Source: Paracoccaceae bacterium
GTDB taxonomy: Bacteria; Pseudomonadota; Alphaproteobacteria; Rhodobacterales; Rhodobacteraceae
Assembly: GCA_902534325.1 (NCBI GenBank)
Contig: CACAPQ010000022.1
Coordinates: forward strand, 1 to 34,824
Direction of reading: 5' to 3'
Length of the DNA: 34,824 nt
Both the position numbers and the translations under genes were made by a program. The notes beneath the pieces were generated by a model. That model ran no database searches. It was not told the DNA's origin and saw only the letters and a list, made by a program, of their open reading frames with translations. Of this stretch, positions 1 through 34,824 are shown in pieces. The stretch's first letter is position 1; each line of letters begins with the position of its first letter.

Positions 1-1
1 T

Positions 2-2176
2 GGAAAAACTATAGCCCATTTAAGCCAAGCCTCCAATGCAGATGTAAATAAAGCCGTTAAAATGGCAAAAAATGCATTCAAAATTTGGTCTGAAACTAAT
101 CCACACGAGAGAGCTAAAGTCCTTTACTCCATTGCTCGGCTTTTACAAAAAAACTCTCGGCTTTTTTCTGTGCTTGAAACAATTGATAATGGCAAACCGA
201 TAAGAGAATCCCGCGATATTGATATACCCTTAGCCCAGCGTCATTTTTACTATCATGCTGGCCTTGCCCAAATATATAAAACCAAGATCCGCGATATGGA
301 GCCAATTGGGGTATGTGGCCAAATAATCCCTTGGAACTTTCCACTTTTAATGTTGGCATGGAAAATCGCACCCGCTTTAGCAGCAGGTAATACAGTTGTT
401 TTAAAACCAGCTGAATACACATCTTTGACTGCGTTATTATTTGCTGAAATTTGTATCGAGGCTGGGGTACCAAACGGTGTTGTAAATATTATTACTGGCG
501 ATGGTAGTGTTGGGGAAATGCTTGTTGATCACCCTGACATTAAAAAAGTTGCGTTTACAGGATCTACTGAAGTTGGCCGAATAATAAGAAAAAGAACTGC
601 CGGTACTGGAAAACTTTTAACTCTGGAGTTGGGTGGAAAATCACCATTTATTGTTTTTGACGATGCTGATTTAGATAGTGCTGTAGAGGGCTTGGTGGAT
701 GCTATATGGTTCAACCAAGGTCAAGTCTGTTGCGCTGGATCCAGGCTTTTAGTTCATGAAAGCATAGAGGAAAAGTTTCACAAGAAAATCCGAAAAAGAA
801 TGAACAAACTGCGAGTTGGGCACCCTCTCGACAAATCTATAGATATGGGTGCAATTATTGATAAGTCTCAATTATCAAAAATTAGAAAGCTAGTATCTCA
901 AACAGAAGGTAGTGTTTATCACGCTGAATGTGATTTGCCAAAAGAGGGTCTTTTCTATCGGCCAACTCTAATTACAGGCCTTTCCCCCTCTGATAAATTA
1001 ATGCAAGAAGAAATTTTTGGACCTGTTTTAGTAAGTACAACCTTTAGGACACCGAAAGAAGCCTCTGACTTGGCAAACGATACCACCTATGGGTTGGCAG
1101 CAAGTATATGGAGCGAGAATATTAATTTAGCTTTAGGCTTAGCGCCAAAAATAAAAGCTGGGGTCATCTGGGTAAACGGAACCAACATGTTTGATGCCGC
1201 AATTGGCTTTGGTGGAGTTAAGGAAAGCGGCTTTGGTCGTGAAGGCGGATGGAATGGATTAAAAAGCTATTTAAAGCATTCCATAAATTTTACCTTACAA
1301 AAAAACAAAAGCCCACAGAGCTATTCTCGTGAAGAAACTCTGGGTTTGGACAGAACTGCTAAACTTTATATTGGTGGAAAACAGACAAGGCCCGATGGCG
1401 GTTACTCACAGAAAGTTTTTAATGCATCAAAAAACTTTGTCGGACATGTCTCAGCTGCTAATAGAAAAGATATTCGAAATGCTGTTGAAGCAATGAATAA
1501 GGCTTATAGTTGGTCTACTTCCTCAGGACATTTGCGAGCTCAGATAATTTATTTTATGGCAGAAAACCTTCACGCCAGAAGAGAAGAGTTCGCAAAACGT
1601 ATAAACCAAATGTCTGGCCATAAAGATGGCTCAAAAGAGGTTGAGCTGTCTATTAGGCGCCTTTTTACATATGCGGCATGGGCCGACAAATTTGACGGTA
1701 CAATTAGCGGTGTTCCAGTAAGGGGTGTGGGCTTAACAATGCGAGAAGCCATCGGAAATATAATAGCTTTTTGCCCACCAAACAAACCTCTGCTTTCGTT
1801 AATCTCTTGTATCGCCCCAGCGATAGCGATGGGAAACCGAATTACTACGATTTCACCTTTTATTGCATCAATGACAGCAACAGACTTTTATCAAATATTA
1901 GAGACATCAGACATTCCTCCTGGTGTTGTAAATATATTAACTGGAAGCCATCTAGAGCTAGCCTCACACGCCGCCAGTCATATGGATGTCGACTCTATTT
2001 GGTCTTTTTCCGAAGAAGATATAACTAAGATTATTGAGTTAGAATCCGCGAAAAATATTAAGCGTACTTGGTGCCTGAAAAATATTGATTGGCTAGACAA
2101 AAGGGCGGAAGGAGAGATGTTTCTTGATGCCGCAACAGAAACAAAAAGTGTTTGGATTCCTTATGGCGAGGGCTGA
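2..2176 (+). CDS. Two-domain aldehyde dehydrogenase (ALDH16-like), 5' end outside window
   Basis: NAD(P)-dependent oxidation of an aldehyde to the acid is the expected reaction; the substrate cannot be read from sequence. The frame is open from base 2, so the true start lies upstream and only the last 724 codons are visible. The first domain has the Rossmann-type PWNFP segment near base 330, the general-base Glu in ELGGKSP (codon 626-628) and the catalytic Cys in GQVCCAGSR (728-730). After about base 1340 a second ALDH-like domain begins (LYIGGK, then a REAIGN...APAIAMGN segment), but it ends without a catalytic Glu/Cys pair. This active-plus-degenerate layout is typical of bacterial ALDH16 proteins. 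In Rhodobacterales such genes often follow deoC, which cannot be checked here. The last 16 bases overlap the convergent transglycosylase gene. Confidence 0.9.
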   Translation, partial: GKTIAHLSQASNADVNKAVKMAKNAFKIWSETNPHERAKVLYSIARLLQKNSRLFSVLETIDNGKPIRESRDIDIPLAQRHFYYHAGLAQIYKTKIRDMEPIGVCGQIIPWNFPLLMLAWKIAPALAAGNTVVLKPAEYTSLTALLFAEICIEAGVPNGVVNIITGDGSVGEMLVDHPDIKKVAFTGSTEVGRIIRKRTAGTGKLLTLELGGKSPFIVFDDADLDSAVEGLVDAIWFNQGQVCCAGSRLLVHESIEEKFHKKIRKRMNKLRVGHPLDKSIDMGAIIDKSQLSKIRKLVSQTEGSVYHAECDLPKEGLFYRPTLITGLSPSDKLMQEEIFGPVLVSTTFRTPKEASDLANDTTYGLAASIWSENINLALGLAPKIKAGVIWVNGTNMFDAAIGFGGVKESGFGREGGWNGLKSYLKHSINFTLQKNKSPQSYSREETLGLDRTAKLYIGGKQTRPDGGYSQKVFNASKNFVGHVSAANRKDIRNAVEAMNKAYSWSTSSGHLRAQIIYFMAENLHARREEFAKRINQMSGHKDGSKEVELSIRRLFTYAAWADKFDGTISGVPVRGVGLTMREAIGNIIAFCPPNKPLLSLISCIAPAIAMGNRITTISPFIASMTATDFYQILETSDIPPGVVNILTGSHLELASHAASHMDVDSIWSFSEEDITKIIELESAKNIKRTWCLKNIDWLDKRAEGEMFLDAATETKSVWIPYGEG

Positions 2177-3195
2177 GAAAGTAATTTTTTAAAAATTAAT
2201 TTATCTGGAAACCCATCTGGCGTGTGACCGATAGTTTTCTGGAAACCTATTAAGGCTTTCTTTGTATTATTGCCAAATTTACCATCTGCACCGAAAGTAT
2301 CATAACCCAATTGTGTTAAGCGCTCTTGCATGACCCAGGTTTCTGAAGAACTGATCTGTTCACGGTTTTTTGGCCATAAAATTTTTTGTGGTTTGTTCTC
2401 CAAAGCGGATGAAAAAACCCAAACACTAAAAACATAAAGCTCAGACCTATTATAATGAAAAATCGCAGATGCATTTTTGCCAAATTTGAAATGAGGCCCA
2501 GAATGCCCAAAGGGAGCGGTAAAACCTTTCTCTCGTGTTAAGTTTATTCCTGTTTTTAAATAATTTATATTTTTTGGTTTATTTACTTTTTTCAAGATAA
2601 ACCCTTCTTCCACCCAGCCTACATTTTTTAAATAGCAAGCTGCAGAAGAGAACGCATCCAAAGGGTTTTCTTTATTCCATATGTTTGGAACTTTTTTACT
2701 TTCAAAGGGAGCAGAAAACTTTAGATAAGTGGTTGGCATAAATTGGGTATGCCCAAAAGCCCCGGCCCAACTGCCCATCAGGCTTTCAACTTCTATACCT
2801 TTTTCATTTTTAATCATTTCTAGAGCCAAAAGTTCAGACTTAAAAAGCGCTCTTCTTTTTTTTCCCCTTGCACCAAAAGCAAGTGTGGCCAAAGAATCTA
2901 CAACCCGATATCCGCCAAGTATTTCGCCGAAATTAGTTTCTATTCCCCATATTGCTATTATTACTTCAGGAGGTACTCCCCAATCCTTTTGTATTTTTTT
3001 TAATTGGTTTTCCCAGATTTTAAGTTTTTCTTTTCCAACGTCGACGCGCCTTTTGGTAACTGTTTTTTCTAAATATCTTTGTAGACTTAATAGATGTTGG
3101 CTTTGATTTTCATCTTGGAAGAGAACCTCTTTATTAAAAATTACTTTATCTTTAAAAAAAAGAGCCTCTTTTTCTAAAAACTCATTGAAATTCAT
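2161..3195 (-). CDS. MltB-family lytic murein transglycosylase with C-terminal peptidoglycan-binding domain
   Basis: Cleaves the MurNAc-GlcNAc bond of peptidoglycan to give 1,6-anhydro ends. The SLT_2 fold is recognisable: the catalytic Glu is residue 86 in IWGIETNFG, followed by the MltB signature GSWAGAFGHTQFMPTTYL (about 141-158). Residues about 280-340 form a peptidoglycan-binding type 1 repeat (LTQLGYDTFGADGKFG, then KKALIGFQ). The ATG at 3195 directly follows the rnr stop, with a GGTGA stretch ahead, so translation is probably coupled to rnr. Unlike usual family members there is no N-terminal signal peptide or lipobox, and the 15 in-frame codons upstream are charged rather than hydrophobic. 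Either export uses another route or the leader has been lost. Family assignment is firm; location is uncertain. Confidence 0.9.
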   Translation of the reverse strand: MNFNEFLEKEALFFKDKVIFNKEVLFQDENQSQHLLSLQRYLEKTVTKRRVDVGKEKLKIWENQLKKIQKDWGVPPEVIIAIWGIETNFGEILGGYRVVDSLATLAFGARGKKRRALFKSELLALEMIKNEKGIEVESLMGSWAGAFGHTQFMPTTYLKFSAPFESKKVPNIWNKENPLDAFSSAACYLKNVGWVEEGFILKKVNKPKNINYLKTGINLTREKGFTAPFGHSGPHFKFGKNASAIFHYNRSELYVFSVWVFSSALENKPQKILWPKNREQISSSETWVMQERLTQLGYDTFGADGKFGNNTKKALIGFQKTIGHTPDGFPDKLIFKKLLSQPSP

Positions 3196-3196
3196 T

Positions 3197-5449
3197 TCAC
3201 CCTGAGGACCTTTTTGCTTTCTTCTTTCTTTTAACAGAACCCATTTTGTTTCTATTTACCTTTCGACGAATAGTTTTTGAGGTTCGCTTTCTTTGTATAT
3301 TGGGAATTTTCTTGTCATCAATTGTTAAAACTTCAAAAGCGATACCCCCAGCTAATGGATCAACATCTTTCAGCCTTACCATTGCTTTTTGCCCCAAGCT
3401 TATGATGTGGCCTGACTGAGAACCCTTCAGAGTATTAGTTCTTAAATCGTAATGATAATAATCTGTTCCCAGTGTTCTAACAGGCACTATACCCTCTGCC
3501 CCACTATCATTCAGCCTAACAAAAAAGCCAAACTTTGCCACGCCACTTACTTTTCCTTCGAACTCATTTCCCACTTTTTCTGATAAGTACGCTGCAAGAT
3601 AACGATCAATGGTATCTCTTTCTGCAACCATTGATCTTCTCTCAGTATTTGAAATATGTTGCGCTGTTTCCTCAAGTTTTTCAGCATCCATTTCGTGCGA
3701 GCCATCAGACCCAAAACCCAAGGCACTAATTAAAGCTCTGTGAATTATTAAGTCTGAATAACGCCTGATTGGGGAAGTAAAGTGCGTGTATTTTTTTAAT
3801 GCTAAACCAAAATGTCCAAAATTTTCCCTGCTATAATAAGCTTGAGACATTGATCGAAGCGTTGTCATGCTAATTAGCTCAGAGAGCTCGCCTTCTTTGG
3901 ACTTTGCAAGTAAATCGTTAAGGTGGCTTGTTCTTAAAACTTGACCTTTTGCTAAATTAAAACCTGCTGATTGAGAAACCTCCCTTAAGGCTTTCAATTT
4001 TTCAGGGGTTGGTTCTTCATGGACCCTGTATAGAAGTTCGCTTCTGGCTTTAAAAAGTTCCTCAGCTGCAGCAACATTCGCTAAAATCATAAATTCTTCT
4101 ATCAGCTTGTGTGAGTCAAAACGCTCTTTTAAAATGATCCCTTTGACTTTTCCGTTTTTAAACAACTCCACCTTTCGCTCAGGTAAGTCTAAATCGAGTG
4201 GTTGGCGAGTTTCTTTTGATTTTTTTAAACAAGAATAGGAATTATAAAGAGGCTTTATAACCTTATCGAGGTAAGGCCTTACCCTCTCATTCACTTTTCC
4301 ATCAATTGCATTTTGCACTTCTTCATAGGTTAGCGATGCAACACTTTTAATATTTCCTCGGTGGAATGTTTGTCTTAATTTATTGCCAGATTTATCAATT
4401 GTCATACAAACTGCCAAACAAGGGCGCTCAACCCCTTCATGAATACTACATAAGTCTCCTGAAAGTCTGTCTGGCAACATTGGTACAACCCTATCAGCAA
4501 AATAGGTTGAGTTTCCCCGATTTCGGGCCTCTTTATCCAAAGCGCTACCTGGCTTCACAAAATGGGCCACGTCAGCAATCGCTACCCATAAAACGTGGCC
4601 TCCTCGGTTACTAGGATCCTCATCTGCATTAGCATAAACAGCGTCATCATGATCTTTAGCATCTGATGGGTCTATTGTAACAAATGGTATTTTTGTTAAA
4701 TCATCCCTAGGTCCGGTTTCTAAAAAATTGGTGTTTTCTGACTCTTCTAATGCCTCCTGTGGAAATTGGTTCGGAATGCCATGCTGATGTATCGCTATCA
4801 ATGATACTGCCCGAGGTCCTGATGGATCACCAACTATATTGATAATTTTTGCTGCATATAAGCCGGACCTACGCTGAGATTTAAGATCCTCAGCTTCTAC
4901 AAGCTCACCATCTTTTGCTCCAAGATCATCTGAAGGCTTAACACGCCATTCTCTTCCTGATTTTTCTATTGGGTGTATGCGACCACCTTCTGAAAGCTCT
5001 TTATAAACCCCTAATATGTTTTTTGTGGGTTTATTCAAAAGTCTAATAACTCTTCCTTCATATTGGTGTTGCTCACCATAGACTACTGAAGTTTTAGCGA
5101 GCACTCGGTCTCCATATCCCAAGGCATGGTCAGAAGAACGATGGACCATCAAAACAATTGGTTCGGGCTGGCTTCCTTGCCAATCAACGGGTCTTGCGAA
5201 AAGATCACCATCACTGGTACTTGCCATCATTTGCAAAACACAAACAGCTGAAAGCTGGTTTGGATCTTCGAAAGACTTTTTCTTTTTTTCTAGTTTGCCC
5301 TCTAGCGCCAGCTCTTTCAATATTCGTTTTAGCTCAATACGCATAGATCCTTTAATTCCAAAAGCCTTTGAAATTTCTCGCTTATTGGATTTTTTTGGGT
5401 TCTCTTTAATCCAATCTAAAATTTGTTTTTTTGTCGGTATTTTGCTCAT
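3197..5449 (-). CDS. rnr: Ribonuclease R (3'-5' exoribonuclease)
   Basis: Degrades structured RNA processively from the 3' end and takes part in rRNA and mRNA quality control. An N-terminal winged-helix region (about 1-60) is followed by cold-shock-like domains, the RNB catalytic domain with the Asp-rich motif TIDPSDAKDHDDAVY (about 260), and a C-terminal S1 domain (GKVSGVAKFGFFVRL). The tail is very basic (RKKKAKRSS), as is common in RNase R. Length is 750 residues. I choose ATG 5449 (MSKIPTKK) with AGG upstream; the frame also allows a TTG two codons earlier at 5455. The transglycosylase gene begins one base after the stop. Confidence 0.96.
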   Translation of the reverse strand: MSKIPTKKQILDWIKENPKKSNKREISKAFGIKGSMRIELKRILKELALEGKLEKKKKSFEDPNQLSAVCVLQMMASTSDGDLFARPVDWQGSQPEPIVLMVHRSSDHALGYGDRVLAKTSVVYGEQHQYEGRVIRLLNKPTKNILGVYKELSEGGRIHPIEKSGREWRVKPSDDLGAKDGELVEAEDLKSQRRSGLYAAKIINIVGDPSGPRAVSLIAIHQHGIPNQFPQEALEESENTNFLETGPRDDLTKIPFVTIDPSDAKDHDDAVYANADEDPSNRGGHVLWVAIADVAHFVKPGSALDKEARNRGNSTYFADRVVPMLPDRLSGDLCSIHEGVERPCLAVCMTIDKSGNKLRQTFHRGNIKSVASLTYEEVQNAIDGKVNERVRPYLDKVIKPLYNSYSCLKKSKETRQPLDLDLPERKVELFKNGKVKGIILKERFDSHKLIEEFMILANVAAAEELFKARSELLYRVHEEPTPEKLKALREVSQSAGFNLAKGQVLRTSHLNDLLAKSKEGELSELISMTTLRSMSQAYYSRENFGHFGLALKKYTHFTSPIRRYSDLIIHRALISALGFGSDGSHEMDAEKLEETAQHISNTERRSMVAERDTIDRYLAAYLSEKVGNEFEGKVSGVAKFGFFVRLNDSGAEGIVPVRTLGTDYYHYDLRTNTLKGSQSGHIISLGQKAMVRLKDVDPLAGGIAFEVLTIDDKKIPNIQRKRTSKTIRRKVNRNKMGSVKRKKKAKRSSG

Positions 5450-5476
5450 AAACAAAACCTGCTTATTGCCCTATTT

Positions 5477-6076
5477 TTAATTATGATTTTTCACTTTTAA
5501 TGCTTGTAGATCCAACAAACTGTCGACATCTCGTAATTTAGAAAGACAAGAGAATGATCGATCTTCAAAAGTTTGTATAGTGTCCAAGTATGCCCAAGGG
5601 GACGACCACCTAACTCCATCAAAAAGCTTCGCTGGTGCTTTTCCCTGATGACCAATTAGCCAAAACCCACCATCCTCAGCTGGACCAACAACAAATTTTC
5701 TTGATGCTAGCTTTTTGAAGGCTTTTGATACCTCCAGTCTTGTAATGCCTGGTATATCACCACCTATTATACAAACAGGGCGATTGAAAAAAAGCTTGAA
5801 TATGTTTCGCATTTTCTGCCCCAAGTCACCTCTACCTTGTGGAATACATTTAGTTTCAGGTGGCCAAAAGCTACTTCTTTTAACAAAAAAATCTGGACTT
5901 AAAGAAACGATTATGTCCCACCTAGGATCTTTCAGGGATCTTATTGTCTTTTTAAGCTGATGCCGAAACCACCAAGTGGCTACTATAGAACCGACCTCTC
6001 TAGCTAATCTCGTCTTGACCCTTCCAGGCAAAGGCTCTTTTGCCATAATTACCAGGCAAGCTTTAGCCTTTCTCAA
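5477..6076 (-). CDS. TIGR04282/DUF2064-family glycosyltransferase-like protein
   Basis: A GT-A-fold, nucleotidyltransferase-like protein of about 199 residues. The signatures seen are [13 protein letters not shown] near the N-terminus, [10 protein letters not shown] in the middle, GGDIPGI (Asp of the metal/nucleotide site) and [12 protein letters not shown]. The family is named for a proposed role in arsenosugar biosynthesis, but most members, including this one, have no proven substrate. Translation likely starts at TTG 6076, which has GAGG six bases upstream; the first in-frame ATG (6046) would remove the first beta strand. It overlaps the end of dapE by 14 bases, so it is probably co-transcribed with the dap cluster, without obvious functional reason. 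Confidence 0.8.
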
Positions 6077-7211
6077 AATATGCCTCGAGAATCCGAGTGT
6101 AAATTTCTTTCAGCTGATTAATTTGCTTTGTTTCAACCTTTTCATCAACAGCGTGCATTGTTTTTCCAACCAAACCAAATTCGGTTACCGGACACATATC
6201 TTTTATAAATCTAGCATCTGATGTTCCGCCTGTTGTTGACAGCTTAGGTGTCACACCAAGTTCTTGTTTTACTGCTTTAGAAATTAAATCAGATAATTCG
6301 CCAGGTGGTGTAATAAAACTTTCCCCAGATATTTTAAAATCAGTTTTAAATTTAATACCATACTCGGCAGATATTTTTTCTATCTCATCTTTCAACCAAG
6401 AAATAAGAGAAGAACCTGAGTGGCTGTCGTTAAACCTTATATTTACTGTTGCTTTGGTAACGGCAGGTATAACATTTGATGCCTTGTTGCCTGTGTCAAC
6501 AGAGGTTATTGCTAGAGTGGATGGATCAAAATGTTCCGTTCCAGCATCAAGTTGATGCGACACTAATTTATCCAATAGTTTTACCATCGCCACAATAGGA
6601 TTATTGGCTCGATCAGGATAGGCTGAATGACCCTGGATACCTGTAGCCGTTATTTTGGCACTCATTGATCCACGGCGTCCAATTTTCATCATCTCGCCCA
6701 TTTGTGAGGGTGACGTTGGTTCGCCTACCAAACAATGGTCTATCTTCTCACCATTTTGTTTCATCCAATCCAAAATAGCTACTGTTCCATCTATAGCTTC
6801 ATCCTCTTCATCTCCTGTAACGGTAATTACGATAGAACCGTCCGGAGGTTGATGGTTTACAAAATCAATTGCAGAAGCAACAAAAGCTGCTACGCCTGAT
6901 TTCATATCAGTTGCTCCACGACCATATAAATAGCCTTCTTTTATTTCTGCACCAAATGGATCAACCGTCCAGGACGATAAATCGCCAACGGGAACGACAT
7001 CAGTGTGACCATTGAAACCAAAAACTCTTCCGTTTCTCCCAGTTCCCCATTTAGCGAATAAATTACTGACCTGCCCTCTTACTATTCTAGTACATGAAAA
7101 ACCATTTTTCTCGAGTAATTGCTCTAATAAATCTATTGCGCCGCCTTCCTCAGGTGTAACAGACGGGCAACGAACAAGATCAGCGGTTAGTGATACTGGA
7201 TCAATTTTCAT
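6063..7211 (-). CDS. dapE: Succinyl-diaminopimelate desuccinylase
   Basis: Hydrolyses N-succinyl-LL-diaminopimelate to succinate and LL-DAP in the succinylase branch of lysine and peptidoglycan-precursor synthesis; a cytosolic dizinc M20 peptidase-family enzyme. The metal site is visible as [13 protein letters not shown] (His), [10 protein letters not shown] (bridging Asp) and TGDEEDEA (catalytic Glu and ligand). Length is 382 residues, normal for DapE. ATG 7211 is preferred because GAGGA lies nine bases upstream; the alternative ATG at 7220 abuts that Shine-Dalgarno sequence. With this start the gene begins one base after the HAD phosphatase stop. dapD lies three genes upstream in the same direction, so both enzymes of the branch are likely expressed together. 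Confidence 0.95.
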
Positions 7212-7212
7212 T

Positions 7213-7872
7213 TTAATCATTCCTCAAGGGTAGAGCTTGAATAATATCGTTTGCAAAGTCCTCTGGTTTTTCAATTAGACGGCTTGCTCCTGAGTTCAAA
7301 AGCTCTTTTTTACTCCCGTATCCATAAAGCACACCTAAACCAAGCACTTTATTGTTTTTTGCACCAATCATATCGTAACTACGGTCGCCGACCATAACAG
7401 TGTTTTTGGGAGCTAAATTAATTTCTTTTAACGCATAATTTATCAATTCGGTTTTGTCAGAACGCGTTCCGTCTAATTCAGAACCAAACTCAAAATCCAA
7501 ATAATCTGATGCTCCAAAAAACTTGGTTATTTTTCCGGCGTAAGAAATTGGTTTAGATGTAACCAGCGCTAATAAATAGCCTTGCGTTTTAAGGGTGCTA
7601 AGCTGTTCTAAGATCCCAGGATAAAACAACCCTTCATACATGGCGCCCTCAGTATAACACTTTCTATACAGTGAAATAGCTCGCTCTAGCTCACTTTCTT
7701 TTATTCCGAGCTTAATAAAAGTTGGCCAAAGTGACGGGCCAACAACCCAAGAGACATCTCCTCGCAGCTTCTCATATCCTAAGTTTTCCAAAGCGTAATT
7801 GATAGATTTAATAATAGCTAAACCTGAATCTGATAAAGTACCGTCTAAATCTATTAAAGCTGCTTTCGACAT
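7213..7872 (-). CDS. HAD-superfamily phosphatase (Gph-like)
   Basis: A 219-residue haloacid-dehalogenase hydrolase. Motif I is IDLDGTLSD with nucleophile Asp8 and acid/base Asp10; motif II is the Ser/Thr of VTSKP; motif IV is [16 protein letters not shown] helical cap between motifs I and II fits the phosphoglycolate phosphatase/pyrophosphatase-like subfamily. It lies between dapD and dapE, nine bases after a small conserved gene, but no HAD phosphatase is needed in the DAP pathway, so its substrate is open; a housekeeping phosphatase is as likely as a cluster-specific one. Start ATG 7872 ([11 protein letters not shown]) agrees with the domain edge. Confidence 0.85.
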
Positions 7873-7880
7873 TTATCTTT

Positions 7881-8201
7881 TCAATTTTCAAAGAATGGTG
7901 TCATTTGAGCTACAATAACGCTGTTTTCATTTTCTGCTCTCTCCATTAGATTTAACTCGTCCTCACCAATTTCTTCTCCTCCTGTTAATCGATCTTCAAT
8001 AGTACCATGGCCAGTAACATCTAGTGGTGCCAGATCTGCCTGCTTAAGAATTGCAACAGTTTCTCTCACAGCCTCTGGTTCGTCGATACCACTTGCGTAA
8101 CATAATAAACCGGCTCCTGTTGAGCCAGCCGGCAGCCCATCATTTTTTGAACGGCCTACTTGAACGATTAAAGTATAAACGGACTTTTTTTTGTTTGTCA
8201 T
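7881..8201 (-). CDS. Small conserved protein in the dap cluster, function unknown
   Basis: A 106-residue acidic soluble protein with no signal peptide, membrane segment or catalytic motif that I recognise. It begins with a short basic stretch, then a beta-strand-like segment YTLIVQVGR, a Gly-rich segment (PAGSTGAGLLCYASG) and a C-terminal acidic half. I recall similar short proteins next to dapD/dapE in Rhodobacterales, which supports it as a real gene. The start at ATG 8201 has no clear Shine-Dalgarno sequence. It lies 8 bases from the HAD gene and 31 bases from dapD, so it is probably in the same transcript. No function is proposed. Confidence 0.75.
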   Translation of the reverse strand: MTNKKKSVYTLIVQVGRSKNDGLPAGSTGAGLLCYASGIDEPEAVRETVAILKQADLAPLDVTGHGTIEDRLTGGEEIGEDELNLMERAENENSVIVAQMTPFFEN

Positions 8202-8232
8202 TTATTGTGACACTAAAATATTAAAACTATTA

Positions 8233-9060
8233 TTAATCTCTTAATAACTCATTTATGCCAGTTTTACTTCGAGTTTTTTCATCGACACGTTTTACTATCA
8301 CCGCACAATATAAACTTACATTATTTTTTGATGGCATAGACCCGGAAACAACAACAGAATATGGCGGAACTTCCCCGTACATAACATCTCCAGTTTCTCG
8401 ATCTACTATTTTAGTAGATTGCCCTATATAAACTCCCATTCCCAGAACAGACCCCTCTCTGACTATGCAACCTTCTACAACTTCAGATCTTGCACCTATA
8501 AAGCAATTATCCTCTATTATAGTAGGCCCTGCCTGCATTGGTTCCAAAACACCCCCAATACCAACCCCCCCAGAAAGGTGAACATTTTTACCTATTTGGG
8601 CGCAACTTCCTACTGTGGCCCATGTGTCAACCATAGTTCCCTCATCAACATAAGCACCTAAATTTACGAAGGACGGCATTAAAACGACACCAGGCGCTAT
8701 GTATGCTGATTTTCTTACAACACAATTAGGAACAGCTCTGAAGCCAGCCTTTGTCCAAGCTTCCTCACTCCAGCCTTTGAATTTACTATCCACTTTGTCC
8801 CACCATCCTGAGGACTGTGGGCCACCACTTTGAATCTCCATGTCTTTAATCCTAAAGCCAAGAAGCACCGCTTTTTTTGCCCATTGATTAACTTGCCAAG
8901 CATTATCATTTGTTTTTTCTGCTACACGAAGATTCCCCTTGTCTAAAGCTTCCAAAGTTTCTTCTATGGCGTCACGAACTTTACCTGTGGTGCTAGGGCT
9001 TATCGTATCTCTTACACTCCATGCGGCCTCTATTTCGCTTTCTAATATAGCATTAGACAT
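8233..9060 (-). CDS. dapD: Tetrahydrodipicolinate N-succinyltransferase
   Basis: Transfers succinyl from succinyl-CoA to 2,3,4,5-tetrahydrodipicolinate, the first step of the succinylase route to meso-DAP and lysine. The 275-residue protein has the helical N-terminal domain and a left-handed beta-helix built from hexapeptide repeats (from about residue 110), including the conserved [19 protein letters not shown] and [11 protein letters not shown] segments. Start ATG 9060 has AGGAG eight bases upstream. It is the first gene of a leftward run of at least five genes down to 5477; the 62-base gap before it probably holds the operon promoter. Confidence 0.97.
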
Positions 9061-9122
9061 TTTCTAGCTCCTCAAAATTTTCTGATCCTATAAACAGCGA
9101 AACAAAATGATACAATGCCAGA

Positions 9123-10043
9123 TTAAAATTCTGGTATTGTATTTGGATTTGCTCCACAAATTAAGACAGCTAATTTTTCATCAGTCTTTGGCTTATACTT
9201 TCCTGAGATAATTGCGGCTAATGCGGCAGCTCCTGCTGGCTCTACAAACATTCGATGGTTTTCCCACAGCAGTCTCTGAGCTGTTTCGATTTCATGATCT
9301 GATATAACCAAACTCTCTATTTGATTTTCTTTTGAAAGACTGAAGCAAATATTTCCAATTGATTTTGCTCCCAGTGCATTTGCTGCAACTCCAGACACCG
9401 AAACATTAGATGGCTTACCTTTTTTCAATGCTACGTTTAAAGTGGGGCAGTTTTCGGGCTCCACTGCCACAATTTTTTTTCTTTTTTGAAACCAGGAAAT
9501 GGCGCCAGAAATCAGCCCGCCACCGCCGACGGCAATCATAATAGTATCTGCTTCCAGACCTTGGTTTTCCCATTCACAAAAGAGTGTCCCCTGGCCAATA
9601 ATCGTTTCCCTTGAGTCGTAAGCGTGAACCGATACGGCACCTGTTTCTTTTTGATGCTTGTTAGCTGCTTCTAGTGCTTCTGCATATTTTCCAGGTACTA
9701 TTGTTAAACTAGAGCCTGTTCTTCTAATTAATTCTATTTTTGTTTTACCAGATAATTCTGGCACAAATATATGTGATTTTATACCTAGTTTTTGGGCGGC
9801 ATAAGCAACAGCAGCTCCATGGTTTCCACCAGAAGCAGCAACTACTCCTTGTTTTGCTTTCTCATTATCTAAAAGTGAGTTAAATGCTCCTCGACATTTA
9901 AAACTGCCAGTATGCTGTAGCTGTTCCAACTTTAAATCTATTCTTTGACCAAAAGATACTGTATGAAATGTTGGTGTTGTGACGATATAAGGTTTGATTT
10001 TAGCAAGACTATCTTTGATTTCTTTTATTGGGTTTGCCGACAC
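9123..10043 (-). CDS. PLP-dependent threonine/serine dehydratase family enzyme
   Basis: A fold-type II PLP enzyme of 306 residues. The Schiff-base lysine is Lys49 in TGSFKCRGAFNSL, the substrate loop is ASGGNHGAAVAYAA and the phosphate-binding glycine loop is VGGGGLISG. There is no C-terminal ACT regulatory domain, so it is a short, catabolic-type threonine ammonia-lyase, serine dehydratase or serine/aspartate racemase-like protein; sequence alone does not separate these. The best start is GTG 10043 with AAGG about ten bases upstream. It is leftward, divergent from rpe, and separated from dapD by its own 62-base gap, so it may be transcribed alone or through into dapD. Confidence 0.85.
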   Translation of the reverse strand: MSANPIKEIKDSLAKIKPYIVTTPTFHTVSFGQRIDLKLEQLQHTGSFKCRGAFNSLLDNEKAKQGVVAASGGNHGAAVAYAAQKLGIKSHIFVPELSGKTKIELIRRTGSSLTIVPGKYAEALEAANKHQKETGAVSVHAYDSRETIIGQGTLFCEWENQGLEADTIMIAVGGGGLISGAISWFQKRKKIVAVEPENCPTLNVALKKGKPSNVSVSGVAANALGAKSIGNICFSLSKENQIESLVISDHEIETAQRLLWENHRMFVEPAGAAALAAIISGKYKPKTDEKLAVLICGANPNTIPEF

Positions 10044-10167
10044 TTTCTTTGACCTTTTGATTTTTTAACTTTACGTAACTGAAACTCTTTAGTCAGAAAA
10101 TGACTAATAGTTGAGATTTAAATTTTTAAATTGTATGGCTTATCTAACACAAAGTGAGGATAGCAGT

Positions 10168-10851
10168 ATGGGCTTTGATCGTTCAATAAAAATAGCACCG
10201 TCTATTCTTTCAGCAGATTTTGCAAATTTTGGTCAAGAAATTGAAGCTGTAGAAAGCCAAGGTGCAGACTGGATACATGTTGACGTAATGGATGGACATT
10301 TTGTACCCAATATAACTTTTGGTCCACCACTTTGCAGTGCTATTCGTTCCCATATAAAAACAATCATGGACGTACATTTGATGATTTCGAATGTTGATGA
10401 TTATATCACGACTTTTGCTAAAACAGGCGCAGATATAATAACTGCACATATTGAAGCTGGAAAACATTCACACAGAACCATGCAAGCTATCAGAGCCTCT
10501 GGGTGTAAGGCAGGAATAGCACTAAACCCGTCCACTCCCGCGGAGAGTATAGAATACCTACTGGATGAAATTGATTTAGTTTGTGTTATGACAGTGAACC
10601 CTGGCTTTGGAGGTCAGAAGTTCATTCATTCACAGCTAACAAAGATAAAAACCCTAAGAGAAATGATAGCAGATCGACCAATCCACTTGGAAGTTGATGG
10701 AGGTATAACTACTGAAACCGCTCCTCTTTCTGCTCAGGCGGGTGCAAACATACTTGTTGCTGGATCTTCTGTATTTAAAAATGGATCAGTATTGAACCCT
10801 GATCCATATGGGGAAAACTTAAAGTCTATTAGGGCCGCCTGTGAGGTTTGA
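10168..10851 (+). CDS. rpe: Ribulose-phosphate 3-epimerase
   Basis: Interconverts D-ribulose 5-phosphate and D-xylulose 5-phosphate in the pentose phosphate or Calvin cycle; a TIM-barrel metalloenzyme. The protein (227 residues) shows [21 protein letters not shown] (metal His and catalytic Asp), DVHLMI, the phosphate loop NPGFGGQKF and the second catalytic Asp in LEVDGGI. ATG 10168 is chosen because AGTGAGGA precedes it by about eight bases and the encoded protein starts just before the first beta strand; the frame is open to a TTG at 10111. Divergent from the dehydratase gene and convergent with the CoxG-like gene, ending one base from it. Confidence 0.96.
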
Positions 10852-10852
10852 T

Positions 10853-11335
10853 TTATTTCTTAAACCAACCTTTCTTTTCTTTTTCAGGTAGAGTGGTCCC
10901 CTCAACTGTAGCTTTGAAGTTTTCAAAAAATTGATCAGCCATTTTTTTGGCAAAACCATCTATTATTCTACTTCCTAACTGAGCAAGTTTTCCACCAACC
11001 TTTGCGTTTACTGAATAAGATAAGGTGGTGATGTTGTTATCTTCTGATAAATTAACGGTCGCTTCTCCTTTAGCAAAACCTGCTGCACCTCCTTTTCCCT
11101 CTCCACTCAGTTTTAAACTTTCTTCTGATAGAATATCTGAAAGCGTAACCTTCCCCTTAAAGGTTGCCTTAACTGGGCCTACTTTCTGAACAACTGTCGC
11201 TTCAAAACCATCTTGTGGGTTGCCTGTCATTTTTTGGCACCCCGGAATGCACTGTGAAAGTACCTCTGATGACATCAAAGCGCTCCAAACGGTTTTTTTT
11301 TGCGATTTTATAATTTTGTTTTCTGTCAGTTCCAT
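10853..11335 (-). CDS. CoxG/SRPBCC-family protein (carbon monoxide dehydrogenase subunit G-like)
   Basis: A 160-residue SRPBCC (START-like) protein of the CoxG family: an N-terminal MELTENKIIKS strand, a ...IPGCQKM turn, GKVTLSDI, and a GEGKGGAAGFAKGEA glycine-rich segment before the long C-terminal helix. CoxG is linked to maturation or membrane recruitment of molybdenum CO dehydrogenase, but no coxMSL genes are in this window, so the role here is unknown. The annotation-length ORF starts at 11347, but GGA seven bases upstream favours ATG 11335. It ends one base from rpe. Confidence 0.85.
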   Translation of the reverse strand: MELTENKIIKSQKKTVWSALMSSEVLSQCIPGCQKMTGNPQDGFEATVVQKVGPVKATFKGKVTLSDILSEESLKLSGEGKGGAAGFAKGEATVNLSEDNNITTLSYSVNAKVGGKLAQLGSRIIDGFAKKMADQFFENFKATVEGTTLPEKEKKGWFKK

Positions 11336-11393
11336 TAACGCATCCAAAAATTTGTTCTTATTATGTCTAGTGTTCTAATTTGCTTAGCTATAC

Positions 11394-11957
11394 TCATCGT
11401 TTTTTTCTTAAATATACATAAAAAGCGCCACCGCCACCATGCTTAACGTGAGCATTTGTAATCTGAAGAATCTTGCTTGATAGGGGCTCCATAGCAAGCC
11501 AATTAGGAACAGTGGCTTTTAAAACACCCTTCTTTTTGGGTATTACACCGTAGTCTTCAGAGTTTCTTCCCTTTCCTGTTATTATGAGGATAAGTCTTAA
11601 ACCCTTGCCATGAGCATCCAAGACAAATTTTGTTAAAATCGGCTGCGCTTGAGATAAGTTTAGGCCATGTAAGTCTAACTTTGCTTCTGGTCTTATTTTG
11701 CCCTGTCGCATTTTAGTATGAAGTTTAGAATCCATACTCAAAATAGGTAAGCCTGGGGTCTTATCAACGTGCGCGGGGGGTTTTTGAACTCCCATGAAAT
11801 ATTTTTCTTGGTCATTTAAATTTACAGAGTTTATTCGTTTCTTTTTCTCAGGTCTTGTCTCCTGAGTTTTCTGATTTTGGCGTGGTAAAGGCTTAGTTGA
11901 CTTAGAAAATTCTTTCCATAACTGCTTTTCATCGTCGCTTAGATCGCGCTTTTTCAT
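11394..11957 (-). CDS. Smr (MutS2 C-terminal-like) domain protein
   Basis: The C-terminal half carries an Smr domain, seen as the LDLHGLNLSQA motif (about residue 93) and the TGKGRNSEDYG loop, with the ending GGGGAFYVYLRKKR. Smr domains are structure-specific nucleases or nucleic-acid-binding modules. The N-terminal 80 residues are charged and low in complexity, which is usual for stand-alone alphaproteobacterial Smr proteins. Start ATG 11957 has GGGAAAG upstream. In many alphaproteobacteria this gene follows tim44-mltA; here it follows the Tim44-like gene directly, with mltA missing. Confidence 0.9.
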   Translation of the reverse strand: MKKRDLSDDEKQLWKEFSKSTKPLPRQNQKTQETRPEKKKRINSVNLNDQEKYFMGVQKPPAHVDKTPGLPILSMDSKLHTKMRQGKIRPEAKLDLHGLNLSQAQPILTKFVLDAHGKGLRLILIITGKGRNSEDYGVIPKKKGVLKATVPNWLAMEPLSSKILQITNAHVKHGGGGAFYVYLRKKR

Positions 11958-12006
11958 ATCTTTCCCACCGAATATCTGGGTAAAGCATTTAATTACTTTT
12001 TATGCG

Positions 12007-12660
12007 TTATTCACCAGTTGCAACTAGTAGCCAATTTGGATTGGAGGATTGGATATCTTTAGAAAACGTCCACGTATCTTTTTGTCTTTTAATTTGCTTT
12101 GAGTCACCCTCAACTATTTCACCAGCAGAGTTTTTCACAACTGAAGTCATTTCTCCGATAAAAGACACCGCTATCTCTGCTGTTTTTGTTTTCGAATTAT
12201 AGCTAGCATCTACCAATTTCATTTCTCTAACACCGATAAATTCTGCTTCAATTGTCAAACCTTGCGAAATTCTTTGTTCTACTACTGAGTCAAAAGCTTC
12301 GGCAACCTCTTCACTCAAAAGCTCTCTTATGTCGTCAATTTCATTTCTTTCGAAGGACATTAGAATCCACTCATAAGCAGATCGAGCGCCAGACAAGAAT
12401 TCATTTACCGTAAAAGTTTCATCTTTTTCTTTTATTGTTTTCAGAGCCTTTGCAGATTTAGAATTTTTTTCAACGTTATCTGTAATGTCTTTATCGTCAC
12501 CACCATCTATCACCTTAAAGTCTCGCTTGGGTGCATCATTTTTTGGCTGCATACGTGGTTTTTCAAATCCTTCTCGTGTTCCAAGAACGCTTCTAAGTCT
12601 TAAAAATAAAAACACGGCTATTCCAGCTAGGATAATTAATTCTATTAGCGCAGGGTTCAT
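12007..12660 (-). CDS. Tim44/TimA-family protein
   Basis: A Tim44-like protein of 217 residues. An N-terminal hydrophobic segment (IELIILAGIAVFLFLRLRSVLG, about residues 4-25) anchors it to the inner membrane, and the C-terminal half (from about 90) is the Tim44-like domain with ...FLSGARSAYEWILMSF and GVREMKLVDASY. The mitochondrial relative tethers the import motor; the bacterial role is not settled. GAGG five bases before ATG 12660 fixes the start, rejecting the TTG at 12675. It is transcribed divergently from fxsA, with a 101-base gap that probably contains both promoters. Confidence 0.92.
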   Translation of the reverse strand: MNPALIELIILAGIAVFLFLRLRSVLGTREGFEKPRMQPKNDAPKRDFKVIDGGDDKDITDNVEKNSKSAKALKTIKEKDETFTVNEFLSGARSAYEWILMSFERNEIDDIRELLSEEVAEAFDSVVEQRISQGLTIEAEFIGVREMKLVDASYNSKTKTAEIAVSFIGEMTSVVKNSAGEIVEGDSKQIKRQKDTWTFSKDIQSSNPNWLLVATGE

Positions 12661-12761
12661 TTTAACCTCAATCAAAGAACGGGTAGAAATTATCTATTTC
12701 ATTATCTATGTAGGTGCAAAGACCCAACAAGTCCACCACTCGATAAATTGGAGATAAAAAT

Positions 12762-13247
12762 ATGTGGTTGTTATTGCTATTTATCCTAATACCACTTTTG
12801 GAGATTTGGCTTTTCATAATGCTAGGTGGTTTTATCGGTATTTATCCCACTCTTTTTATTATTTTACTAACTGCTATCTTGGGCACATTCTTAGTTAAAA
12901 CACAGGGCATTAACGTCTTAAAGGAAATCCAAAATAAATTTAATGAGTTAGAAAACCCCACAGAGCCAATAGTACACGGTGTGATGATTTTGTTTGCTGG
13001 TGCTTTGCTTTTAACACCAGGTTTTTTTACGGATACCGTTGGTTTTTTATTGTTATTACCAAATGTTAGAAAGGTTGCGTTTTTTTGGTTAAAAAACAAG
13101 CTAAATTTCGTAAAGTACACTTCCTCTGAAAGAAGTAGTGCTTATAAAAATAAATATTCGGATATAGAAGTTACAGACTACAAAGAAGTAGAGCCAGAAG
13201 AAAAATCGCCATGGACCAATAAAAGTAAAACGCATAATAGTGATTAA
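12762..13247 (+). CDS. fxsA: FxsA-family membrane protein
   Basis: A 161-residue inner-membrane protein with hydrophobic segments at about residues 1-20, 24-44 and 72-98, and the family signature ...ALLLTPGFFTDTVGFLLLLP followed by a cytoplasmic charged tail. E. coli FxsA (suppressor of F exclusion of phage T7) is a relative; its biochemical role is unknown. ATG 12762 has GGAGA upstream. secB follows in the same direction 38 bases on, a linkage common in alphaproteobacteria. Confidence 0.92.
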   Translation: MWLLLLFILIPLLEIWLFIMLGGFIGIYPTLFIILLTAILGTFLVKTQGINVLKEIQNKFNELENPTEPIVHGVMILFAGALLLTPGFFTDTVGFLLLLPNVRKVAFFWLKNKLNFVKYTSSERSSAYKNKYSDIEVTDYKEVEPEEKSPWTNKSKTHNSD

Positions 13248-13285
13248 ACTATTATATTATATTAAAAATTAGTTGGGAGTAATTA

Positions 13286-13780
13286 ATGACAGAGCAAAAA
13301 CAGGTAATTCAACCAAATACAAAGGTTTTGGCCCAGTTTATTAGAGACCTGTCGTTTGAAAATATTTTAGCCCAAAAAGGACTAGACACGAATACACCGC
13401 CCGACATCAAAGTTGAGGTCAATCTTGATGCGAAAAAAAGAAAATCTGAAAATCAATATGAGGTACTGATAAATTTATCTGTTGTATCTTCAGCTGAAAC
13501 AGAAGACTCCAATGATAGTGAAAATTCTAAGCTATTTATATTAGAAATAGAATATGGTGGTATATTTGAAGTAACTGGCGTTCCCGAAGACCAAATCCAC
13601 CCGTACTTAATGATCGAGTGTCCAAGAATTTTGTTCCCATATCTAAGGCGCATAGTCGGCGATGTAACACGGGATGGTGGTTTTCCACCTTTAAACCTTG
13701 AACAAATTAATTTTTTAGCTTTATACCAAAACGAAATTGCTCGGCGTCAAGCAGAAGCAGAAAAAGCTACTAAAAATTAG
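13286..13780 (+). CDS. secB: Protein-export chaperone SecB
   Basis: Cytosolic tetrameric chaperone that keeps preproteins unfolded and passes them to SecA. The 164-residue sequence has the conserved [10 protein letters not shown], the acidic SecA-binding surface in the EIEYGG region, and the C-terminal [24 protein letters not shown] block. GGGAG lies upstream of ATG 13286. Its last four bases overlap the end of the convergent dnaQ gene, so no separate terminator fits between them. Confidence 0.97.
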
Positions 13781-14475
13781 CTTTTGATAACTAATTTGTT
13801 CCACATAGCCCTTGCCCCAAGATTTTTTACAAACTCTGTGTGAGCTTCTTTCTCTTTAACGGTTAAACGAGTTTTTAATGGTTTAGGCCGATTAAATACT
13901 TTTCTTTCTTCATCGACCTTTCTTTTGCCGGTATTATAGGCGTCGGATAGACCAAAATCTGGTTGGCGACCACCGATAAGCTCCAAATAAACCTCTGCTA
14001 AGATTTCTGAATCTAACAAGGCCCCATGCAATGTTCTTTTAGAATTATCAATATTAAAACGCCTGCACAATGCATCCAATGAAGCAGGTGATCCCGGAAA
14101 TTTTTTTCGTGCTATTCCCAAAGTATCTATCGCTGTATCGGCTGGTAGCATGGTTTTTCCAACCAACGCCAATTCTGCGTTTATAAACTTCATATCAAAC
14201 GAGGCATTATGTATTACCAGCCTTGAACCCTTTATAAAGGCCAAAAAGTCGTCTGCTATTTGAGAAAATATAGGTTTATCCTTTAGAAATTCCTCTGTCA
14301 AACCATGAACAGCTTGCGCTTCTTCGGGCATATTACGCTCGGGGTTCAGATATTTATGAAATGTTTTGCCTGTTGGCAGGTGGTTCAAAAGCTCAACAGC
14401 TCCTATTTCTACTATTCTATCACCTGTTGTGGGATCGAGGCCTGTGGTCTCCGTATCTAAAACTATTTCACGCAT
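13777..14475 (-). CDS. dnaQ: DNA polymerase III epsilon subunit (proofreading exonuclease)
   Basis: The 3'-5' exonuclease that proofreads for the replicative polymerase. DEDD-family motifs are present: Exo [10 protein letters not shown] (Asp7, Glu9), Exo II in [12 protein letters not shown], and Exo [17 protein letters not shown] with the catalytic His and Asp. Length is 232 residues. The start overlaps the coaE stop by 8 bases, making it the last gene of the maf-aroE-coaE-dnaQ operon. The C-terminal tail is where the polymerase alpha-subunit contact is expected. Confidence 0.96.
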
Positions 14476-15058
14476 TCAAATAGCCTTCTATCTCTTTAAT
14501 TATACTTACAACTTGTTTTTCAGTATCGCTTTCATTGTACGTTTCTATAACGAAATCTGATAACCTACATTTCTCTTCTATTGGCATCTGTTGTCGCATA
14601 ATTTTTTCTATCTGGTTTTCTGTCATAGATTTTCGTGACCGTATTCTTTCCATTTGGATAGGCTTAGACACAAATACACATGCTACTTTATCCATGATTT
14701 TATTAGAGCCTGTTTCAAACAACAATGGTATGTCGAACACATTGATCTTATATTTTGTTCTTTCGATAAATTTTTCCCTGTCTGCAGAAACTAAAGGATG
14801 AACAATGTTTTCTAATAGAGTTATTTGATCAAAATCTTCGCTTAAATATTTTTTTAGCTCTGTCCTATTTACTGAGCCCTCTGTTATAGCTTTTGGAAAA
14901 AACTTAGCTATTGGCTTTACCGCTTTACCTCCTCTTCCATAAAGTCTCTGTACAGCTTTATCTGCATCCCAAACTCCGCAATTGTATTTTTCAAACAAGA
15001 ATGCTGTGCTTGTTTTACCCATCCCCATTGATCCTGTTAGACCAAGTTTAAATTTCAT
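14468..15058 (-). CDS. coaE: Dephospho-CoA kinase
   Basis: Phosphorylates dephospho-CoA in the last step of coenzyme A synthesis. P-loop GSMGMGKT is at residues 9-16 and a DADK motif follows (about 31-34), with the family's RxxRS-type segment ([11 protein letters not shown]) later. Length is 196 residues. Its start overlaps the aroE stop by four bases (ATGA), and its end overlaps dnaQ, so the operon is translationally coupled. Confidence 0.95.
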
Positions 15059-15888
15059 TTTATTAATATCTCTCTGAGTTCTTCAGTAACTAAAGGTTTT
15101 TGGCCAAACCAAGCTTCAAAACCTGGTATTCCCTGGTGAATTAACATGCCTAAGCCATCAACCGTTCTGGATCCTCTATTTTTTGCCATTTTCAATAAAT
15201 TTGTTTCTAAAGGCGTGTAAACCAAATCTGAAACAAGAGCTTTTTTAGGTATAGCCTTTGGGTTGATAGCAATAAATGTTTCATCATTCATTCCCAATGA
15301 GGTAGTATTGATGATATTACTGCTCGAGGCCGCTACTTCATTTATATTTTTCCAAGACTCAACAGTGATTTTATTATCGTAATCTTTTTTAAGTGCTTCA
15401 GCTTTTTCAATAGTCCTGTTTAGAACTATTATTTTTTCTGAGCCTTCTGACAATAACGCAGCTATAACCGCTCTACTTGCTCCTCCTGCTCCTAATACTA
15501 CTGACGTTCCTTTTTTTGGATTCCAGTCTGGATATTTGCCTTTGATATTATTTATAAAACCGTAAGCATCTGTATTATCAGCATATATTTTATTTTCTTT
15601 AGTAAAAGTTAAAGTGTTCGCTGCGCCGATATATTGGGCTGTTCTTGAGCTTTCATCTGCTATCTCAAGAGCTGATAACTTATAAGGTATAGTGACGTTA
15701 ACTCCAGAAAAACCCATACACACCAAAGCGCGTATAGTTTGCTCAAAATCTTCTAGTTCAACTTTTATTGGTATATAATAACCATTTAGTTTGTTTTGCT
15801 TTAACCAATAGTTGTGCATTCTAGGCGATTTTGAGTGGGATATTGGATTACCTAAAACAGCTGCTAAACGTGGCCTTGCCTCATCCAT
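15055..15888 (-). CDS. aroE: Shikimate dehydrogenase
   Basis: NADPH-dependent reduction of 3-dehydroshikimate to shikimate in aromatic amino-acid synthesis. Substrate-binding NPISHSKSPRMHN (about 16-28), catalytic Lys in NVTIPYK, NTDAYGF (Asp partner) and the NADP loop GAGGASRAV are all visible. The 277-residue length is normal. It overlaps the maf stop by eight bases and coaE by four. Confidence 0.96.
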   Translation of the reverse strand: MDEARPRLAAVLGNPISHSKSPRMHNYWLKQNKLNGYYIPIKVELEDFEQTIRALVCMGFSGVNVTIPYKLSALEIADESSRTAQYIGAANTLTFTKENKIYADNTDAYGFINNIKGKYPDWNPKKGTSVVLGAGGASRAVIAALLSEGSEKIIVLNRTIEKAEALKKDYDNKITVESWKNINEVAASSSNIINTTSLGMNDETFIAINPKAIPKKALVSDLVYTPLETNLLKMAKNRGSRTVDGLGMLIHQGIPGFEAWFGQKPLVTEELREILIK

Positions 15889-16480
15889 CTATTACACCTC
15901 TAATACACAGAAAGTTTATAATTTCTAGTAGTGGCATACCCAAAATAGAGAAGTAATCACCATTAATCTTTGAAAACAAACGGCAACCTTCTTCTTCTAT
16001 TTTATACCCAGCCACACTATTTTTGATACTATCCCAATTTCTATTTACATAGTCAGAAATGTACTCCTCACTATTGTTTTTTAACAATAGATCCGCTTTA
16101 CCAACGAAACGCCAGATAGGTTTAGAATTTTCGAATATAACTGCTGCGGAATATGCACTGTGCTTTTTTCCTGAAATTTTCATTAATTGCTGAACAGCTA
16201 AATTTTTAGACGGCGGTTTCTCCAATAAAGTGCCTTCAAATTCTAAGACTTGATCGCATCCCAATACCAAACTATCTGGGTTTTTTAAAGAAATCTTACT
16301 AGCTTTTAATTCTGCCAATGCATCTGCCATGTCGCGAGGAGAGTAATTTTCAAACAATAAAGAGGATTTTACAGCACCTTCATCTATATTTGGCTTTACT
16401 GATACGAATGATATATTTGACTTTTCTAACAGTTCTTTTCTTACTTCAGAAGAAGACGCTAATATAAGTTCTCCGCTCAT
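15881..16480 (-). CDS. maf: Maf-family nucleoside triphosphate pyrophosphatase
   Basis: Hydrolyses non-canonical or modified NTPs to NMP and pyrophosphate. The N-terminal LILASSSEVRKELLEK signature, NIDEGAVK (Glu/Asp metal region), GCDQVLEF and the central SGKKHSAYSAA motif identify it. I choose ATG 16480 (MSGELILASSS) because GGA precedes it by seven bases; ATG 16492 is in frame but lacks a Shine-Dalgarno sequence. It is the first gene of the leftward operon and borders the putative origin. Confidence 0.93.
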   Translation of the reverse strand: MSGELILASSSEVRKELLEKSNISFVSVKPNIDEGAVKSSLLFENYSPRDMADALAELKASKISLKNPDSLVLGCDQVLEFEGTLLEKPPSKNLAVQQLMKISGKKHSAYSAAVIFENSKPIWRFVGKADLLLKNNSEEYISDYVNRNWDSIKNSVAGYKIEEEGCRLFSKINGDYFSILGMPLLEIINFLCIRGVIDG

Positions 16481-16501
16481 TAATAAATCCATGTATGGGT
16501 T

Positions 16502-16510
16502 TGTGGATAA
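16502..16510 (-). promoter_or_regulatory. Perfect DnaA box
   Basis: TGTGGATAA reads as TTATCCACA on the minus strand, identical to the high-affinity consensus. It lies only ten bases outside the upstream possible maf start at 16492, so DnaA bound here could also affect maf operon transcription. Confidence 0.65.
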
Positions 16511-16705
16511 AAAATGTTTTGTTTCACTGTATTTGTTAACACTATATTTTTTTTTTATGTTTTTAATTTATTCTGTTCTTTATAATAAATAAAATATATT
16601 TTATCCTTTGTGAGTATGAACTTTAATAATAACCCACAAATTGTTAATTAAAGTTTTTTTTCCTATTTTTTAATTACTTACAGAGAAATTTTATTCGATT
16701 AAGAA

Positions 16706-16727
16706 TGTGGATGAAATTTGATCCACA
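16706..16727. promoter_or_regulatory. Facing pair of DnaA-like boxes in a near-perfect palindrome
   Basis: Arms TGTGGAT (16706-16712) and ATCCACA (16721-16727) are exact inverted repeats around an eight-base spacer, GAAATTTG. Each arm is a one-mismatch DnaA box. Across all 22 bases the element differs from its own reverse complement only at one symmetrical base pair in the spacer. It could be a cooperative DnaA site or an operator for another dimeric regulator. Confidence 0.55.
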
Positions 16728-16860
16728 TTATTTTTTATACCTACAACATCTTCTATACCTTATATAAATATTATTTTTTTTAGGACTTAAAACTTTAATT
16801 TTTCTTCTAATTAGATGGAGAAACCAATAATTAACAATTTTTTAACAAGTTGACTCAATT

Positions 16861-16936
16861 TGGTACTCAGTGTACCGAAACCCCCACAACACTATTCTGT
16901 GTTGGCTTTCAATATTTTTTGTATGCAGGTACCGGT
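16861..16936 (+). promoter_or_regulatory. Probable rho leader with two inverted repeats
   Basis: Between a TTGACT (-35-like) hexamer at 16850-16855 and the rho start are two short inverted repeats: GGTAC/GTACC around a five-base loop (16862-16876) and CAACAC/GTGTTG around a six-base loop (16887-16904). No good -10 hexamer is seen at the right distance. Rho leaders are commonly autoregulated in bacteria, so these could be control hairpins; that is inference from position only. Confidence 0.35.
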
Positions 16937-18208
16937 ATGTCTTCTACTCGCTTAAATCTATCCGATTTAAAGGTTAAGAGCCCTAAAGATCTTCTTTCTA
17001 TGGCAGAAGAACTAGAAATAGAAAATGCATCAACTATGCGCAAGGGTGAAATTATGTTTCAGATCTTACGCGAAAGAGCAGACGAAGGGTGGGAGATTGC
17101 GGGAGATGGTGTTCTTGAAGTTTTACAAGACGGCTTTGGTTTTTTAAGGTCGCCTGAAGCTAACTATTTACCAGGTCCAGATGATATTTACGTATCCCCA
17201 GAAATGATTAGAAAATACTCATTAAGAACAGGTGATACGATAGAGGGATTAATAAAATCACCAGAAGATAACGAAAGGTACTTTGCTTTAATTGAAGCGC
17301 ACCAAATCAATTTTCAAGATCCTGATAAAGCAAAACATAAAATAGCTTTCGATAACCTTACACCACTATATCCTGATGAGCGCCTCATTATGGAAATAGA
17401 AGATCCAACGGTTAAAGATAAATCAGCGAGAGTTATAGATTTAGTAGCGCCTATTGGTAAGGGCCAACGGTCACTTATTGTTGCGCCGCCAAGAACTGGT
17501 AAGACAGTCATCCTACAAAATATAGCCCACAGTATAGAGCAAAATCACCCAGAGTGTTATCTAATAGTTCTACTTATAGATGAGAGACCAGAGGAAGTTA
17601 CTGATATGCAAAGGTCAGTAAAAGGAGAGGTGATATCTTCTACTTTCGATGAGCCCGCAGCTAGGCATGTAGCAGTATCAGAAATGGTGATAGAAAAAGC
17701 AAAGCGACTTGTTGAACATAAGCGGGATGTTGTTATTCTTTTGGATTCTATAACCCGGCTGGGCAGGGCATTTAACACCGTAATACCCTCATCAGGTAAA
17801 GTTTTAACAGGTGGAGTGGATGCAAATGCTCTTCAAAGACCAAAAAGGTTCTTTGGGGCTGCTCGAAATATAGAAGAAGGCGGTTCATTAACCATCATAT
17901 CTACAGCTTTGATAGATACAGGCAGTAGAATGGATGAAGTTATTTTTGAAGAATTTAAAGGAACAGGCAACAGTGAAATCGTGTTAGACAGAAAAGTTGC
18001 CGATAAAAGGGTTTTCCCAGCTATTGATATATTGAAGTCTGGTACACGAAAAGAAGACCTTCTTATAGATAAAATTGATTTACAAAAAACATTTGTTTTA
18101 AGGCGTATTCTAAATCCAATGGGAACGACAGATGGGATTGAATTTCTTTTATCAAAACTAAAACAAACAAAGACAAATACTGAGTTCTTCGATTCTATGA
18201 ATACCTGA
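16937..18208 (+). CDS. rho: Transcription termination factor Rho
   Basis: Hexameric RNA-dependent ATPase/helicase that ends transcription. Residues about 50-125 form the RNA-binding cold-shock domain ([22 protein letters not shown]), the Walker A motif is PPRTGKT (about 184-190), Walker B lies in [12 protein letters not shown], and the Q-loop region [22 protein letters not shown] follows. Length is 423 residues. The frame is open from 16850, but ATG 16937 ([12 protein letters not shown]) matches the family N-terminus and has AGGT seven bases upstream, so the 29 extra codons are treated as leader. First gene of the rho-mnmE-mnmG-rsmG-parA-parB run. Confidence 0.96.
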
Positions 18209-18222
18209 TCTAGGGATTTTTT

Positions 18223-19512
18223 ATGGTTGATACTATTTATGCGCTTGCCACACCACAGGGACGCGCAGGAGTTGCAGTTGTTCGGATTTCAGGTCCAGAT
18301 GCTTTTATGTCGTTAAACGCTTTATGTAACGATATTAGAATTAAACCAAGGAAAACAATACTTTGTGATTTATACACACAAGATGGATTACATATTGATA
18401 GGGCTTTAGTGCTTCCCTTTAAAGGCCCTCATAGTTTTACAGGCGAGGATGTGGTTGAATTGCATCTTCATGGAAGTATAGCTGTGATACAAAAAACTAT
18501 AGAAACGCTTTCAAAAATCGCTAATTTTCGACAAGCACTACCTGGAGAGTTTACACGGCGGGCTTTTTCAAATGAAAAGCTTGATTTAGCAGAAATAGAA
18601 GGTCTTGCAGATCTTATAGAGGCTGAAACAGAAGCTCAGAGAGTACAGGCTTTAAAAGTTCTTTCAGGCAAATTAGGGAAACGAGCCCAAGAGTGGCGCT
18701 CCATGATAATTAAAGCAATGGCTTTAATTGAAGTAACTATAGACTTTGCTGATGAAGAGGTTCCCACAGACGTCTCCGAAGATGTGATATCTATTTTATC
18801 AAATATAATCAATGACTTACGGTATGAGTCTACTGGTATAAACGTTGCAGAGAGAATAAGATCAGGCTTTGAAGTGGCTATAGTGGGTAAGCCAAATGTC
18901 GGTAAGTCTACACTTTTAAATGCACTAGCGGGTAGAGAGGCCGCAATCACATCAGAACAGGCTGGAACGACTAGGGATATCATAGAAGTAAAGATGGATT
19001 TGGATGGTCTGCCAGTAACGATGCTTGATACAGCTGGATTGAGAGAGACAAACAATTCGATCGAAACAAAAGGTATTTATAAGGCTATCGAAAGAGCTAA
19101 TTCGTCGGATCTGGTTATCGTGCTTACAGAAGATGGTAAAAAACTGCCAGAAATAAAGAACCCAAGCATTTTAACTTTTATATCAAAATGTGATGATGGT
19201 GATATGAAAAATGGTCTTTCAGCTGTTACAGGTTTTGGCATAGATAACATGATAGATTCTATTAAAAATGAATTAGGAAATAATGTGCAAAACCAAGGTA
19301 TTGCAACAAGGTTTCGGCATAAGGAAGCAATCGATAGGTCCATAAATAAACTAACAACAGCAAAAAAATTTGTAACCGATGGTCCAGCCTTTTATGATCT
19401 GGCAGCGGAAGAATTAAGACAAACTGCCTACACCTTAGATGAATTGTTTGGTAAAGTAGATGTAGAAAAAGTTTTAGATAAGATTTTCTCGTCTTTTTGT
19501 TTGGGAAAGTAA
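18223..19512 (+). CDS. mnmE: tRNA modification GTPase MnmE
   Basis: With MnmG it makes the 5-carboxymethylaminomethyl-type modification at wobble uridine 34 of certain tRNAs. The N-terminal tetrahydrofolate-binding domain ends near residue 120; a GTPase domain is inserted in the helical domain: G1 GKPNVGKST (about 221-229), G2 GTTRD (247-251), G3 DTAG (268-271) and G4 SKCD (321-324), a variant of NKxD. The C-terminus FCLGK matches the essential CxGK motif whose Cys is required for modification. Length is 429 residues. mnmG starts within 15 bases of the stop. Confidence 0.96.
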   Translation: MVDTIYALATPQGRAGVAVVRISGPDAFMSLNALCNDIRIKPRKTILCDLYTQDGLHIDRALVLPFKGPHSFTGEDVVELHLHGSIAVIQKTIETLSKIANFRQALPGEFTRRAFSNEKLDLAEIEGLADLIEAETEAQRVQALKVLSGKLGKRAQEWRSMIIKAMALIEVTIDFADEEVPTDVSEDVISILSNIINDLRYESTGINVAERIRSGFEVAIVGKPNVGKSTLLNALAGREAAITSEQAGTTRDIIEVKMDLDGLPVTMLDTAGLRETNNSIETKGIYKAIERANSSDLVIVLTEDGKKLPEIKNPSILTFISKCDDGDMKNGLSAVTGFGIDNMIDSIKNELGNNVQNQGIATRFRHKEAIDRSINKLTTAKKFVTDGPAFYDLAAEELRQTAYTLDELFGKVDVEKVLDKIFSSFCLGK

Positions 19513-19516
19513 GGAG

Positions 19517-19532
19517 TGTTTCACGTGAAACA
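19517..19532. other. parS: parS centromere site 1, across the mnmG start
   Basis: TGTTTCACGTGAAACA is a perfect 16-base palindrome identical to the chromosomal parS consensus bound by ParB/Spo0J. It covers the mnmG start codon and lies about 2.8 kb from the putative oriC and 3.3 kb from parB. The chance of an exact 16-base match in a 35-kb window is negligible, and there is a second copy. Confidence 0.92.
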
Positions 19533-21390
19533 ATTTGACGTTCTCGTAGTTGGTGGTGGACATGCAGGTAGCGAAGCAGCTGCTGCTTCTTCTAGGATGG
19601 GCGCCAGTACAGCTCTCGTTACGCTGAAACCCTCTGATCTCGGTATAATGTCATGTAACCCTGCTGTTGGTGGCCTTGGGAAGGGTCACTTGGTGCGTGA
19701 AATTGATGCTCTGGACGGCATTATGGCGCGTTCGGCGGACGAGGCGGGTATTCAGTTTAGATTACTAAATCGCAAAAAGGGACCTGCAGTTCAAGGGCCG
19801 CGGGTTCAGGCCGACCGATTGTTATATCAAAATTCAATAAAAAGAGCTTTAAAATCAATTAAAAACCTTTCCATCATAGAGGGCGAGGTTGTTGATCTTA
19901 TCGGCCCAGAGGATGAAGTTAGGGGTGTAATTTTAGCTGATGGTTCCGAAATTTTAGCAAAATCTACCATTATAACTACAGGAACATTTCTTCGGGGTAA
20001 GGTTTACATAGGAGAGGTTTCATACTCAGCTGGTCGTATGGGTGCAAACCCGTCATTAAAACTTGCCGAAAAAATAGAGGGTTTTGGTTTAAAGTTGGGG
20101 AGGCTAAAAACAGGAACGCCCCCAAGACTAAATGGAAAATCTATAAATTGGGAAAAGTTAGAAAAGCAGCCTGGTGATGCTGAACCAACAATGTTTTCCT
20201 TTTTGTCCAAAAAGCCAACTGCAGAGCAAATTTCATGTGGAATAACTTTCACTAACGAGAGCACACATGAGATTATAGAAAAAAACCTATCAAAATCAGC
20301 AATGTATGGAGGTCTTATTGATGGTGTGGGTCCTCGATATTGTCCGTCGATCGAAGACAAAATAGTTAGATTTAGAGATAAGAGCTCCCACCAGGTGTTT
20401 TTAGAGCCGGAAGGCCTTTCAGTTGATACTATATATCCTAATGGTATCTCAACATCACTTCCTGAAAAAATACAAAAAGAATATGTGCGCTCTATAAAAG
20501 GACTAGAGAAAGTTGAGATTGTACAACCAGGCTATGCGATAGAATATGATTATGTTGATCCTAGGTCATTATCACTAACTTTAAGCGTTAACGGTGTTAG
20601 TGGTCTTTATTTGGCAGGTCAAATTAATGGAACAACGGGATATGAGGAGGCGGCGGCTCAGGGGTTGGTTGCTGGATTAAATGCGGCAGCAGCTTCAATT
20701 GAGGTAAACAATATAACTTTTTCGAGATCAGACAGTTATATTGGCGTTATGATAGATGACCTAATTTCTAAAGGAGTAAGCGAACCGTATAGAATGTTTA
20801 CGTCCAGAGCTGAGTTCAGACTTTCGTTACGTGCTGACAACGCCGATCAACGATTGACCCCAAAAGGCATAGAAATAGGCTGTATATCCAAACAAAGAAA
20901 GAAAGCTTTTTTAGAAAAAGCAAATAAAATAGAGGAGTGTAACAAGATACTTTCTGAAAAAGAGTTTACTCCAAACCAATTGATAGCTCAGGGTATTTCG
21001 GTGAGCCAAGATGGAAACAAAAGAAACTTGAAACAAGTATTGGCATTTCCAAACATAACTTTTGATAGTATAACCGCATTTGATAATAGGCTTTTACAGA
21101 TAGAGAGTGAAATTCAACAGCAAGTTCATAGGGATGCGCTTTACTCAAATTATATCGATAGACAGAAGAAAGATATAGAAGCTATCAAAAGAGATGAGGC
21201 TATAAAAATACCATTTAGCTTTGATTATAAGTCTATGTCTGGTTTATCAAATGAATTGAAAAATAAACTACTTACTCAAAAACCGAAAAATATAGCTCAA
21301 GCGTCTCGTATAGAAGGGATGACGCCGGCAGCTCTTTTTTTGATATTATCAAAAGTTAAACAGGGTCAGAACCAGATTAAGGCCGGATGA
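19525..21390 (+). CDS. mnmG: tRNA uridine-5-carboxymethylaminomethyl modification enzyme MnmG (GidA)
   Basis: FAD-dependent partner of MnmE. The N-terminal FAD loop [12 protein letters not shown], the [15 protein letters not shown] segment, the RLKTGTPPR motif and [10 protein letters not shown] are conserved. The C-terminal helical domain (from about 550) is the MnmE/tRNA contact. Two GTG starts are possible: 19516 (M-F-H-V-K-Q, the family N-terminus) and 19525. The Shine-Dalgarno sequence TAAGGAG ends on 19516, leaving no spacing for that start but eight bases for 19525, so I prefer 19525. The start sits inside a perfect parS site, whose central CACGTG supplies the GTG. Confidence 0.95.
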
Positions 21391-22004
21391 AAGATGATAT
21401 CCTAATAGATGTTTCACGTGAAACAATAGTACTCTTACAGCGGCTGGGGTTACTTGTTGAAAAGTGGAATAAAAGTATAAATTTAATATCTAAAAGTACC
21501 GTACCTGAAATATGGAGTCGTCATGTTTTAGACTCAGCCCAGATTTTTTATGCTAGCAACAAAAAATTTAAAAAATGGCTGGATATGGGATCTGGGGCAG
21601 GATTTCCTGGATTGGTCGTGGCAATTCTTGCTCAGGATAGGAATTTTGGTGGTGAGATAACCTTGGTTGAGAGCGATAAAAGAAAATGTGTTTTCCTCAG
21701 CACAGTAAAAAGAGAATTAAATCTTAATTTATCTATTATAAACAATAGGATAGAGCGCTGTAATAGACAAAAAGCCGATGTAATATCAGCGAGGGCTTTA
21801 GCTGACCTACCCAGGCTTCTTGAGCTATCATTTAATCATTTGAGTAATAATGCAACTCTCATATTTGCAAAGGGAAAGTCTTGGCAAGAAGAGTTGGTAG
21901 CTGCAGAGAAAACTTGGAACTTTAGTTGGGAAGCGGTTACCAGTATAACTGATCCAAAGTCAGTAGTTCTGAAAATAGGAGAGCTTTCGCGTGCCAACCA
22001 ATAA
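21387..22004 (+). CDS. rsmG: 16S rRNA (guanine527-N7)-methyltransferase RsmG (GidB)
   Basis: Uses S-adenosylmethionine to methylate G527 of 16S rRNA; loss gives low-level streptomycin resistance in several bacteria. The SAM motif [13 protein letters not shown] is at about residues 67-79, followed by [11 protein letters not shown] and the catalytic-region [14 protein letters not shown]. Length is 205 residues. ATG 21387 overlaps the mnmG stop as ATGA. Residues 9-13 (VSRET) are encoded by the second parS site, and that peptide is common near the N-terminus of alphaproteobacterial RsmG. Confidence 0.95.
21410..21425. other. parS: parS centromere site 2, inside rsmG
   Basis: A second exact copy of the 16-base palindrome TGTTTCACGTGAAACA. 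It is read in the rsmG frame as V-S-R-E-T, so it must meet both protein-coding and ParB-binding constraints. It lies about 1.9 kb from site 1 and about 0.6 kb before parA. Confidence 0.92.
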
Positions 22005-22785
22005 GTCCAAAACTGCAAAAATAATCTCAGTGACAAATCAGAAAGGTGGAGTTGGCAAAACAACTACAACAATCAACTTAGCAGCGGCATTGTCACAACT
22101 AGAAAAGAAGGTTCTAATTATAGATTTGGATCCACAAGGAAATGCATCCACTGGTTTGGGTGTAGAGGTAGAAGATCGAGAATTATCGACATATGAATTT
22201 TTGATCGAGGGTGTTCCACTAGAAAAGGTGACAATGGAAACAGAAATATCCGGTCTAAACATTGTTCCAGCAACAATAGATTTGAGCTCAGCTGATATAG
22301 ATTTGATATCAAACGAAAAAAGAAGCCATTTATTGCATGCGGCACTGCGAAAAAAACAACAAGACAAACAAAAATATGACTATATACTGATTGATTGTCC
22401 ACCATCGTTAAACATTTTAACGGTTAACGCGATGGTTGCATCTCACTCTGTTTTAATTCCACTACAGAGTGAGTTTTTTGCACTTGAGGGACTCTCACAA
22501 CTTTTATTAACAGTTAAAGAAGTGCGTCAAACCGCAAATGAAAATCTTCGGGTTGAAGGTATAGTTTTAACCATGTTTGATGGAAGAAACAATCTATCTA
22601 AACAAGTAGAAGCTGATGCTAGAAGTAATCTGCGCGAGTTAGTTTTTAAAACGATCATTCCGCGGAATGTTCGGGTAAGTGAGGCACCTTCGTATTCAAT
22701 GCCTGTTTTAACTTATGATCCTTCTTCAAAGGGATCCAAGGCGTATATGAGTTTGGCCAAAGAGTTATTAGCTAATAATTCTTGA
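21991..22785 (+). CDS. parA: Chromosome-partitioning ATPase ParA (Soj)
   Basis: Deviant Walker ATPase that drives movement of ParB-parS complexes. Walker A KGGVGKTT is at residues 18-25 with the signature first Lys, Walker A' is LIIDLDPQGNAST, and Walker B is YILIDCPPSL. There is no N-terminal HTH, as in chromosomal type Ib ParA. Length is 264 residues. The start is GTG 21991 with AGGAG nine bases upstream; it overlaps rsmG by 14 bases. parB follows 13 bases after the stop. Confidence 0.96.
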   Translation: MPTNKSKTAKIISVTNQKGGVGKTTTTINLAAALSQLEKKVLIIDLDPQGNASTGLGVEVEDRELSTYEFLIEGVPLEKVTMETEISGLNIVPATIDLSSADIDLISNEKRSHLLHAALRKKQQDKQKYDYILIDCPPSLNILTVNAMVASHSVLIPLQSEFFALEGLSQLLLTVKEVRQTANENLRVEGIVLTMFDGRNNLSKQVEADARSNLRELVFKTIIPRNVRVSEAPSYSMPVLTYDPSSKGSKAYMSLAKELLANNS

Positions 22786-22798
22786 TAGGAGGTTTTTG

Positions 22799-23695
22799 AT
22801 GGTAGAAAAAAAAGGTAAATCAAGGGGTCTTGGGCGAGGTTTGTCATCTTTGATGGGCGACTTTAATAACGAGCCTGTAAGCAGCAGTATAAATTCAGAA
22901 AATCAGGCATTTGAGAAACTTGTGCCGGTTGAGAAAATATATCCAAACCCAAATCAGCCTAGAAAATCTTTTCAAGAAGAAAAATTAATTGAATTAGCAA
23001 ATTCGATTAAAACGAAAGGCATAGTCCAACCCTTAATAGTTAGAGAAAAGAAAGGAACAAAAGAAAGTTTTGAAATAGTTGCAGGCGAACGACGATGGCG
23101 CGCCGCTCAAAGAGCTCAAATCCATGAGCTACCAGTCATTGTAAAGGAGTTCACTGATATAGAGGTTCTAGAAATAGCCATAATTGAAAATGTTCAAAGG
23201 GCTGATCTAAACCCAATAGAAGAAGCTCTTGGATACAAAAATTTGATGGACAATTTTGATCACACTCAGGAAGGGCTTTCTAAAGAAATTGGAAAAAGTA
23301 GAAGCCATATAGCCAACCTATTGCGACTACTTAATCTTCCGACAGCAGTTCAAGAATTGTTGATTTCAGGGAAACTGACGGCGGGGCATGCTCGGGCTTT
23401 GGTGACATGTGACAATCCATTAGCTATAGCAAAACAGATTATTTCACTTGGCCTTTCGGTAAGGGATGCAGAACGGTTGGCTAAAAATGTTAGTGAGAAA
23501 AAAGTTTCGAATAAAACAAAAACAAAAGAGAAACCCGCCGATACAGTTCTTTTGGAAGCTGATCTATCTGCAGCACTTAAGATGAAAGTCTCCATTAACC
23601 ACGAAGAGGGAAAAGAAAAAGGTTTAATGTCAATAACTTATAAATCTTTGGACGAATTAGATCGTATTTCTGAAGTGATACTAAATGGTAGCTGA
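22799..23695 (+). CDS. parB: Chromosome-partitioning protein ParB (CTP-dependent DNA clamp)
   Basis: Binds parS and spreads along DNA as a CTP-switched clamp, recruiting ParA and SMC. N-terminal Arg-rich LGRGLSSLMG matches the ParA-stimulating region. CTP-binding motifs are NPNQPRK, GERRWRA (residues 96-102) and ENVQRADLNPIEEA (from about 130). The HTH region (GLSKEIGKSRSHIANLLRLL) and a C-terminal dimerisation domain follow. ATG 22799 has TAGGAGG six bases upstream; a TTG one codon earlier is less likely. Its two cognate sites lie upstream in mnmG and rsmG. It converges with hemW with an 11-base gap. Confidence 0.96.
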   Translation: MVEKKGKSRGLGRGLSSLMGDFNNEPVSSSINSENQAFEKLVPVEKIYPNPNQPRKSFQEEKLIELANSIKTKGIVQPLIVREKKGTKESFEIVAGERRWRAAQRAQIHELPVIVKEFTDIEVLEIAIIENVQRADLNPIEEALGYKNLMDNFDHTQEGLSKEIGKSRSHIANLLRLLNLPTAVQELLISGKLTAGHARALVTCDNPLAIAKQIISLGLSVRDAERLAKNVSEKKVSNKTKTKEKPADTVLLEADLSAALKMKVSINHEEGKEKGLMSITYKSLDELDRISEVILNGS

Positions 23696-23706
23696 TATTG
23701 GTGCTT

Positions 23707-24864
23707 TTAATTTAATAGTTCAGTAAGCACAGAGTTTAAGACTTTTCTTCCTGAAAAAGTTGCAATTATGTTTCCTTTTTTTTCCTCGATGAGTTGAATG
23801 CTTTTTAAAAAAGATAATTTTTCTTCAGAAAAAGAAGAGCCTGATAAATTTTCAAATCGCTTAAAATTAACTCCTTCGTTCAATCTTAAACCCATCATAA
23901 CCATCTCGGCGGCTTGCTGCTCTTGGGATAGCTCAATTACGCAAGACTCTCCAGAACCGCGATGCTCTACCTTTGTAAGCCACTCTTCTGGAGATAAAAA
24001 TGTTTCAGTAGCGTATTTTTTACCGTCAACGGTGAGACGACCATGAGCGCCAGGTCCGATACCGATGTAGTCACCATATCGCCAATACACAAGATTATGT
24101 ACGCTCTCAAAACCCATTTGCGCATAATTAGAAACTTCATATGCTGAGAGTCCCCTGTCTTCACATAAATGGGAAGTAATGTCATATAATTCGGCTGAGA
24201 TATCGTCACTGGGCAATCCCTTAAGTAGCCCACGATTATATCTATCACCAAATGCTGTGCCCTGCTCAATGGTTAACTGATATAAAGACATATGATTCGC
24301 CCCTAAATCTAAGGCTTTACTTAATTCCTTTTCCCATTGCATCAGATTTTGGTTTTGTCTCGCATATATTAAGTCAAAACTTACAGCTGTGAAGTTTTGC
24401 TGAGCAATTTCAAAAGCAGATAATGCTTCTTTTACCGTATGAGTTCGACCTAACGCCTTTAAGTCCTTTTCGTTGAGCGACTGAATTCCCATTGATACTC
24501 TATTTACACCGGCAGACCTATAAGCCTCAAAATTTTTCGCATCCACTGAGCCTGGGTTAGCTTCTAGTGTTACTTCAAAAATATCTTTGGTTTTCCAATA
24601 TTTTTGGATTTCATTCAAAATATCGTTGATAATCCAAGGCTCTATCAGGCTTGGTGTTCCACCACCAAAGAAAACAGAATTTAAAGATCGGTTTGATGTA
24701 TTTTTTGAAACTCGATTTATTTCGCTTAGATATGATCTAAGCCACTGTTTTTGATCAATATTATTTCTTACATGGCTATTGAAGTCACAGTAAGGACATT
24801 TTGCAGCACAAAAAGGCCAATGGATATAAACCCCAAATCCTCCATTTTCCCAGTCTTCACTCAA
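23707..24864 (-). CDS. hemW: HemW-type radical SAM protein (haem chaperone, HemN-like)
   Basis: A radical SAM protein with CxxxCxxC as CAAKCPYCDF near the N-terminus, binding a 4Fe-4S cluster. Family features VFFGGGTPSL, EANPGSVD, VSMGIQSLN and GIGPGAHG are present. It lacks the long N-terminal extension of true coproporphyrinogen oxidase HemN, so HemW (haem delivery) fits better. No ATG starts the frame: TTG 24888 and TTG 24864 are possible. I take 24864 (MSEDWENGGFG), which overlaps the rdgB stop by 8 bases. The start is uncertain; the end is firm. Confidence 0.9.
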   Translation of the reverse strand: MSEDWENGGFGVYIHWPFCAAKCPYCDFNSHVRNNIDQKQWLRSYLSEINRVSKNTSNRSLNSVFFGGGTPSLIEPWIINDILNEIQKYWKTKDIFEVTLEANPGSVDAKNFEAYRSAGVNRVSMGIQSLNEKDLKALGRTHTVKEALSAFEIAQQNFTAVSFDLIYARQNQNLMQWEKELSKALDLGANHMSLYQLTIEQGTAFGDRYNRGLLKGLPSDDISAELYDITSHLCEDRGLSAYEVSNYAQMGFESVHNLVYWRYGDYIGIGPGAHGRLTVDGKKYATETFLSPEEWLTKVEHRGSGESCVIELSQEQQAAEMVMMGLRLNEGVNFKRFENLSGSSFSEEKLSFLKSIQLIEEKKGNIIATFSGRKVLNSVLTELLN

Positions 24865-25465
24865 AACATGCTCTAACAAGTTTATCAAAAGCTATTGATC
24901 GATGGCTGATTTTATTTTTATTCTCAAAGCTCATCTCTCCGCAAGTAATCTCATAGCCGCTAGGTTGAAATATAGGATCGTACCCATGGCCGTCTAATCC
25001 CCTCGGAGGCCAAACAACCTGACCAGCTAGGGTACCTTCAAAGATTTCGTCATGACCGTCCGGCCATGCGAGTACTAAAGTACAGCGGAATTGTGCTAAT
25101 CTTGGATAGGGTGCAGAAATTTTTGTTAGGGCTTCCTGAGTTTTTTTCATTGCCATAAAAAAATCTCGTCCATTTGGGGTTTTGGCCCAATCTGCAGTGT
25201 ATACACCAGGCGCACCATTCAAGGCGTCAATAGTAATTCCACTATCGTCTCCAAGGGCTGGTAAGCCAGTAATTTTTGATGCAGAGTGTGCTTTTATTCG
25301 AGCGTTTCCTATAAAATTATCTTCTGTTTCTAAAGGTTCTGGAAGGTCAAGTGATTTGCTGGATAAAATTTCTACTAATTTATTTGAAAATAGTGCGCGA
25401 ACCTCTTCGAGCTTGCCTTCATTATGTGTGGCAACTACCAATTTTTTACCCTCAAATTTTCGCAT
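24857..25465 (-). CDS. rdgB: RdgB/HAM1-family XTP/dITP pyrophosphatase
   Basis: Removes deaminated purine nucleotides (ITP, dITP, XTP) from the pool. The N-terminal VVATHNEGKLEEV motif, ALGDDSGITIDALNGAPGVYTADWA, and the C-terminal GYDPIFQP and ...ISHRSIAFDKL segments are diagnostic. Length is 202 residues. Its ATG overlaps the rph stop by one base (TAATG), and its 3' end overlaps hemW, forming an rph-rdgB-hemW operon. Confidence 0.96.
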   Translation of the reverse strand: MRKFEGKKLVVATHNEGKLEEVRALFSNKLVEILSSKSLDLPEPLETEDNFIGNARIKAHSASKITGLPALGDDSGITIDALNGAPGVYTADWAKTPNGRDFFMAMKKTQEALTKISAPYPRLAQFRCTLVLAWPDGHDEIFEGTLAGQVVWPPRGLDGHGYDPIFQPSGYEITCGEMSFENKNKISHRSIAFDKLVRACFE

Positions 25466-26178
25466 TAGTTTCGGGAAGCTTTTTGAATATCAAAGAGTTC
25501 AGAAGCGCCTTTTTCTGCCAAATTGATCAGGCTATTTAGTTCATCCCTAGTATATGTTGCTCCCTCAGCACTTATTTGGGTTTCAATCATATTTCCACTT
25601 TCAAGCATGATAAAATTCCCGTCTACACCAGCTTCACTATCTTCAGAATAATCGAGATCCAAGACCGGCTGTCCAGCGTAAATACCACAACTGATTGCAG
25701 CAACTGGTGAAATCAAAGGATCTGTAGATATAGTGCCAGAAGCTAAAAGTTTATCTATTGCCAAACGTAGAGCTAACCAACCCCCAGTGATAGAAGCACA
25801 GCGCGTACCACCATCTGCTTGTATTACATCACAATCGATTGTTATCTGTCGTTCACCTAATGCGAGCCTATCAACACCGGCTCTTAAAGATCTTCCGATG
25901 AGTCTTTGTATCTCAACTGTTCGGCCGCCTTGCTTACCAGAAGCTGCTTCCCTTCGCATTCTGGAACCGGTTGATCTTGGTAACATACCATATTCAGCAG
26001 TAACCCACCCTAGACCAGATCCTTTGATAAATGGTGGAACTCTATCTTCTATTGTTGCGGTACATATAACATGAGTATCACCCATTTTAATTATGCAACT
26101 TCCCTCAGCATGCATAGTTATATTAGTTTCTATTGAAACGTTTCTCAGTTCGTCAAGTTTTCGACCAGATGGGCGCAT
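25465..26178 (-). CDS. rph: Ribonuclease PH
   Basis: Phosphorolytic 3'-5' exoribonuclease that trims tRNA and other RNA 3' ends. The sequence has [27 protein letters not shown], the Arg-rich phosphate-site block [28 protein letters not shown] and [18 protein letters not shown]. Length is 237 residues. ATG 26178 is chosen because AAGGA precedes it by about seven bases; the TTG at 26193 is rejected. Divergent from hrcA across a 112-base gap. Confidence 0.96.
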
Positions 26179-26290
26179 TTTAAATCCTTTCAACTTTAAT
26201 TTGGAAATACATCTCGATTACGTAAATTTGCAACCCTGTTTGAAGTTTTTCATTAGGCTAATTGGAATATATAAGCTAAAACACGTCCCG

Positions 26291-27361
26291 ATGATTGAAA
26301 AAAAAGAAATTCTTGAGGAAATGAACAACCGCTCGCGAGAAGTATTTCGTCGGGTAGTAGAAGGTTATTTGACAGATGGTGAGCCTGTTGGATCGAGAAC
26401 CCTTTCGCGAGAATTTAGTGAAGATATTTCTGCTGCAACAATTAGAAATGTTATGCAAGACTTAGAGTTTTTAGGACTACTAGGAAGCCCACATACAAGT
26501 GCTGGCCGAATACCCACTCAGCTAGGCTTACGAATGTTTGTTGATGGCATTTTGGAGGTATCAGAGGTCGATAAAAATGATAGGAAAAAAATTGATAAGA
26601 TAGTTTCAGATGAAACTAATCAAGTAGAAGATATTTTAGATGACATTTCGACAACTTTATCAGGTGTGACCCAAGGAGCCTCGCTTGTTTTAACACCAAA
26701 ACGCGAAGCTCCAATTAAGCATGTGGAGTTTTTACCTTTATCAACAAGCCAAGCTCTTGTTGTCTTAGTTTTTGCTGACGGTCATGTTGAAAATCGGCTA
26801 TTTAAGCCCCCACCGGGTCAAACGCCAAGCTCTATGAAAGAAGCAGCAAATTTTTTAAATGCTATAATGGAGGGAAACACACTAAGCGAAGCTAAAAAAT
26901 TAATCAAAAATGAAATCGATTTCAGACGGCAAGAGCTTGATAATTTGGCTCGTGACTTAGTACAGAGTGGTTTAGCACTGTGGGAGGATACTGAAGAACG
27001 TCACGAACGATTAATTGTTAAAGGAAGAGCAAATCTCCTAAATGAATCTTCACAACAAGAAGACTTAGATAGAATAAAAAATCTATTTGACGATTTGGAA
27101 CGAAAACGCGATATAGCAGACTTCTTAGAGCTTACTGAAAAGGGTGAGGGGGTAAGAATTTTTATAGGGTCTGAAAACAAACTTTTTTCTTTAACGGGTT
27201 CATCTTTAGTTGTTTCTCCTTATATGAATTCGGATCGTAAGATTATTGGTGCTGTAGGAGTAATAGGACCTACAAGATTAAACTATGGTCGGATAGTTCC
27301 TGTGGTGGATTATACCGCGCAACTGGTTGGAAAAATGATTGCTGACCGAAATAAGAGGTGA
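26291..27361 (+). CDS. hrcA: Heat-inducible transcription repressor HrcA
   Basis: Represses groESL and sometimes dnaK by binding the CIRCE operator. An N-terminal winged helix (RSREVFRRVVEGYLTDGEPVGSRTLS, then ISAATIRNVMQDLEFLGLL and SPHTSAGRIPTQLG) is followed by the GAF-like dimerisation region with GAVGVIGPTRLNYGRIVPVVDY at the end. Length is about 356 residues. The frame is open into rph, but homology starts near ATG 26291; ATG 26321 (MNNRSREVF) has a better GAGG and is an alternative. No CIRCE repeat is seen in the gap upstream, so autoregulation is not evident. grpE follows three bases later. Confidence 0.94.
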   Translation: MIEKKEILEEMNNRSREVFRRVVEGYLTDGEPVGSRTLSREFSEDISAATIRNVMQDLEFLGLLGSPHTSAGRIPTQLGLRMFVDGILEVSEVDKNDRKKIDKIVSDETNQVEDILDDISTTLSGVTQGASLVLTPKREAPIKHVEFLPLSTSQALVVLVFADGHVENRLFKPPPGQTPSSMKEAANFLNAIMEGNTLSEAKKLIKNEIDFRRQELDNLARDLVQSGLALWEDTEERHERLIVKGRANLLNESSQQEDLDRIKNLFDDLERKRDIADFLELTEKGEGVRIFIGSENKLFSLTGSSLVVSPYMNSDRKIIGAVGVIGPTRLNYGRIVPVVDYTAQLVGKMIADRNKR

Positions 27362-27364
27362 CAA

Positions 27365-27925
27365 ATGGCTGAGCAAAAAAAAGAAGAGTTTCTGGACGAG
27401 GTTGAAGAAGCTGAATTAGACCAAGATGAATTAATAGATATTGATGCAGAAGCAGCTGAGCTAGAAAAACTGGATGAAGTTACAGCGGAGCGAGATGATT
27501 ATCGTGATAGGTTTATGAGGGCGCTGGCTGACGCAGAAAATGCTCGAAAAAGGGCAGATAAAGATCGAAAGGAAGCAGAGAACTACGGTGGATCTAAACT
27601 GGCGAGAGACCTTTTGCCAATCTATGATAATATGAAAAGAGCCGTTGATTCTATAACTGCCGATCAAAAAGAAATTGTTGGTTCCGTCATTGAAGGTGTT
27701 GAGTTAACGATGAGAGAACTTTTAAACGTTTTTTCAAAACATGGGATAAAACCCATATCTCCGGAAATTGGTGATAAATTTGATCCCCAGCTACACGAGG
27801 CAATGTTTGAGGCCCCTGTTCCTGGCACAAAAGCTGGTGATATTATAGAAGTCTCTTCTGAAGGTTTTATGTTATATGATCGCTTGTTGCGCCCCGCTCA
27901 TGTCGGAGTGTCATCGAGCAACTAA
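27365..27925 (+). CDS. grpE: Nucleotide-exchange factor GrpE
   Basis: Releases ADP from DnaK and acts as a thermosensor of the chaperone cycle. An acidic, Glu-rich N-terminus and a long coiled coil (about 25-80) precede the conserved DLLPIYDNMKRAV and the C-terminal beta domain with GDKFDPQLHEAMFEAP. Length is 186 residues. It begins three bases after hrcA, a common alphaproteobacterial heat-shock pair. dnaK and dnaJ are not in this window. Convergent with mutS, four bases apart. Confidence 0.96.
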   Translation: MAEQKKEEFLDEVEEAELDQDELIDIDAEAAELEKLDEVTAERDDYRDRFMRALADAENARKRADKDRKEAENYGGSKLARDLLPIYDNMKRAVDSITADQKEIVGSVIEGVELTMRELLNVFSKHGIKPISPEIGDKFDPQLHEAMFEAPVPGTKAGDIIEVSSEGFMLYDRLLRPAHVGVSSSN

Positions 27926-27929
27926 CCTC

Positions 27930-30551
27930 TTAATTTTTCTGGGTTTCTTTTAGCTTGTAGAGAAACTCCAAAGCGTCCCTAGGTGATGTGTTGTCTAAAT
28001 TTATGTTTCTTATTTCTTCGTGAAGCGGGTCTACTTTTTTCTCCGTAGGTTCATGAAAATTTTGATCGTTGGAAAATAAGGGAAGATCGTTTATTAGCCC
28101 CTTTAAGTTTGATTGGCCTTGGTAGTGCCCCTTTTCAAGCTTTTCTAATATCAGTTTTGATCTTTTTATTACAGTCTCTGGCAAGCCAGCGAGCTTGGCG
28201 ACTTGAACTCCGTAGGACCGATCCGCGGCTCCTCTTATAACTTCATGTAAAAATACAACCTCACCTTCCCATTCTTTGACGGAAACAGTAGAGTTCTCTA
28301 ATCGATCCATTTCAACTGACAAATGGGTTAATTCATGATAATGTGTAGCAAATAGTGCTCGAGCCTTATTTACATTGTGCAAATGCTCTAAAGTAGCCCA
28401 AGCAATTGATAGGCCGTCATATGTTGCAGTTCCTCTACCAATTTCGTCTAGTATTACAAAAGAGTTTTCATCAGCTTGGTTTAGGATAGATGCGGTTTCC
28501 ACCATTTCGACCATAAAGGTAGATCGACCCCTAGCTAAATCGTCTGACGCACCTACTCGGCTAAAAAGCTGCGATACAATACCTATTTTGGCTGAAGTGG
28601 CAGGAACGAAACAACCAATTTGAGCCAATAAAACGATGATAGCATTTTGTCTCAGAAAAGTTGATTTTCCAGACATATTTGGCCCAGTAAGCAGGCAGAT
28701 TTTTCCATCGTTTAAGGTACATTCATTTGAAATAAATGCCTTCCCCTCTTTTTTAAGAGCGTGTTCAACTACAGGATGGCGCCCACCAGAAATTTCAAAA
28801 TTCTGTGATAAATCAACAGCGGGTTTAACCCAAGACTCATTTTTAGCTAGCACAGAAAAGGCAACAGCGAGATCTATTTCTGATAAATAATCGGCAACAT
28901 CGGCGATACATTGGCCATATTTTAATATTCTATCGCACAAATCCTTGAAGGTTTGTTTTTCTATCTCCAGAGAATGACTGGCAGCGTTTAAAATCTTAGT
29001 TTCAATCGCAGAAAGCTCAACAGTTGAAAAACGAACCTGATTTGCTGTTGTTTGTCTATGGATAAAGGTATCAGACAAAGGGGGTGATAACATGCGCTCG
29101 GCATGGGTGGCTGGTGTTTCGATAAAATATCCGAGAACATTGTTATGTTTTATTTTAAGAGACTGAATGCCAGCGGTTTTCACATAGCCCATTTGCATCT
29201 CGGCAATGATCTTTTTCCCTTCGTTTTTTAGTCTTCTGGCTTCATCTAATTTGGGATCAAAACCCTCTCTAATAAATCCGCCGTCTCTTGCCAATATAGG
29301 CGGTTCATCCACAAGGGCTTCGGACATTAAGTCTAAAAATTTGTCTTTTTCTGGAAAGATAGCCGACTTCTCTCTAATGAGTTTTGGCAAAGTGAAACCT
29401 GAAAGCATCTTTGATATAGTGGAGGATTGTAGCAATCCATTTCTAATAGACACCAGGTCTCTTGGGCCAGCCCTTTCCAATGAAATTCTGGATAATGCTC
29501 TATCTAAATCAGGAACTTTTCTGAGTTCTGACCGAAGGCTAGATGATAAGTCTGCATAAGCTATCATAAAATCTAGACCGTTTAATCTTTTTTCTATTTC
29601 ATCTAGATTAGTAGAGGGGGCAGACACTCTTTTTTCTAATAATCTTGCCCCACCTGATGTTAAAGTATGATCAATTACCGAAAGAAGTGAGCCAGATTTA
29701 TTTCCAGAAGAAAGCCCCTTTGTTAGCTCTAAGTTTTTTCTAGTTGCTGTATCTATAGTCATAAAGGATGAGTTTAGTTCGCGCCTTGGTCTTGATAATG
29801 ATGGGAGCTTGCCCTTTTGTGTTATTTGTAAATATTCTATGATGGCTCCCATAGATGATAGTTCAGCCCTAGTGAAGGTTCCCAAGCCATCGACGGTCTC
29901 AACGTTAAAGGTTTTTTTTAAACGTTCTCGCGCGGAACTGCTGTCAAAAGCGGAATTTCCAAGCTCCGTTACACTGATACCAAACTCCTCTGCTAGATCC
30001 CGATGCGCTTTCGCTAAGTCTTCAGAGAGCAGAATTTCACTAGGAGAAAGTCTGGTTAATTCCGAGGCTAATCTTTCTGGCTTTATGCTAGAAATGTAAA
30101 AAGAACCCGTTGAAATATCGATCCAAGAAACTGATGCTTCTTCGTGTACCAAAGAATAAGAAGCCAGGTAGTTACTTTTCTTAGCGTCTAACAAGTTATC
30201 TTCTGTTATGGTTCCAGGGGTGACTAGCCTTACAACCTCTCTTCTAACTACAGCTTTGTAACCTCTTTTTTTTGCTTCTTCTGGGCTTTCCATTTGCTCA
30301 CAAATTGCAACGCGAAAACCTTTGTTTATTAATGTGTAAATATAGTTTTCTGCAGAATGATGAGGGACCCCACACATTGGTATATCTTCTCCACTATGCT
30401 TTCCTCGTTTTGTTAAAGCGATATCTAACGCGCTTGATGCAACTTTAGCATCTTCAAAAAATAACTCATAGAAATCGCCCATTCTGTAGAACAATAAAGC
30501 CTCAGAATAGTCAGATTTAATTTCCATGTATTGCGACATCATTGGTGTCAC
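27930..30551 (-). CDS. mutS: DNA mismatch repair protein MutS
   Basis: Recognises mismatches and small loops and recruits MutL. The N-terminal mismatch-binding domain includes FYRMGDFYELFFEDA, with the Phe-x-Glu-type wedge further upstream in the usual form; the ATPase has Walker A TGPNMSGKST, a FSRVGASDDLARGRSTFMVEM signature and LDEIGRGTATYDG. Length is 873 residues. The start is GTG 30551 with GGGAG seven bases upstream; ATG 30542 has no well-spaced site. It is leftward, convergent with grpE, and followed upstream by msrA in the same direction. Confidence 0.97.
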   Translation of the reverse strand: MTPMMSQYMEIKSDYSEALLFYRMGDFYELFFEDAKVASSALDIALTKRGKHSGEDIPMCGVPHHSAENYIYTLINKGFRVAICEQMESPEEAKKRGYKAVVRREVVRLVTPGTITEDNLLDAKKSNYLASYSLVHEEASVSWIDISTGSFYISSIKPERLASELTRLSPSEILLSEDLAKAHRDLAEEFGISVTELGNSAFDSSSARERLKKTFNVETVDGLGTFTRAELSSMGAIIEYLQITQKGKLPSLSRPRRELNSSFMTIDTATRKNLELTKGLSSGNKSGSLLSVIDHTLTSGGARLLEKRVSAPSTNLDEIEKRLNGLDFMIAYADLSSSLRSELRKVPDLDRALSRISLERAGPRDLVSIRNGLLQSSTISKMLSGFTLPKLIREKSAIFPEKDKFLDLMSEALVDEPPILARDGGFIREGFDPKLDEARRLKNEGKKIIAEMQMGYVKTAGIQSLKIKHNNVLGYFIETPATHAERMLSPPLSDTFIHRQTTANQVRFSTVELSAIETKILNAASHSLEIEKQTFKDLCDRILKYGQCIADVADYLSEIDLAVAFSVLAKNESWVKPAVDLSQNFEISGGRHPVVEHALKKEGKAFISNECTLNDGKICLLTGPNMSGKSTFLRQNAIIVLLAQIGCFVPATSAKIGIVSQLFSRVGASDDLARGRSTFMVEMVETASILNQADENSFVILDEIGRGTATYDGLSIAWATLEHLHNVNKARALFATHYHELTHLSVEMDRLENSTVSVKEWEGEVVFLHEVIRGAADRSYGVQVAKLAGLPETVIKRSKLILEKLEKGHYQGQSNLKGLINDLPLFSNDQNFHEPTEKKVDPLHEEIRNINLDNTSPRDALEFLYKLKETQKN

Positions 30552-30631
30552 GATGGTTCTCCCAAGCTCTAAAATAGTCTAACACTTGTTTCGCTGTGTA
30601 AAAGCTGAAAAACTCCGGCCATAGATGTTTG

Positions 30632-31288
30632 TCAATTCAAGAATGCATCTTTGCCCCAAACCTCTTTGAGGCGCTCATCTCTCCCGCAGGCGGAACGGTA
30701 TCTTTTGTAAGCATTTTTTTGTTTGATTGGGCCAAATCTAGTCAATACCAGATTCTCGCCCTTGTAATAGTCTTGATGATATTTCTCGGCAGTAAAAAAT
30801 TTGCTCACTTCTAAAATAGGGGTAACAATCTTTTCACCCAGAATTGCCTCTGCCTCTAGAAGGGCATTTTTTGCAATTAAAATTTGATTTGGTTTGGCAA
30901 AAATAGCTGACTTATAGCTATGACCCCGATCACAGAACTGTCCACCAGCATCAGTAGGGTCTATAGAACGGAAAAATTTATATAAAATATTTTTTGTTGT
31001 AATTATTTCCGGATCAAAGTGAATAATTACGGCTTCATAGTGTCCTGTGCCACCTTTTACGACCTGCTTGTAGGTCGGATTTTCTACAAACCCACCAGTG
31101 TAACCAGAAATGACCTCACTGACCCCGTTCACTTTTTCAAAATCAGCTTCCACACACCAAAAGCACCCACCTGCCAAGATTATAGAGTCTTTTGATTGTG
31201 CGCGTAGAGTAAGGTTTCCTAAAAAAGGACTTATTTGTGTTGTTATTGTTAAAAATAAAATAAAGATGGTTTTTAATATTTTATGCAT
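30632..31288 (-). CDS. msrA: Exported peptide-methionine (S)-S-oxide reductase
   Basis: Repairs S-methionine sulfoxide in proteins. The motif GGCFWC is at residues 40-45, with Cys42 as the catalytic residue; GYTGG, GTGHYEAV, FFRSIDPTDAGGQFCDRGHSY and KYHQDYY follow. Unlike the cytosolic form it begins with a basic, hydrophobic segment (MHKILKTIFILFLTITT) and a plausible cleavage site near residue 30, so it is predicted to be periplasmic. ATG 31288 has AGGA seven bases upstream. No msrB or msrPQ is adjacent. Confidence 0.93.
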   Translation of the reverse strand: MHKILKTIFILFLTITTQISPFLGNLTLRAQSKDSIILAGGCFWCVEADFEKVNGVSEVISGYTGGFVENPTYKQVVKGGTGHYEAVIIHFDPEIITTKNILYKFFRSIDPTDAGGQFCDRGHSYKSAIFAKPNQILIAKNALLEAEAILGEKIVTPILEVSKFFTAEKYHQDYYKGENLVLTRFGPIKQKNAYKRYRSACGRDERLKEVWGKDAFLN

Positions 31289-31426
31289 AAAGCTTTCCTG
31301 AGATTATTAAATATAGGCATAGGGTAAAAAAAGCTTTTGCCAACCTAGAAATTTTGAAAGATCAACGAGAAATACTTCTTGGCATAAATTAACTTACCTA
31401 ATAGCAATATCGAAAAAGGGGTAAAA

Positions 31427-32335
31427 ATGACAGTAACCGTTTCCACACACCAGTCAGAGGAAGATATCAGAAATGAAGATATTTTAATCTATTTAAACGG
31501 GAAAATATTGCCAAAAAATGAGGCGGTGGTAAGCGTTTATGATAGTGGATTTATGTTGGGAGACGGCGTTTGGGAGGGATTACGGCTATATAATAATAGA
31601 TGGGCCTTTTGCGGTGAACATGTGGATAGGCTGTTTGAAGCAGCATTAGCGATAGATTTAGAAATTGGTTTAAGTAAATCAGAAATTATTGACGCTCTTA
31701 TCAAGACTCAAAGCTCCAATGGTATGGTAAACAACGCCCATGCTAGGCTTATGATAACTCGGGGACCTAAAAAAAGACCCTTTCAACATCCAGCATTATC
31801 ACAAGACGGGCCTACATTTGTTATTATTATGGAGCACTCTGTTCCCAAAATACCAAGGCCCATATCTTTAGCGACAGTGCCTCATTTGAGGGGTTTACCA
31901 ATGACGCAAGACCCAAAGTTAAACAGCCATTCAAAACTTAACTGCATATTAGCTTGCATAGCAGCAGAGAAGGCTGGTGCGGACGAGGCGCTAATGCTTG
32001 ATATTAATGGCTTCGTGAACACGACGAATGCCTGCAATTTTTTTATAGTTAAAAAAGATGAAGTCTGGACCAGTACAGGTGACTACTGCATGAACGGAAT
32101 TACTAGGCAAAAGGTGATAGATATCTGTAGATCAGACGGTATACCAGTATACGAGAAAAACTTTTCTTTAGTCGATACGTACAGTGCGGAAGAGGCTTTT
32201 CTTACGGGGACTTTTGGGGCGCAAACCCCAGTGGGATCTATTGATGGAAGAAGTATAGGTAAAGGCGAATTAGGTCCAATCACAGAACGCATTAGAAAGC
32301 TTTATAAGCTATTAATTAAAAAAGAGTGTGCATGA
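31427..32335 (+). CDS. Class IV PLP aminotransferase (branched-chain or D-amino-acid type)
   Basis: A fold-type IV aminotransferase of 302 residues. Seen: GDGVWEGLRLYNNR near residue 45, the PLP lysine in NSHSKLNCILACIAA (a SLNYL-like region), EALMLDINGFVNTTNACNFF, and LTGTFGAQTPVGSIDGR near the C-terminus for phosphate binding. It could be a BCAT, D-alanine aminotransferase or ADC lyase relative; sequence does not settle which. The start has AAAGGGG upstream. It overlaps the sulfotransferase-like gene by four bases and so is almost certainly co-translated with it. Confidence 0.9.
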   Translation: MTVTVSTHQSEEDIRNEDILIYLNGKILPKNEAVVSVYDSGFMLGDGVWEGLRLYNNRWAFCGEHVDRLFEAALAIDLEIGLSKSEIIDALIKTQSSNGMVNNAHARLMITRGPKKRPFQHPALSQDGPTFVIIMEHSVPKIPRPISLATVPHLRGLPMTQDPKLNSHSKLNCILACIAAEKAGADEALMLDINGFVNTTNACNFFIVKKDEVWTSTGDYCMNGITRQKVIDICRSDGIPVYEKNFSLVDTYSAEEAFLTGTFGAQTPVGSIDGRSIGKGELGPITERIRKLYKLLIKKECA

Positions 32336-33048
32336 TTAATTTAGCAGTGTGGTCTGGACCGAGAAATATTTCAACAGCCTTAATGTATTCATTTGGTAAT
32401 CGAGACGATTTCGAAATAATCGATGAGCCGTTTTATGGAAATTATCTGATTGAAACGGGTTTAGATCATCCAATGCGAGAAGAAATTATGTTATCGCAAC
32501 CAGAAAATGTCACAGGCGTGATAGATAATTTGACAAAAGATAGATCAATTATTGGGAAAAATTTATACCAAAAGCATATGACTCATCATATGGTTTGTTC
32601 CGTTCCACGAGGTTGGCTTGACCAAGTAAAACACGTTTTTTTACTTAGACATCCTGCAAGAGTAATTTCGAGTTTTGCAAAAAAATACAACAAAATCAGT
32701 GAGCAAGATATTGGTTTTAAAAAACAAGTGGAGCTTTTTTTGGAAATTACAGAACGTGGCTTAAACCCTATTGTTGTAAATTCTGAAGACATCCGAAAGA
32801 AACCCGAAGAGACACTTACAAAACTATGTGATAGAATTAATTTAGGCTTTCAAAAGTCGATGCTGTCTTGGTCAAAGGGTGGGCATATAAAAGATGGTGT
32901 TTGGGCTTCACATTGGTACGGGTCAGCACATAAATCTACCGGGTTTTCTGGTCCAGAAGATAAGCTGCCAAATTTGAAAGGAAGAAACGCAAATCTAGCA
33001 GAAGCTTCTATGCCTTTTTATAGTTCTCTATTAAAGTTTGCTATTTAA
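32332..33048 (+). CDS. Sulfotransferase-like P-loop protein
   Basis: A 238-residue protein of the sulfotransferase fold. The 5'-phosphosulfate-binding loop is WSGPRNISTALMYSFG at residues 8-23, and a 3'-phosphate-binding LRHPARVISSF is near residue 105, both fitting PAPS binding. The acceptor is unknown. ATG 32332 overlaps the aminotransferase stop as ATGA with AAGAG upstream; the GTG two codons earlier is less likely. From memory, plant BCAT-like proteins of about 550 residues fuse an equivalent P-loop domain to a class IV aminotransferase, which would argue that the two act together. It is not certain that it transfers sulfate. Confidence 0.8.
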   Translation: MINLAVWSGPRNISTALMYSFGNRDDFEIIDEPFYGNYLIETGLDHPMREEIMLSQPENVTGVIDNLTKDRSIIGKNLYQKHMTHHMVCSVPRGWLDQVKHVFLLRHPARVISSFAKKYNKISEQDIGFKKQVELFLEITERGLNPIVVNSEDIRKKPEETLTKLCDRINLGFQKSMLSWSKGGHIKDGVWASHWYGSAHKSTGFSGPEDKLPNLKGRNANLAEASMPFYSSLLKFAI

Positions 33049-33053
33049 AAAGA

Positions 33054-33740
33054 ATGAAGCCTGTTTTTTCAACATCTGAACCACCCATACTCAAGGTTAA
33101 TGGAAAAAACCATGGGTACCCAGTAAGAAGAATTTTCTGTGTTGGTAGAAATTATGTTGAACATGTTCTTGAACTTGGAAATAAGGTAGAAAAAAAACAG
33201 CCGTTTTATTTTACTAAATCAGCATTTTCATTATTGGGATCAGAAAAAAACCTTACCTATCCCCCTATGACAAATGAATTACATCACGAGGTAGAATTGG
33301 TTGTTGCTCTTGCAAAACCACTTCAAAAAGCAAAAAGGGAAGACCTAGAGGGTTCCATATTTGGGTATGCTTGTGGCCTAGACATGACTAGGCGTGATTT
33401 ACAAAGTTTAGCAAAAAAACAGGGTAAACCGTGGGATATGTCAAAAGATTTTGATGGTTCTGCTATAATAGGGGAAATCACAGAGGCTAAAAAAGTTCCC
33501 AAAATAAAAAATGCAAATCTAAAGTTGTTTTTGAATAATAAACTTCAGCAGCACGGACAAATCCCAGATATGATCCATTCCGTCGACGAAATACTTTTGG
33601 ATTTATCGAAATATACTCAATTAATTCCTGGAGATATAATAATGACTGGCACACCATCAGGTGTTAGTTCAGTGAAAAAAGGTGATTTGCTTGTTGCAAA
33701 AATAGATGGCTTAACAGACTTAAAAGTAAAAATAACGTAA
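33054..33740 (+). CDS. Fumarylacetoacetate hydrolase (FAH) family protein
   Basis: A 228-residue protein of the FAH/2-oxo-hydrolase superfamily, whose members cleave C-C bonds of diketo acids or decarboxylate/isomerise oxo-acids. Seen: CVGRNYVEHVLELG, metal-ligand region ELHHEVELVVAL, the FGYACGLDMTRRDLQ segment and GDIIMTGTPSGVSSVKKGD. The substrate cannot be read. It begins five bases after the sulfotransferase-like gene and ends seven bases from the convergent BKACE gene, so it is the third gene of the rightward operon. Confidence 0.9.
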   Translation: MKPVFSTSEPPILKVNGKNHGYPVRRIFCVGRNYVEHVLELGNKVEKKQPFYFTKSAFSLLGSEKNLTYPPMTNELHHEVELVVALAKPLQKAKREDLEGSIFGYACGLDMTRRDLQSLAKKQGKPWDMSKDFDGSAIIGEITEAKKVPKIKNANLKLFLNNKLQQHGQIPDMIHSVDEILLDLSKYTQLIPGDIIMTGTPSGVSSVKKGDLLVAKIDGLTDLKVKIT

Positions 33741-33747
33741 TAATTGT

Positions 33748-34575
33748 CTAACCTGAGAGGCCAAGTAAATTTCTAGCTTCTTGTGAGGTCGCAACGGGTC
33801 TGTTGTGCTTCTCACATAATTCAACAGCTCGCTTAACAAGTGCTGCATTAGATGGTGCTAGGGTAGTCTTATCAAGCCGAACATTATCCTCCATACCAAC
33901 CCTTGTATGTCCGCCAGCTTGAATAGACCATTCGTTAACTAGTATTTGGTTTGCACCTATTCCCGCTCCACACCATTCTGATTTTGGAGCACGTTTCTGC
34001 ATTAATTCAACATAAAAATTGAATATAGTTTTATCTGCTGGCATAGCGTTTTTTATACCCATTACGAACTGAACATATAAATCGCCAAATAGCAGTCCCT
34101 TAGAGTGCATATCGATAGCATTAATTATATGTGAAAGATCGAAGGCCTCTACTTCGGGCATAATTTTGTGGATGCGCATTTGCTCTGCTAACCAAAGAAT
34201 TAGTTCTGGTGAGTTTTCATAAACTCGTGTTGGAAAATTGTTAGAACCTACTGATAAAGATGCCATATCTGGCTTTAATGGCAACATTCCACCCCGTTCT
34301 TTTCCAGAACCAGATCTTCCACCTGTTGAAAACTGAATAATCATACCTGGGCAATGCTTTGAAATACCATCCTTTAGCAAAGAGAACTTTTCTGGATCAG
34401 ATGTTGGTGTTTCATCTTCGTTTCTAACATGAGCGTGGCATATGGTTGCTCCTGCTTCGAAAGCTTCATGTGTACTTTCTATCTGTTCAGATATCGAAAT
34501 TGGCACATTAGGGTTGTCTTTCTTTTTTGGAACAGATCCAGTGATTGCAACACAAATAATACATGGTTTGCTCAT
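33748..34575 (-). CDS. Beta-keto acid cleavage enzyme (BKACE, DUF849)
   Basis: A zinc-dependent enzyme of 275 residues that condenses a beta-keto acid with acetyl-CoA to give acetoacetate and a CoA ester. The zinc ligands His47 and His49 lie in CHAHVRNEDE; Ser83 is in QFSTGG, Glu143 in PEVEAFD, and Arg225, Glu229, Asp230 in TRVGMED. These match the pattern known from 3-keto-5-aminohexanoate cleavage enzyme, so the protein should be active. The substrate subgroup is not assigned. It is convergent with the FAH gene and divergent from the EamA transporter gene. Confidence 0.9.
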   Translation of the reverse strand: MSKPCIICVAITGSVPKKKDNPNVPISISEQIESTHEAFEAGATICHAHVRNEDETPTSDPEKFSLLKDGISKHCPGMIIQFSTGGRSGSGKERGGMLPLKPDMASLSVGSNNFPTRVYENSPELILWLAEQMRIHKIMPEVEAFDLSHIINAIDMHSKGLLFGDLYVQFVMGIKNAMPADKTIFNFYVELMQKRAPKSEWCGAGIGANQILVNEWSIQAGGHTRVGMEDNVRLDKTTLAPSNAALVKRAVELCEKHNRPVATSQEARNLLGLSG

Positions 34576-34662
34576 TAAGCTTTTTCTACTTTCAATAATG
34601 ATTTATTTTTATTGTTGGATCACTAAACCATTTTAAATAAGTTCGAGCAAGGTTCGAGATGT

Positions 34663-34824
34663 ATGATAAATAAAAAGCGACTGTCAATTTTAACAGTGAT
34701 TTTAGCGGCAATTTTGTGGGGCTCAACAGGAACTGTTCAAGCGCTTATTCCTGAATATAAAGAGCCCTTGGTTATAGGCGCTGTGCGTCTCTATGTGGCA
34801 GCAATTTTTCTATTTTTAATATCG
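34663..34824 (+). CDS. EamA/DMT-family transporter, 3' end outside window
   Basis: Only the first 54 codons are visible. The sequence has a short basic start, then hydrophobic LSILTVILAAILWGSTGTVQ, which is the first membrane helix and loop of the drug/metabolite transporter family, then a second segment beginning VGAVRLYVAAIFLFL. Many such proteins export amino acids or their derivatives. It is divergent from the BKACE gene and points out of the window, so its link to that enzyme is only suggested. Confidence 0.75.
   Translation, partial: MINKKRLSILTVILAAILWGSTGTVQALIPEYKEPLVIGAVRLYVAAIFLFLIS

Follow-up and report, generated by a model that had tools for sequence, protein, structure and literature searches.

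The window, a stretch of 34,824 nucleotides, covers all of contig C22 in the draft assembly of a Paracoccaceae bacterium (G000; 2,094,639 bases in 74 contigs, 77.8% complete). It contains an AT-rich gap between two divergent genes, which we take to be maf and rho (Table 1). The top named relatives of Rho, among the best 80 of at least 592 matching stretches, belong to the Rhodobacteraceae, the best being a Marivita metagenome-assembled genome at 92% identity, in a listing that may omit the organism's own or very near genomes. The rho gene most likely starts at the ATG at 16937, because the length differences among congeners upstream of it are not multiples of three; the gap length used in all counts (447 bp) includes this ATG. 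Gene directions, counted by eye on the list of open reading frames, are leftward for 15 of the 19 genes to the left, as the sequence-only reading had it, and rightward for 11 of the 17 complete genes to the right, in place of its 12 of 18, a count that probably includes the gene cut by the contig end.

Table 1. Features of the maf-rho region and the HemG-type gene elsewhere in the draft genome; positions are those of the window unless a locus is given.
Feature	Position	Strand	Basis
Gap between divergent maf and rho, very probably oriC	16493..16936	.	AT 76% (window mean 62%), three DnaA boxes, skew switch, family boxes at same place
maf, left flank	15881..16492	-	ORF, relatives
rho, right flank	16937..18208	+	ORF, relatives, congener comparison of start
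DnaA box 1, TTATCCACA	16502-16510	-	perfect; 9 of 9 columns invariant in six genus genomes including the window's
Probable DNA unwinding element, window's least stable 100 bp	16531..16630	.	nearest-neighbour stability
DnaA box 2, TCATCCACA	16706-16714	-	one mismatch; 6 of 9 columns invariant (six genomes), lost in G015
DnaA box 3, TGATCCACA	16719-16727	+	one mismatch, faces box 2; 8 of 9 columns invariant (six genomes)
parS, inside start of mnmG	19518-19531	+	perfect motif match, ORF
parS, inside start of rsmG	21411-21424	+	perfect motif match, ORF
parA and parB (names presumed)	21991..23695	+	ORFs; relatives in same order in G018, G024 and G028
HemG-type gene	L253 (G000:C4:5001-9000) 1635-2159	-	NF008316 match

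The extreme AT content earlier ascribed to positions 16493-16860 is real: this segment is 79.6% AT, compared with an average of 61.7% over every 368-bp window; the maximum for that length (80.2%) starts at 16481, and the best window starting more than 500 bp away reaches 69.8%. By nearest-neighbour stability, the least stable 60-, 100- and 200-bp segments anywhere in the window begin at 16543, 16531 and 16506, respectively.

The one perfect DnaA box and two facing one-mismatch boxes that had been reported from the gap were all found there. The window as a whole has no excess of boxes with at most one mismatch (13 vs 9.4 expected; 15 of 100 shuffles reached 13), but the three in the 447-bp gap compare with a shuffle mean of 0.18, and none of 2000 dinucleotide shuffles reached three. 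Among 688 overlapping windows of 447 bp, six contain three boxes: five overlap the gap and one lies in mutS, where the near-box trio (29057-29495) was taken as chance because the surrounding stretch is 60% AT. A better cluster elsewhere in the genome had been named as a possible refutation, and none was found in the assembly (78% complete) with either of two motifs. The first, TNATCCACA, has 99 matches in 2.09 Mb (58 for its reversed control), three of them falling within 450 bp of one another at the gap only. The second, the inverted pair TGTGGAT-N(0-30)-ATCCACA, is found in the assembly at the maf-rho gap and nowhere else; eight of 16 genus genomes have a match (reversed control, one of 16), which lies at this gap alone in G000, G001, G003, G004 and G014 and only at other places in G005 (two places), G006 and G015. 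Across the six genus genomes compared, the second place of box 2 is C or A and that of box 3 is G, T or A, a preference that is not special to the origin, since mismatches at this place are the commonest outside the gap too.

The same place was compared in relatives. A maf gene was found in 58 of 61 genomes (the organism's own included), from which 30 loci were examined; 23 have rho within 1.5 kb, and the seven left out are four at a contig edge and three with no rho there. Starting from rho, maf was reached upstream in 63 of the best 80 loci and not in the other 17. The 86 loci comprise ten of the genus (window included), 33 of other Rhodobacteraceae (assigned by kinship or record title) and 43 of other Alphaproteobacteria or unassigned. 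In the 400 bp next to maf, the genus loci hold 25 boxes (shuffle mean 1.4, largest of 500 shuffles 6) and the other family loci 71 (shuffle mean 3.7, largest 10), the commonest of the latter being TAATCCACA (11 of 71), with the perfect TTATCCACA making up 9 of 71. At least one box beside maf is present in nine of ten genus loci, the window among them, and in 32 of 33 other family loci; the genus exception, G013, has no box with at most one mismatch there. For comparison, rho coding sequence holds no box in 33 loci, nor in the next 400 bp in 23. Less in line with an origin confined to the gap, maf coding sequence of other family members also holds boxes, 20 in 32 loci in the 400 bp adjoining the gap and seven in 33 in the next 400 bp.

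Outside the family, ppsR and hemE both lie inside the maf-rho interval in 37 of the 43 remaining loci, in the order ppsR, box-rich gap, hemE; the ppsR-hemE segments of these 37 hold 59 boxes in 15.1 kb vs 17 in the other 117 kb, a comparison in which base composition is uncontrolled. Neither gene is in the interval in any of the 43 family loci, which retain the boxes. The sequence-only reading was thus right to compare the gap with the Caulobacter neighbourhood, as the ppsR-hemE site sits between maf and rho in these non-family loci, and right that hemE is missing: it is not among the genes of the window and is present on contig C1. It is very unlikely that the gap is no more than a promoter region for two divergent genes, its AT content due to their starts and its DnaA boxes controlling transcription of maf or rho. 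Such a region would leave unexplained both the box cluster, which keeps its place in the family and recurs at the ppsR-hemE site of other Alphaproteobacteria, and the switch in strand composition that occurs at the gap.

The skew minimum had been proposed as a check on the origin, and in local form it is where an origin in the gap would place it: in the window and in all four congener contigs, the cumulative GC-skew minimum falls between maf and rho or just past the start of rho, by no more than 66 bp. The window has its minimum at 16963, 27 bp into rho; in G001, G015 and G006 it is within the interval (in G006 just inside hemJ, which is part of its interval), and in G003 it is 66 bp into rho. 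Because genes mostly pointing away from the gap could mimic such a minimum, the skew was repeated at fourfold-degenerate sites. At these sites, genes transcribed away from the gap have a coding-strand skew of about 0 (-0.003 to 0.038). For genes transcribed towards it, the values are -0.15 to -0.18 across the four congener contigs (217, 99, 150 and 117 genes; permutation p = 0.0002 each), and in the window the two classes have 0.00 and -0.26 (34 genes; permutation p = 0.0014). Independently of gene direction, fourfold-site skew therefore supports a switch at the gap in the window and in three of the four congener contigs. The fourth, G003, is uninformative on this point, because the 11 genes of its short side show the fourfold pattern reversed and the gain of a one-switch model over no switch is just 2.0 log units, vs 29.0 in G001, 21.9 in G006, 16.1 in G015 and 5.0 in the window. 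The gap is the best boundary of this model in two of the five contigs (jointly with the rho-mnmE boundary in the window) and is at most 0.5 log units off the best in the other three; the model is coarse, and in G001, G003 and the window it scores boundaries kilobases away no more than 0.5 units apart from the best.

In three relatives with large contigs (G028, G018 and G024), skew was sampled in stretches of 12-20 kb. It changes sign at the maf-rho locus in G028 and G018, four 20-kb samples on the positive side of G018 being weakly negative (-0.006 to -0.037). In G024, whose maf-rho gap is at 2.91 Mb, the sign changes 150-190 kb away (2.72-2.76 Mb), and mutS, a neighbour of grpE in the window and in G028, lies at this switch about 175 kb from grpE. 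With mutS found at the switch and so far from grpE, the displacement is read as a rearranged block: a block near the origin has likely been rearranged or acquired, and rearrangement is the likely cause of the displaced switch. The roughly 175 kb between mutS and grpE (G024:C3:2720001-2913000) has a skew opposite to that past mutS.

It is also very unlikely that the origin lies elsewhere, whether next to dnaA, next to hemE or in the 22% of the genome that the assembly lacks. Replication starts next to dnaA in many bacteria; here TTATTCACA occurs about 540 bp before dnaA, and the all-site skew changes sign several times around that gene. The 20 kb around dnaA (C11) nevertheless contain four near-boxes that lie apart from one another, and no 500-bp step there exceeds 66% AT. 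Caulobacter starts next to hemE, according to the available part of PMC1914354, but the 20 kb around hemE (C1) contain eight spread boxes and no step above 66% AT, and there is no switch, since the skew is zero or above throughout.

The two parS sites within 5 kb that had been claimed are both perfect matches, 2.6 and 4.5 kb from the gap, and the genes that are presumably parA and parB follow at 5-7 kb, so that parS lies within about 10 kb of the gap with parAB nearby, as in an alphaproteobacterial origin-parABS cluster. A third parS-like site with two mismatches (26603-26616) is in the hrcA reading frame. In the available text of a survey of 179 alphaproteobacterial genomes, parAB is near ori in almost all, with exceptions that include Rhodobacterales (PMC8116508).

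The maf-rho gap therefore combines features by which an oriC is recognised: a box cluster above chance, an AT-rich and easily melted segment and a local cumulative GC-skew minimum. We consider it highly probable (about 93%) that the gap is oriC, the DnaA-dependent origin of chromosomal replication; the earlier proposal of an origin between maf and rho is supported by the box cluster, the skew switch, the unstable DNA and the recurrence in the family. Weighing against it are the small number of boxes (three), the lack of an IHF consensus and of a strict CtrA site common to congeners, and the displaced switch of G024. By analogy with studied origins, DnaA would bind box 1 and the facing boxes 2 and 3, the least stable DNA, flanked by box 1 and boxes 2 and 3, would melt, and upon firing two forks would depart, one via maf and the other via rho; ParB bound to the parS sites may then segregate the new copies. 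The origin is an ordinary one in the place expected for the family, and nothing about it is categorically new. Its location fixes the replichore direction for a draft genome in which skew cannot be plotted over the complete chromosome. It also suggests that the alphaproteobacterial origin holds its position, with the maf block on one side and the rho-parAB block on the other, even as the genes directly beside it are gained and lost, making this placement a usable rule for locating oriC in fragmented genomes.

The Cori of Caulobacter crescentus is located between hemE and COG1806, as given in the available part of PMC1914354. The gap resembles it in neighbourhood, hemE and COG1806 (ppsR) both lying between maf and rho in the 37 alphaproteobacterial loci, and in being AT-rich with DnaA boxes, box 3 having the letters of a G-box, TGATCCACA, as these are described in the accessible portion of PMC4285127. 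It differs in being flanked by maf and rho, not by COG1806 (ppsR) and hemE, and in having one perfect box, no strict CtrA site shared with congeners, no IHF consensus and no W-box. Within the Rhodobacteraceae, Kopejtka et al. (2019) predicted oriC in 101 strains, with eight more unassignable (PMC6699656); in the available text, their predictions used nucleotide composition and DnaA boxes, and curation considered how close a site lies to parAB, to a local GC minimum and to the minimum of GC disparity; the window shows each of these features locally. Among the papers listed for maf, rho or gidA beside the origin, none concerns this family, judging by titles and the opening of abstracts.

The strict CtrA site TTAA-N7-TTAA has one palindromic match in the gap (16831-16845; 0.37 strand hits expected) with a counterpart in none of five congeners, and the IHF consensus WATCAN5WTR has no match in the gap or in the five congeners, both being consensus scans that can miss real sites; the W-box TCCCCA is also absent from the gap. 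The loose CtrA pattern TTWW-N7-TTWW occurs 15 times in the gap vs 6.5 in mononucleotide shuffles (12 to 18 times in congeners), an excess inflated by runs of A and T. A review states, in the part available, that most other alphaproteobacterial origins show no CtrA sites (PMC4468827), which makes a missing CtrA site less unusual. We regard as doubtful the further reading of a stripped-down origin in this AT-rich genus, with about three strong boxes next to DNA that melts, no fixed site for IHF or CtrA, and initiation controlled via DnaA alone, following the loss of genes at its edges (ppsR and hemE from every family locus seen, 43 in all, and hemJ from this sub-clade).

The DNA before rho (16850-16936) has a short stem, CAACAC/GTGTTG, followed by T-rich DNA, and the stem recurs with changes in congeners. 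This segment is possibly a regulatory leader of rho; folds of the whole leader differ across six genus genomes, and a search of the window against Rfam gave no family at its gathering score.

A hemJ gene is located between oriC and rho in 25 of the 33 other family loci, and in the interval in 29 of all 43 family loci, one of these being a remnant. It is absent from the window's gap (16493-16936) and was not found in the organism's own assembly (78% complete), which encodes on C4 a HemG-type protoporphyrinogen dehydrogenase (NF008316, 210.6 bits, cut-off 142). Among 16 genus genomes, hits to HemJ (five) and to Flavodoxin_5 (eight) are mutually exclusive with one exception: G002 retains a remnant of hemJ at the former site besides its Flavodoxin_5 hit. 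G007, G008, G011 and G012 show neither. Replacement of hemJ by a HemG gene is likely, the HemG identity having been checked for the G000 protein only. Hits to HemY (TIGR00562) in all 16 genomes were below cut-off and were not counted. The hemE gene (L033, G000:C1:168228-172235), away from the origin contig, adjoins a gene that we take, from the start of its protein, to be hemC-like.
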